A DNA stretch of 46,753 bases from Crenothrix polyspora. GTDB taxonomy: Bacteria > Pseudomonadota > Gammaproteobacteria > Methylococcales > Methylomonadaceae. The notes beneath the pieces were generated by a model, which worked only from the letters and a program-made list of their open reading frames with translations, was not told where the DNA came from and ran no database searches. This document shows positions 1-46,753 of this stretch, in pieces. The translations under genes were made by a program, and so were the position numbers. Numbering within the stretch: the stretch's first letter is position 1; each line of letters begins with the position of its first letter. The stretch is taken from assembly GCA_945902915.1 (NCBI GenBank), contig CAMDNJ010000004.1, positions 1-46,753 of the forward strand, written 5' to 3'.

Positions 1-147
1 GATGCGTAATATCAACGACTATATAATTAATTTCTATAATAGTCAGCGATTACATTCTACATTGGGATATGTTTCGCCCAATAACTATGAAGCCAATATG
101 GCTATGAAACAACCTATCTCTGTGTCTTAAAAAACTTGACCACTACA
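1..147 (+). mobile_element. Right end of an IS3-family insertion sequence
   Basis: The window opens inside an insertion sequence. It contains the last codons of an OrfB-type transposase, followed closely by a sequence typical of an IS3/IS150-group right end. The terminal stretch 121-147 reads on the minus strand as TGTAGTGGTCAAG and onward, the usual 5'-TG start. After position 147 the reading changes to an unrelated HTH-protein tail, which marks the junction. The left end and most of the element lie outside the window. Confidence 0.6.
2..130 (+). CDS. IS3-family transposase OrfB, C-terminal 42 residues (cut by window edge)
   Basis: This open frame enters from the left edge and ends with TAA at 128-130. 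The residues include DYIINFYNSQRLHSTLGY followed by SPNNYE, which is the hallmark C-terminal block of the IS3-family DDE integrase domain (pattern FYNxxRxHSxLGYxSPxxYE). The family catalyses excision and integration of the element. Only the extreme C-terminus is present, so whether the gene is intact cannot be judged here. The identification of the family is firm; the subgroup is not. Confidence 0.8.
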   Translation: MRNINDYIINFYNSQRLHSTLGYVSPNNYEANMAMKQPISVS

Positions 148-234
148 GAAGATACCAGCTTAACCCTTTCGACCTTGATTAGCGTAGCTAAAGCTTTAGG
201 TAAGAAAGTAAAAATAGAACTTGAGCCTACATAA
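148..234 (+). pseudogene. HigA/XRE-type antitoxin fragment truncated by the IS
   Basis: Directly after the insertion sequence end an open frame encodes EDTSLTLSTLISVAKALG and then KKVKIELEPT before TAA at 232-234. The pattern of an LSTLI-x-VAKALG helix followed by a short beta strand is the C-terminal end of HigA-like or DUF4065-type helix-turn-helix antitoxins. The N-terminal part and any partner toxin are missing, so the IS appears to have inserted into or deleted up to this gene. It is unlikely to be functional. Confidence 0.5.
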
Positions 235-338
235 GCCATTAAAGACCAACACACCGAACGTCAAAAAACTTGGAAGATAATTTGTAGCCCCATTGTGCTA
301 AATGTGATTTATAAATTCGCAGGCACATCAAAAAACAA

Positions 339-380
339 AAAAGCCCTCTAACCCGACTAGGGATTTAAAGGCTTTATATG
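339..380 (-). terminator. Possible intrinsic terminator of the remnant gene at 383-604
   Basis: Read on the minus strand, AAAGCC pairs with GGCTTT at the base of a stem with a short CCC/GGG inner pairing, and is followed by a T-rich tract (CTTTTTTGTTTTTTG). It lies just past the stop codon of the minus-strand remnant frame. The stem is imperfect, so this is a moderate call. Confidence 0.4.
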
Positions 381-382
381 TT

Positions 383-604
383 TTACAAGAAATTACTTAT
401 AAAACACGCCCCTTTGAAAATATCCATTAAATGCTCTTCTGTCATATTACCCTTCAATTCTAATGAAACTTCTTCGCCACAATAAAAAACAGAATCTATC
501 AATTTCTCACCGAAGAACTCTATAACATTGAATTTAAGTTTTGATGGGTCAAATGGACTGACTAGGAATGTAGCCCCCTTTAAAAAAAATACGGGACTTA
601 CATT
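383..604 (-). pseudogene. Remnant of an unknown gene, C-terminal about 73 residues
   Basis: On the minus strand an open frame ends with TAA at 383-385 and is closed upstream by a stop near 605 without any start codon. Its translation has ordinary protein composition, for example FFGEKLIDSVFYCGEEVSLE near the middle and NMTEEHLMDIFKGA near the end. A terminator-like hairpin follows the stop. No family was recognised. The absence of a start suggests a 5'-truncated gene left beside the insertion sequence rather than a working small protein. Confidence 0.35.
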
Positions 605-660
605 TAATCAAGGATTTGTTCGTTTAGACAATATGAAAAACTTCATTAGGTAAAGTTACC

Positions 661-712
661 CTTAATAGGTAAGTTTACCCTCAATAAATTGAGCGTAAAC
701 TTACCTATTAAG
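661..712. repeat. Perfect 18-bp inverted repeat with nested 6-bp arms upstream of gvpA
   Basis: The arm at 661-678 (CTTAATAGGTAAGTTTAC) is exactly complementary to 695-712. Between them CTCAAT (680-685) and ATTGAG (688-693) also pair, separated only by a C/C mismatch, so the whole 52 bases can fold into one hairpin of 24 pairs. A related GGTAAAGTTACC motif precedes it at 650-660. There is no T-tract, so it does not look like a terminator. It lies about 200 bp upstream of the sigma-54 site and could be an activator site or part of a small mobile palindrome. Confidence 0.8.
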
Positions 713-803
713 AATAAGCTAAAGCAATATCACTTTATGAATGCAAGTAAAAAACCTTTATTTATATTTCTCACGTGATGTATATAAAATTGAATTAATT
801 TAA

Positions 804-830
804 TTACTTACTTACTTACTTACTTACTTA
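804..830. repeat. TTAC tetranucleotide microsatellite upstream of gvpA
   Basis: The tetranucleotide TTAC is repeated in tandem without interruption for 27 bases, about 6.75 units. It lies about 60 bp upstream of the -24 element of the proposed sigma-54 promoter and about 150 bp before the first gvpA start. Tracts of this kind change length by slipped-strand mispairing in several bacteria. Here a change would alter spacing between upstream activator sites and the promoter. Confidence 0.85.
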
Positions 831-886
831 GCTTCAATATAGCAAATTAAAGTATATCTATAGCCGATAATGACGCAAGTGATTAA

Positions 887-905
887 TTTGGTATATGTAT
901 TGCTT
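887..905 (+). promoter_or_regulatory. Sigma-54 (-24/-12) promoter for the gas vesicle operon
   Basis: The sequence TTTGGTATATGTATTGCTT has GG at 890-891 and GC at 902-903 with exactly 10 bases between them, and TTGC at the -12 element. This is the spacing and core of sigma-54 promoters (TGGCAC-N5-TTGC), although CAC is replaced by TAT. Transcription would begin near 914-916, leaving a leader of about 65 bases before gvpA. The cluster encodes its own NtrC-type activator at 15,218-16,654, which supports the call. Confidence 0.65.
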
Positions 906-979
906 TTGTTTGAAGTGCGTAGCACAAGTTACGCGATTTGGCTGACGCTGAATTTTTTCATTTTTTTTGGAGAGCTATC

Positions 980-1198
980 ATGGCAAAAGTACAAAAATCA
1001 ACTGATTCTTCTAGCTTAGCTGAAGTTGTTGACCGTATTCTTGATAAAGGTATCGTTGTAGATGCTTGGATTAAAGTTTCATTAGTAGGTATCGAACTGT
1101 TGTCTATTGAAGCACGCGTAGTTATTGCTTCTGTAGAAACCTATCTGAAGTACGCTGAAGCGATTGGTCTTACCGCCAGCGCTGCAACTCCAGCATAA
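980..1198 (+). CDS. gvpA: Gas vesicle major shell protein GvpA, first copy
   Basis: This 72-residue protein is the main hydrophobic subunit that assembles into the ribbed wall of the gas vesicle. It has the family's near-invariant core: [19 protein letters not shown], then the VSLVGIEL and [18 protein letters not shown] segments. The start at 980 is chosen because GGAGAG at 969-974 precedes it with normal spacing and the next gene has the same start; an upstream in-frame ATG at 938 would add 14 residues absent from the second copy. The first gene of the rightward operon, it follows the sigma-54 promoter and is followed by a stem-loop. Confidence 0.97.
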
Positions 1199-1220
1199 GT
1201 AAAAGAACAAAGAGTGGTTC

Positions 1221-1244
1221 AGCAGTTGGTTAAGCTCAACTGCT
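1221..1244 (+). terminator. Stem-loop after the first gvpA (possible attenuator)
   Basis: AGCAGTTG at 1221-1228 pairs with CAACTGCT at 1237-1244 around an 8-base loop. No run of T follows, so full termination is doubtful. Its place just behind a very highly expressed shell gene fits a partial attenuator or an mRNA 3'-end stabiliser. Confidence 0.55.
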
Positions 1245-1291
1245 AGTGGTCGTATAAATATTTAATTAACAATGTTTTTTGGAGAGTTATC

Positions 1292-1510
1292 ATGGCAAAA
1301 GTACAAAAATCAACTGATTCTTCTAGCTTAGCTGAAGTTGTCGATCGTATCCTTGACAAAGGTATCGTTGTAGATGCTTGGATTAAGGTTTCATTAGTAG
1401 GTATTGAACTGCTGTCTATTGAAGCACGCGTAGTTATTGCTTCTGTAGAAACCTATCTGAAGTACGCTGAAGCGATTGGTCTTACCGCCAGCGCTGCAAC
1501 TCCAGCGTAA
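1292..1510 (+). CDS. gvpA: Gas vesicle major shell protein GvpA, second identical copy
   Basis: The 72-residue product is identical in sequence to the protein at 980-1198. The two genes differ at only about eight positions, all silent (for example GTTGAC versus GTCGAT), and even the leader TTTTTTGGAGAG-TATC is repeated. This indicates a recent tandem duplication or gene conversion, and raises the dosage of the shell subunit. A second stem-loop follows at 1530-1555. The start is set by GGAGAG at 1281-1286. Confidence 0.97.
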
Positions 1511-1529
1511 ATAAAAGAAAAATGTGGCT

Positions 1530-1555
1530 CAACCGTTGGTTGATTCCAACGGTTG
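1530..1555 (+). terminator. Stem-loop after the second gvpA (possible attenuator)
   Basis: CAACCGTTGG at 1530-1539 pairs perfectly with CCAACGGTTG at 1546-1555 around a 6-base loop. There is no T-tract. As with the hairpin after the first copy, it may separate strong gvpA expression from weaker expression of the downstream genes. Confidence 0.6.
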
Positions 1556-1626
1556 CGTTGTTGTCTAATCCTTAAACCATTGGGTTTGAGGGAAAAAACT
1601 AAAGTAAAAACACTAAGGAGGCTCCT

Positions 1627-2115
1627 ATGGGACGCTTAACAAATGATATGGCTAGATTACGGAGAGAAATTGACAACCATCATAATTCCCGTCGAGAAGG
1701 TATAAGATCACGCGCTTCGAGTGTGAGTGCTCAACTTGCAAATTTTAAATTGATTCGTGTTACTAATGGCTCTCTTGAAGCTAGTGATCGAGCGGCATTC
1801 GTGGCTGGAAATAACAACAGCGTTAATCGCTTGATCAAAGGCTTTCATACTTCACGTGTAGCAATGGGGCAACAAGACCGCATGGATCGTGCCGCTTTCG
1901 TTTCTGGTTTGGCTAAGCAAACTGCAGGTATGCTGACGCAGTTTGGCGCTGATCACAAAAGAATGACCCAACATACTGCTAGTGTAAGGGCAAGTTTTAT
2001 AGTTGAGAATGCTGCCAGTGTTGCCACCTTGATTAATGAATTTGCACAAGATCGGGCGAATGCTCACGCTGAGTTTTTTAGTGCTTCTGTAAAAAAAAAA
2101 GCATACGCAATTTAG
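1627..2115 (+). CDS. gvpC: Gas vesicle outer-surface protein GvpC (with 33-residue repeats)
   Basis: GvpC binds the outside of the GvpA shell and strengthens it. The 162-residue product shows the family's 33-residue periodicity: RAAFVAG begins at residue 55, RAAFVSG at 88 and RASFIVE at 121, exactly 33 apart, and each unit continues with a predicted amphipathic helix. AAGGAGG precedes the ATG. The frame ends shortly after an A10 run (2091-2100); one base of slippage would join it to a further 65 open codons ending at 2297, so the annotated stop may not be the only end. It sits in the usual gvpC position between gvpA and gvpN. Confidence 0.85.
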   Translation: MGRLTNDMARLRREIDNHHNSRREGIRSRASSVSAQLANFKLIRVTNGSLEASDRAAFVAGNNNSVNRLIKGFHTSRVAMGQQDRMDRAAFVSGLAKQTAGMLTQFGADHKRMTQHTASVRASFIVENAASVATLINEFAQDRANAHAEFFSASVKKKAYAI

Positions 2116-2297
2116 CCACGCCTCGTTTTGACGAAGTTTCCACCGCGAACGTAGCCGTCAGTGAGCCGCATTTTGAGCCCACAATAGGGGTAGAGGTTGT
2201 ACAGTCAGAGTCGCATACTGGGATTTCAGATGTCTTTAAGGTTGCGGCGAATGGTCTTCTTCATTCGATAGAAAAATCAAAACCCAAAAAACGATGA
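2100..2297 (+). other. Frame-shifted C-terminal extension of gvpC
   Basis: In the -1 frame relative to gvpC, 65 codons run without interruption from the A10 run to TGA at 2295-2297. They encode a tail such as LATPRFDEVSTANVAVSEP and ending in EKSKPKKR. There is no start codon or ribosome site of its own, so it can only be made by ribosomal frameshifting, RNA polymerase slippage at the A-run, or if one A is missing from the assembly. A fused product would be about 223 residues. Confidence 0.5.
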
Positions 2298-2333
2298 GCA
2301 TATAGACACCGAAATGGCTTATTTAATGGCCTG

Positions 2334-2380
2334 AATCTGCTGTCGATTGACAGCAGATTACCTCACAGAATTGTTGAGGT
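2334..2380 (+). terminator. Two consecutive stem-loops between gvpC and gvpN
   Basis: AATCTGCTGTC at 2334-2344 pairs perfectly with GACAGCAGATT at 2349-2359 around a 4-base loop. A second, weaker hairpin follows, ACCTCA (2360-2365) with TGAGGT (2375-2380). No T-tract follows. The first hairpin is strong enough to stabilise the 3' end of a gvpA-gvpC transcript or to attenuate reading into gvpN. Confidence 0.6.
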
Positions 2381-2569
2381 AAATAACAGTCAATGTTATT
2401 GATAGAGCAATCAAGAAGTCACAAATTAATTGGTTTTGTGCTGTACAAGTGAATTTAAGTTACACAGTAATAAAACCGAAAGCTGATGTTAGAGTGATAC
2501 AGGTCTTTAGTACTGCTCGGTGCTAATAAACCGATTTAATAGAGTTTTGTAAAATGCTAGGTATACAAC

Positions 2570-2627
2570 GCCCCTTTGAGATGACAGTGTTTGGTTAATA
2601 TTTAAGCTCTATCATCCACTAAGGGGC
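2570..2627 (+). promoter_or_regulatory. Structured leader upstream of gvpN
   Basis: GCCCCTT at 2570-2576 pairs with AAGGGGC at 2621-2627, and inside it GATGA (2580-2584) pairs with TCATC (2612-2616). This gives a 58-base folded element about 60 bases before the gvpN start. The remainder of 2381-2689 shows no gene; a sigma-70-like GGTATAC box is present near 2561 but without a convincing -35. The function is unknown. Confidence 0.35.
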
Positions 2628-2689
2628 ACCTATGACGACCTTTATGCCTTGAATAACAAGGTTATTTGCCGAATGGCACAGGAGAAAAC

Positions 2690-3688
2690 ATGATTAAGAA
2701 AAATACCCTTTCCAGTACAAATTACGCCGTCGAAGACGATCTAATCGTGCCTGAAGCGAGCGATCAATTTGTAGTGACCTCCTATGTCAAAGAGATTATG
2801 GATCGTGCTTTAGTTTACTTGAAAGTCGGTTACCCAGTTCATTTTGCTGGGCCATCCGGCACAGGCAAAACCACTTTGGCTTTTCATCTCGCCACACAAT
2901 GGGGTCGCCCAGTAACCTTGCTACAAGGCAATGAAGAATTTGTGAGCTCTGATTTAACAGGGAAAGACATCGGTTATCGTAAGAGCAGTGTAGTCGATAA
3001 TTACATACACTCAGTTCTTAAAACTGAAGAACAGATGAGTCGTACTTGGGTTGATAACCGATTAACTACTGCTTGTCGAAACGGAGACTTGCTGATCTAT
3101 GATGAATTCAATCGATCAAAGGCTGAAACCAATAACGTGCTACTGTCCGTTTTATCCGAGGGCATATTGAATTTGCCAGGTTTACGCGGTGCGGGTGAAG
3201 GATATCTTGATGTACATCCTAATTTTCGCGCTATTTTCACCTCTAATCCAGAAGAATATGCGGGGACTCATAAGACCCAAGATGCGCTAATGGATCGAAT
3301 GATAACCATTAATGTTGGTCATCCTGATCGTGATACCGAATTAAAGATAGTGCATGCTCGTTCTGAACTTGATTTACAAGAAGCCGCTTACATAGTCGAT
3401 ATTGTTAATGAGTTGCGTGGTAACGACATTCAGACTAAGCATGGGTTGCGCGCAGGCATAGCCATTGCTCGTATTCTCAGCCTACAAGGATTAAAGCCGC
3501 GTATGGGCGACAAGTTATTTCATAACATTTGTTATGATGTATTGAGTATGGAAACTGCAAAAATACAACGCGCTGGACAATCGGTCTTCCACGAAATGAT
3601 CGATGACGTTATTCGTCAAATCTGCCCACCAATAGGCGCGGCGGTATCGGCTAAGAAATTTCCCACTAAGATCAAAGTAGCGGAGTAA
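2690..3688 (+). CDS. gvpN: Gas vesicle AAA+ ATPase GvpN (MoxR-like)
   Basis: GvpN is an AAA+ ATPase needed for normal gas vesicle growth. The 332-residue product has Walker A GPSGTGKT at residues 54-61, Walker B LLIYDEF at 134-140 with the following NRSKAE, and an arginine-rich sensor region (DALMDRMITI). These match the MoxR/GvpN group. The start at 2690 is preferred over an upstream frame start at 2666 because AGGAG at 2680-2684 sits five bases before it and MIKKN begins as usual for the family. The gene is followed after 6 bases by gvpV. Confidence 0.95.
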   Translation: MIKKNTLSSTNYAVEDDLIVPEASDQFVVTSYVKEIMDRALVYLKVGYPVHFAGPSGTGKTTLAFHLATQWGRPVTLLQGNEEFVSSDLTGKDIGYRKSSVVDNYIHSVLKTEEQMSRTWVDNRLTTACRNGDLLIYDEFNRSKAETNNVLLSVLSEGILNLPGLRGAGEGYLDVHPNFRAIFTSNPEEYAGTHKTQDALMDRMITINVGHPDRDTELKIVHARSELDLQEAAYIVDIVNELRGNDIQTKHGLRAGIAIARILSLQGLKPRMGDKLFHNICYDVLSMETAKIQRAGQSVFHEMIDDVIRQICPPIGAAVSAKKFPTKIKVAE

Positions 3689-3694
3689 GGCGTC

Positions 3695-4009
3695 GTGGCT
3701 ATTAGTACACGTCCACCTCGGTCGGTCTTGGATATAAAAACTCACTCTGGGCGAGTGAGAGGCGATCATGAGACACACCGTGATTATTTTCAGGTTGGGG
3801 CATTGGAACTGGAGCGTTCTAGACGTGCTCAAGAACGAGATGCCGCTAATAACCGAATTACAATCTTAAATGCTCGAATAGCAGAAATTGATAGGGAAAA
3901 GGATGCGCTGCTTGCCAGTGCAGCGGCTGCATGTGCAACGCTAACAGATAATGGTAAAGCTGATTCATTAAAAAAGAAAGAGCCCTCTGGGCTGCGTATC
4001 AAATATTGA
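3695..4009 (+). CDS. gvpV: Gas vesicle protein GvpV
   Basis: A 104-residue protein starting with GTG, six bases after gvpN. It resembles the small GvpV proteins of cyanobacterial and enterobacterial clusters: an N-terminal basic stretch (PPRSVLDIKTHS), then a helical segment LELERSRRAQERDAANNRI followed by ARIAEIDREKDALL, which looks like a coiled coil. The precise role is unknown in the family; position between gvpN and gvpF agrees with GvpV. GGAG and AAGG upstream of the GTG could serve as a ribosome site. Confidence 0.65.
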   Translation: MAISTRPPRSVLDIKTHSGRVRGDHETHRDYFQVGALELERSRRAQERDAANNRITILNARIAEIDREKDALLASAAAACATLTDNGKADSLKKKEPSGLRIKY

Positions 4010-4019
4010 GGTAAACATT

Positions 4020-4208
4020 ATGATCACTGTACCTAAAATACGTACCTCTAAATATATCCGTACCATGCGCATGGCGCTGAGCTTTCGATCTTGTATCAAT
4101 GCTACCGGAAAGTCATCGCTTTTTACCGATTTAGGGCGTGTATACCTTGAAGAATGTAAGCGCCTAGATAGATCGCAATATGCTAAAAATAAAGGGAGCT
4201 TATCGTGA
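4020..4208 (+). CDS. Small uncharacterised protein in the gas vesicle operon (62 aa)
   Basis: A 62-residue basic protein, rich in Arg, Lys and Ser, with ATG at 4020 preceded by GAGG. Its TGA overlaps the GTG of the next gene (GTGA), so translation is probably coupled to gvpF. I do not recognise the family. The sequence includes RTMRMALSFRSCINATGKSS and LFTDLGRVYLEECKRL. I recall no gene between gvpV and gvpF1 in Serratia ATCC 39006. Its tight fit in the operon argues that it is a real gene acting in vesicle formation. Confidence 0.6.
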   Translation: MITVPKIRTSKYIRTMRMALSFRSCINATGKSSLFTDLGRVYLEECKRLDRSQYAKNKGSLS

Positions 4209-5056
4209 GTGTCGTTAGAAAAGATCACCGAGGAAAAATACTGTACGCTCTGTGTGCCGCTGATGGCACTAAACCTAATTTCAATGTGCGCGGCTTGGAA
4301 TCTGCCCCCGTTTATGCAATAGACCAGAGTGGTATACGTGCCATTGTAAGCGATACTCTAAGTCTTCGTTTGCGCCCTGAAAGAAGTAATATCAGTGCTC
4401 ATCAAAGGGTACTGAAGTCGCTAACAACCGACAGAACTGTATTGCCGATGCGTTTTGGTGTGCTGGCCCGCGATGCTGGCTCCATACAGAAATTGCTGGC
4501 GACGAATATTGAGAGTATCAATGAGCATTTCGAAAGACTAAATGGTCGGGTGGAAATGGGCTTACGAGTCTCTTGGGATGTCACCAATATTTATGAGCAT
4601 TTTGTAGCTTTGCATCCAGTCTTGGCTAAAGGTCGTGATGACATCTGGAGTCAATATTCAGGCAGCAGTGCTCGCCGAGAAGAAAAAATTCAATTGGGTA
4701 ATCTCTATGAATCCTTGCGGACAGCAGACCGTGAAGAAGCAGCGGAAAAAGTAAAAGATATTCTATTCGACTTTTGCGAGGATATTGTAGAAAATCCAGT
4801 TAAGCGTGAAAAGGATGTCATCAATTTGGCTTGCTTGGTAGAGAGGAGTCGACTTGATGAGTTTCCTAAAGGTGTATTTGAAGCCTCAAAGGCGTTTGAT
4901 AACTCCTATCTTTTTGATTACACCGGGCCGTGGGCACCACATAACTTCATTAATTTGGATTTACACACATCCACAAAAAACAAAAAAATGTCAATGAGTG
5001 AAGATGTAGCGCCAGCATTAGACATGAACGATGATTTAGAAGCAGACGTAGATTAA
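4205..5056 (+). CDS. gvpF: Gas vesicle protein GvpF/GvpL, first paralogue
   Basis: A 283-residue GvpF/L-family protein, an accessory assembly factor thought to interact with GvpA early in nucleation. Diagnostic features are the N-terminal LYALCAADG strand, the TDRTVLPMRFGVLARD motif (residues about 75-90), and the C-terminal YLFDYTGPWAPHNFIN block (family pattern GPWPPYxF). GTG start with AGGGAG upstream, overlapping the previous gene by four bases. It has an acidic 30-residue tail. Two further paralogues occur at 11,157-12,572. Confidence 0.92.
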   Translation: MSVVRKDHRGKILYALCAADGTKPNFNVRGLESAPVYAIDQSGIRAIVSDTLSLRLRPERSNISAHQRVLKSLTTDRTVLPMRFGVLARDAGSIQKLLATNIESINEHFERLNGRVEMGLRVSWDVTNIYEHFVALHPVLAKGRDDIWSQYSGSSARREEKIQLGNLYESLRTADREEAAEKVKDILFDFCEDIVENPVKREKDVINLACLVERSRLDEFPKGVFEASKAFDNSYLFDYTGPWAPHNFINLDLHTSTKNKKMSMSEDVAPALDMNDDLEADVD

Positions 5057-5059
5057 TCG

Positions 5060-5344
5060 ATGTTACTCGTCGATGACATACTCTTCTCTCCTATAAAGGG
5101 AATTAATTGGATTTTCAAAGAAATTCATAAATTGGCAGAAGAAGAGCTGTCTGGAGAGGCCGATCGAATTCGCGAAAGCTTGACTGAACTATATATGCAA
5201 CTCGAAACAGGACAAATAACTGAAGAGGAATTTGACCATCAGGAAAGCGACCTACTTGATAAATTGGATGCGCTAGACGAAGACGATGTCATGATTGGCG
5301 ATATTGACGAAGATGACGAAGACGAGAATGAGGAGGAGGAATGA
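5060..5344 (+). CDS. gvpG: Gas vesicle protein GvpG
   Basis: A 94-residue GvpG-family protein: MLLVDDILFSPIKGINWIF at the N-terminus followed by a helix with REIH-like EIHKLAEEEL, then LETGQITEEEFDHQESDLLD, all typical. The C-terminus is extremely acidic, ending DEDDEDENEEEE. GvpG is an essential minor component or assembly factor. It starts three bases after gvpF and its TGA overlaps the ATG of the next gene, whose GAGGAGG ribosome site lies within the acidic-tail codons. Confidence 0.93.
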   Translation: MLLVDDILFSPIKGINWIFKEIHKLAEEELSGEADRIRESLTELYMQLETGQITEEEFDHQESDLLDKLDALDEDDVMIGDIDEDDEDENEEEE

Positions 5345-7284
5345 AGTCGACATTATCACCAGAATTCTTACGAACATCGCCGCTAAAATTGGTTTTTTTT
5401 GGAGGTAAAGGTGGCGTGGGTAAAACGACCTGCGCTACGGCAACGGCATTGGTACTGGCACAGAATCTAGCTCATCAGAAGTTCTTGTTGATTTCAACGG
5501 ATCCAGCGCATTCTGTAAAAAATATTCTCGATAATATGAATTTTCCTGAAAACCTAGAGGTGCGTGAACTTGATGCCGCAATCTCCCTACAGCAATTCAA
5601 GGCTAAATATGACGGCCTATTAAAGCAAATTGCTGAAAGAGGCACTTTCCTAGATCAAGAAGACATTCAAGGAATGATGGATACCGCACTACCAGGCATG
5701 GATGAACTGGCGGCTTATCTTGAAATTGCAGCGTGGGTTCAGCAAAATCAATACGATCGTATCATTGTAGACACTGCACCAACTGGGCATACCCTGCGAT
5801 TATTGGAGATGCCTGAGCTGATTCGTCGATGGTTAGTGGCGTTAGATACGCTGTTAGCGAAACATCGCTACATGCGTAGACGGTTTGCCCATAATCATCA
5901 ATTAGATCATCTCGATGAGTTTTTGCAGGGAATGAATGATGATTTGATGGCTATACAAAATCTACTGATGGACACCCAACGTTGTCGCTTTGTTCTAGTA
6001 ATTCAAGCGGAAGCTATGATCGTGGAAGAAAGTATTGATCTTATTATCGCATTAGATCAAAAGCACATCCCTCACAGCGATATAGTGGTTAATCAACTTC
6101 AACCCAAAAATGATTGTGAGTGGTGTAGTTACGAACGTACTAGGCAAATGCAAGTACTGAAACAAGCGTTTGCCTCCCTGACTAATTCAATATTTTGGGG
6201 CTTACCAGTGCTGGTTGTAGAGCCGCGAGGTATTTTTCTTTATGACATCTGGCAGAGTGTTGTTGTCGTTGAGCTTAATATTAATAATGTAGATGAGTCT
6301 TCCTTTAGCGCAATAAAGCATCAGACTTCATTTTTGGTGATAGAACCTTTAGCACCCCCTTCAAAAACATTGCGGCTGATCATATTTGCTGGCAAGGGTG
6401 GTGTAGGCAAAACTACCATGGCTTGTGCGACAGCCTTACGGATGCACAATGAATATTCGAACCAGCGTCTTTTATTGTTTTCGACCGACCCAGCACATTC
6501 AGTGAGTGATTGCTTGGGGGTTCGTATAAAAGCAATACCCACTCCGGTAATGCCTAACCTCGATGCGCAAGAAATCAATGCAGAAGCTGATTTTGGCTGC
6601 ATTCGACATGAATTTACTGAGGAGCTCGATTCTTTCCTTAAAGCGGCATTACCCAACCTTGATATCACCTTTGATCGTGAAGTTATGGAGCATTTACTCG
6701 ATTTAGCGCCTCCGGGATTGGATGAGATTATGGCGCTGACTGAAATCATGGATCATATTGATAACGGTATTTATGACACCATCATCGTAGATGCAGCGCC
6801 AATCGGACATTTGTTGCGTTTACTGGAAATGCCTGAGTTGATTCGAGACTGGCTAAAGTTGTTTTTTAGTCTGTTACTAAAATATCGGAAGGTTATGCGT
6901 CTTCCGCATTTGACAGAACGCTTGGTGAAGCTTTCACGGGGGCTAAAAAAATTGCAAAGTTTGTTACGGAATCCTGAAAAGACTGGATTATATGTTGTCA
7001 CTATTCCAACCCAATTAGCTATAGATAAAACTATTGATATGATAAATTCATTACAAAAAATAGGTATTTTATCGAGGGGTTTATTGATGAATCAAATGAC
7101 TCCAATCAATGAATGTGTTTTTTGTCGTTCTCGGTCACAACGGGAAGCAATACAGATAACTCGTGCACGGGAAGTTTTCAGCGATCAGCCACAGGCTAGA
7201 ATATTTCGACAAACGGACCCTACAGGCTTAAACAGGCTGACATCATTGGGACAAGCTCTTTATCAAAAATCAATTAAGGTGTAA
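5341..7284 (+). CDS. Tandem ArsA/Get3-like ATPase in the gas vesicle operon
   Basis: A 647-residue protein made of two ArsA/Get3-type ATPase halves. Each has a deviant Walker A with the signature lysine (GGKGGVGKTT at residues 21-30; AGKGGVGKTT at about 350-359), a switch region (IIVDTAPTGHTLRLLEMPEL; IIVDAAPIGHLLRLLEMPEL) and a CxxC motif (NDCEWC; NECVFC) like that used by Get3 for zinc-bridged dimers. Get3 shields hydrophobic tail-anchored proteins, so a chaperone role for the hydrophobic GvpA-type subunits is a reasonable inference. No ars or membrane partner is nearby. It occupies the gvpW position of the Serratia order, but I cannot confirm homology. Confidence 0.85.
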   Translation: MKSTLSPEFLRTSPLKLVFFGGKGGVGKTTCATATALVLAQNLAHQKFLLISTDPAHSVKNILDNMNFPENLEVRELDAAISLQQFKAKYDGLLKQIAERGTFLDQEDIQGMMDTALPGMDELAAYLEIAAWVQQNQYDRIIVDTAPTGHTLRLLEMPELIRRWLVALDTLLAKHRYMRRRFAHNHQLDHLDEFLQGMNDDLMAIQNLLMDTQRCRFVLVIQAEAMIVEESIDLIIALDQKHIPHSDIVVNQLQPKNDCEWCSYERTRQMQVLKQAFASLTNSIFWGLPVLVVEPRGIFLYDIWQSVVVVELNINNVDESSFSAIKHQTSFLVIEPLAPPSKTLRLIIFAGKGGVGKTTMACATALRMHNEYSNQRLLLFSTDPAHSVSDCLGVRIKAIPTPVMPNLDAQEINAEADFGCIRHEFTEELDSFLKAALPNLDITFDREVMEHLLDLAPPGLDEIMALTEIMDHIDNGIYDTIIVDAAPIGHLLRLLEMPELIRDWLKLFFSLLLKYRKVMRLPHLTERLVKLSRGLKKLQSLLRNPEKTGLYVVTIPTQLAIDKTIDMINSLQKIGILSRGLLMNQMTPINECVFCRSRSQREAIQITRAREVFSDQPQARIFRQTDPTGLNRLTSLGQALYQKSIKV

Positions 7285-7287
7285 GCA

Positions 7288-7473
7288 ATGTCAGAGCAAA
7301 AATATAAACAAGAGGTTTCTTTGTGCGAAGCACTGGATCGCATTTTAAATAAAGGTGCTGTAGTGGTTGCCGACGTAACTATCTCTGTCGCTGATATTGA
7401 TTTAGTTTATTTAAGCCTGCAAGCATTGATCGCCTCGGTAGAGACGGGACAACGATTGCGTAACAGAGATTAA
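7288..7473 (+). CDS. GvpA/GvpJ-family minor shell protein (gvpA2 position)
   Basis: A 61-residue GvpA-like protein: LCEALDRILNKGAVVVADV followed by SVADIDLVYLSLQALIASVE, keeping the family's helix-strand-strand-helix layout, but with a short C-terminus. Proteins of this type (GvpJ, GvpM, or GvpA2 in Serratia) are minor constituents required for nucleation or the conical caps. AAGGTG precedes the ATG by a normal distance, and the start lies three bases after the ATPase gene. Confidence 0.85.
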   Translation: MSEQKYKQEVSLCEALDRILNKGAVVVADVTISVADIDLVYLSLQALIASVETGQRLRNRD

Positions 7474-7477
7474 TAAA

Positions 7478-7789
7478 ATGGCTCATAATTTATTACCAAA
7501 GTTCAATATACCAACGGCAAATAATCAGCGAAAGCTAGAGATTGATGGTGACAGAGTTCGCAATGGTTTAGCTCAACTCGTATTAACGCTGGTCAAACTG
7601 TTGCATGAACTGCTCGAGCGCCAAGCAATAAGACGTATGGATTCCGGATCGCTCACCGATGAGGAAGTCGAGCGTTTAGGCCTAACCTTGATGCGTCAAG
7701 CTGAAGAGTTGGATCGGTTACGAGAGGTTTTTGATCTCAAAGAAGATGATTTAAACATTAACCTAGGCCCATTAGGCCGACTACTATGA
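7478..7789 (+). CDS. gvpK: Gas vesicle protein GvpK
   Basis: A 103-residue GvpK-family protein. The match covers DRVRNGLAQLVLTLVKLLHE, LLERQAIRRMDSGSLTDEEV and ERLGLTLMRQ, then an NLGPLGRLL end, all standard in GvpK, which is required for vesicle assembly. It follows the small shell gene by four bases with no visible ribosome site, suggesting translational coupling. Its TGA overlaps an ATG at 7786. Confidence 0.93.
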   Translation: MAHNLLPKFNIPTANNQRKLEIDGDRVRNGLAQLVLTLVKLLHELLERQAIRRMDSGSLTDEEVERLGLTLMRQAEELDRLREVFDLKEDDLNINLGPLGRLL

Positions 7790-7800
7790 GGACGTTACCC

Positions 7801-8115
7801 ATGAATACTTCATTACCTGACATAGAAGAGTCAGTAGCTATTCAAGCACCGCAGATACAACCGGTTACTAGTGCGTTCAAGTCATCTACTTGTCAATTTC
7901 TGCTACGAATAGGACAATTGCATCTGGATAAAAATGAGTTACGACAAGCCACTGATATATTTACCAGAATTATAGAAGAATACCCTAGTTCCGAAGAGCG
8001 CAAAGTTGCACAGGACAGCTTATTGTGTATAGCCCAGCGCTATGAAAAAGAGGGATCATTACGTGTTGCTCTGGACTTGCTGGAGCATATAGATAAAATT
8101 ATGGAAAATACTTAA
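7801..8115 (+). CDS. Helical-repeat (TPR-like) gas vesicle operon protein, gvpX position
   Basis: A 104-residue protein when started at 7801, where AGGA (7789-7792) gives a good ribosome site; an ATG at 7786 overlapping the gvpK stop would add five residues. The C-terminal two thirds form two helix pairs with TPR character: LLRIGQLHLDKNELRQATDI, IEEYPSSEERKVAQDSLLCI and then RYEKEGSLRVALDLLEHID. It may serve as a protein-docking scaffold. The position matches gvpX in the Serratia order; I do not recognise a named family. Confidence 0.6.
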   Translation: MNTSLPDIEESVAIQAPQIQPVTSAFKSSTCQFLLRIGQLHLDKNELRQATDIFTRIIEEYPSSEERKVAQDSLLCIAQRYEKEGSLRVALDLLEHIDKIMENT

Positions 8116-8269
8116 TTCGTGTATCCATAGTAATAGAAAACATCAATGGCATTTCTAGCGCCAATAAATAGCACCTGGGATTTCAGGTGTTTGTAAAGCA
8201 GTATGATGATTTAGATTTACGGCCCTTAAAGCGTCCAATTAAAATAAGTTTACCGTAAGGAATGATGAG
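8116..8269 (+). promoter_or_regulatory. Intergenic gap before gvpJ with hairpin
   Basis: This is the largest gap inside the rightward operon after gvpN. It holds a 6-bp hairpin (CACCTG 8172-8177, CAGGTG 8184-8189) and a TGGCATTTCTAGCGC string whose GG and GC are 10 bases apart, a weak sigma-54-like site lacking the TT of the -12 box. A secondary promoter for the last two genes is possible but unproven. Confidence 0.3.
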
Positions 8270-8605
8270 ATGAGTAATAAGGTAACAAAATCAACTGACT
8301 CAACAACCATAGCGGATCTGCTAGAAAGGCTGCTGGATAAGGGTGTTGTTATTAGTGGCGACATCCGCATTAGATTGGTTGAAGTCGAGCTATTAACTTT
8401 AGAGATACGCTTGCTTATCTGCTCTGTTGATAAAGCCGTAGAGATGGGCTTGGACTGGTGGAGCGGAAATCCAGCGTTTGATTCTCGAGCTAGAGGAACA
8501 GCGGCCGCTTTACCAGCACCTAATATGGATTTAGAACAACGCTTGCAGCGTTTAGAGGCACAGTTGCAAGCGAACCCAATTAATACCCAAGAAACGATTA
8601 CATAA
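8270..8605 (+). CDS. gvpJ: GvpJ-like minor gas vesicle shell protein (gvpA3 position)
   Basis: A 111-residue GvpA/J protein. The first 70 residues carry the shell fold (IADLLERLLDKGVVISGDIR, VEVELLTLEIRLLICSVDKA) and continue with EMGLDWWSGNP, a continuation typical of GvpJ. The C-terminal 40 residues are polar and include a predicted helix LEQRLQRLEAQLQ. AAGGA precedes the ATG. Members are minor components that seed vesicle assembly. The gene lies before the last gene of the rightward operon. Confidence 0.88.
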   Translation: MSNKVTKSTDSTTIADLLERLLDKGVVISGDIRIRLVEVELLTLEIRLLICSVDKAVEMGLDWWSGNPAFDSRARGTAAALPAPNMDLEQRLQRLEAQLQANPINTQETIT

Positions 8606-8617
8606 AATTTGTACAAT

Positions 8618-9193
8618 ATGAGAGCACTTATTCTTTTCCCAATAATTCATAATCCTGCGGATTTAGGTAGCTTAGGCAAAGCGGCTGAAAGTTTACGTAA
8701 TGAAGATCAAACACTTCAATATCTTGATGCCGTTGAGCACTTTTGGTCAATGATTGTTACCGTCATTGATGGCATGAATCTAAATTTCCAACAGTTAAAG
8801 TTATATCAGGATAGTTTGCCAGTTTGTAATGCAATAGATCGGATAGTTTCAGAGGTCTCAACCTCTGGCAGTAAGAACTATGCTTTACTAGAAACGCTAC
8901 AAAAAAAAGGTGCAACGTTAATGGGTACGGAATCATTAGATTTACTATTACAAGAAAAATCACTCATGACAAATTTATTACAGTCTGCTGATCGCAGCCA
9001 AGAATCAGCAGAAAAAGCTCAAGCTTTATTGAATCAACGCGATAGTTTTATTGGTCAGCGCATTAATGAAAGCTTAGCTGACGATGAGATGGCAATTCTT
9101 TTTTTAGGCCTGATGCACAATATAAAGCCACATTTATCGTCGGATATAGTGGTAATAGAACCTTTAGGTAAACCTATCAGTGTCGGAGCTTGA
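8618..9193 (+). CDS. Gas vesicle operon protein of unknown function, gvpY position
   Basis: A 191-residue protein with ATG at 8618; a TTG at 8609 in the same frame would add three residues, and neither has a clear ribosome site. It appears all-helical, with long stretches such as SLDLLLQEKSLMTNLLQSAD and RSQESAEKAQALLNQRDSFI. No catalytic motif or membrane span is visible. As the last gene of the rightward operon, 12 bases after gvpJ, it occupies the gvpY position of the Serratia cluster. I cannot assign a function. Confidence 0.6.
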   Translation: MRALILFPIIHNPADLGSLGKAAESLRNEDQTLQYLDAVEHFWSMIVTVIDGMNLNFQQLKLYQDSLPVCNAIDRIVSEVSTSGSKNYALLETLQKKGATLMGTESLDLLLQEKSLMTNLLQSADRSQESAEKAQALLNQRDSFIGQRINESLADDEMAILFLGLMHNIKPHLSSDIVVIEPLGKPISVGA

Positions 9194-9210
9194 ACGAAGA
9201 TCAAGGGAAT

Positions 9211-9264
9211 ATTTGAGTAGCTTCTTATATTCAAATTAGGATAGCCCCTAGAAAACAATCTAGG
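9211..9264. terminator. Hairpins between the two converging gas vesicle operons
   Basis: Two weak hairpins lie between the converging operons: ATTTGA (9211-9216) with TCAAAT (9231-9236), and CCTAGA (9247-9252) with TCTAGG (9259-9264). Neither has a long T-tract. They are the only terminator candidates in the 78-base gap. Confidence 0.35.
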
Positions 9265-9271
9265 TAGTCAT

Positions 9272-9664
9272 TTAGGTCTGTTTTAAGTCCATATTTTTCC
9301 AATACTCATGGAACAGCGACAAAATTTCATCATTGGTGAATGGTTTCGCTAGAAATTTGACAATCAGCCCGTCTTCAATGGCATGGAGAACAATAGGATC
9401 ATTGGCATAATGATAACCAGAGATCATAACGATCTGTGGCTTATAGTTAGGCAGTTTTATGGCGAAGCGAGCTATATCTAAGCCATCCATATCAGGAATC
9501 TTAGCGTCGAGAAAAACCAAGGAGTAATACCCTTCTGACAATCTGGCACAAGCCTCAGCACCACTGGTGGCTGTTACAATGGGTTGGCCTTGTGATTTCA
9601 ATATATGCTCCATCGCCCAACACATATCGACTTCATCATCGACAATAAGTATGGCGTTTTTCAT
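9272..9664 (-). CDS. gvrC: Single-domain CheY-like response regulator of the gas vesicle cluster
   Basis: A 130-residue receiver domain with no output domain. The acidic pair is at DDE (residues 9-11), the phosphoacceptor is D53 in FLDAKIPDMDG, S82 replaces the usual Thr, and K107 lies in FLAKPF. It is the last gene of the leftward operon and overlaps the histidine kinase gene by four bases (ATGA), so the kinase is its likely partner. The pair corresponds to gvrB-gvrC of Serratia ATCC 39006. It may relay phosphate to, or compete with, the NtrC-type receiver at the head of the operon. Confidence 0.85.
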   Translation of the reverse strand: MKNAILIVDDEVDMCWAMEHILKSQGQPIVTATSGAEACARLSEGYYSLVFLDAKIPDMDGLDIARFAIKLPNYKPQIVMISGYHYANDPIVLHAIEDGLIVKFLAKPFTNDEILSLFHEYWKNMDLKQT

Positions 9665-11136
9665 GAGCCTATTAGCAGTGGCAGGGTAACAATAATCGTA
9701 GCGCCTTCGCCTAGTTGACTCTCCGCCCGAATAGAGCCTAGATGTTGCTGAATGATGCTATAGCAAATCGATAAGCCAAGGCCTGTTCCTTGCCCCACCG
9801 GTGAGGAGGTATGGAACGGGTCGAATATATTATCAAGATCACCTAACGGAATACCAACACCCGTGTCGACAACCTGCACCACGACACGGTCATCTAAGAT
9901 TTTTGCTGTGATCGTCAACGAACCACCGGAGGGCATCGCATTAATGGCATTGAGAAAAAGATTCATGAACACTTGCTGCAATAACCCCGCTACCCCAGTT
10001 ACCCAAATAATTTCTTGGTGCACCAATAATTTGACTTTAATCTTCTGCACTTTAGCCTGATTCTCCACTAGTTCAGCGGTGTCTTTTAAAACGGCACATA
10101 AGTTAACTTCGGTCATCTCTGTGTCCAGCGATGAGCGGGCGAAACGCAGTAGGTTTTCAATGATCGCCGAGGCTTTTTGAATATTGGCCTGAATCTTCAT
10201 GGAACATTGCATTCGAAAATCCCAGTCCACATCATCTGATAATAGAAATTGAGCTGCTGATGAACAGACAGCCAGCGGATTACGAATTTCATGAGCTATA
10301 CCCCCTGCCATAATGCCTAAGGCACTAAGTTTTTGCGACTGACGTAACTGCAACTCTAGTTTGCGTCTCTCTGCCAAATCACGACCAACAATCACAGCAC
10401 CGACCGTCTGCCCATAGTCATCCTTCATCGGTGAAAATACCCAAGAGATAAGAATACCAACATTGTTACTGACATACGGCGTTAATAGACCAAATTCTGT
10501 TGTGAAGGATTCGTTTTTGCGGTTTATATAGCGAAGCGTTTCTTCAACCGTTTGCTTTTGACCTACCTCACAAAATTGATAGAAAAACTGCCCTTGAACT
10601 TCGCTAGAACTTAAGCCCGATAGCTTTTCTGCCGCTGAATTCCAGGTTAGAACACGCCCGTCCATATCTGTTGATAACACGATATCACTGGCGCTTTCGA
10701 CGACTGAAGCGAGGTGACGCTCAACTCGACGGACTTCTTCAGACAGGCGTATCTGCTCGGTCACATCCTCCATGATCAACATGACTTGTTTGAAGGGGAC
10801 AGGTAATATCGAATAATAATAGATTCGAATCGGCACTCCAGGTGCGCGGTAAGTCATCTTCTGGGCGCTGATCGCCATTCGAGTGCGTAGCACCGTTCGA
10901 ATACGTTCCTCAAGTCCGGTATTTTCCAGAATAACCGACGGGAATACTTCTGCGAGAGGTCGATTGAAAGTATTTGCGCGGTTGCGCTGACTTTTCAATA
11001 AATAATTTTGGTTTGCCGAAACCACATACAGCTTATCGTCGACCATCAGTACCGATGAAGGGATGGCATCCAACAGAGTATTGTAAAGCAGTTCAAAGTG
11101 AATATTAGCGTCTTTGATATTTTGGTTGTCTGACAT
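9661..11136 (-). CDS. gvrB: Cytosolic PAS-domain histidine kinase of the gas vesicle cluster
   Basis: A 491-residue NtrB-like sensor kinase without membrane segments. It has two PAS regions (about 15-130 and 140-260), a HisKA domain with H282 in GGIAHEIRNPLA, and an ATPase domain with N-box FLNAINAMPSGG, G1 VVDTGVGIP and G2 GQGTGLGLSICYS. It probably senses an internal cue such as redox, oxygen or nitrogen status and phosphorylates the receivers encoded at either end of the operon. No PAS cofactor can be named from sequence. The position fits gvrB. Confidence 0.9.
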   Translation of the reverse strand: MSDNQNIKDANIHFELLYNTLLDAIPSSVLMVDDKLYVVSANQNYLLKSQRNRANTFNRPLAEVFPSVILENTGLEERIRTVLRTRMAISAQKMTYRAPGVPIRIYYYSILPVPFKQVMLIMEDVTEQIRLSEEVRRVERHLASVVESASDIVLSTDMDGRVLTWNSAAEKLSGLSSSEVQGQFFYQFCEVGQKQTVEETLRYINRKNESFTTEFGLLTPYVSNNVGILISWVFSPMKDDYGQTVGAVIVGRDLAERRKLELQLRQSQKLSALGIMAGGIAHEIRNPLAVCSSAAQFLLSDDVDWDFRMQCSMKIQANIQKASAIIENLLRFARSSLDTEMTEVNLCAVLKDTAELVENQAKVQKIKVKLLVHQEIIWVTGVAGLLQQVFMNLFLNAINAMPSGGSLTITAKILDDRVVVQVVDTGVGIPLGDLDNIFDPFHTSSPVGQGTGLGLSICYSIIQQHLGSIRAESQLGEGATIIVTLPLLIGS

Positions 11137-11156
11137 AAAAAGCTCCGCCTTGAATA

Positions 11157-11795
11157 TTAATCAACAAAATTATACGGGGGCCAAGGCCCACTAAGTATCA
11201 CCTGCTCACCTGCGCTTATGGTTAACTTGGAATACTCCGATTTAAATGATTCTAGCGTTGCACGCGGTACCAAATAACTCAGTAGATAAGTACGCTGACC
11301 GTTAAATACGCTGAGCATCGCTCGTTGCTCTCGATAAAGACCCGCTAAAGCGTTGTTAATTAAGGTTTCTTGTTGCGTTGCTAACTCCGATACTGAATAA
11401 ATACTCTTACGAGCCAATAAATAAGCTTGACCGCTAGATTGCGGAGCAACAGTTTCATCTCCACGGTTTTTTAAGGTTATTCGGATACCCACTTCCTCAC
11501 AGTCAGACAACTTAAGCAAGAGCGCATGGTAATGATCTGCGTAATCTTTCAGGTGCTTGATAACATCATCTTCATCGGCTAGTAGGCTGCCATAGCGCAT
11601 AGGAATCAATGTGGTTTGTTGGTGTATCCGCATGATTTTGTCACCATACTCCATCACCGCAGCCGATTCCCTGCTTAATTCCGCATCATTGGTTGTTACC
11701 AAAGCCGCTAGTCTTTCAGACTGAATTAGCCTGAGATCTGCATCTAAAGTGATCGTAGACTGCCCTGTAATAATTCCAAAAAGTAATAAACTCAT
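11157..11795 (-). CDS. gvpF: Gas vesicle protein GvpF/GvpL, third paralogue
   Basis: A 212-residue GvpF/L-family protein. It keeps the central TTLIPMRYGSLLADED motif, an RAMLSV-FNGQRTYLLSYLVP segment, and the C-terminal LSGPWPPYNFV signature. The N-terminus is shortened relative to the other two paralogues. It lies six bases downstream of its neighbour paralogue in the leftward operon, corresponding to gvpF3. Multiple GvpF/L copies are usual in such clusters and act as accessory assembly factors. Confidence 0.88.
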   Translation of the reverse strand: MSLLLFGIITGQSTITLDADLRLIQSERLAALVTTNDAELSRESAAVMEYGDKIMRIHQQTTLIPMRYGSLLADEDDVIKHLKDYADHYHALLLKLSDCEEVGIRITLKNRGDETVAPQSSGQAYLLARKSIYSVSELATQQETLINNALAGLYREQRAMLSVFNGQRTYLLSYLVPRATLESFKSEYSKLTISAGEQVILSGPWPPYNFVD

Positions 11796-11801
11796 CGCTA
11801 G

Positions 11802-12572
11802 TCAGCGGGCAAAGCTGTAAGCTGCCCAAGGTCCAGTTACCCGAAAGCTAAAGCCATAAGGCTGATAATTTGTAGCAATTTGATCAATGCGCTGCTGGAA
11901 TAGGACTACTGCTACTTCGGGAATTAAAAAAGCCCAATGCATCAATTTGTTGTCGGTGAGTTTTCTTTGGCAGGAGTCGCGCATCAGAGGCTTAATGCTT
12001 TCATGGATTGCTACTAGGACGCCATCCATCCATTCGTTCAACTCAGCCTGTAGCTTGCGCCGTAATTTTTGCTCTTCAAGATGTCGCCGACCACTGGCTT
12101 CTGGTAGGCTTATATCTCCAGATCTCAAGCCTTCTGCCAATAAACCGTCAACGGCTTGATTGCGATCCAGTGTCACTTCAAGTGACCATTCTTGGCAGCC
12201 GGAGATATGCTGAAGTGATGCTGATACTACATCCGAGCGTTCCATCATGGCCTGTTCTAGGGTATCAATACTAGAAAATAGTGTCCCGAATGACAAGGGA
12301 TAAATAGCGCCTTGCTCCATGAATTTGTCGATAACCATTGAATGTCGATAAGCACGCGGTGTTATCCATGCGAGATATTGTGCATTCTCTTCATTGTCAA
12401 GACCCTCAAAATCAGCCAAAAGTACCAAGCTGACGACAGCGACTAATCCATTGCAAGCATGCAATTCTAGGAAATGCAGATTATCAACACCCAGCATAGA
12501 TGGTGCAATTCTATTGGCTGGAATAAAGCCATAGAGATAAATGGCTTGTGTTAAGTCGGGTTCAGTCGTCAT
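11802..12572 (-). CDS. gvpF: Gas vesicle protein GvpF/GvpL, second paralogue
   Basis: A 256-residue GvpF/L-family protein beginning AIYLYGFIPANRIAPSM, with the central GAIYPLSFGTLFSSID motif, a coiled-coil-like ASGRRHLEEQKLRRKLQAEL, and C-terminal RVTGPWAAYSFAR. It overlaps the AAA ATPase gene by four bases (ATGA). The position corresponds to gvpF2. Its central motif departs more from the consensus (PLSFGT for PMRFG) than the other two, suggesting specialisation. Confidence 0.88.
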   Translation of the reverse strand: MTTEPDLTQAIYLYGFIPANRIAPSMLGVDNLHFLELHACNGLVAVVSLVLLADFEGLDNEENAQYLAWITPRAYRHSMVIDKFMEQGAIYPLSFGTLFSSIDTLEQAMMERSDVVSASLQHISGCQEWSLEVTLDRNQAVDGLLAEGLRSGDISLPEASGRRHLEEQKLRRKLQAELNEWMDGVLVAIHESIKPLMRDSCQRKLTDNKLMHWAFLIPEVAVVLFQQRIDQIATNYQPYGFSFRVTGPWAAYSFAR

Positions 12573-14704
12573 TCATAACTCTCATCACCAAACATCTCGG
12601 CTACGACCACATCAAAGTCGTCTTTCTCAATCAATACCTTTGAGTTGGATTCATCTTCTCGACTATGTTGCTCTATAGTTCGTCGTAATGCGACCAAGGC
12701 GGCACGATTACAGACGGCAGCAAGTTCAGCACCACTGGCATTAAAGCAACGTTCGGCTATAGCTTCGACATTAACGTTTTCTGCCAATGATTTATTCCGT
12801 AAATGCACTTGCAGAATTTTCAATTTGGCGTCGTCATCGGGTAGTCCTAATTCGATGATGTCGTCAAAACGTCCAGGCCGAAGCATGGCGGGATCGATCA
12901 AATCAACGCGGTTGGTTGCACCCATCACAAAAACACCATTCAATTCTTCTAAGCCATCCATTTCTGACAGGAACTGACTTAACACACGCTCGGCAACATG
13001 AGAATCGGTGGAGCCTTCGCCACGAGCGGGAACAACTGAGTCAACCTCATCAAGGAAAATAATACAAGGTGATGCCTGTCGAGCCTTGAGAAATAGTTCA
13101 CGAACACCCTGCTCGGAATCGCCGACATAGCGAGACATTAAAGCCGGCCCTTTAACGGAAATGACATTAACGCCACTTTCATTGGCAACAGCTTTGGCGA
13201 TCAGTGTTTTACCTACCCCAGGTGGACCAACCAGCAATAGACCTTTAGGAGGTTTAACGCCAGCTTTTGTAAATAAACCTGGGTATTTTATCGGCCATTC
13301 AATCGACTCTATTAAGCGACGGCGAATATGATCTAATCCGCCGACATCCTCCCAGCGAACATCAGGGATATCGACAAATAACTCACGAATGGCCGAGGGA
13401 GATACTTCACACAAGGCCGCACGAAAATCATCCATAGTAACGGTTAATTTGGCGAGACGTTCGTAAGGAAAATCAGCAGCACTAAAATCAATTTCAGGCA
13501 ATAAGCGTCGAAGGGCGCTCATCGCAGCCTCACGACAAAGTGCTTCTAAATCTGCGCCGACAAAACCGTGAGTGATATCTGCCAGCAAATTCAATTCAAC
13601 ATCAACATCCAATGGCATGCCAGTACTATGAATTTCGATAATTTCTCGTCGTCCTTCACGATCTGGAATAGGTATACTTATTTCACGATCAAAACGCCCT
13701 GGGCGACGTAATGCTGGATCAAGCGCGTTAGGTAAATTGGTAGCAGCAATGACAATGATTTTGCCACGGCCTTTAAGACCATCCATTAAGGCCAGTAATT
13801 GTGCCACTATGCGCTTCTCGACATCGCCCACGACTTTGTCACGACGAGGGGCAATGGAATCAATCTCATCAAGAAAGATAATACTCGGGCCTTTAAGACT
13901 AGCTTCTTCGAAAATCTTGCGTAAATGTGCTTCACTTTCCCCATAAAATTTATGCACAATCTCTGGACCACTCACTGAAAAGAATTGCGCATCCGTTTCT
14001 TGAGCAATAATGCGTGCAATGAGAGTTTTTCCGCAGCCTGGCGGTCCGGTTAAAAGCACACCTTTGGGAGCATCAATACCCAATCGATCGAAGACCTCTG
14101 GATAACGCAAGGGCAGCTCAATCATTTCCCGTATACGTCGAACTTGACCTTTAAGTCCGCCGACATCTTCATACGATAGGCGCTGGGTATTTGTATGTGT
14201 GTCACCCGTCTTTTTCCCCATTACCAGTATCGTAGTTGGATCAATCAAAACGGCACCCACCGGAACTGTGCTGTCAACCTTGAATTCTGCGGAGTTACTA
14301 CCAAACAAATGTGCCCTTAGCAAATCACCTTTTTGAATCGGCAAACCGTCTAGCAAACTGCCGATGTACTCTAAATCACGCGTCGATGGCGTAATGGAAG
14401 TGGGAATTAGAGTAATGCGTGTCGCACGTTTACACGCGATCGCTTGTATCAACGCCTTCTCATCTAAGCTGAGGCCAGCATTGCGTCGTGTTAATCCATC
14501 TAATTGAACAACGCCTTTGCCACGCATATCAGGATAGGTAGGCATTATTTTTGCGATGCCGAAGCCTTTTTTGCTGGTTAATTGAACGGTATCACCAACC
14601 GACAACCCTAGTTTAGTCATGTCACTTGGATCCAAGCGCGCATAAGCCCGACCCGTATCTTTAGGCAGTGCTTCAACCACTTTCAGCTTAAGCTCATTAG
14701 TCAT
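12569..14704 (-). CDS. gvpZ: Cdc48/VAT-like AAA ATPase of the gas vesicle cluster
   Basis: A 711-residue protein with the full Cdc48/p97 architecture. An N-terminal double-psi barrel (about 1-170, RAYARLDPSDMTKLGLSVGD) is followed by two AAA domains: D1 with GPPGCGKT at 220-227 and IIFLDEID from 275, and D2 with GPPGVGKT at 493-500 and IIFLDEVD from 548. Both have arginine fingers in RRPGRFD. Such ATPases unfold or extract proteins from assemblies; remodelling or clearing of gas vesicle proteins is the likely task. It overlaps the Hsp20 gene by eight bases and sits in the gvpZ position. Confidence 0.9.
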   Translation of the reverse strand: MTNELKLKVVEALPKDTGRAYARLDPSDMTKLGLSVGDTVQLTSKKGFGIAKIMPTYPDMRGKGVVQLDGLTRRNAGLSLDEKALIQAIACKRATRITLIPTSITPSTRDLEYIGSLLDGLPIQKGDLLRAHLFGSNSAEFKVDSTVPVGAVLIDPTTILVMGKKTGDTHTNTQRLSYEDVGGLKGQVRRIREMIELPLRYPEVFDRLGIDAPKGVLLTGPPGCGKTLIARIIAQETDAQFFSVSGPEIVHKFYGESEAHLRKIFEEASLKGPSIIFLDEIDSIAPRRDKVVGDVEKRIVAQLLALMDGLKGRGKIIVIAATNLPNALDPALRRPGRFDREISIPIPDREGRREIIEIHSTGMPLDVDVELNLLADITHGFVGADLEALCREAAMSALRRLLPEIDFSAADFPYERLAKLTVTMDDFRAALCEVSPSAIRELFVDIPDVRWEDVGGLDHIRRRLIESIEWPIKYPGLFTKAGVKPPKGLLLVGPPGVGKTLIAKAVANESGVNVISVKGPALMSRYVGDSEQGVRELFLKARQASPCIIFLDEVDSVVPARGEGSTDSHVAERVLSQFLSEMDGLEELNGVFVMGATNRVDLIDPAMLRPGRFDDIIELGLPDDDAKLKILQVHLRNKSLAENVNVEAIAERCFNASGAELAAVCNRAALVALRRTIEQHSREDESNSKVLIEKDDFDVVVAEMFGDESYE

Positions 14705-15209
14705 TGAGTTTGATCTCTAAAATACCGTTTCTACAACTATGCTCCATCCCCTTACTTTCAAAGGAACGAGGCAAAACGACTTCCTTATGATATTTCTTAC
14801 TGCCCCTAGCGGCATTGAGTGTAAGTACGTCTCCATTCAGTTCGACACTCAGATCAGCAGCAGAAATACCTGGCATTTCAGCCAAGACCAAAATATGATC
14901 GGTTTCTTCTATGACATCGATGAGCGGTTCGGAAATTTCCTGAACACTGGTAACGCCGGTTTGTTCATCACGATGAACATTACCGAAAGACTCAACTTTT
15001 GGTTCGTTATTTTCATTTAAGCCCATTTTTACAGAAAAGCCGTATACAGCTTTAGCGTTTTTACCGCCACCAGTATCGACATCAAAAGCACCGCTGCGCT
15101 TCATTTGCTCGCCTTTTTCAGCTAATTCGCCCAGCTTACCGACTAAATCCCCTAAACCACGAAGTATACCTTCGATGTTTCCGCTTACCTTATCAACCTT
15201 ATTGTTCAT
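14697..15209 (-). CDS. gvpH: Small heat-shock protein of the gas vesicle cluster (GvpH-like)
   Basis: A 170-residue protein with an N-terminal helical segment (GILRGLGDLVGKLGELAEKG) and a C-terminal alpha-crystallin-type domain of about 80 residues: LIDVIEETDHILVLAEMPG, then DLSVELNGDVLTLNA and GILEIKLND. Hsp20/GvpH proteins hold aggregation-prone partners, here presumably the very hydrophobic shell subunits. It sits between the sigma-54 regulator gene (nine bases away) and the AAA ATPase gene (overlap), as gvpH does in Serratia. Confidence 0.85.
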   Translation of the reverse strand: MNNKVDKVSGNIEGILRGLGDLVGKLGELAEKGEQMKRSGAFDVDTGGGKNAKAVYGFSVKMGLNENNEPKVESFGNVHRDEQTGVTSVQEISEPLIDVIEETDHILVLAEMPGISAADLSVELNGDVLTLNAARGSKKYHKEVVLPRSFESKGMEHSCRNGILEIKLND

Positions 15210-15217
15210 GACAACAC

Positions 15218-16654
15218 CTATGTAGGAAATTTCTTAATTTTGGAAAGTAGCGTTTTATAGTCAATTGATAAACGCCGAGAGGTTTCTGATTTATTATTAC
15301 CTGTTCTTATCATCATCTGCTTAATGATCATATTAGATACAAAGACTTCCATTTCTTTTAATGTCATACCTTCGGGTAGCCTACTTTCTAAGCACTCTAG
15401 ACAATTATCGCTAAAGACTTCGCAAGACGTTTTTTGTGCCTTGTCTAATTGATCACTAAGTTGCTTAGTGTTGGTGGAAACGGGTAAGTTCAACTCAGAA
15501 ACACCTATCTCAATTTCTGCAAGTAAGACTGCACGACGCATGACAGCACGCAGTTCTCGAACATTCCCGGGCCAACTATACTGTAGCAGTTCATTGATTG
15601 CTGAACTGGAAAGCGGTGGTATTGACTTGCCCAGTTCTAAGCTGGTTTCCAATATATAACGATGTGCTAAAAAGAGAATATCAGCCGGTCGATTGTGCAA
15701 TGAGGGAATGCGTATAGTAAATTCATTTAGCCTAAAATATAAATCTTCGCGAAACCTACCTTTTATAACCGCATCCAACAGATCCTCATTACTGGCTACC
15801 AAAATGCGTATATTCACAGGGATAGGTTTGATACTACCCACCCTGTAAATCACTCGCTCTTGTAACACCCGCAATAACTTTGATTGCGAAGATAAAGACA
15901 GATTGACAATTTCGTCCAAAAATAACGTACCACCTTCCGTCGCTTCAATTCTCCCCACTTTCCGCTGATCAGCCCCAGTATATGAGCCCTTTTCGTGCCC
16001 AAATAATTCGTTTTCTATCAGTGTGTCGGGAATGGCTCCGCAGTCAATGGGGGTGAAAATGTTGGAACTACGCTGACTGGCTAGATGAATATTTTTAGCA
16101 ACCAACTCTTTACCTGTGCCAGACTGTCCTTGAATAATAACGGAAAAATTCGTAGGCGCGACGTTCAAAATGCTTTTGATCAACATTTGAATCTCTGTAC
16201 TATTACCCATCTCAGCAGCAATACGACGACTGGTATCCTGCTTGGGTTCGCAGTTAACGTAGTTACTCATCATCTGCTTAAGTATTTGCAATTCTTTATT
16301 AACTAGTTCAAGCACCCGCGCGTTGTCAAAGGGCTTAGTGAGGTAATCTCTCGCGCCTGCTTTTATGGCACTCACTGCATCAAAAATACCACCATTTCCC
16401 GTGATCATGATGACGGGAAGTTGTGGGTAATAAAGATGTGTATGTGCCAAAATATCCATACCGCTAGCACCCGGCATGACATTATCGAGCAATAGTAAAC
16501 TGGGTTCGCGTTTCATTAATGAGCTTATCACTGCATCGCCATCATATACTTTCTGAGTTTCATAGCCTGCTTTTTCAAGCAAGTAAGCAAGGAGATCACA
16601 AATGTCATGATCGTCATCAGCGATAAGCACATAATTTAAAATTCTATTATTCAT
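15218..16654 (-). CDS. gvrA: NtrC-family sigma-54 activator of the gas vesicle cluster
   Basis: A 478-residue response regulator. The receiver has DDD at residues 13-15, phosphoacceptor D57 in LLLLDNVMPG, T85 and K107. The AAA+ domain has Walker A GQSGTGKE (176-183), a sigma-54 contact loop GSYTGA (223-228) in place of the usual GAFTGA, and Walker B GGTLFLDE. A Fis-type HTH ends the protein (ETSRRLSIDYKTLLSKIKK). It heads the leftward operon and is the natural activator of the sigma-54 promoter before gvpA. It corresponds to gvrA. Confidence 0.92.
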   Translation of the reverse strand: MNNRILNYVLIADDDHDICDLLAYLLEKAGYETQKVYDGDAVISSLMKREPSLLLLDNVMPGASGMDILAHTHLYYPQLPVIMITGNGGIFDAVSAIKAGARDYLTKPFDNARVLELVNKELQILKQMMSNYVNCEPKQDTSRRIAAEMGNSTEIQMLIKSILNVAPTNFSVIIQGQSGTGKELVAKNIHLASQRSSNIFTPIDCGAIPDTLIENELFGHEKGSYTGADQRKVGRIEATEGGTLFLDEIVNLSLSSQSKLLRVLQERVIYRVGSIKPIPVNIRILVASNEDLLDAVIKGRFREDLYFRLNEFTIRIPSLHNRPADILFLAHRYILETSLELGKSIPPLSSSAINELLQYSWPGNVRELRAVMRRAVLLAEIEIGVSELNLPVSTNTKQLSDQLDKAQKTSCEVFSDNCLECLESRLPEGMTLKEMEVFVSNMIIKQMMIRTGNNKSETSRRLSIDYKTLLSKIKKFPT

Positions 16655-17064
16655 TTTTTTTCAGATAAATAATTTTTAAACAGCTTAGGACTAGGTAAGC
16701 TCTAACAGTGTTAGTCCCAACTGCTCTTTTATTTCCATATTAAAAATTGAAAAACGGTTTTATTAAAAGCGTTTCGAAGTTCATTATGTGATGCAAAATA
16801 TTCCATTAGCGACGTCAATAACTCTGATTCATTTAATCACGTTGAAAACACAAATACTATTCGTACAACTACCTATAAATATTGATAAATTAAACTCTCA
16901 ATACCGAACAAAAATGATATACAGAATAATATACTTGTAAATTCATATAGTGCATTACAAAGAATCCATCAGGCCTAATCTTTAGTAGGCTTTTTCGAAT
17001 ACTAAAAAACTTTTATCTCCCACCTAGAGCGCTTGAGCGAGGTCGAAAAAAGCCATGATAAAAT
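16655..17064. other. A/T-rich intergenic region upstream of the regulatory operon
   Basis: This 410-base stretch must hold the promoter of the leftward regulatory operon. It is A/T-rich; no clear -35/-10 pair and no minus-strand sigma-54 site could be singled out. A short GCCTA/TAGGC hairpin followed by five T lies at 16,973-16,995 on the plus strand but has no gene upstream to terminate. No ribosome site is evident before the regulator start at 16,654. Confidence 0.4.
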
Positions 17065-17431
17065 ATGTCCTATATTGAGATAAGGACATCAGTTTTAATA
17101 GCAAGTCTAGATAAAACATCGGTTCGAACAGCTGTGCAGCGGTTAAAAATTGATTTTGAACAACTCTGTGCTGACGGAAAAGTAACGGCTGAAAACAAAG
17201 CGTTGATGATGGGCATGCTCCTGATTATTGAATTGATACTATCTATGTTTCTCGAAAAAATCACCAAGAAAGAAACACAGAAATTCCAGTATACCGCCCT
17301 AACAAACCGAAAAAGACAAATCCGCTTTGGGTCATCGAGGAAGCAATGGTAAGGGCAAAAAAGAAAATGATCCCCTAGCTAAAAATACCATTGTTAACCA
17401 TGCTATGGCACTGGAGGCAGCTACATGCTAA
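17065..17431 (+). pseudogene. Decayed IS66-type transposase, N-terminal part
   Basis: An open frame of 95 codons starts at 17,065 and includes DFEQLCADGKVTAENKALMM and LLIIELILSMFLEK. The homology then continues in another frame from about 17,270: KHRNSSIPP, an in-frame stop, then QTEKDKSALGHRGSNGKGKK to a stop at 17,431. The NSSxPPSxxxxD block followed by a basic Gly/Lys stretch is typical of the N-terminal region of IS66-family transposases. A frameshift, a stop and loss of the catalytic domain make it a relic. The rest of 17,432-17,509 shows nothing recognisable. Confidence 0.6.
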
Positions 17432-17509
17432 CTCACCCTAACAACGCTCAGCAGTTACGAGCTATAAAAGGTAGATATAGTTGACCGCAGTAATTTTGGC
17501 TGCAACGTG

Positions 17510-18586
17510 TTAATTTAATATAGATGTGCCTTTAATCTGTACAAATACAGACATGCCAATCTTTAGGCCCAGCAAGGATAAGGATTTACGGGTGATATGA
17601 GCTAACAATAATTGCTGGCCTATGAGTAATTGAACGACGGCTTGGCTATCTCGTCCTTCAGTAATCTCACTAATCAAGGCAGGCAGCACATTGAGTATAC
17701 TGGTTGCACTGGGTTCTACTAGAGTAATACTAACATCACGCGCGTATATCTGTACTCTCAGCGCGGTAGCTATCGGTACATCAATTAAAGGAAGACTCAG
17801 CGAGCCGCCATCAAAGGTAACGCGCGTCAGATGATACGCTCGCTCATGCTCGGCTATGCTTACTTGCCAAACCGTTGCCGCCTCCCTATCTTGCGCCAAC
17901 GGCAAGTCGAGACGACTTTGTGTTTCTGCTAACGGCCCAGCAGCCAAGAGCCGACCTTCTTCTAAAATAACTAACGTGTCTGCCAGTTGGGCCACTTCCT
18001 GTTGTGAGTGAGTGACATACACTACCGGAATATCCAGTTGCTGATGTAAGCGACTCAAATAAGGCAGGATTTCTTGTTTACGTTTGAAATCGAGTGAGGC
18101 CAGCGGTTCATCCATTAAAAGAATTTCGGGATTAAGCGCCAAAGCTCTTGCAATAGCGACCCGTTGCCGTTCGCCGCCTGATAAAGTACTCGGCATACGC
18201 GCCAATAAATGACCGATGCCTAATAGGTCAATGGTTTGATTTAGCTTGATCAAGCCTAGATTATTTTTAATCCGCTTTAAGCCATAATGCAAATTAGCTA
18301 ACACCGTTAAATGCGAGAACAGATTAGCCTCTTGAAACACGTAGCCTAGTGGCCGTTTATAAGTTGGCAGGAACACTTTGCGTTCACTATCTTGCCAAAC
18401 ACGGCCATTTATTTCTAAATAGCCTTGCGCTGCGTGTTCTAATCCGGCGATACAACGCAGCAGTGTAGTTTTTCCTGAACCAGAATGACCGAACAACACC
18501 GACACACCGGTGCTAGGCAAGGTTAAATCAACATCTAGGCTGAAGTCGCCATAATTTAGTCCAAAGCGAGCTTTGATCAAGGTCAT
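17510..18586 (-). CDS. modC: Molybdate ABC transporter ATP-binding protein ModC
   Basis: A 358-residue ABC ATPase that powers molybdate import. Walker [10 protein letters not shown] (residues about 33-41), Q-loop [13 protein letters not shown], signature [16 protein letters not shown] and Walker [14 protein letters not shown] are all present. The C-terminal 70 residues form a Mop/TOBE domain ([20 protein letters not shown]), which identifies ModC rather than another importer. It overlaps the end of modB by four bases. It is the last gene of the cluster. Confidence 0.95.
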
Positions 18587-19269
18587 TTAAACGGTTGCGC
18601 CATCGTTGGAGACTTAATTTGAGTGTATAGCACCAGCAACACCGTAAAGGAAAACAATAACAAACAGCCTGCCAACCAGTGCGCATCGGTATATTCCAAG
18701 GCTTCGACATGATTATATATTTGCACCGACACCACGCGCGTCTTATTGGGTATATTGCCGCCTATCATCAATACCAAGCCAAATTCACCAACCGTATGGG
18801 TAAAACCTAAAATAGCCGCCGTTATAAAACCCGGCTTTGCTAATGGCAGCACTACACTAAAAAAACTATCTAGCGGGCTTGCGCGTAAAGTGGCCGCAGC
18901 TTCCAGAGACTGTTTACCTATCATGGCAAAAGCGGCTTGCAAGGGTTGTACGACAAACGGCAGCGAATACAGCACCGAGCCGACCACTAAGCCATAAAAG
19001 GTGAAGGGTAACGTGCCTAAACCCAGCCAGTTAGTAAGTTTGCCTATGATCCCAGTCGGCCCCATCAATACCAATAAATAAAAACCCAATACCGTTGGCG
19101 GCAACACCAACGGTAGGGCGACAATAGCATTAATAGGCCCCTTCCAAACAGAGCGAGTTCTGCTCAGCCACCAAGCTAAGGGTGTGCCCACTAACAGCAT
19201 AATAGTCGTGGCAATACTCGCCACTTTAAAAGTGAGCAACAAGGTGTCGAAATCTTCAGAACTTAGCAT
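18583..19269 (-). CDS. modB: Molybdate ABC transporter permease ModB
   Basis: A 228-residue inner-membrane permease with about five or six transmembrane segments, such as [20 protein letters not shown] and [17 protein letters not shown]. The cytoplasmic coupling loop [20 protein letters not shown] contains the EAA motif that docks with the ModC ATPase. The length is usual for ModB. It lies 14 bases after modA and overlaps modC, so the three are surely co-translated. Confidence 0.95.
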
Positions 19270-19283
19270 CCGTAGGTATAATC

Positions 19284-20045
19284 TTATTGAGCTAAATCAT
19301 AGCCGTATTTTTTGATGATCTCCAAAGCTGGAGCAGACTTTAAATAAGCCAGTAAAGCCGTCGCGGCTGGATTTTCAGCTCCTTTTTTTAAGAGCACAGC
19401 CGTTTGTTTGATCGGCGCATGTAATTCTTCTGGAATGATCCAAGCTGAGCCGCTAGTGACTTTGCCGTTGTCAAAAACTTGCGATAAGGCGACAAAACCC
19501 AGCTCAGCGTTACCCGTACTTACAAACTGATAAGCTTGAGCTATGCTTTCAGCTTGTACTATTAGAGGTTGCAACTTATCTTGCAATTTCAGACCATTTA
19601 ATACTTCTATAGCCGCAACACCATAAGGTGCAAGCTTGGGATCAGCCAATGCTAGATGCTTAAAGCCACCAGAGCTTAGAATTTTCCCTTGATTATCAAC
19701 GTAACCGGGGGTTGCCGACCATAATACTAATTTTCCTACTGCATAGATAAACTGGCTACCGGACACAGCAAAGCCATCTTGTATCAATTTTTCAGGGCCC
19801 TTTTCGTCTGCTGCCAACAGTAACTCAAATGGAGCACCGTTTTCCATTTGTGAAACAAATTTTCCGGTAGAGCCGAACGATAAATTAGCACTGTGGCCGG
19901 TGGCTTTTTCAAATCCAGAGACTATTTCAGTCATCGGCTTACTAAAGTTAGCAGCCACTGCGACTAAGGTCGTTGCCGCAAAACTGCTTTGACTGATCGT
20001 CAATAAAAAAAACAGACGAAAACCTAATGACATATTCTTAAACAT
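19284..20045 (-). CDS. modA: Molybdate-binding periplasmic protein ModA
   Basis: A 253-residue solute-binding protein with an N-terminal signal peptide ([15 protein letters not shown], cleavage after residue 23 or so). It has the ModA landmarks [41 protein letters not shown] and [14 protein letters not shown], which contribute to oxyanion binding. AAGGAAGC lies just before the ATG. A strong 14-bp hairpin in its leader separates it from the porin gene. It delivers molybdate to ModBC for molybdoenzyme cofactor synthesis. Confidence 0.94.
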
Positions 20046-20078
20046 ACGAGCTTCCTTTTAAGGGTATTCAATGATAAC

Positions 20079-20118
20079 TAGGCATTACCGAAGAGCATAG
20101 ATTATTCGGTAATGCCTA
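20079..20118 (-). terminator. Perfect 14-bp hairpin between the porin gene and modA
   Basis: TAGGCATTACCGAA at 20,079-20,092 pairs exactly with 20,105-20,118 around a 12-base loop. In the minus-strand direction no T-tract follows, so it may be a Rho-dependent or weak terminator of the porin message, or a control element in the modA leader about 35 bases before the start. It does not match the ModE operator or the molybdenum-cofactor riboswitch as I know them. Confidence 0.55.
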
Positions 20119-20148
20119 TGAAACAGTATTTATTTTAATAAGATGGCT

Positions 20149-21774
20149 TTAAAACCTAACTTGGCTAGTCATGTAGAAATAGTTGGTATCACCGCCAGGG
20201 CTTGTAGTCACTGTTGCTGTTGAAACGGCTGTCTTAGCAAACTGACCTTTAAATAAATGGAACCAACCTGCTTCAAAATTTAAACTGCTGTTGAAATTAT
20301 AACGACTAGAAGCACCTATTTGGTCGCCAACATAGTCGCCACCCATTCCTTTAGTATTGCCAATTAAACTAGGCGCTGTCGCTGAGGAGCAAGAAGATCC
20401 ACCCCAACAATCACTAGCTGAAGCCAGCCAGATGGCTCGTTGTTGCAAGGATACGGTAATATCTTTACGAGGTGAAAAATTGAATCTAGCACCCGGCGAG
20501 TTGATATTGCTACGTTGGAAGGCCGAATAAATTCCACTAGAACCAAAATCTAAATCTGAAGCACCATAGAGTGGATCAAAACGACCATCGGTAGCGCCAG
20601 CTTTATAGGATTTACTATCCTTACTACCACTGGCCCAATCATATTCAACCAGAAAGCGTGGTGACATAGGCAAATCAAAGCTATAACCAGCCTCAAGATG
20701 GTTAGACCAAGCTTGATGATTTTGTTGTTGATTGTTAACCGAGGTATTGTATTGCACTGTACCGAACTGCCCCATACCTTCAGCTACAAAGTCAAAACTC
20801 CCTTTAGCGGGTTTGCTATAAAAACGGATGTTCGGTGTTAAATAATTTCGATTGCGGGTGGCGTTATTATTACTATCGCTCTCATTTAGACTATACAATG
20901 CAAAATCGGCATTAATATTCTTAATAACGTCATAACCTTCTAAGATACCGCCAGAAAACCAAGTATGCGTATCTTCTTGATCCCATTGTTGAGCGCCATT
21001 CACCAGTAAATTAGCATTGGCTGCGACCAGATTAGGATCGCCATTAACGGGGGTTTTGACATAGTTAGGAAATCGTAGCACCGGCATCGTACCGAAGGCA
21101 TTTAATTGCCAGCGACCATAATCTAAGATTCTAATACGTAGACCGGTAAAGTTATTGACGGTATTACGGTAAATAGGCCTAGCCACTAATCGCCTACTAC
21201 CAAAATCCATGGTTTGCCTCCCTGCTTTAACTTCAACACCTAAGCCACTAAATAAGGCATTTTGATCGGCCCATGAGGCATAGATCTGGGTAAAATCTAA
21301 AGTATCAACCATGGTGTTATTGGGTGGATTAGGTGTATTAGCTACTCCAGAATCCGACGACAAGGCACGGGCATCCATAAACTCAGTTGCAAAGCAGAAT
21401 TTACCCAACTTAGCTTGTAGCCAAAGGTTCGTTTGTAAGGCGATTTGTTGGTCGCCACCACCGACTTTAGGCGCTGGTGAAGCTTGATTAGCTTTAAAGG
21501 TGTCACTTAATGATTCGTAACGAGTTCGATTTTCAAGACCTATGACTAACCAAGCGGGTAAATGTAAGGTGTCATGTAAATTCCACACTGGCTTTTCATA
21601 TGAATTACCTAGCAGAGCATCATCCATTAATGCGTTGTAAGCGGCCATAGGTGCTCTACTATAACTTTGTTGGGGTTCTGCGGCTTGAGCGGCATCAAAT
21701 AGACAGAAGCTACTAGCAGCTATTAAGGCTAGAGTATAGTTATTAAAAACCATTTTATTTTGGGTTATTCGCAT
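20149..21774 (-). CDS. Outer-membrane beta-barrel porin (alginate-export family-like) next to modABC
   Basis: A 541-residue exported protein. The start at 21,774 (MRITQNKMVF) is chosen because GAGGT lies eight bases upstream; the signal peptide runs through YTLALIAASSFCLFDAAQAA. The mature part alternates short beta strands and ends in TSQVRF, with the terminal Phe typical of Bam substrates. Motifs such as DFTQIYASW, KAGRQTMDFGSRRLVARPIY and RWQLNAFG resemble the alginate-export porin family (PF13372-like). Same strand and 103 bases ahead of modA, so it may admit molybdate or another anion. Confidence 0.75.
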   Translation of the reverse strand: MRITQNKMVFNNYTLALIAASSFCLFDAAQAAEPQQSYSRAPMAAYNALMDDALLGNSYEKPVWNLHDTLHLPAWLVIGLENRTRYESLSDTFKANQASPAPKVGGGDQQIALQTNLWLQAKLGKFCFATEFMDARALSSDSGVANTPNPPNNTMVDTLDFTQIYASWADQNALFSGLGVEVKAGRQTMDFGSRRLVARPIYRNTVNNFTGLRIRILDYGRWQLNAFGTMPVLRFPNYVKTPVNGDPNLVAANANLLVNGAQQWDQEDTHTWFSGGILEGYDVIKNINADFALYSLNESDSNNNATRNRNYLTPNIRFYSKPAKGSFDFVAEGMGQFGTVQYNTSVNNQQQNHQAWSNHLEAGYSFDLPMSPRFLVEYDWASGSKDSKSYKAGATDGRFDPLYGASDLDFGSSGIYSAFQRSNINSPGARFNFSPRKDITVSLQQRAIWLASASDCWGGSSCSSATAPSLIGNTKGMGGDYVGDQIGASSRYNFNSSLNFEAGWFHLFKGQFAKTAVSTATVTTSPGGDTNYFYMTSQVRF

Positions 21775-21923
21775 TATCAATGACCTCATATATGGAGTTT
21801 ATATGGATGTTACTATCAATGATCGCTAGACCATTTAGAGCCGGAACCTGAGTAAATACCGCTCTACTATATCAGTATATGTATAATAAATAATAAGCAA
21901 GAAGTTATAAGGTTCACACATCA
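21775..21923. promoter_or_regulatory. Divergent promoter region between the porin-mod cluster and the PLP enzyme gene
   Basis: This 149-base gap separates divergent genes. It is A/T-rich, with a CTATATCAGTATATGTATAA stretch that could hold overlapping -10 boxes. It is not a convincing ModE site because the CGTTATAT half-sites are missing. No exact promoter is claimed. Confidence 0.3.
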
Positions 21924-22829
21924 ATGCACCCTGAACTAATTAAACTAGAAAAAACCTTTACGCCGTCGATACTCACAAAAATTGATGAGCTCTTATGCGC
22001 TCGCTTTGGCATTGACTTATGGATGAAGCGTGATGATCAACTGCATCCTGTTATATCAGGCAATAAATGGCGTAAACTTAAATTCATTCTTGATCATGCA
22101 CTGTATTCAGGTGCTGATACTATTATCAGCATGGGCGGCATGTATTCTAATCATTTACATGCCCTCGCTTATGTCGGTAAAGCGCTAGGCTTAAAGACTA
22201 TCGCGTATATCAGAGGCGATAATCCGGACTTATTAACGCCCACTTTAGTTGATCTAAAAGCTTGGGGCATGGAGCTTAGGTTTATTTCTCGCACTGAATA
22301 CCGTCAACTCAGGCAGTATAAAGGCAGTTTAGATTTACCCGGATTAAAGCCGCAACAATACTGGTTGCCCGAAGGCGGCGCTCAGGCTTTAGCTTTAAGC
22401 GGCTTGGCAGAACTCGTTGAAGAAATCGAAATAGCTTATGACTATCTCTGCGTACCCTGCGGCACAGGCGCAACTTTAGCGGGACTGATCGCGGCCACTG
22501 AAGATCATGTTTCCTTGCTGGGCTTTGCTGCTTTAAAAAATGCGGGCTTTTTAAACACGGATGTCAGTACTTTATTAAAGCAAAGTAAAAGCAACTGGCA
22601 CATTAATTTAGATTACCATTTTGGTGGTTTTGCCAGCAGCACAGCTGAATTACTGAGCTTTATGTCAGCCTTTGAAGCTAAAACAACCATACAGCTAGAA
22701 CCTGTTTATACTGGAAAAATGATGTACGCACTGTATGATTTAATCAGCAAAGGTCACTTTAGCACTGGCCAGCGCATTATTGCCGTTCATACCGGCGGCT
22801 TACAAGGCGATAGGCAGCGCAAACGATGA
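21924..22829 (+). CDS. PLP-dependent D-cysteine desulfhydrase / ACC deaminase-like enzyme
   Basis: A 301-residue fold-type II PLP enzyme. The Schiff-base lysine is in the family motif ISGNKWRKLKF (about residue 48), followed by ISMGGMYSNHLHALAYVG, which binds the cofactor phosphate region and substrate, and the later PCGTGATLAGL glycine loop. Family members cleave D-cysteine or 1-aminocyclopropane-1-carboxylate; sequence by eye cannot separate these. It overlaps the downstream methyltransferase gene by four bases. Confidence 0.85.
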   Translation: MHPELIKLEKTFTPSILTKIDELLCARFGIDLWMKRDDQLHPVISGNKWRKLKFILDHALYSGADTIISMGGMYSNHLHALAYVGKALGLKTIAYIRGDNPDLLTPTLVDLKAWGMELRFISRTEYRQLRQYKGSLDLPGLKPQQYWLPEGGAQALALSGLAELVEEIEIAYDYLCVPCGTGATLAGLIAATEDHVSLLGFAALKNAGFLNTDVSTLLKQSKSNWHINLDYHFGGFASSTAELLSFMSAFEAKTTIQLEPVYTGKMMYALYDLISKGHFSTGQRIIAVHTGGLQGDRQRKR

Positions 22830-23485
22830 AACGCATATTAGAACCAGAACTTATGGTCGACGAACATCAGGTCAAAGCTTATGCTCAGGCTGATTTTGAG
22901 ACTCCTCATCAAGATTTTATGAGGCGCTTAAGCACTTTGATAAATGAGCCTGACTTTTCGGGTACGGCCTTGGATTTAGGTTGTGGCCCAGGTGATATCA
23001 GCTTCCGCTTTGCTAAGTCTTTTCCTTTAAGTACCACACATGCCGTGGATGGCTCACAGCCCATGCTCAATGCGGCACTAGCTGCGCTAAACCCTGACTT
23101 AGCACCACGCTTGCATTTTATACACGGACTGTTACCTCACGTCATATTACCGCAATCTAACTATGAGATAATTTTCTCTAATAGCCTACTGCACCACTTA
23201 CCTGAGCCTCAAGTGCTTTGGCAGACAGTAAAAAACTATGCGCGGCCGGGCACACGCATCATCATCATGGATTTATTGCGCCCTGCTAATTTGGCACTGG
23301 CTCAGAAAATGGTACAAGACTATACCGCGAATGAACCTGAAATTTTACAACGGGATTTTTATCATTCCTTGTTAGCGGCCTTTAGTTTAGAAGAAATAAG
23401 TACACAATTAGTAGAAGCTGATTTAAAGTTGCACTTAGAACAAATCAGTGACCGACATGTTTTTATTACAGGTGTTATTCGATAA
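22826..23485 (+). CDS. Class I SAM-dependent methyltransferase
   Basis: A 219-residue methyltransferase of the Methyltransf_11/25 type. Motif I is TALDLGCGPGDISFRFA (about residues 48-64), the acidic residue after strand 2 is in HAVDGSQPML, and motif post-II is NYEIIFSNSLLHHLPEP. The substrate is unknown. Start and stop overlap the neighbours: ATGA with the PLP gene, and a long out-of-frame overlap with an upstream extension of ppk1 that is not used here. Confidence 0.8.
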   Translation: MKRILEPELMVDEHQVKAYAQADFETPHQDFMRRLSTLINEPDFSGTALDLGCGPGDISFRFAKSFPLSTTHAVDGSQPMLNAALAALNPDLAPRLHFIHGLLPHVILPQSNYEIIFSNSLLHHLPEPQVLWQTVKNYARPGTRIIIMDLLRPANLALAQKMVQDYTANEPEILQRDFYHSLLAAFSLEEISTQLVEADLKLHLEQISDRHVFITGVIR

Positions 23486-23498
23486 TTTAAGGATACAA

Positions 23499-25592
23499 AT
23501 GGACAGCAGCAAAGTAGTTGAAAGCGTAGACCTCGATCGACCAGAACTCTATATTAACCGTGACTTGAGTTTACTAGAATTCAATAAGCGAGTATTGGCG
23601 CAAGCAAAAAATGAAGCCGTCCCCTTACTTGAGCGCCTTAACTATCTATGTATCTCTTGCTCCAACCTTGATGAGTTTTTTGAAGTACGCGTTGCCAGCG
23701 TACTCGAAATGGCCGCTATCGACCCCAAAGCCGCCGCCTTAGATGGTTTGACACCTAAAGAGCAATTAGAGCAAATTTCTATTGATTCCCACAAATTAGT
23801 TGAAGAGCAATATCAGGTACTAAATGATATTTTGATTCCTCAACTTAAAGCTGAAAATATTCGCTTTATTCGCCGCCATGATTGGAATGAAGCTCAACAT
23901 AAATGGCTAACTAAATATTTCAACGATGAGTTATTACCAATTTTAACGCCTGTAGGCTTAGACTCCGCCCACCCTTTTCCACGCATACTCAATAAGAGTT
24001 TAAATTTTATTATTTCTCTGACCGGCAAAGATGCTTTTGGTAGAAATAGTGGCAGGGCCATTTTACAAGCACCTAGAGCTTTACCGCGCGTTATACAATT
24101 ACCCTCTGATGAAACTCAAAGTGGCCCTTATGACTTTGTATTTTTATCCTCTATCATCCATGCCTTTGTTAATGAATTATTTCACGGCATGACTGTTAAA
24201 GGTTGCCATCAATTTAGGGTCACTAGAAACAGCGACTTCTTTGTTGATGATGATGCCATTGATGATTTATTGCTAGCTGTGCAGGGTGAACTAGCCATGC
24301 GTAATTATGGTAATGAGGTCCGCTTAGAAATTGATGCCGCCTGCCCAGATGATACCGTCACTTTCTTATTAGATCGTTTTGAAATGAAGCGTGACCGTTT
24401 GTTTTTAGTGGATGGCCCAGTCAATCTCAATCGAATTCAAGAAATTAATAGCCTCGTTAACCGACCTGATCTTAAATTCCCCCCCTTTAAGCCGAGCACA
24501 CCTCCACAGTTAGCTCGCAACAAAGATATGTTTGCGGCCATTAAACGCCATGATATTTTATTGCATCATCCATTTGAATCTTTCTCACCCGTAGTAGAAT
24601 TTTTACGTCAAGCGGCTGCAGCACCGGAAGTAATCGCCATCAAACAAACGTTGTACCGTACCGGTGCAGATTCACCTATTGTAGCGGCTTTAATTAAAGC
24701 CGCACGCGCTGGTAAAGAAGTCACAGTAGTCATTGAGTTAAGAGCGCGCTTTGATGAAAAAGCTAATATTGATTTAGCCTCAAAACTGCAAGAGGCCGCC
24801 GTTCATGTGGTTTATGGTGTAGTCGGTTATAAAACTCATGCCAAAATGTGTATGGTATTACGTAGAGAAGGTAACGAATTACGTCATTATGTGCATCTAG
24901 GCACTGGCAACTATCATCCTAAAACTGCACAAATTTACACCGATTACGGTTTGTTCTCTTGCAATAAGGAATTGGGCGAAGACGTTAGACGGGTATTTGC
25001 TCAGCTCACTAGCTTGGGCAAGGTGACTAAACTAAACAAATTATTACAATCACCCTTTACCTTACATAAAGGCATCATTGAAAAAATTGAACGAGAAATA
25101 GTCCACGCCAAAAACGGTAAACCGGCCAAGATCATCATTCAAGTGAATGCCATCGTTGAAGAGCAATCGATACAGGCCTTGTATCGCGCATCTCAAGCGG
25201 GGGTTGAAGTTAAATTAATGGTCAGAGGTATTTGTTGCCTAAGACCCGGCATACCCGGCATTTCTGAAAACATAGAAGTACGCGCCATCATCGGTCGTTT
25301 TTTAGAACACGCCCGTATTTATGCCTTTGCTAATGACGGCAATCAAGAAGTTTATGCTTCTAGTGCTGATCTTATGAATCGCAACATGTTCCGCCGTGTA
25401 GAAATTTGCTTTCCTATTGAAAGCAAGCGTCTTTCTAACCGCATCTTGCATGACTTAGATTTATACTTAAAAGATAATACCCAAGCTTGGCTGTTACAGC
25501 CTGACGGCAGTTATTTGCAATTATTAAATATCAGTAATGATGAACCGACTCAAGCCCAAGCCTTGATTTTAGAGGAATTACAAGCAAACTAA
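23499..25592 (+). CDS. ppk1: Polyphosphate kinase PPK1
   Basis: A 697-residue PPK1, which builds polyphosphate from ATP. The start at 23,499 follows AAGGA; the open frame extends 17 codons further upstream into the methyltransferase gene without a ribosome site. Landmarks are the N-terminal YINRDLSLLEFNKRVLAQA, the first active-site histidine in VGYKTHAKMCMVLRRE, and the second in RFLEHARIYAF. The domain order and length match E. coli PPK1 (688 residues). Its TAA overlaps the ATG of def. Confidence 0.96.
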   Translation: MDSSKVVESVDLDRPELYINRDLSLLEFNKRVLAQAKNEAVPLLERLNYLCISCSNLDEFFEVRVASVLEMAAIDPKAAALDGLTPKEQLEQISIDSHKLVEEQYQVLNDILIPQLKAENIRFIRRHDWNEAQHKWLTKYFNDELLPILTPVGLDSAHPFPRILNKSLNFIISLTGKDAFGRNSGRAILQAPRALPRVIQLPSDETQSGPYDFVFLSSIIHAFVNELFHGMTVKGCHQFRVTRNSDFFVDDDAIDDLLLAVQGELAMRNYGNEVRLEIDAACPDDTVTFLLDRFEMKRDRLFLVDGPVNLNRIQEINSLVNRPDLKFPPFKPSTPPQLARNKDMFAAIKRHDILLHHPFESFSPVVEFLRQAAAAPEVIAIKQTLYRTGADSPIVAALIKAARAGKEVTVVIELRARFDEKANIDLASKLQEAAVHVVYGVVGYKTHAKMCMVLRREGNELRHYVHLGTGNYHPKTAQIYTDYGLFSCNKELGEDVRRVFAQLTSLGKVTKLNKLLQSPFTLHKGIIEKIEREIVHAKNGKPAKIIIQVNAIVEEQSIQALYRASQAGVEVKLMVRGICCLRPGIPGISENIEVRAIIGRFLEHARIYAFANDGNQEVYASSADLMNRNMFRRVEICFPIESKRLSNRILHDLDLYLKDNTQAWLLQPDGSYLQLLNISNDEPTQAQALILEELQAN

Positions 25593-26116
25593 TGACTAAC
25601 TTCATTGAAATTGCACAATTAGGAGCCAAGGTGCTGCGTTTACAAGCGGAACCTATTGCCGATGCGAGCAGCACTGAAACTCAGCAGCTTATTAAAACAC
25701 TGCAAGAGTCCTTAGCAACGACAGAAGGGGTCGGTATCGCCGCCCCTCAAATCAGCATTTCTAAGCAAGTCATTATTATTGCCTCGCGTCCAACTCTAAG
25801 ATACCCGCAGGCTCCACTAATGGAGCCTACGGTCATGATTAACCCAAGCTTTACTGCACTTTCAGAGACGAAAGAAAAAGACTGGGAAGGTTGTTTGAGC
25901 ATACCCGGCATTAGGGCGAGAGTACCGCGTTATAAAAAGATACAGATTAAGTATCTTGATCAACAAGGTACCGCCATTGACATCATCTTAGAAGACTTTG
26001 TAGCACGCGTGTTTCAGCATGAGTTTGATCATTTACAAGGCAAGGTTTACCTAGACCGACTAGAGAGCAATGAAGATATTTATTCTGAAAACGAGTATTT
26101 ATTGGCTATCAAGTAA
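25592..26116 (+). CDS. def: Peptide deformylase
   Basis: A 174-residue metalloenzyme that removes the N-formyl group from new proteins. All three family motifs are present: GVGIAAPQIS (motif I), EGCLSIPGI with the metal-binding Cys (motif II), and QHEFDHLQG with the HExxH-type metal ligands (motif III). It begins one base inside the ppk1 stop codon (TAATG). This may be a secondary deformylase, since it is not with fmt. Confidence 0.95.
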   Translation: MTNFIEIAQLGAKVLRLQAEPIADASSTETQQLIKTLQESLATTEGVGIAAPQISISKQVIIIASRPTLRYPQAPLMEPTVMINPSFTALSETKEKDWEGCLSIPGIRARVPRYKKIQIKYLDQQGTAIDIILEDFVARVFQHEFDHLQGKVYLDRLESNEDIYSENEYLLAIK

Positions 26117-26125
26117 TTAAAATCA

Positions 26126-26211
26126 GTAGGTTGGGCAGCATGTTTTTCGCAACCCAACTTTATTATAGCTCTGAATGTTGGGTTAACGATACAGCCGTCA
26201 GCCCAACCTAC
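26126..26211. repeat. MITE-like palindromic repeat, copy 1 (family A)
   Basis: An 86-base element with terminal inverted repeats GTAGGTTGGGC and GCCCAACCTAC and an inner CAACCCAA/TTGGGTTAACG palindrome. It is related to the copies at 34,947-35,030 and 45,336-45,418 and lies in the opposite orientation. It fills most of the gap between def and the next convergent gene and may act as a bidirectional terminator. Confidence 0.75.
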
Positions 26212-26218
26212 ACGGGTC

Positions 26219-26938
26219 TTAATCTACATTTTTAATCGATTTCTGATGTAGATAATATTTCCAAGCTAAGAACACAGCTAATAACACTAAAATAACTAAG
26301 AAAACCATCACTAAGAATTTATATAAGCCTTCATGACCTGTACCTGATAAATTAGCTTCTAAACCATTGCCAACGGCACGCTCTGCATCTGCACCCGACT
26401 GCACCACATCAATATCAGTGTTTTCTTTTTTTCTGGCTAGTGCCGTTTCTGTCTCTATGCTTTTGAGCCTATCCAAAGCTACCGCTGTTTCTAAATCTAC
26501 TTTAGCCTTTAAGCGCTGAGTTTCTAAGGCTTCTTGCTGTATTTTTAACGCAGACTGTTGTTTTATGAACTCAAGTTCTTCATCTTCTTGAGCCTTTGCT
26601 CTAGCTTTATCATGTAACCTTTCTTCATTGGCCACTTTGGCTTGTGCAGCGGCCTTATCTTGAGCAGCTTTAGCACTGATTTCTGCCGTTCTATTTGCCG
26701 CAGCTCTTTCTTGCATTAATCTTTTTTCTTGCTCCACGGCTCTTTGCTGATTAGCTTTAAGCTCTGCTTGTTTAAGCTGATTTTGCTGCCTAGCATAATC
26801 AGCTTGTACTCTAGCTAAATCTCTCGCTGCCGCATCGTTTTGCTGCTCTACGGCTTCAAAGGCATTAATTTGATTGGTTAATGGATCGGCATGGGCAGTA
26901 AAGCAAAAAAACACAAATAGCCAAATTAGTCTATTCAT
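26219..26938 (-). CDS. Exported coiled-coil protein with C-terminal membrane anchor
   Basis: A 239-residue protein of unknown function. It has a signal peptide (LIWLFVFFCFTAHA), a long Ala/Glu/Lys/Gln-rich coiled coil from about residue 25 to 165, a short Gly-rich linker, and a C-terminal transmembrane helix KFLVMVFLVILVLLAVFLAW with a basic tail. It should sit in the inner membrane with the coiled coil in the periplasm. Its start abuts the stop of the upstream lipoprotein gene, so the two form an envelope operon. Confidence 0.6.
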   Translation of the reverse strand: MNRLIWLFVFFCFTAHADPLTNQINAFEAVEQQNDAAARDLARVQADYARQQNQLKQAELKANQQRAVEQEKRLMQERAAANRTAEISAKAAQDKAAAQAKVANEERLHDKARAKAQEDEELEFIKQQSALKIQQEALETQRLKAKVDLETAVALDRLKSIETETALARKKENTDIDVVQSGADAERAVGNGLEANLSGTGHEGLYKFLVMVFLVILVLLAVFLAWKYYLHQKSIKNVD

Positions 26939-27436
26939 TTACTTCTCCACAGGGCAACTTGCATTCGGTTGGATACGCGTTTCAGTAGGAGTTGTCGATA
27001 TGATAATTGCGGCGCCAATTTGATACTCACAAGCTCTACCGACTTGTGCAGACGTAAACATTTTTCCATTTTCTGAATAAGCAATAGATACGCCGTCTAC
27101 TAATATTTTATCAGAGACTAATGAGCCTGCTGCCGCACCTACCGCTCCTCCTGCGATAGTTGTACCGGCCGTACCAAGACCACCAATCCCACCAAAGCCA
27201 CCACCTAACCCACCCGCAAGGGCGCCTAATATTGCACCACCGACTTGAGCTTGCTTTTTTTGTTCTGAATTATCAACTTCAATCTTAGCGGGTAATATCG
27301 TAATGATTTTTATTGACCGTGCAGCTTGAGCCATATTAACTTGCCCAGCTCTATAAACATTGGATTGTATATTTGCACCTGTTGCAGCACATCCACTTAA
27401 AATACTTACAACTGCTAATAATGCTATTTTGTTCAT
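26939..27436 (-). CDS. Glycine-zipper outer-membrane lipoprotein
   Basis: A 165-residue lipoprotein with signal sequence and lipobox ILSGC (Cys at residue 16). The middle carries a glycine-zipper stretch (GGAILGALAGGLGGGFGGIG, then AGGAVGAAAGSLVSDK), as in SlyB/PcP-type outer-membrane lipoproteins, followed by a small C-terminal domain with Cys residues in GRACEYQIGAA. It is co-transcribed with the downstream coiled-coil gene. A role in envelope integrity is likely from the family. Confidence 0.7.
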   Translation of the reverse strand: MNKIALLAVVSILSGCAATGANIQSNVYRAGQVNMAQAARSIKIITILPAKIEVDNSEQKKQAQVGGAILGALAGGLGGGFGGIGGLGTAGTTIAGGAVGAAAGSLVSDKILVDGVSIAYSENGKMFTSAQVGRACEYQIGAAIIISTTPTETRIQPNASCPVEK

Positions 27437-27837
27437 TTTGGCCTGCCTTTTGTTATTAAAAGTTTTAATTTACCCTGTAAAAATAAATTTTATAGCAATA
27501 CCTCACGCAATTGGCAAGAATTATTAATGTATTTGCCAACGACTACTAAACTTCGCAGCTATAAATTGTCAAATATTACTCAAACATTGCCAAAACTTTT
27601 ATTATTCTTTAGCAAAAAAATCAACTAAGACTAGAGTTGTGGAGGATATTTAAAGCTTTGTTACATGACTCAATAGCTAAGCATGAATTACCAAGACCAA
27701 GATAACTCAATCCAATATTATGATTAATACTAGATTAATTCCTTACTTCTTCAACTACTTTTAGATATATAGCTAGCGCCATTGGCTCTTAACCGATTCA
27801 CTTTATTAACCAAATAAGACAGCATTAGTCATTACCA
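27437..27837. other. Intergenic region with promoter of the lipoprotein operon and a gene relic
   Basis: The gap between the lipoprotein gene and ubiA is A/T-rich. The right half holds a TPR-like relic (27,621-27,734). The left half presumably holds the lipoprotein promoter, but no box is distinct enough to name. Confidence 0.4.
27621..27734 (-). pseudogene. TPR-repeat fragment
   Basis: On the minus strand an open frame closed at both ends encodes INHNIGLSYLGLGNSCLAIE followed by SCNKALNILHNSSLS and a TGA. This fits one tetratricopeptide unit (pattern N-IG-x-YxxLGxxxxAIExxxKALxI). There is no start codon and the upstream frame is closed, so it looks like the last repeat of a lost TPR gene. 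Confidence 0.45.
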
Positions 27838-28728
27838 TCAACGCAAACCATAGTCCAACAACAAACCTACAAATATCACCAAACCAAACCAATTATTATT
27901 AAGAAAGGCTTTAAAGCACTTTGCTTTATCTCGTTGATAAATTAATTTTTGTTGATAAACCGAAAGTCCAGCAGCGATTAGGACACTACTATAATACAGC
28001 CAGGTTAACTGCTGCAACTGCCCAACGGTAACTAATAACATTAAAATAATAAGCTGCAAGATAGCCATAATATGTCTATCGTAGTCACCGAAAAGTATAG
28101 CGGTTGATTTAATGCCTATTTTCAAATCATCGTCTTTATCTACCATGGCATACATGGTGTCATAGACTAAAGCCCACAAAACAACAGCCAAATACATGAC
28201 CCATGCGACGACGGGAATACTGTTAAGTTGTGCAGAAAAGGCCATAGGTACCGCCCAACCAAAAGCAATGCCTAAATAAGCTTGAGGCAATTGCGTGTAA
28301 CGCTTCATAAAAGGGTAACTAGCAGCCAAAAACGCAGCAACAAATGACAACATAATTGTGTAGATATTAAGCAGACATACTAGCGCAAACGCGCATAAAC
28401 ATAACACTACAAAAATTATTAAGGCTTCTTTAGGTGTAACTCGACCCGCAGCAATAGGGCGCTGCTTTGTACGTGCGACATGAGAGTCAAAATCTCTGTC
28501 TGCATAATCATTAATGACACAGCCCGCAGCCCGCATCAGCACGACGCCTAAACAAATAACGCTGAACACCGTTATATCAGGCTTGCCTGCACTGGCAACC
28601 CATAAAGCCCATAAGGCTGGCCACAATAAAATCAAAGTGCCAATAGGTCGATCAAAGCGAGCTAATAGCCAATATTGCCTTGCCCGATCTTTAATATGTT
28701 CGTTAATGAGGGATATTGCCACTGTCAT
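27838..28728 (-). CDS. ubiA: 4-hydroxybenzoate polyprenyltransferase UbiA
   Basis: A 296-residue integral membrane prenyltransferase of ubiquinone synthesis. The start at 28,728 ([20 protein letters not shown]) is chosen by comparison with the usual length; the open frame extends 40 codons further to 28,848 without family similarity. The two Asp-rich Mg-diphosphate motifs are NDYADRDFD and [12 protein letters not shown]. About eight transmembrane segments are visible, including [14 protein letters not shown]. It is divergent to the arsC-like gene. Confidence 0.95.
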
Positions 28729-28846
28729 GCCTATATTATTGTATCGATGCCGATGATTTGGATTTAGGGTTTTTAAGCTTATCGCCTTAAAAATGATATT
28801 ATAGCCATTAATTTTATAGAATGCTGGCTTCCTAGGCGTGTAAATC

Positions 28847-29194
28847 ATGAAAGCAATCTGTTATCACAATCCGCGTTGCGGCAAATCACGACTAACTCTG
28901 CAATTATTACAAGCCGAAGGTATAGAGGTTGAGGTAATTGAATACCTTAAAACACCGCCAACTGCAGAAGTATTAGATCAGCTATTACTGATGCTAGCTA
29001 TGCAGCCGCGTGAATTAATGCGTAAGAATGAACCACCTTACAAAGACCTTGGCTTAAGTAATATCGAGCTAGACAGAAACGCACTGATTAAGGCTATGAT
29101 CGATCACCCCATACTAATAGAACGTCCTATCGTTGTTGTTGGCGACAAAGCCGCAATAGGCCGACCACCAGAAGCCGTACTCACTCTTTTATAA
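28847..29194 (+). CDS. ArsC/YfgD-family thioredoxin-like protein
   Basis: A 115-residue protein of the ArsC glutaredoxin-linked family. It has the single catalytic Cys in HNPRCGKSR (residue 11), [12 protein letters not shown], and [19 protein letters not shown], all typical. In gammaproteobacteria this subgroup (YfgD) often sits near wrbA- and hda-like genes, as here, rather than in an arsenic operon, so arsenate reduction is uncertain. It is nine bases before the flavodoxin gene. Confidence 0.85.
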
Positions 29195-29794
<600 letters not shown>

Positions 29795-29801
29795 CTAGCG
29801 C

Positions 29802-30158
29802 ATGTCTATCAAGCCCATCTATTATTACAGGCTCGCTTTAAGCGGCTACTTCGGCTTATTCGCCTTACTCATGTTATGGAATACCGTGTTAGTGCCGACT
29901 ACGGGCTTACCGGTGGCCTTAATTTTATTGGTGACTATCACACCGTTGTTATTGCCTCTGCGCGGTTTTCTCAACAACAATCGTAGAAGTTGCTCATGGA
30001 TGGCTTATGTCAGCATGATTTATTTTATACATGGCTCAGTCGCCACTTACGCTAACAACAATAGCGAGCGTTTGTATACCAGTTTAGAGACGCTACTCAG
30101 CTTAATGCTTTTTTTCGGCGCTACACTCTACGTGCACTATACCGGCAAACAAAAATGA
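29802..30158 (+). CDS. DUF2069 inner-membrane protein
   Basis: A 118-residue protein with four predicted transmembrane helices (SGYFGLFALLMLWNTVLV; LPVALILLVTITPLLLPLRG; CSWMAYVSMIYFIHGSVATY; LETLLSLMLFFGATLYVHY). The layout and the adjacent hda gene match the DUF2069 family, whose function is unknown. Its TGA overlaps the hda start (ATGA). Confidence 0.8.
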   Translation: MSIKPIYYYRLALSGYFGLFALLMLWNTVLVPTTGLPVALILLVTITPLLLPLRGFLNNNRRSCSWMAYVSMIYFIHGSVATYANNNSERLYTSLETLLSLMLFFGATLYVHYTGKQK

Positions 30159-30853
30159 CCACGGCAAAGCAATTACCTTTGCAGTTCGAGTTTAGGGCTA
30201 ATCAAAGCTTTGAGGATTTTTTTCCTAGTGCTAATTTAGAAGTTATTAATCACTTACAAAAAGCCAGTGCTGGCCTAGGTGAACGACAAATTTTTCTCTG
30301 GGGGCCATCTGGCTTAGGCAAAAGTCATTTACTCCAAGCCTGCTGTCACAGGGCTCAAAGCCTAAACTTAAGTTCATTTTACTTTTCTTTTTCAGCCTTA
30401 GAAGCACTTGATCCTGAACTACTCATCGGACTGGATGAATTTGATGTCGTTTGTTTGGACAATATGGAAAATATTGCGGGGAATGCCGTATGGGAAAATG
30501 CTTTTTTTAACTTTTTTAATCAGCATCGCGATCAAGACCATATTCTAATTATGTCAGCTAACTGCTCACCTAACCAGTTAGCCATACAGTTACCTGACCT
30601 TAAAACACGCCTTAACTGGGGCTTAACCTTAAAGTTACAGTCTTTGTCTGATGATAACAAAATCAAGGCGTTAATTTTTAAAGCTGACAAAATGGGTTTT
30701 GAAATATCGTCTCAAGTTGGGCACTTTTTAATAACCCATTATGAAAGAGATCTCCCGGCCTTATGGATGTTGCTTACAAAAATAGATCAGGCTTCATTAG
30801 CGGCTAAACGCAAACTCACTATTCCTTTTTTAAAACAAATTCTCGATGAATAA
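30155..30853 (+). CDS. hda: DnaA regulatory inactivator Hda
   Basis: A 232-residue AAA+ protein homologous to DnaA domain III but lacking the DNA-binding domain. It shows LPLQFEFRANQSFEDFFP, Walker A WGPSGLGKSHLLQACC, Walker B DVVCLDNMENI and the sensor region LPDLKTRLNWG. With the sliding clamp, Hda promotes hydrolysis of DnaA-bound ATP and prevents over-initiation. The N-terminal LPLQF resembles the clamp-binding motif. Confidence 0.9.
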   Translation: MTTAKQLPLQFEFRANQSFEDFFPSANLEVINHLQKASAGLGERQIFLWGPSGLGKSHLLQACCHRAQSLNLSSFYFSFSALEALDPELLIGLDEFDVVCLDNMENIAGNAVWENAFFNFFNQHRDQDHILIMSANCSPNQLAIQLPDLKTRLNWGLTLKLQSLSDDNKIKALIFKADKMGFEISSQVGHFLITHYERDLPALWMLLTKIDQASLAAKRKLTIPFLKQILDE

Positions 30854-30892
30854 GTAAGTACTGCCTTTACAAGCATAGGTATCTACACAAAT

Positions 30893-30969
30893 CGTCATTC
30901 CTGCCGGAATGACGTGACTTTTACTTGATTATCAAGTTATTAGTGGAAGCGACTAAAGCCGCTCCCACT
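30893..30969. repeat. REP-like palindromes after hda
   Basis: Two hairpins stand side by side: CGTCATTCC/GGAATGACG (30,893-30,914) and AGTGGAAGC/GCTCCCACT (30,942-30,969). Both sequence types are common interspersed REP-like palindromes in gammaproteobacteria. They lie between converging genes and may act as transcript ends. Confidence 0.65.
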
Positions 30970-30989
30970 AAATCGACAGTTTTCTTACA

Positions 30990-31355
30990 TCATTTTTGTA
31001 TGATGACTTTATCGTCAATCACTAAGTCAGAAATACCACCTAAGGCCGCGCGTAAAGTACAAGACGCTTTTTTAAAGCCGCCCTTATTAGCATTTTCACC
31101 TAACCAAATTAAAGTAATATAAGTATCTTTATCACTCTTAGTTTCACTAGGGAAAAACACTTGCTCACCCGTTTCTTTTTTTATGGCTACAGGGCATTTT
31201 TCACTCGCCATGGTTTGTATAGCCACATAATTTCTAATCGTCGCTGCTGCTTCTTTTTGCTCATTAGAGGGCTCTTGTTTACTAAGACCCACCATAATGA
31301 AACCAGCGACAAAAACCCCAAGAACAGCGAGAACAATTTTCATTGTTTCAGACAT
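30990..31355 (-). CDS. Small membrane-anchored protein of unknown function
   Basis: A 121-residue protein with one N-terminal membrane helix (MKIVLAVLGVFVAGFIMVGL), probably an anchor or uncleaved signal, and a soluble C-terminal part with two cysteines (SEKCPVAIK and KASCTLRAA) that could form a disulfide in the periplasm. I do not recognise the family. It is monocistronic on the minus strand, bounded by REP-like palindromes and a 180-base A/T-rich gap before pilU. Confidence 0.6.
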   Translation of the reverse strand: MSETMKIVLAVLGVFVAGFIMVGLSKQEPSNEQKEAAATIRNYVAIQTMASEKCPVAIKKETGEQVFFPSETKSDKDTYITLIWLGENANKGGFKKASCTLRAALGGISDLVIDDKVIIQK

Positions 31356-31533
31356 ACGTTTACTCCTGTTAAATTATGAAATACAAAGCCCTCTAGCGAA
31401 GTATAAATTACTCCTATAGATTAGATGTCCGATGATACACACTTAATGTAGTTCAGTATAGCCGGCAAAAAAGTCTAGCAACTTTGTTATAGGGATATCG
31501 TCTAAAAAACGTTTATCATATCGTCACTTCTAA

Positions 31534-32664
31534 CTAAAATTCATTACTATGATCGTCGGTTGCCGTTAACTGCATACCATTATTTTCAAGAAGATTAGCT
31601 TTATCGGAACCGAGTTTTATCATTAGTCGCACTTCATTTCTTGAATCTGCTGAATTTAAAGCATCGTCATAACTTATTTTATCTGCCAAATATAAATCAT
31701 AAAGTGCTTGATCAAAGGTTTGCATAGCCTGCTCTCGCGAATTTTTCATTAACTCTTTAAGCTTATGAATTTCACCTTTTCGAATATAATCTTTGATTAA
31801 TGGCGTATTAATTAATATTTCTACCGCCGGATACCGACCTAGGCCATCACTACGTTTAATGAGTTGCTGAGCAACAATGCCTTTCAAGTTTAACGACAAA
31901 TCTAACAATAGCTGATTATGCATTTCATCAGGGAAAAAATGTAAAATTCGATCTAAGGCTTGATCCGCATTATTTGCATGTAAAGTAGACAGACATAAAT
32001 GCCCAGTTTCAGCAAAAGTGATGGCATTTTGCATGGTTTCTCGGGTTCTAATTTCACCTATCAAAATAACATCCGGCGCTTGTCTTAGGGTGTTTTTTAA
32101 CGCAACTTCATAGGATTCAGTATCAATCCCCACTTCACGCTGAGTGACAATGCAGCCTAAATGCGGATGTAGAAATTCTATCGGATCTTCAATAGTAATA
32201 ATATGACCACTACTATTTTGATTCCTATATTTAATTAAAGAAGCTAATGACGTCGATTTTCCTGTACCTGTACCACCTACAAAAATAATCAAACCACGTT
32301 TTTCCATAATCATGGTTTTTAAAATAGGTGGCAAACTTAAATCATCTGAATCAGGAATATTACTTTCAATTCGTCGTAATACCATGCCCGCACAATTGCG
32401 TTGCGTAAAGGCACTGACTCTAAATCGCCCCAACTCATTTACGCTAATAGCAAACTGACATTCCTTAGTCTTTTCAAATTCATCCTTTTGCCGCTGATCC
32501 ATGACGATTAATACCAGCGCCAAGGCTTGATCAGCCGTTAAGAACATCTCAGCAGCAGGCATTAAACACCCATCCACTTTTAGTGTAGGTACTCTTCCTG
32601 CTGTAATAAACAAATCTGAGGCTTTTTTTTGCACCATAAGAACTAGTAATTCTTTAATATCCAC
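31534..32664 (-). CDS. pilU: Type IV pilus retraction ATPase-like PilU
   Basis: A 376-residue secretion/twitching ATPase. It has Walker A FVGGTGTGKSTSLASL, the Asp box, Walker B-like VILIGEIRTRETM and the His box AETGHLCLSTLHANN. The TLKVDGCLMPAA N-terminus and longer C-terminus match PilU, the accessory partner of PilT. It lies eight bases downstream of pilT and they are surely co-transcribed. Together they drive pilus retraction at the inner membrane. Confidence 0.93.
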   Translation of the reverse strand: MDIKELLVLMVQKKASDLFITAGRVPTLKVDGCLMPAAEMFLTADQALALVLIVMDQRQKDEFEKTKECQFAISVNELGRFRVSAFTQRNCAGMVLRRIESNIPDSDDLSLPPILKTMIMEKRGLIIFVGGTGTGKSTSLASLIKYRNQNSSGHIITIEDPIEFLHPHLGCIVTQREVGIDTESYEVALKNTLRQAPDVILIGEIRTRETMQNAITFAETGHLCLSTLHANNADQALDRILHFFPDEMHNQLLLDLSLNLKGIVAQQLIKRSDGLGRYPAVEILINTPLIKDYIRKGEIHKLKELMKNSREQAMQTFDQALYDLYLADKISYDDALNSADSRNEVRLMIKLGSDKANLLENNGMQLTATDDHSNEF

Positions 32665-32672
32665 AAAACCTC

Positions 32673-33710
32673 CTAATGAAATATAGTCTTATCAACGGCT
32701 TTAGTCGCAGCTATTTGTGGACTCACCAAACCTTTATCAACTAATTCTTTTAAATTCTGATCCAAGGTTTGCATGCCATCTCTACGCCCTGTTTGTATGG
32801 CTGAATACATCTGTGCGACTTTAGCTTCGCGGATCAAATTCCTAATCGCCGAATTACCTACCATAATTTCATGCGCTGCAATGCGGCCCCCGCCTATTTT
32901 CTTCATGAGCGTTTGAGAAATAACGGCCTGTAAAGATTCTGATAACATCGAACGTATCATGTCTTTTTCTGCCGACGGAAACACGTCAATAATTCGATCT
33001 ATGGCTTTAGCGGCAGAAGTCGTATGTAACGTACCAAAAACCAAATGACCGGTTTCCGCTGCCGTTAATGCTAGGCGGATAGTTTCTAAGTCACGCATTT
33101 CACCTACCATAATAATATCTGGATCTTCACGTAAAGCGGAACGCAGCGCCTCATTAAAACCATGCGTATCCCTATGAACTTCACGTTGATTAATTAAACA
33201 CTTTTGACTTTCATGAACAAATTCGATTGGATCTTCAACAGTCAGTATATGGGCATAATCATTGCAATTTATATGATTAATCATAGCCGCTAAGGTCGTT
33301 GATTTACCAGAACCCGTAGGGCCTGTCACTAACACCAAACCTCGAGGTTTTCTAGTGACTTCCTCAAAAAACTTAGGCGCTTCTAACTCTTCAAGTGATA
33401 AAACTTTTGAGGGAATCGTTCTAAAGACTGCGGCAGCACCACGTTCCTGATTAAAAGCGTTGACACGAAACCTTGCGACACCTTGTAGAGAAAATGAAAA
33501 ATCAATTTCTAAAAATTCCTCATAATCATGACGCTGCTTATCGTTCATAATGTCATAGATCAATGCGTGCACAGATTTATGATCCAATGCTGGCATATCT
33601 ATACGTCTAACATCACCATCAACTCGAATCATCGGCGGCAGGCCAGCTGACAAATGTAAATCCGATGCAGCACTTTTAACTGAAAAAGCTAATAACTCAG
33701 TAATATCCAT
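32673..33710 (-). CDS. pilT: Type IV pilus retraction ATPase PilT
   Basis: A 345-residue hexameric ATPase for pilus retraction. It begins ITELLAFSVKSAASDLHLSA and has Walker A LVTGPTGSGKSTTLAAMI, Walker B IIMVGEMRDLETIRLALTAA, the His box ETGHLVFGTLHTTSA, and the C-terminal AIRNLIREAK (AIRNLIRE motif needed for retraction). AGGAG lies before the ATG. First of the pilT-pilU pair. Confidence 0.96.
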   Translation of the reverse strand: MDITELLAFSVKSAASDLHLSAGLPPMIRVDGDVRRIDMPALDHKSVHALIYDIMNDKQRHDYEEFLEIDFSFSLQGVARFRVNAFNQERGAAAVFRTIPSKVLSLEELEAPKFFEEVTRKPRGLVLVTGPTGSGKSTTLAAMINHINCNDYAHILTVEDPIEFVHESQKCLINQREVHRDTHGFNEALRSALREDPDIIMVGEMRDLETIRLALTAAETGHLVFGTLHTTSAAKAIDRIIDVFPSAEKDMIRSMLSESLQAVISQTLMKKIGGGRIAAHEIMVGNSAIRNLIREAKVAQMYSAIQTGRRDGMQTLDQNLKELVDKGLVSPQIAATKAVDKTIFH

Positions 33711-33765
33711 AAACGCTCCTACTAGGTTTGTGTAATAAATAACATCCCTATAGAAAGTAGTCCTA

Positions 33766-33816
33766 TAGGATGTGCTGAACGACAGTGATGCGCTTCACTT
33801 TGTTCAGCACATCCTA
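33766..33816. repeat. REP-like perfect palindrome upstream of pilT
   Basis: TAGGATGTGCTGAAC at 33,766-33,780 is exactly complementary to 33,802-33,816, and the inner AGTGA/TCACT also pairs, giving a cruciform of about 20 pairs. It lies in the divergent gap between pilT and yggS. The sequence type (GTGCTGAAC) is typical of dispersed REP elements. Confidence 0.75.
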
Positions 33817-33895
33817 TCTAAGAGTGACGCCTTGCTTTTTTAAAACAGTATTGTTTAATAGTAACCACTATAAACACCACAAACTCTAAATTTAC

Positions 33896-34567
33896 ATGAT
33901 AGCCAGTCGACTAAAAGCAATACTCAGCCAAATCAAGCAAGCAGAAATACGCTATCACCGTAGCCCAGGCTCTGTTTTATTATTAGCGGTTAGTAAAACC
34001 AAGCCTTCGTCTGATATTGCCGCCGCCTATCAAGCGGGGCAACGACATTTTGGTGAAAGTTATTATCAAGAAGCCTTAATTAAACAACGTGAGCTAGGCA
34101 CTTATGCTATTACTTGGCATTTTATTGGCCCTATACAATCCAATAAAACTAAAGCCATCGCCACGCATTTTGATTGGGTACATAGTGTCGATAACTTAAA
34201 CATTGCTCAGCGCCTTAGCAAGCAACGTCCAGGAAACTTAGCACCCTTAAATATCTGTTTACAAGTTAATATGAGTAATGAACCCAGCAAATCTGGTATT
34301 AGCCTAGACGAATTACCAAAACTTTGCGAGCAAGTTGCTTTATTACCTAATATAAAGTTGCGTGGTGTTATGACCATTCCTGCACCTGAAGATGATTTTG
34401 AACGGCAACGCCAACCTTATAAAACCCTATATCAAGCCATTAGCAAACTTGATCATTTCAAACTAGATACCTTGTCTTTTGGCATGAGTGGAGATTTGAT
34501 CGCCGCCATTGCAGAAGGCTCAACTATTGTCCGAGTGGGTAGTGCCTTATTTGGAAGTAGGAACTAA
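33896..34567 (+). CDS. yggS: YggS-family PLP homeostasis protein
   Basis: A 223-residue PLP-binding protein of the alanine-racemase-N fold without known catalytic activity. It shows LLAVSKTKPSSDIAAAYQAG with the PLP lysine, HFGESYYQEAL, WHFIGPIQSNKTKAIATHF, and the phosphate-binding LSFGMSGDLIAAIAEGSTIV. Family members buffer free pyridoxal phosphate. The neighbourhood with pilT is conserved in many gammaproteobacteria. Confidence 0.93.
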   Translation: MIASRLKAILSQIKQAEIRYHRSPGSVLLLAVSKTKPSSDIAAAYQAGQRHFGESYYQEALIKQRELGTYAITWHFIGPIQSNKTKAIATHFDWVHSVDNLNIAQRLSKQRPGNLAPLNICLQVNMSNEPSKSGISLDELPKLCEQVALLPNIKLRGVMTIPAPEDDFERQRQPYKTLYQAISKLDHFKLDTLSFGMSGDLIAAIAEGSTIVRVGSALFGSRN

Positions 34568-34664
34568 CGGCGGATTCAAAAATAATTAAGTACTCTCTTT
34601 AAATCGAATGCTACCATAAACGCTCAAAACAACCCTTTGCTTTTTACAATATTGGAATATCATT

Positions 34665-34940
34665 ATGCCTAAATATATTATCGAACGTGAAATCCCAGGC
34701 GCCGGTTCTTTAAGCGCGCAAGACTTACAAGGCATTTCACAAAAATCATGCAGTGTCCTTAATGACCTAGGCCCAAAGATTCAATGGTTAGAAAGTTATG
34801 TCACTGATGACAAAGTCTACTGTGTTTATATTGCACCCGATGCCGCAACGATAAAAACTCATGCTGAACAAGGTGGGTTTCCTGCCAATCGTATTTCTGA
34901 AATTAAAACCATCATTGATCCTACAACGGCAGAAGGCTAA
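34665..34940 (+). CDS. DUF4242-family small protein
   Basis: A 91-residue protein: PKYIIEREIPGAGSLSAQDL, then IQWLESYVTDDKVYCVYIAP and IKTHAEQGGFPANRI, all matching DUF4242 proteins (ferredoxin-like alpha/beta fold, reported in some cases to bind nickel). The function is not established. It stands alone, followed directly by a MITE-like repeat. Confidence 0.75.
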   Translation: MPKYIIEREIPGAGSLSAQDLQGISQKSCSVLNDLGPKIQWLESYVTDDKVYCVYIAPDAATIKTHAEQGGFPANRISEIKTIIDPTTAEG

Positions 34941-34946
34941 ATAACG

Positions 34947-35030
34947 GTAGCTTGGGCTAACGGCATTATCGTTAACCCAACTTTGATTGATGATAATATT
35001 GGGTTGCGAAAAGCACGCAGCCCAAGCTAC
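34947..35030. repeat. MITE-like palindromic repeat, copy 2 (family A)
   Basis: An 84-base element with 12-bp terminal inverted repeats GTAGCTTGGGCT and AGCCCAAGCTAC, inner TATCGTTAACCCAA and TTGGGTTGCGAAAAGC. It closely resembles the copy at 45,336-45,418. It lies at the 3' side of the DUF4242 gene, facing rarA. Confidence 0.8.
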
Positions 35031-35065
35031 ATGACTATCAACTTAAGACGGCACAAAGCACTTGC

Positions 35066-35100
35066 GTAGGTCGGGTTAGGCTGTCGCTAACACGACCTAC
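35066..35100. repeat. REP-like palindrome (family B), copy 1
   Basis: GTAGGTCGGGTTAG and its near-complement CTAACACGACCTAC form a 35-base hairpin next to the end of rarA. Related elements occur at 43,963-44,040 and 46,481-46,513. Confidence 0.7.
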
Positions 35101-35120
35101 CCTAACCAACCGAGAACAGC

Positions 35121-36422
35121 TTAACGTTGTTTATCGAGTTCCTGCAAATGCCTTAACTTTTCTTTGATCTTTATTTCTAGACCACGATCGACAGGCTGAT
35201 AATAACGGGTTCCGATCAGCTGCTCAGGAAAATAAGTTTCTCCTGCCGCATAGGCTTCAGGCTCATCATGCGCGTAGCGATAAGCTTTACCATAATCGAG
35301 TGACTTCATAAGCGAAGTTGGGGCATTTCTTAAATGCACAGGCACTGCCAGACTTCCGCTTTGTTTAGCATCACGCATAGCGGCATTATAAGCCATATAA
35401 ACCGCATTACTTTTAGGCGCACAAGCTAAGTAAACGACAGCCTGAGCCAAAAATAATTGACCTTCAGGACTACCCAAGCGCTCTTGGGCTTCCCAAGCAT
35501 TGATTGCGACTTGTAAGGCTCTAGGATCGGCATTGCCTATATCTTCAGATGCCATGCGCACAATACGCCGCGCTAAATAAGCTAGATCACAACCCGCATC
35601 CATCATCCGGCATAACCAATAAAGAGCCGCATCTGGTGAACTACCTCTTACCGATTTATGCAATGCTGAAATCTGATTATAAAATTCTTCACCCTGATTA
35701 TCAAAACGTCTAACGCCACCCGATAACACTTCAAGCGCGCAACTTTCATTAATGACTCGACTACCTTTCGCCGCCGCAAGCTCCACGGCAATTTCCAGTA
35801 AATTGAGTAGTCTTCTCGCATCGCCATCCGCAGCTTGAGCAAATTGCTGCTTAATCTCATCGGAGATCTCAATATCCAAGCCACCTAGGCCTCTGTTTGA
35901 GTCAGTTAGGGCTTTATCCAACACGCCACGTAAATCATCAGTCGTTAAGGCATTAAGGACATAAACACGAGCGCGTGATAATAAGGCATTATTAAGCGCA
36001 AAGGACGGATTTTCTGTGGTTGCACCGACAAAATAAACCGTGCCATCTTCTACATGGGGCAGAAAGGCATCTTGCTGAGATTTATTAAATCGATGAACTT
36101 CATCGACAAATAAAATAGTATGCCTGTGTTGTTCTTGCTGAATTTTTTTAGCCTCAGAAACAGCCGCCCTGATTTCTTTTACGCCCGATAACACCGCAGA
36201 GATAGGCATAAACTCAGCATCAGAGTGTTGAGCAATGAGTCTAGCTAGCGTGGTTTTACCCGTACCAGGAGCCCCCCAGAAAATCATGGAATGTAAGCGT
36301 CCAGATAAAATAGACTCATAAAGCGGCTTGCCGGGCATCAGCATATGCTGTTGACCGACATAATCATCTAATGATTTTGGCCGCATTCTATCGGCCAGAG
36401 GCTTGGTTAAATCATCAAACAT
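35121..36422 (-). CDS. rarA: Replication-associated recombination protein RarA (MgsA)
   Basis: A 433-residue clamp-loader-like AAA+ ATPase acting at stalled forks. The start at 36,422 (MFDDLTKPLADRMRPKSLDD) is preferred; an upstream ATG at 36,473 would add 17 unrelated residues. It shows the SRC-like GQQHML, Walker A FWGAPGTGKTTLARLIA, Walker B ILFVDEVHRFNKSQQDAFL, sensor GATTENPSFALN and the C-terminal tetramer domain (SPDAALYWLCRMMDAGCDLA). The gene order rarA-lolA is common in the group. Confidence 0.94.
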   Translation of the reverse strand: MFDDLTKPLADRMRPKSLDDYVGQQHMLMPGKPLYESILSGRLHSMIFWGAPGTGKTTLARLIAQHSDAEFMPISAVLSGVKEIRAAVSEAKKIQQEQHRHTILFVDEVHRFNKSQQDAFLPHVEDGTVYFVGATTENPSFALNNALLSRARVYVLNALTTDDLRGVLDKALTDSNRGLGGLDIEISDEIKQQFAQAADGDARRLLNLLEIAVELAAAKGSRVINESCALEVLSGGVRRFDNQGEEFYNQISALHKSVRGSSPDAALYWLCRMMDAGCDLAYLARRIVRMASEDIGNADPRALQVAINAWEAQERLGSPEGQLFLAQAVVYLACAPKSNAVYMAYNAAMRDAKQSGSLAVPVHLRNAPTSLMKSLDYGKAYRYAHDEPEAYAAGETYFPEQLIGTRYYQPVDRGLEIKIKEKLRHLQELDKQR

Positions 36423-36483
36423 AAAGAGTATAGAGTTTTGTAGTTGTAGGGTGGGTAAGCACAGCGCATCCACAATGCCGACC

Positions 36484-36642
36484 GGGGTTGCAACCCCGAC
36501 CGAAACGTTTAGATGCTTCGATAACTTCGAAACGTGAGTAACGGGGTTATAAACCCCGTCACGCTTTGGAGAAAGTCCTGGAGTGCAATAGCTTCAGCTA
36601 TTGCCTTTTAAAACAGCTGAAGCTGTTTTACTCCAAACAACT
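36484..36642. repeat. Cluster of four palindromes between rarA and lolA
   Basis: Four separate hairpins follow each other: GGGGTTGCAACCCC (36,484-36,497); AACGT...ACGTT-type arms around 36,504-36,534; ACGGGGTT/AACCCCGT (36,541-36,559); and the pair GCAATAGC/GCTATTGC and AAAACAGC/GCTGTTTT (about 36,584-36,630) enclosed by GGAGT/ACTCC. This looks like REP elements inserted next to one another. There is no gene in 36,423-36,707. Confidence 0.7.
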
Positions 36643-36707
36643 AACTACTTAACTGTGGGCAGTGATAAATGAACCTTTGGTCATTCGCCTTGTACTTTTC
36701 GCCTAAC

Positions 36708-37361
36708 TTACTGATCAGAAAAAACATCAGCGCCTGCTGGTGCTTTAAATTCAAACACCGCAGGCTTTATAGGCGGATTTAACACTACATTAGAGAAATA
36801 AATACGGGTTAGTTGTCCGAAATTATCACTTAACTCCATACCGCCCAGTACACCTTTATTCAGACCTATAACGATATATTTAAAACTACTGTCCTTGTTT
36901 TTGGGTAATAATCTGATCCAGAGTAAATCACCCTCTGCGCCTTGGTTCTCCATAATAAAATTGTCTTCCAAGGAAATTTCACCGCTTAATAGTAAAGCAG
37001 GTGTTGAGCCTACCGATTCATCGAGGGTTTTAACAGTGACTTGTTCCAAGTCAGCATCATAAAACCAAACCTTACCCGAAGTAGAAACAATTTGTTGTTG
37101 AAAGGGCTTTAGATAATCCCAACGAAATTTCCCTGGCCGCTGTAAATAAAAAAGTCCCGAACTGGTCTGATAAGGACTGCCTGCTTCATTAATCAGCACT
37201 TGCTTGAAATCAGCCGTCAATGATTTTGATGACTTTAAAAAGGCTTGCAGTTTTTTGATAGGCTGGTCGCTCGCATAAGCGCCATGACTCAACATAAAAA
37301 AGCTCAAACAAAGCAAACGAACATAGTTCATATTAATCATGGTTAGTTTTTTATAGTTCAT
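36708..37361 (-). CDS. lolA: Outer-membrane lipoprotein carrier protein LolA
   Basis: A 217-residue periplasmic chaperone that ferries lipoproteins to LolB. A signal peptide (YVRLLCLSFFMLSHGAYA) precedes the mature start; landmarks are KSLTADFKQVLINEAGS, RPGKFRWDYLKPFQQQIVS and KVWFYDADLEQVTVK. The start at 37,361 overlaps the mrcB stop (ATGA); a later ATG at residue 11 would give a more usual signal length and cannot be excluded. Confidence 0.93.
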   Translation of the reverse strand: MNYKKLTMINMNYVRLLCLSFFMLSHGAYASDQPIKKLQAFLKSSKSLTADFKQVLINEAGSPYQTSSGLFYLQRPGKFRWDYLKPFQQQIVSTSGKVWFYDADLEQVTVKTLDESVGSTPALLLSGEISLEDNFIMENQGAEGDLLWIRLLPKNKDSSFKYIVIGLNKGVLGGMELSDNFGQLTRIYFSNVVLNPPIKPAVFEFKAPAGADVFSDQ

Positions 37362-39724
37362 AGTTTAGGTGATTGACTTTGTTTAGGCTCATCTTCATGT
37401 ATCTCATCAAAATACGGTTTATCTTGTTCAAAAATGCTTTGCCCACAACCTGAGTAAGCCGTAGGTTCTGACCCTACGATATAGGGATATTGTTTGGTGC
37501 TTCCACAACTATCCTGAGTTAACAAACCCGTTTCTGAATTAACCCACAATGATTTGACATTATCAGGAGCGATCAAAGTCACCGCTTGAGTTGATATCTT
37601 CTGCATTAATGCCGTCCAAATAGGTAAAGCGCCATTGGCTCCAGTCAGCCCTATAGGCTTATTATCATCTCTTCCTACCCAGACCACTGATAAATAATCG
37701 CCGGTATAGCCTGCAAACCAACTATCTTTGGCATCATTCGTCGTACCTGTTTTGCCTACCAAACCATAATCTTTAGGAAAAGAGGCATAGGCCGCATGAC
37801 CCGTACCTTCATGCATCACTTCTTGCATCATGGTATTAACGATATAAGTTGCAGCAGGGTCTACCGTTTGTTTAACGTTAAGCGGATAACTTTGCAATTG
37901 CTTTCCATCGGCATCAACGACCGCTCTAATGCCTTTAATGGGCGTGGAAAAACCATCTCCAGCTAAGGTTTGATACATCTGTGTCACTTCTACCGGCGTT
38001 AAGGAAGTGGCGCCTAATAATAATGACGGAAACAACTCTAAAGACCGATTAACACCTAAATCTTTTATGGTTTTAACGACGCTTGCAACACCCACATCCA
38101 TACCAATACGCACAGTAGCCAAATTATAAGACTTTGCTAAAGCGGTATGTAAGGCGACACTACCATGTTCTTTATGGTCATAATTCTTAGGTATCCAATC
38201 AACACCATTCTGGCCTTTCACCACGATAGTTGAATCTTCAACGCGAGTAGTAATCGTGTATTTTTCAGGCGACGCTAAGGCCGTCAAATAAACAGCCGGT
38301 TTAATCAATGATCCTATAGGTCGTACTGCATCCAAGGCTCGATTAAAGCCACCCACTATATTTTCACGGCCACTGGTTAAGGCCACAATCTCACCACTAT
38401 CACGACGCGTTACGATAACCGCAGCTTCAAGATTATCAGCATGAGGTAATTTATCCAATTGCGCTAATTTTAAGGTAACCGTATTTTCTAATATATCCTG
38501 AACTTGCGTATCCAGCGTAGTAAAGATTCTCAAGCCTTGCGAGGTTAAATCTTCCTCGTGATATTCTTGGCTCAATTGCCGCTTAACAAAATCCAGAAAT
38601 CCAGGATAACGATTAGACGAGTGCTGGGTACGGGCAATCACGTTCAAAGCTTTAGCCTTAGCTACGTCAGCCTGACTATGACTAATATAACCTTCTGCAG
38701 CCATTTCATCGAGAACTAAGTCACGTCGCTGTAGGGCACGATCAGGAAACCGTCTAGGATCATATTCAGAAGGACCACGCACTAATGCCACTAAGGAGGC
38801 TACTTGCTCCAACGGCAAGTCTTTTAAGGTACTACCAAAGTAGAACTCACTGGCTAAACCAAAACCATGCACAGAACTTGAGCCATTTTGCCCCAAATAA
38901 ATTTCATTTAAATAAGCCTCAAGAATTTCGTTTTTACCATAACGATATTCTAAAATAAACGCCATGAGCGCTTCTTTGGCTTTACGAGATAAACTACGCT
39001 CATTGGTTAAATAAAAGTTTTTTACTAACTGTTGCGTAATGGTACTACCACCTTGCACCATGCCTCCGGCTAATACGTTAGTCCATATCGCTCTAGCTAT
39101 CCCTTTAAGAGAAATCCCGAAGTGCTGATAAAAGTCACGATCTTCTGAGGCTAGCAGGCCTTTAATCAGAGCATCTGGCGCTTCTTCGAGCTTAATCAGT
39201 ACTCGGTCTTCTTTAACAGTAGGATAAAAGCTACCAATTTGCACAGGATCCATACGGACAATGGCTAGGTCTTGTGCTGTTGCCATATCCTTCATAGCCA
39301 CAATGCCCGCAGCAGAAAAACTTAACTGCATAGCCACACTCGCTTGGTGCTGATCCCAGAACACAAAGTCGCGCGTTTTCAACGTAACTTGTGTGCCATT
39401 CTTAAAATAACTACCTTCCGCAGCAAGCGTACTATCATTTCGATAATGTAGCATTTTTAACAAGACTTCAAGCTTGTCAGCGGTCATAGCATGACCCGCA
39501 TAAAGCTCAACAGGGCTGGCATAAACACGAGCAGGAACCGCCCAGCGCTTGCCTTCAAACTGTTTACGTACATTAAAATCCAGATAACCCAGATAACTGA
39601 ACAGCATAAACGCAGCGACCACCACTAGAAGCAGAAATAAGTTTCTAATTCTATGTGTGGTCGGCTTCTTGTCCGGCTTTTTGCTATTATATCTAGTACC
39701 GCGTCCGCTCGTATTCTGTGCCAT
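37358..39724 (-). CDS. mrcB: Penicillin-binding protein 1B (bifunctional glycosyltransferase/transpeptidase)
   Basis: A 788-residue class A PBP. A single membrane helix (LFLLLVVVAAFMLFSYLGYL, about 29-48) follows a basic tail; then the UB2H-like region, the glycosyltransferase with ASEDRDFYQHFG (Glu about 194), GGSTITQQLVKNFYL and RKAKEALMAFILE, and the transpeptidase with SxxK in PIGSLIKPAVYL, SYN in AKSYNLATVR and KTGTTNDAKDSWF. It synthesises and cross-links peptidoglycan. It overlaps lolA by four bases. Confidence 0.96.
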   Translation of the reverse strand: MAQNTSGRGTRYNSKKPDKKPTTHRIRNLFLLLVVVAAFMLFSYLGYLDFNVRKQFEGKRWAVPARVYASPVELYAGHAMTADKLEVLLKMLHYRNDSTLAAEGSYFKNGTQVTLKTRDFVFWDQHQASVAMQLSFSAAGIVAMKDMATAQDLAIVRMDPVQIGSFYPTVKEDRVLIKLEEAPDALIKGLLASEDRDFYQHFGISLKGIARAIWTNVLAGGMVQGGSTITQQLVKNFYLTNERSLSRKAKEALMAFILEYRYGKNEILEAYLNEIYLGQNGSSSVHGFGLASEFYFGSTLKDLPLEQVASLVALVRGPSEYDPRRFPDRALQRRDLVLDEMAAEGYISHSQADVAKAKALNVIARTQHSSNRYPGFLDFVKRQLSQEYHEEDLTSQGLRIFTTLDTQVQDILENTVTLKLAQLDKLPHADNLEAAVIVTRRDSGEIVALTSGRENIVGGFNRALDAVRPIGSLIKPAVYLTALASPEKYTITTRVEDSTIVVKGQNGVDWIPKNYDHKEHGSVALHTALAKSYNLATVRIGMDVGVASVVKTIKDLGVNRSLELFPSLLLGATSLTPVEVTQMYQTLAGDGFSTPIKGIRAVVDADGKQLQSYPLNVKQTVDPAATYIVNTMMQEVMHEGTGHAAYASFPKDYGLVGKTGTTNDAKDSWFAGYTGDYLSVVWVGRDDNKPIGLTGANGALPIWTALMQKISTQAVTLIAPDNVKSLWVNSETGLLTQDSCGSTKQYPYIVGSEPTAYSGCGQSIFEQDKPYFDEIHEDEPKQSQSPKL

Positions 39725-39982
39725 AGCTATTTATCGTGTGATTAACTTCAAGTAACATCCCTGCTTTTTGGGTCTATTATACATAAATCAGTCGCAGCCG
39801 AAGTGATGGTGAAGCATTGCAATCATCCAGCCATAATCGTTTAGGTCTAGCTACATCTTTATTGTTGCCCGATATTTAAGTAAGCAATAATGAAATGTCG
39901 GCGATTAAATCAAGCTCAACCGCTATTCATTCATTTAAATATTAGGCACGAAAGCCTGCCCGCAACCTAGAGAACTGATAGT
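39725..39982. other. Non-coding stretch at the start of the decayed region
   Basis: No convincing frame, promoter or RNA is visible here beyond the presumptive mrcB promoter at its left end. This is where intact core genes give way to fragments. Confidence 0.4.
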
Positions 39983-40231
39983 CTAGATCCACGCGGGGGC
40001 GACACCTTTATTGTCGTCCGACCATAATAATCCATTCAATTCCAAAGTTAGCGCTACAAACAACATATCTTTTGGGTCAACGTCTTTTACAAGTTCCCAA
40101 GCATTTTTTAAAGCATTTACTGAAATGCTGCTTTCATCATAAAAGTCGATGTGTCTTATCAACTGATATAGAATTTCCAGAACCTCATATTGAAAATGTA
40201 AGTTATGAATACCATAACTTTTGATAGGCAA
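39983..40231 (-). pseudogene. PIN-domain toxin (VapC-like) fragment
   Basis: An 82-residue frame whose residues NAWELVKDVDPKDMLFVALT followed by LELNGLLWSDDNK match the C-terminal half of a PIN-domain nuclease, including the acidic VDPKD and WSDD positions. The N-terminal half with the first catalytic Asp is missing, and after DDNK the frame runs into a GC-rich string (39,987-40,003) resembling a deleted type I-C CRISPR repeat. It is almost certainly inactive. Confidence 0.55.
39987..40003. repeat. Possible remnant of a type I-C CRISPR repeat
   Basis: ATCCACGCGGGGGCGAC corresponds to the repeat at 46,424-46,455 if the 8 bases between its two ACGCG copies are deleted, with one further indel. 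It lies exactly where PIN-domain homology ends. It is short, so chance resemblance is possible. Confidence 0.35.
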
Positions 40232-40306
40232 GAAGCTGTTATTAAACTAAAGGCAGTCGGCGTTACACAAGAACAAGCAGATGCTGAAACACTCCGACAG
40301 ACATAG
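40205..40306 (+). pseudogene. Truncated DUF1640-like coiled-coil protein, copy 1
   Basis: A 33-residue frame, MNTITFDRQEAVIKLKAVG then VTQEQADAETLRQT, closed by TAG. It matches the N-terminal motif of DUF1640 proteins (TFDxxKFxxxLxxAGxxxxQAEA) also seen in the copy at 40,490. It stops where the coiled coil should begin, right before a degenerate CRISPR-type repeat. Confidence 0.5.
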
Positions 40307-40323
40307 GGAAGACCCTTTCAATC

Positions 40324-40412
40324 CATATAAACTGCCTATGAGGAAGTGAAACCTAGTCACTTGCACTGACTAGCGTTAAACCGATTTCTAAGCTGCCTGT
40401 GCGGCAGTGAAC
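40324..40412 (-). CRISPR. Stray type I-F repeat pair: one exact, one degenerate, with one spacer-sized gap
   Basis: Positions 40,385-40,412 carry the same 28-bp repeat as the array at the window end (core CTGCCTGTGCGGCAG). Upstream, 40,324-40,351 matches it at about 20 of 28 positions (core CTGCCTATGAGGAAG). The gap of 33 bases is spacer-sized and contains a 7-bp inverted repeat, CTAGTCA/TGACTAG. The unit is about 6 kb from the main array, in the same orientation. It is either a relic mini-array or a crRNA-like regulatory RNA gene. Confidence 0.7.
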
Positions 40413-40489
40413 CTTAATCCGTGTTGACAGTAGGTAGCACTTACGGCTACATTGACAGGCATAAACTTATCTGTCTGGCGCTTAATCAC

Positions 40490-40777
40490 ATGCCTACCAT
40501 TACTTTTGATACTTTAAAATTTGCCAACAAACTTAAGTCTGCTGGCGTTCCTGATAAGCAGGCAGAAGCCGAAGCAGAGGCGTTATCAGAAGCGCTTGAG
40601 GTTAATCTAAAAGAGCTGGTCACTAAGGAATATCTCCGTAATGAATTACGAGACGTTGAGCATAGGTTAAATGCCAGATTTGAGCGCATCGATGGTGAGT
40701 TAAAGCTTAATAGATGGATGCTAGGCTTCTTAGTCGCTGGCGTTATGTCGATTGTCATCAAGACATTTTTCTCATAA
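40490..40777 (+). CDS. DUF1640-like coiled-coil membrane protein, copy 2
   Basis: A 95-residue protein: TITFDTLKFANKLKSAGVPD, an acidic helix, EVNLKELVTKEYLRNELRD with VEHRLNARFERID coiled coil, and a C-terminal hydrophobic helix RWMLGFLVAGVMSIVIKTFF. This is the DUF1640 layout (N-terminal motif, coiled coil, C-terminal membrane helix). The ATG at 40,490 is chosen over an upstream GTG at 40,421, which lies within the sequence after the CRISPR repeat. The function of these small bacterial proteins is unknown. Confidence 0.65.
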   Translation: MPTITFDTLKFANKLKSAGVPDKQAEAEAEALSEALEVNLKELVTKEYLRNELRDVEHRLNARFERIDGELKLNRWMLGFLVAGVMSIVIKTFFS

Positions 40778-40788
40778 GCACATACCCC

Positions 40789-41015
40789 CGTTACTTTTAT
40801 ACGCACGAATTAGTCAACGAACTTGAAAGCAGTGGTCTCACTCGGCAGCAATCTGAAGCGGTAATCGCTGTGCTAAAAAAGCCCAGGGTTAACTGGCAAC
40901 TAAAGCCGATTGGCACCGTGAAATACTTGAACTTAAAGTCGACATTGTTAAATGGGTCGGCGCTTTAATGCTGGCACAAGTTGCCGTGATCGCTGCATTA
41001 GTTAAGCTACTTTAA
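40789..41015 (+). pseudogene. Frameshifted DUF1640-like protein, copy 3
   Basis: The first half reads RYFYTHELVNELESSGLTRQ then QSEAVIAVLKK; the C-terminal half is in another frame, ADWHREILELKVDIVKWVGA then LMLAQVAVIAALVKLL and TAA at 41,013. Together they make a normal DUF1640 protein with a terminal membrane helix. The shift lies near 40,880-40,905. No clear start remains. Confidence 0.55.
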
Positions 41016-41022
41016 GCAAGGC

Positions 41023-41220
41023 TCATAAACCACCAAACTTTAAGAAACATCTAATCGAGGCGCTGGTCGCTGTCTCGGATTGTTTGGCAAAAGCAATGTC
41101 ATCATCAGCCCTTGTCATAAGTTCTGCGGCTGCTCCTAAACTTATAGACTCGTCTTCATGTTCAATTTCAAACTTACGCCAGACAACCCGATGACAACTT
41201 TTGACATGTGTTGTCTCCGG
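41023..41220 (-). pseudogene. Open-frame remnant of unknown origin
   Basis: On the minus strand an open frame with no clear start ends with TGA at 41,023-41,025. It encodes VVWRKFEIEHEDESISLGAA followed by AELMTRADDDIAFAKQ. The composition looks protein-like but I recognise no family. A GCCGCG/ACGCAGC hairpin (about 41,231-41,251) lies beside it. The remaining part up to 41,398 shows only an A/T-rich promoter-like stretch for hicA with an ACAAC/GTTGT inverted repeat. Confidence 0.3.
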
Positions 41221-41398
41221 GCATAAAAAAGCCGCGTTTTTATACGCAGCTATTAGACGTAGCTCAAAGACTAGCTAATTATGGTTTGTTTTGGGGATCA
41301 AATCCCCCCTTTTCAATTAATTGTTTTATGCGGGTTATTAATACAACACAGTTGTTTAGTTTTATTGGCAAACACAACAGAATTGTTACAATTTAACC

Positions 41399-41579
41399 AT
41401 GAACTCAAAGCAGATGAAAAAAATGGCTAGAACTACAGGGCGCAACCTTTCAACAAGGTATAGGCTCGCACTTGAAAGTTTTTTTGAATGAAAAACAAAC
41501 CACACTACTTATGCAGGGCAGCGCTGAATTAGGCAAAGGGCTTGAAGCCGCTATTAAACGTCAACTAGATTTAAAATAA
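41399..41579 (+). pseudogene. hicA: HicA-like mRNA interferase, frameshifted at an A7 run
   Basis: The start MNSKQMKK is followed, after dropping one A from the A7 run at 41,417-41,423, by WLELQGATFQQGIGSHLKVF, LNEKQTTLLMQGSAELGKGL and EAAIKRQLDLK. This is a complete HicA of about 59 residues with the catalytic GSHLK histidine. HicA toxins cleave mRNA. As sequenced the gene is out of frame. It lies nine bases before hicB. Confidence 0.65.
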
Positions 41580-41588
41580 GGAATCACT

Positions 41589-42001
41589 ATGTTTGATTAC
41601 CCCGTTATTCTAATCCCAGATGAAGGCACTTTCTTAGTGACTTTTCCTGATGAGCCAGAAGCTATTACTTTTGGCGTGACTGAAGCGGAAGCGTTGTTAC
41701 ACGCTGTTGAGGCACTAGAGACAGGCTTGTCTTTTTATGTTAATGCGCGCAAGCCTTTGCCAGAACCTTCTGTTCGTCCTGAGCTACCCACTGTCAGACC
41801 GTCCCTACTCGAAGGCGTTAAATTAGCGATTTATCGAGAAATGACACTGCAAGGCATCCGTAAAGCCGAGCTTGCAAGACGCTAGGCTGGAAAGCTCCGC
41901 AAGTTGACCGCTTATTTAATCTTAGCCATGCTTCCAGACTCGATCAACTAGAGGCGGCAGCCAAAGCATTAGGGCGACATATTGACTTGACGCTAGCCTA
42001 G
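41589..42001 (+). pseudogene. hicB: HicB-like antitoxin, frameshifted near the HTH
   Basis: The first 98 codons give a clear HicB: MFDYPVILIPDEGTFLVTFP, EAEALLHAVEALETGLSFYV and GIRKAELARR. One base is missing after CGC at about 41,882; in the next frame the text continues LGWKAPQVDRLFNLSHASRL and DQLEAAAKALGRHIDLTLA to TAG at 41,999. The C-terminal HTH, which binds the operator and may bind the toxin promoter, is therefore lost unless frameshifted. Confidence 0.7.
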
Positions 42002-42204
42002 CCACATCCCTGTGGCTACAAAACTTAAGTCATAAAATCTTCCTAAAATATAATCTCTTTTGATGACAATATAGCCCTGCTTAATCAAGTCATCAATAAA
42101 CTGCTGTTTACTTTTTACTTCTTCATCTCTGGTTAATGATATTAGTACGGTCATTTCATCTAAAGCTTGGGTGACTAAGCAACGTCTATGCTTAATCGAC
42201 CAAG
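41993..42204 (-). pseudogene. Open-frame remnant converging on hicB, unknown family
   Basis: On the minus strand an open frame of about 68 codons ends at TAG (41,993-41,995): LVTQALDEMTVLISLTRDEE, VKSKQQFIDDLIKQGYIVIK and RDYILGRFYDLSFV. It has protein-like composition and no visible start; upstream it runs into the stray CRISPR-type repeat at 42,205. It may be a partial phage-derived gene. I recognise no family. Confidence 0.3.
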
Positions 42205-42232
42205 TTTCTAAGCTACCTGTGCGGTAGTGAAC
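42205..42232 (-). CRISPR. Solitary variant type I-F CRISPR repeat
   Basis: This 28-bp sequence is identical to the array repeat except at two positions. In the hairpin core CTGCC...GGCAG it reads CTACC...GGTAG, so a G-C pair has become A-T with both partners changed. It stands alone at the point where the truncated phage head gene begins, in the same orientation as the array. Confidence 0.75.
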
Positions 42233-42261
42233 TAGATCGTAGAACCTGCCCTACTTGCGGT

Positions 42262-42939
42262 GTGCGTGACGGTAAGCGCTGGACGACTAAGGGCAAGGCC
42301 ATAGGTCATAGCATCCCTTACACCATACCGCCGTTACATTTTAGGTGCAGGTGCCCAATGGTGCCTGTGCCTAAGACTTGGGCAGAGCTAGGCATCGATA
42401 TGCAGGAGCTACCCGACGGCACACGGGCATCGATGGAAGGTCAAGTTAATGACAAGACTTTTGCTGATTGGCTAAAGCACAAGGAAGCAAAGACACCGGG
42501 CTTTGCAGACAAGACGCTAGGCAAGGGCCGCGCGGAGCTATTCAGAGACGGCAAGCTTACTATGGATCAGATGATTAGCGGGGGTAAGCCGTTGACGCTT
42601 GGGGAGTTGCAAGGGAAGTATGGAGCGCCTATAATTGGCGACATGAAAAATGATGCTTATGAAATAGCAAAAAGTGGTGGAAGAAATAAAGGATTTTTTA
42701 ATCAATGGGATAAACAGAAGAAAGGTAAGATTGAGAAATCAATTAAATCACTGTCAACTCAGGTTGATATTCATAATGAAAAAATAGATAACCCTAAAAA
42801 TCATATTAATAAGCCTATTTCAGATCACGAGTTAAATTATCTTGTGACAATTTATTGGCCTAAAGAAATAAGAAATTTTAAACAACAAATTGATATTTTA
42901 GAAGGCATATTAGGAGAAAGACATCATGTTAAAAAATAG
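42262..42939 (+). CDS. 5'-truncated phage head morphogenesis protein with toxin-like C-terminus
   Basis: The frame is open from about 42,200; the first usable start is GTG 42,262. The N-terminal part (CPTCGVRDGKRWT just upstream, IPPLHFRCRCPMVPV, then FADWLKHKEAKTPGFADKTL and GKGRAELFRDGKLTMDQMI) is the C-terminal end of a Mu F / SPP1 gp7-type minor head protein. From about residue 130 the sequence changes: SGGRNKGFFNQWDKQKKGKI, HNEKIDNPKNHI, IYWPKEIRNFKQQIDILEGI, which resembles modules found at the ends of polymorphic toxins. Most of the head protein is lost. Base use also turns A/T-rich in the C-terminal part. Confidence 0.6.
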   Translation: MRDGKRWTTKGKAIGHSIPYTIPPLHFRCRCPMVPVPKTWAELGIDMQELPDGTRASMEGQVNDKTFADWLKHKEAKTPGFADKTLGKGRAELFRDGKLTMDQMISGGKPLTLGELQGKYGAPIIGDMKNDAYEIAKSGGRNKGFFNQWDKQKKGKIEKSIKSLSTQVDIHNEKIDNPKNHINKPISDHELNYLVTIYWPKEIRNFKQQIDILEGILGERHHVKK

Positions 42940-43162
42940 AGACGCTTTGGTTGTACTAGAAGAAGTGGCTAATTCATTAAAAGAGTCAGCAGAGCAAATA
43001 AATTCAACCTCTGAGTTCGATTCAGGAAGAAGAATGGCATATTATGAGGCTATTTCAACCTTATTGTCTCAATGCGCTGTTGCCGGGATATCCCCGTCAG
43101 AAATTGGGCTTGATGGTTTTGTCCCTGAAAGTATTTTAGGCGACAAAAAACAAGCAGCCTAA
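42926..43162 (+). CDS. Possible immunity protein for the toxin-like domain
   Basis: A 78-residue acidic, helical protein (ALVVLEEVANSLKESAEQIN, RRMAYYEAISTLLSQCAVAG, ISPSEIGLDGFVPESIL) starting 14 bases inside the previous gene with its own AGGAGA site. Small acidic genes overlapping the end of a toxin module are usually immunity genes. I do not recognise the family, and the immunity role is inferred from arrangement alone. An intrinsic terminator follows 27 bases later. Confidence 0.5.
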   Translation: MLKNRDALVVLEEVANSLKESAEQINSTSEFDSGRRMAYYEAISTLLSQCAVAGISPSEIGLDGFVPESILGDKKQAA

Positions 43163-43189
43163 ACAACTCCGCTTTACCAAACACACCCC

Positions 43190-43216
43190 AAACCAGCCTA
43201 ACCGCTGGTTTTTTTA
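43190..43216 (+). terminator. Strong intrinsic terminator after the head/toxin genes
   Basis: AAACCAGC (43,190-43,197) pairs with GCTGGTTT (43,204-43,211) around a 6-base loop and runs into a T7 tract. This is the clearest intrinsic terminator in the window and marks the end of the phage-derived transcription unit. Confidence 0.88.
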
Positions 43217-43335
43217 TGCCTATCGTTGTGCAATTCCTCGCGTTATTAACTTCACAAAATCCGTTTACCCTATCACTACAATGGTTACGCCATTATCAAC
43301 GGCCTAAGGCCTCCAAACCTTACGGGTAGCAAAAA

Positions 43336-43686
43336 ATGGACATTACAACAGAGATTCAAGCGCTTATCGATGCGACTGTAGATAGCGCAAAGTCAGGATT
43401 ACAAGCGAAAAATCAAGAGTTGCTTGATAAAAACAAGAAGCTTATGAATGGCCAAGAAATTGACCCACAAACCGTGATTGATTTTGAGTCACAAATCGAC
43501 AAGTTGCAAAGTGATTTAAGCACAGCTAACAAGTTGGGCAAGGAGTCAGTTAAAACACTGGAAACTTTACAGGCTCAGTTAAAAGCTGAGACAGGCTTTA
43601 CCCAGAAGCTTTTAATCGACAATGGCCTTACTGATGAACTGGTTAAGAATGGCGTAGCACCACAGTTTTTAGCAGCGACAAAGTAA
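43336..43686 (+). pseudogene. Phage scaffold/capsid-assembly protein fragment
   Basis: A 116-residue helical protein, TEIQALIDATVDSAKSGLQA, QAKNQELLDKNKKLMNGQEI, FESQIDKLQSDLSTANKLGK, then LIDNGLTDELVKNGVAPQFL. This matches the N-terminal part of phage head scaffold-like proteins (GLTDELVKNGVAPQFLxAxK is a common turn). Such proteins are normally longer, so TAA at 43,684 probably truncates it. The region after it, 43,687-43,785, is A/T-rich without a gene. Confidence 0.45.
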
Positions 43687-43785
43687 GCGTCCAGCAATCG
43701 ATTAGGCTCTAATAAAAAGCTGGCGATTTTTGAATTTTTATTAATCAATGCTGAAAAATAATATTGGTATCAATAATAATGGCTG

Positions 43786-43995
43786 TTATTGAATTTTTTC
43801 CAAGAAATCTTCTTTATGCCCCTGCCACCAGCTTTCTTTTAATTCATCATCGAGTTTCATGACATCTTCAGCACCCAATTGACTGGTTGATAACAACTCT
43901 TTAATACGCAATGTTTCAATGAGCTTTATAACTTCTGGTGAACTTAAATATTCTTTAGTCCCGTAGGTCGGGTTAGCGGTAACGTAATCCGACAT
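43786..43995 (-). CDS. Small acidic protein, start created inside a REP element
   Basis: A 69-residue frame: the first 12 codons lie within the family B palindrome (43,963-44,040), and the rest encodes KEYLSSPEVIKLIETLRIKE and DDELKESWWQGHKEDFLEKI. The C-terminal part looks like a real small protein, possibly an antitoxin-like one, whose original N-terminus was displaced by the repeat. Family unknown. Confidence 0.35.
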   Translation of the reverse strand: MSDYVTANPTYGTKEYLSSPEVIKLIETLRIKELLSTSQLGAEDVMKLDDELKESWWQGHKEDFLEKIQ

Positions 43996-44040
43996 TTTAC
44001 GCGAATGTGTCGTGTTACGGCTATCGCTAATCCGACCTAC
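43963..44040. repeat. REP-like palindrome (family B), copy 2
   Basis: A 78-base element with terminal arms GTAGGTCGGGTTAGCG and CGCTAATCCGACCTAC and inner AACGTAA/TTACG-type pairing. It is the longest family B copy and lies between two minus-strand gene remnants. Confidence 0.75.
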
Positions 44041-44061
44041 AGGGCTGTTATGATTACATAA

Positions 44062-44475
44062 TTAATCTGGCCAAAATTCAGAATTTATTATTTGAGTATA
44101 TGCCCAAGGACATGATTCAGGAAAACCACTCATGCCTGTTTCCTTGGTTGCGATATCAATAGCGTCGTCCCATATTTCAAGCAAAAAAATCATCATTACT
44201 GATAATTGATTTTAAGCTAGGGGTTTTTTGTAAGCGTCTAGCGATATTTTTTCGTTGGGTTTTTATAGTGACTTCCAAGCTTACGCCTCTATGAGAAGGC
44301 TGAAACTGCCATTTAATTAAATGTGCCCGACTTTCTAATTCACGTTGTTCACTCTTTCCCACGTCTTCAATCTCATCGGCAATATGTTCAAGATCCAGCA
44401 AATCAAATCGACCAGAGCGGATAAATGCCGCCTGTTCATTCGCCCATGAAAGATATCAGCTTCATATCTTTGCAT
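44062..44475 (-). pseudogene. DUF29 protein, multiply frameshifted
   Basis: Start MQRYEADI at 44,475 after a GAGG site; then in shifting frames WANEQAAFIRSGRF, DLLDLEHIADEIEDVGKSEQ, LIKWQFQPSHRGVSLEVTIK and, after another shift, ETGMSGFPESCPWAYTQIIN ending NSEFWPD at 44,062. These blocks in this order define DUF29. At least three frame changes or stops interrupt it, so it is a pseudogene. The function of the family is unknown. Confidence 0.65.
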
Positions 44476-44587
44476 TAAAAAACCTCAACATCTGTATCAC
44501 TACGTAAATTGGCAATTTAGCACTAATATTAAATAGTGGCTAGTCAAGCTAATGTAAATACCAGGGTTTATATTGCTGTCGCAATTA

Positions 44588-44622
44588 AGCCAAAACTCTC
44601 AGCACTGCTGAGAGTTTTGGCT
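44588..44622. repeat. Perfect 17-bp palindrome
   Basis: AGCCAAAACTCTCAGCA (44,588-44,604) is exactly complementary to 44,606-44,622, with a single C in the centre. Neither side has a T-tract. It resembles no other repeat in the window. It lies between two gene remnants. Confidence 0.8.
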
Positions 44623-44646
44623 CATGTATACGGCGCGATTAATCAT

Positions 44647-44757
44647 TCACTGAGAAGTAATAGTGTCATAGCCAAATAACCAGACGTGGGTCTCTTGGCC
44701 AAAATTATGTTTGGCACTTTCACAAATACTGTGTTTTTGAAAATCTGATAAACGCAT
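44647..44757 (-). pseudogene. MNT-type nucleotidyltransferase stub
   Basis: A 36-codon frame MRLSDFQKHSICESAKHNFG then QETHVWLFGYDTITSQ and TGA. This is the N-terminal end of a minimal nucleotidyltransferase (normally VWLFGSRxD...GDIDL). The second glycine-serine step and the catalytic DxD are gone. The rest of 44,758-44,950 is A/T-rich and shows no gene. Confidence 0.5.
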
Positions 44758-44951
44758 CAAGTTAGCGCATTGATAAAAAGTTGAGCACATAAAATGAGTA
44801 AGGTTAAGCGACCTGAGCCCCCCATATAAGCGAAGACTATAATTTATAGTGTATTAACCTTATTGATTCAAGCTCTAATATTACACCCAGTATAGGGTAT
44901 ACAGATGATTTAGGCAGTATGATAAAAGCAGTAGTTACAGCTTCATAAACA

Positions 44952-44981
44952 TTGATAGACTTGAGCTGGGGTCACTATAAT
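44952..44981 (+). promoter_or_regulatory. Sigma-70 promoter for the VF530 gene
   Basis: TTGATA (44,952-44,957) and a perfect TATAAT (44,976-44,981) are 18 bases apart, about 40 bases before the start at 45,023. Confidence 0.6.
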
Positions 44982-45022
44982 AGACGCACCACTCAACGAC
45001 ATCTATCAAACAACACGCAGCA

Positions 45023-45310
45023 ATGAAAACGCCTAGCACTCATATTTCCAACGAAGCACCCATTGCACCACAAACGCAACGTCACAATCCATTGCATGGC
45101 TTAACATTAGAGACCATAGTAACCGCTTTAGTCACACATTACGGCTGGACGGAATTGGCAGAACACATTCCCATCAATTGCTTTAGCAATGATCCTAGCA
45201 TCAAATCTAGCCTAAAGTTTTTACGCAAAACCCCGTGGGCACGCACTCAAGTAGAAGGACTTTATGGTTTTATGTTGCGGGATATTAAACGCGCCAAGTC
45301 TGATGATTAA
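45023..45310 (+). CDS. VF530-family (DUF2132) DNA-binding protein
   Basis: A 95-residue protein: [40 protein letters not shown] and [20 protein letters not shown], which is the whole VF530/DUF2132 domain, known from a Vibrio fischeri structure to have a DNA-binding-like fold. Its biological role is unknown. It is intact, with its own promoter, and appears to be one of few healthy genes in this zone. An upstream Ala/Pro/Gln-rich 20-residue tail is variable in the family. Confidence 0.8.
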
Positions 45311-45335
45311 GTTGAATATCATACTCTGACTATTA

Positions 45336-45418
45336 GTAGCTTGGGCTAACGGCTTTATCGTTAACCCAACATTGATACCGAGTAGTGTGGATTGCGAAAA
45401 GCATGCAGCCCAAACTAC
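45336..45418. repeat. MITE-like palindromic repeat, copy 3 (family A)
   Basis: An 83-base element beginning GTAGCTTGGGCTAACGGC and ending GCCCAAACTAC, most like the copy at 34,947. It lies just after the VF530 gene, continuing the pattern of these elements at 3' ends of genes. Further palindromic debris continues to about 45,530 (TATCGCTCAGAATC and TCCGGATTGATCCG). Confidence 0.75.
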
Positions 45419-45562
45419 ACCGCGGCTTGTCACGTCTTCCCGTCTTAAATTGGTAGCCTGATTATTCGCTTGTAGTGGATTGTCGCTATCGCTCAGAATC
45501 GACCCTCCGGATTGATCCGACGTATGGCCGTAATGACATAAGTAACCAAATTGCCACCAAAG

Positions 45563-45890
45563 TTATAGCATAATTTCTTCAAGTACTTGCTGAAGTTCAT
45601 TTAAATGAGATTGAATGGTGTCCCAAATCATAACAGGATCTACACCTAAATATTCATGCGCCAATACATTCCGCATACCTGCTATCTCGGGCCATGGCTG
45701 GATGTGTTGCCAGCAAAGCATCAACACCGAAATCTTTAAGGGCTTGTCCTATTATTTCAAGATTACGCACCACCGCATCCTGAGTTTTTCTATCGTTTAA
45801 AAATCGAGTCAAATCGTAACCTTCAGTGTACGACTCAATCAGTTCGATGCTTTCCAATGCCGCCGCAATAAAGATCAATCGATCCTTCAT
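45563..45890 (-). pseudogene. hepT: HepT-like toxin (DUF86), frameshifted
   Basis: The first 66 or so codons give a HepT: MKDRLIFIAAALESIELIES, FLNDRKTQDAVVRNLEIIGQ. After ATHP the frame must change; the next frame continues PWPEIAGMRNVLAHEYLGVD, PVMIWDTIQSHLNELQQVLE and EIMLTAA-stop at 45,563. The catalytic Rx4-6H motif (RNVLAH) is in the shifted part, so the toxin as sequenced lacks it. It overlaps mntA by four bases. Confidence 0.75.
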
Positions 45891-46180
45891 AAAGATATTG
45901 CTTCTTGTAAGACGCTTTGCCGTAAATATTTATTAAGTGCTCGCTCACTAACCACATCAACTTTACGGCCTAGTAATGTCGAAAGAGCATTCATAAAACC
46001 AATTTGATCCACCAAAGTCGAGCCAGGTAAAAAATCAACTAAAAAGTCAATATCACTATCGCTACGCTCTTCACCACGGGCAACCGAACCAAAGACCCTG
46101 ATATTTTGGGCATGGTAACACTCTGCAATGGCTTTAATGCGCTCACTGTCTCGTTGCAAGGATTGATAAAGCTTAGTCAT
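45887..46180 (-). CDS. mntA: MntA-type nucleotidyltransferase antitoxin
   Basis: A 97-residue minimal nucleotidyltransferase with GSVARGEERSDSDIDFLVDF, that is the GSx10DxD catalytic motif, and RKVDVVSERALNKYLRQSVL. In type VII toxin-antitoxin pairs MntA adds AMP to HepT and silences it. It is intact and overlaps the frameshifted hepT (ATGA). The start at 46,180 has no strong ribosome site. Confidence 0.85.
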   Translation of the reverse strand: MTKLYQSLQRDSERIKAIAECYHAQNIRVFGSVARGEERSDSDIDFLVDFLPGSTLVDQIGFMNALSTLLGRKVDVVSERALNKYLRQSVLQEAISL

Positions 46181-46423
46181 GTAAAAAGGTTCCTATTTTA
46201 GGCTTCAATCACTTAAGCGAAAGTGAATACTGTAGTCATTAAGTTTAAAAAAATGGCTTTAAGCTGCCTCTATACCAACGATTTGCCTTGCAAATAGCTA
46301 ATAATCAATTTTAACAAGAAATACTGCATCCCGCTAATACCAAAAAAAGCTAAAGGACACACGGGTGTGCAAACAGCTTTATCGTTTGCCCACCCTTTAC
46401 CGCCGACAATAACTTTAGATTCA
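46181..46423. other. Non-coding stretch before the CRISPR array
   Basis: No gene is seen. It holds a half-match to the CRISPR repeat (TTAAGCTGCCT at about 46,259-46,269) and a palindromic GGGTGTGCAAACAGC/GTTTGCCCACCC element at 46,366-46,394 related to other dispersed repeats. Confidence 0.4.
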
Positions 46424-46455
46424 GTTTCAATCCACGCGCCCACGCGGGGCGCGAC
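46424..46455. CRISPR. Solitary type I-C CRISPR repeat
   Basis: A 32-bp sequence starting GTTTCAATCCACGCGCCC and ending ACGCGGGGCGCGAC has the length and form of type I-C repeats (on the minus strand GTCGCGCCCC...GGATTGAAAC). Only one copy is present and the next repeat downstream is of type I-F, so it is an orphan beside the array. Confidence 0.75.
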
Positions 46456-46470
46456 CGCATGACGACAACT

Positions 46471-46520
46471 AAAAAGCCCCGTAGTCAGTTAGCGATAGCG
46501 TAACCCGACCTACGGGCTTT
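46471..46520 (-). terminator. REP-like palindrome (family B, copy 3) acting as terminator at the array's trailing end
   Basis: AAAGCCCCGTAG pairs with CTACGGGCTTT around GTTAGCG/CGTAAC-type inner arms (core 46,481-46,513). On the minus strand the stem is followed by GGGGCTTTTTAG, giving an intrinsic terminator form. It directly abuts the last CRISPR repeat, where a leftward crRNA precursor should end. Confidence 0.6.
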
Positions 46521-46753
46521 CTAAGCTGCCTGTGCGGCAGTGAACATTAGATAATAATACTTTAAAAGATATTATCTTTTCTAAGCTGCCTGTGCGGCAG
46601 TGAACAACAAGAACAAACAAAGATATTAGATGATAATTTTCTAAGCTGCCTGTGCGGCAGTGAACAAGCGCAACGTATTAAGTCAATCCTCATTGTCTTT
46701 CTAAGCTGCCTGTGCGGCAGTGAACCCAATTACTGCCCTATAACCAAGTTTTT
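46518..46753 (-). CRISPR. Type I-F CRISPR array, trailing end (continues beyond window)
   Basis: Four identical 28-bp repeats start at 46,518, 46,578, 46,638 and 46,698, separated by three complete 32-bp spacers; a fourth spacer is cut by the window edge. The repeat on the minus strand starts GTTCACTGCCGCACAGGCAG and ends TTAGAAA, the type I-F consensus with the Cas6f hairpin. In that orientation transcription runs leftward, so 46,518-46,545 is the leader-distal, oldest end. Two spacers are strikingly A/T-rich. No cas gene lies in the window. Confidence 0.95.

Follow-up and report, generated by a model that had tools for sequence, protein, structure and literature searches.

Transcriptional slippage at the A11 run of tssM1 in Citrobacter rodentium generates approximately 20 % long product, while tssM3 of Yersinia pseudotuberculosis shows the reverse arrangement (PMC4256274). 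An A9 run likewise serves as a slippage site in dnaX of Thermus thermophilus, and selection against slippage becomes apparent in a large share of genomes once runs reach nine A or T residues, according to the available part of the same source (PMC1088944). For spa13 of Shigella, the extended product is reported to amount to 25–30 % (PMC5009743). Gas vesicles and gvp genes are absent from the available main text of a survey of prokaryotic frame transitions (PMC3711429), and no earlier report of recoding in gas-vesicle genes was found in the open-access literature.

The gas-vesicle protein GvpC confers an approximately threefold higher collapse pressure in Serratia (PMC4982088), and also in Anabaena. 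It sets this property in other organisms as well and has been engineered to alter the ultrasound contrast of vesicles, while the C-terminal part of the haloarchaeal protein binds several other Gvp proteins (PMC9501494, as far as available). Methylobacter psychrophilus is reported to increase its production of gas vesicles when grown at the warmer end of a range of 7 to 20 degrees (PMC12810054). The gvpC gene of Crenothrix polyspora described here carries an A10 run just ahead of its stop codon. Judging from comparative sequence evidence, it is probably a programmed two-product gene, in which slippage of RNA polymerase would yield a short and a long GvpC, with -1 ribosomal frameshifting representing the main rival explanation.

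The gvp cluster and the A10 site in the window

The window, which is the whole stretch of 46,753 nucleotides that was analysed, contains the beginning of a gas-vesicle gene cluster, with two gvpA copies, gvpC and a gvpN-like gene. The following features were distinguished:

980..1198, forward strand: gvpA copy 1, major vesicle shell protein (Gas_vesicle domain match at 1013-1129; ATG and stop present)
1292..1510, forward strand: gvpA copy 2 (PF00741, E 4.9e-17)
1627..2115, forward strand: gvpC, 0-frame short form of 162 aa with 33-residue repeats (open reading frame; self-similarity; position between gvpA and the gvpN-like gene)
2091..2100, forward strand: uninterrupted A10, the putative slippery run (counterpart of A9-A12 in 20/20 family copies)
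2113..2115, forward strand: 0-frame stop TAG, four codons past the A10 (read from the sequence)
2100..2297, forward strand: C-terminal tail of 65 codons and a TGA, read in the -1 frame, with an acidic first part and a basic end (predicted long GvpC of 223 aa)
2690..3688, forward strand: gvpN-like AAA ATPase (AAA_5, E 3.6e-17), which we take to be GvpN on the basis of its position

The protein encoded at 1627..2115 is identified as GvpC by the position of its gene, which adjoins gvpA within the cluster and lies 5' of the gvpN-like gene, and by its self-similarity, with self-identity peaks at a lag of 33 (21 %) and a lag of 66 residues. This assignment is made despite no Pfam or NCBIfam GvpC model matching the protein (E up to 1). 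The TIGR02641 model reached 9.9 bits, below its cut-off of 18.8, on one copy from a sister family (L016). A sequence search for a solved structure of a relative gave one match, differently named and with an E value of 0.05, and no such structure was found. Two further observations concern the region ahead of the genes. Six tandem TTAC units are present upstream of gvpA (804-827), possibly forming a repeat of variable length in the promoter region of the cluster, while positions 2-130, just upstream of the cluster, hold a remnant which presumably derives from the end of an IS-type transposase.

In the 0 frame the site is read as GTA AAA AAA AAA GCA TAC GCA ATT TAG, which closes the protein at 162 aa. 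The -1 frame, KKKSIRNLATPRFDEV..., remains open to the TGA at 2295-2297, for 65 codons past the three lysine codons, such that a one-base slip at the A10 gives a GvpC of 223 aa, while the +1 frame ends at 167 aa. The first-pass annotation of this DNA had described the run, a stop four codons further on, the open neighbouring frame and the lengths of both forms, all of which are confirmed by the reading frames. On its own, the window tail is mildly unusual, with an equivalent frame staying open in 5.5 % of dinucleotide shuffles. The case is stronger than chance because relatives share the run, the stop and the -1 tail (20/20 family copies).

The gvpC site across Methylococcales

The family to which the window belongs (f1) has as its named members methanotrophs of the order Methylococcales. 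A single-sequence search with the window GvpC gave matches in 16/151 genomes, its own included, while a profile built from eleven relatives identified gvpC in 19/237 genomes of the family (20 copies) and in 25/311 genomes of the order. By comparison, gvpA is present in 33/311 genomes of the order, eight of which gave no match to the GvpC profile (G003, G024, G055 and G222 in the window's family; G093, G112, G149 and G299 in other families), perhaps owing to contig ends or to a GvpC of another kind. In a class-wide sample, 1/369 genomes matched, this being the window's own genome. The window GvpC alone found no relative among the named genomes, but the family alignment did so, giving 22 named loci. 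Twelve of these were read, while the remaining ten (L040, L042, L044-L047, L049, L050, L052 and L053) lie on contigs that match in length those from which copies had been taken. The 20 family copies span six genera, and their 3' ends could be read in all cases, while the 5' end of the G293 copy is missing. They include the named strains Methylobacter psychrophilus Z-0021 and M. tundripaludum OWC-G53F, as well as a genome consisting of a single 4.8 Mb contig (G018). As the protein bodies of G022b and G014, and those of G261 and G023, are identical, eighteen distinct bodies are represented. The metagenome bin G022 contains two gvpC copies (L026 and L038), one with the G014-identical body; this bin is 7 % contaminated and may be a mixture.

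The run, the early stop and the tail in the -1 frame can be read directly from these genes, as can their conservation and a frame relation that holds throughout the family. All 20 family copies hold a pure A run of at least nine residues within the coding region, with uninterrupted lengths of A9 (three copies), A10 (thirteen), A11 (one) and A12 (three). The 0-frame stop follows two to five codons past the last AAA codon in 20/20 copies and is TAG in nineteen and TGA in one. Furthermore, the tetranucleotide TAGC, which spans the Ile/Leu-Ala codons of the -1 frame, occurs in 18/20 copies. The -1 tail extends over 58–83 codons in all 20, counted from the first codon lying wholly past the run (64 in the window), and the +1 frame closes early wherever it was inspected. 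The charge distribution of the tail is likewise shared, being negative before the last 20 residues and net positive within them in 20/20 copies, which extends to the family the basic tail end noted in the first-pass annotation.

Runs of this length are infrequent in these genomes. The gvpC run is the sole A or T run of at least nine residues in the 46.7 kb window, and one of seven A10 runs on both strands of the 2.7 Mb assembly to which it belongs. Mechanical calling on a 400 kb sample of G018 gave 301.5 kb of open reading frames, which contain six A9 runs, one of them that of gvpC, and no longer A run. A10 matches in the 24 other carriers range from a single one, the gvpC run itself, in the approximately 4.8 Mb of G169, to 82 overlapping matches in G292. 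Within gvpC, another Lys-Lys site incorporates A runs of just three to eight residues. AAG accounts for 19/107 lysine codons in the gene body and 36/170 in the tail, while those within the run are all AAA, as is implied by its being uninterrupted.

Of the six other A10 runs in the genome from which the window derives, three lie in open reading frames (L092, L093 and L094), at the very end of two of these, which we take to be xerC and queG from their resemblance, and near the start of the third; slippage in the first two would change the last residues only. On the minus strand at C68:1100-4100 (L095), another of the six is found in frame and late in a gene which we assume from its sequence to be dnaX. 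As in Thermus dnaX, both slipped frames of L095 stop soon after the run, although the stops in L095 sit near the normal end of the gene.

Several comparisons bear on whether the tail is coding. No stops occur in the -1 frame of the tail region of the 20 family copies, versus 2–9 and 2–12 in the other two frames. The shuffle odds per copy range from 0.003 to 0.084, with a product of approximately 1e-22.7 over twelve representatives, which are not fully independent as they share ancestry. When each lineage was left out in turn, its tail outscored all 999 of its shuffles, under the tail profile built from the others, in 10/11 lineages. The window tail passed narrowly (8.9 bits versus 8.3 for the best shuffle), while that of G196 was no better than its shuffles (218/999 as high). 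The tails of separate lineages thus resemble one another, as regards the comparison with relatives that the first-pass annotation had proposed. The dN/dS ratio of the tail was obtained for ten differing pairs, some of which overlap. It is weakly below one in nine of them (0.27–0.83), and the remaining pair differs by two synonymous changes and nothing else. An excess of changes at third positions is not significant in the tail (33/32/44 by codon position over five pairs; p 0.30), while the differences in the gene body number 34/23/81 (p about 1e-9). This pattern would be expected of a tail that is under loose constraint and probably disordered, but it is weak proof of coding.

The site is also present, in a different phase, in a sister family (f4; six genomes in one genus, with the G131 copy truncated at its 5' end). 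An A10-A11 run occurs at the equivalent place in 6/6 copies, with the tail in the 0 frame, and both slipped frames close within 4–19 residues of the run, although wrong frames also close soon by chance. As the tail of this family is already in frame, slippage would there shorten GvpC. The sister-family proteins are longer, those of L016, L015, L062, L063 and L065 being about twice as long at roughly 350–370 aa, apparently through the incorporation of more 33-residue repeats. The AlphaFold prediction of their natural, in-frame long GvpC is poor (mean pLDDT 46; approximately 28–35 in the tail), which fits a flexible tail but is no evidence for one. Profile homology between the tail of the window's family and the in-frame tail of the sister family is not significant, and the link suggested between the two is limited to their position and to a short P-x-I/V-A stretch. 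Among five distant homologues of other lineages (L056-L060), no A run of eight or more was observed in the frames inspected.

In the GvpC tree, the split between the two families is fully supported. On a tree of both families, the fewest changes comprise one in frame, between the families, and four in run length. Within the window's family there were at least three changes of run length and none of the frame relation. The window copy has the longest end branch in the tree, with the run and frame kept, and its exact placement is unsure as long branches meet there. From these patterns, the A run appears either to be older than the split of both families or to have arisen in each, and the predicted default product differs between them.

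Source of the proposed frame change

Most gvpC transcripts would be expected to keep the templated number of A residues and to give the short GvpC, which ends a few codons past the run. RNA polymerase would slip on the A10, leaving a fraction of the mRNAs with one additional A (or with two fewer), and these altered mRNAs would be read into the -1 frame to give the long GvpC, the tail of which, acidic and then basic at its end, is probably flexible. We infer that the frame change does occur, and mainly during transcription. The slippage-dependent C-terminal extension suggested by the first-pass annotation is thereby supported at the level of comparative sequence, with the run, early stop and -1 tail recurring throughout the family.

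Slippage on unaltered mRNA by the ribosome, at the A_AAA_AAA heptamer within the run, would likewise give the long form, and this programmed -1 frameshifting is considered an unlikely, albeit the most serious, alternative. The heptamer is in phase in 20/20 family copies, each with at least three in-frame AAA codons, and the available part of one source mentions, for IS elements, a proven A_AAA_AAA cluster (PMC4066793). Single-sequence, pseudoknot-free folds of the 70 downstream bases of the 20 copies gave z values from +1.07 to -3.31 (mean -0.96), with a slight lean to structure. A stable fold is found in four of these (G014, G022b, G028 and G027; z -2.3 to -3.3), the first three of which form one clade, while that of the window itself has a z of +0.7. 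No consensus fold was detected in the 100 downstream bases of twelve representatives, although the divergent alignment makes this a weak test. Among the 40 bases upstream, three copies contain an SD-like motif, a GGAG that starts at -9 (G018) or -29 (G261 and G023). None of the motifs sought occurs in the other 17/20 copies, and in no copy does such a motif start 10–14 nt 5' of the run. Considering the four folds with z below -2, ribosomal slippage may also take place on the run and supplement that of the polymerase. Polymerase slippage is favoured because nine to twelve pure A residues have been kept where the ribosomal heptamer needs seven, though about one fifth of the lysine codons are AAG, and because no conserved SD-like stimulator or consensus downstream fold was found. 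A hairpin just upstream of the run, potentially favouring slippage, could be drawn in G011, G032 and G033, but is neither general nor significant.

Phase variation, decay of the tail, re-initiation and assembly error were also considered and were rejected on the comparative evidence. Long homopolymers mutate and lengths of 9–12 occur here, as might be expected of a contingency locus where slippage during DNA replication toggles the long form between cells. Such a switch should, however, show mixed phases among genomes, whereas 20/20 family copies are in one phase (default short), 6/6 sister-family copies are in the other, and the changes in run length preserved the frame, making this very unlikely. 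The weak selection on the tail and its lack of a significant third-position excess would agree with an old frameshift having truncated GvpC and left the -1 frame as a non-functional remnant; nevertheless, a frame that is open in 20/20 copies over deep divergence, tails that retain similarity in 10/11 held-out lineages and an invariably positive tail end render decay highly improbable. The tail could alternatively be a separate small protein translated by re-initiation past the 0-frame stop, which its open reading frame overlaps. This is exceedingly improbable, with no ATG, GTG or TTG present in the whole tail of the window and G033, nor in the first seven tail codons of the other 18 copies. 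Finally, an A lost or gained in the assembly was the plain alternative offered by the first-pass annotation, and homopolymers are error-prone on some sequencing platforms. The probability of such an error is negligible, as it is contradicted by an identical frame relation in 19 genomes, including those of two named strains and one assembled as a single 4.8 Mb contig.

Possible coat composition and comparison with described systems

As the C-terminal part of haloarchaeal GvpC binds other Gvp proteins, a tailed minority could hold contacts that are absent from a stiffening majority. It is speculated that the tail might serve, for instance, to bring a set minority of GvpC into contact with other Gvp proteins or neighbouring vesicles, and it is hypothesised, as in the first-pass annotation, that the mixture of short and long GvpC tunes vesicle strength. 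A broader and tentative suggestion, with somewhat less than even expectation, is that the vesicle coat of those Methylococcales that bear gas vesicles is a hard-wired combination of tailed and tail-less GvpC in a ratio set by the A run. The default would be tail-less in the window's family and the reverse in the sister family, and both forms would be needed at a set ratio for assembly, strength or clustering.

If slippage does occur, gvpC would represent a case of recoding in a gas-vesicle gene, with a site conserved across a methane-oxidising family, and ordinary gene calling would miss the GvpC tail, which constitutes 65 of the 223 residues in the window. Given the role of GvpC in collapse pressure, a natural two-form coat would be directly testable and could be useful. 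Furthermore, the opposite defaults of two related families would offer a clean natural comparison for the evolution of slippage sites.

The methanotroph protein shares its 33-residue repeats with the GvpC of Anabaena, and its position in the gvp cluster and presumed outer stiffening role with those of Anabaena, Serratia 39006 and Halobacterium; no mention of a frameshift was found for these three proteins in the available text of the sources (PMC9501494, PMC4982088). Among known slippage genes, dnaX of T. thermophilus resembles gvpC in having a pure A run late in the gene and two products, with the long form as default, like the sister family and unlike the window's family. The extended products of Shigella spa13 and mxiE require slippage, as is proposed for gvpC in the window, but these are secretion genes in which slippage has an effect on how the following gene is expressed as well, and the mxiE run is U in the RNA (all three genes as described in the available parts of PMC1088944 and PMC5009743). 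The closest parallel is provided by tssM, which differs from gvpC in the protein and organelle concerned. Both C. rodentium tssM1 and Y. pseudotuberculosis tssM3 are chromosomal structural genes that carry a poly-A run close to an early stop and give two length variants, as is proposed for gvpC (PMC4256274). Slippage in tssM1 is proven on RNA and both forms are needed; the authors found the tssM poly-A site in just one further gene, going by the available text, while the gvpC site is family-wide (PMC4256274). Slippage yields the long form of TssM in one relative and the short form in the other (PMC4256274), and the same opposition is predicted for the two gvpC families.
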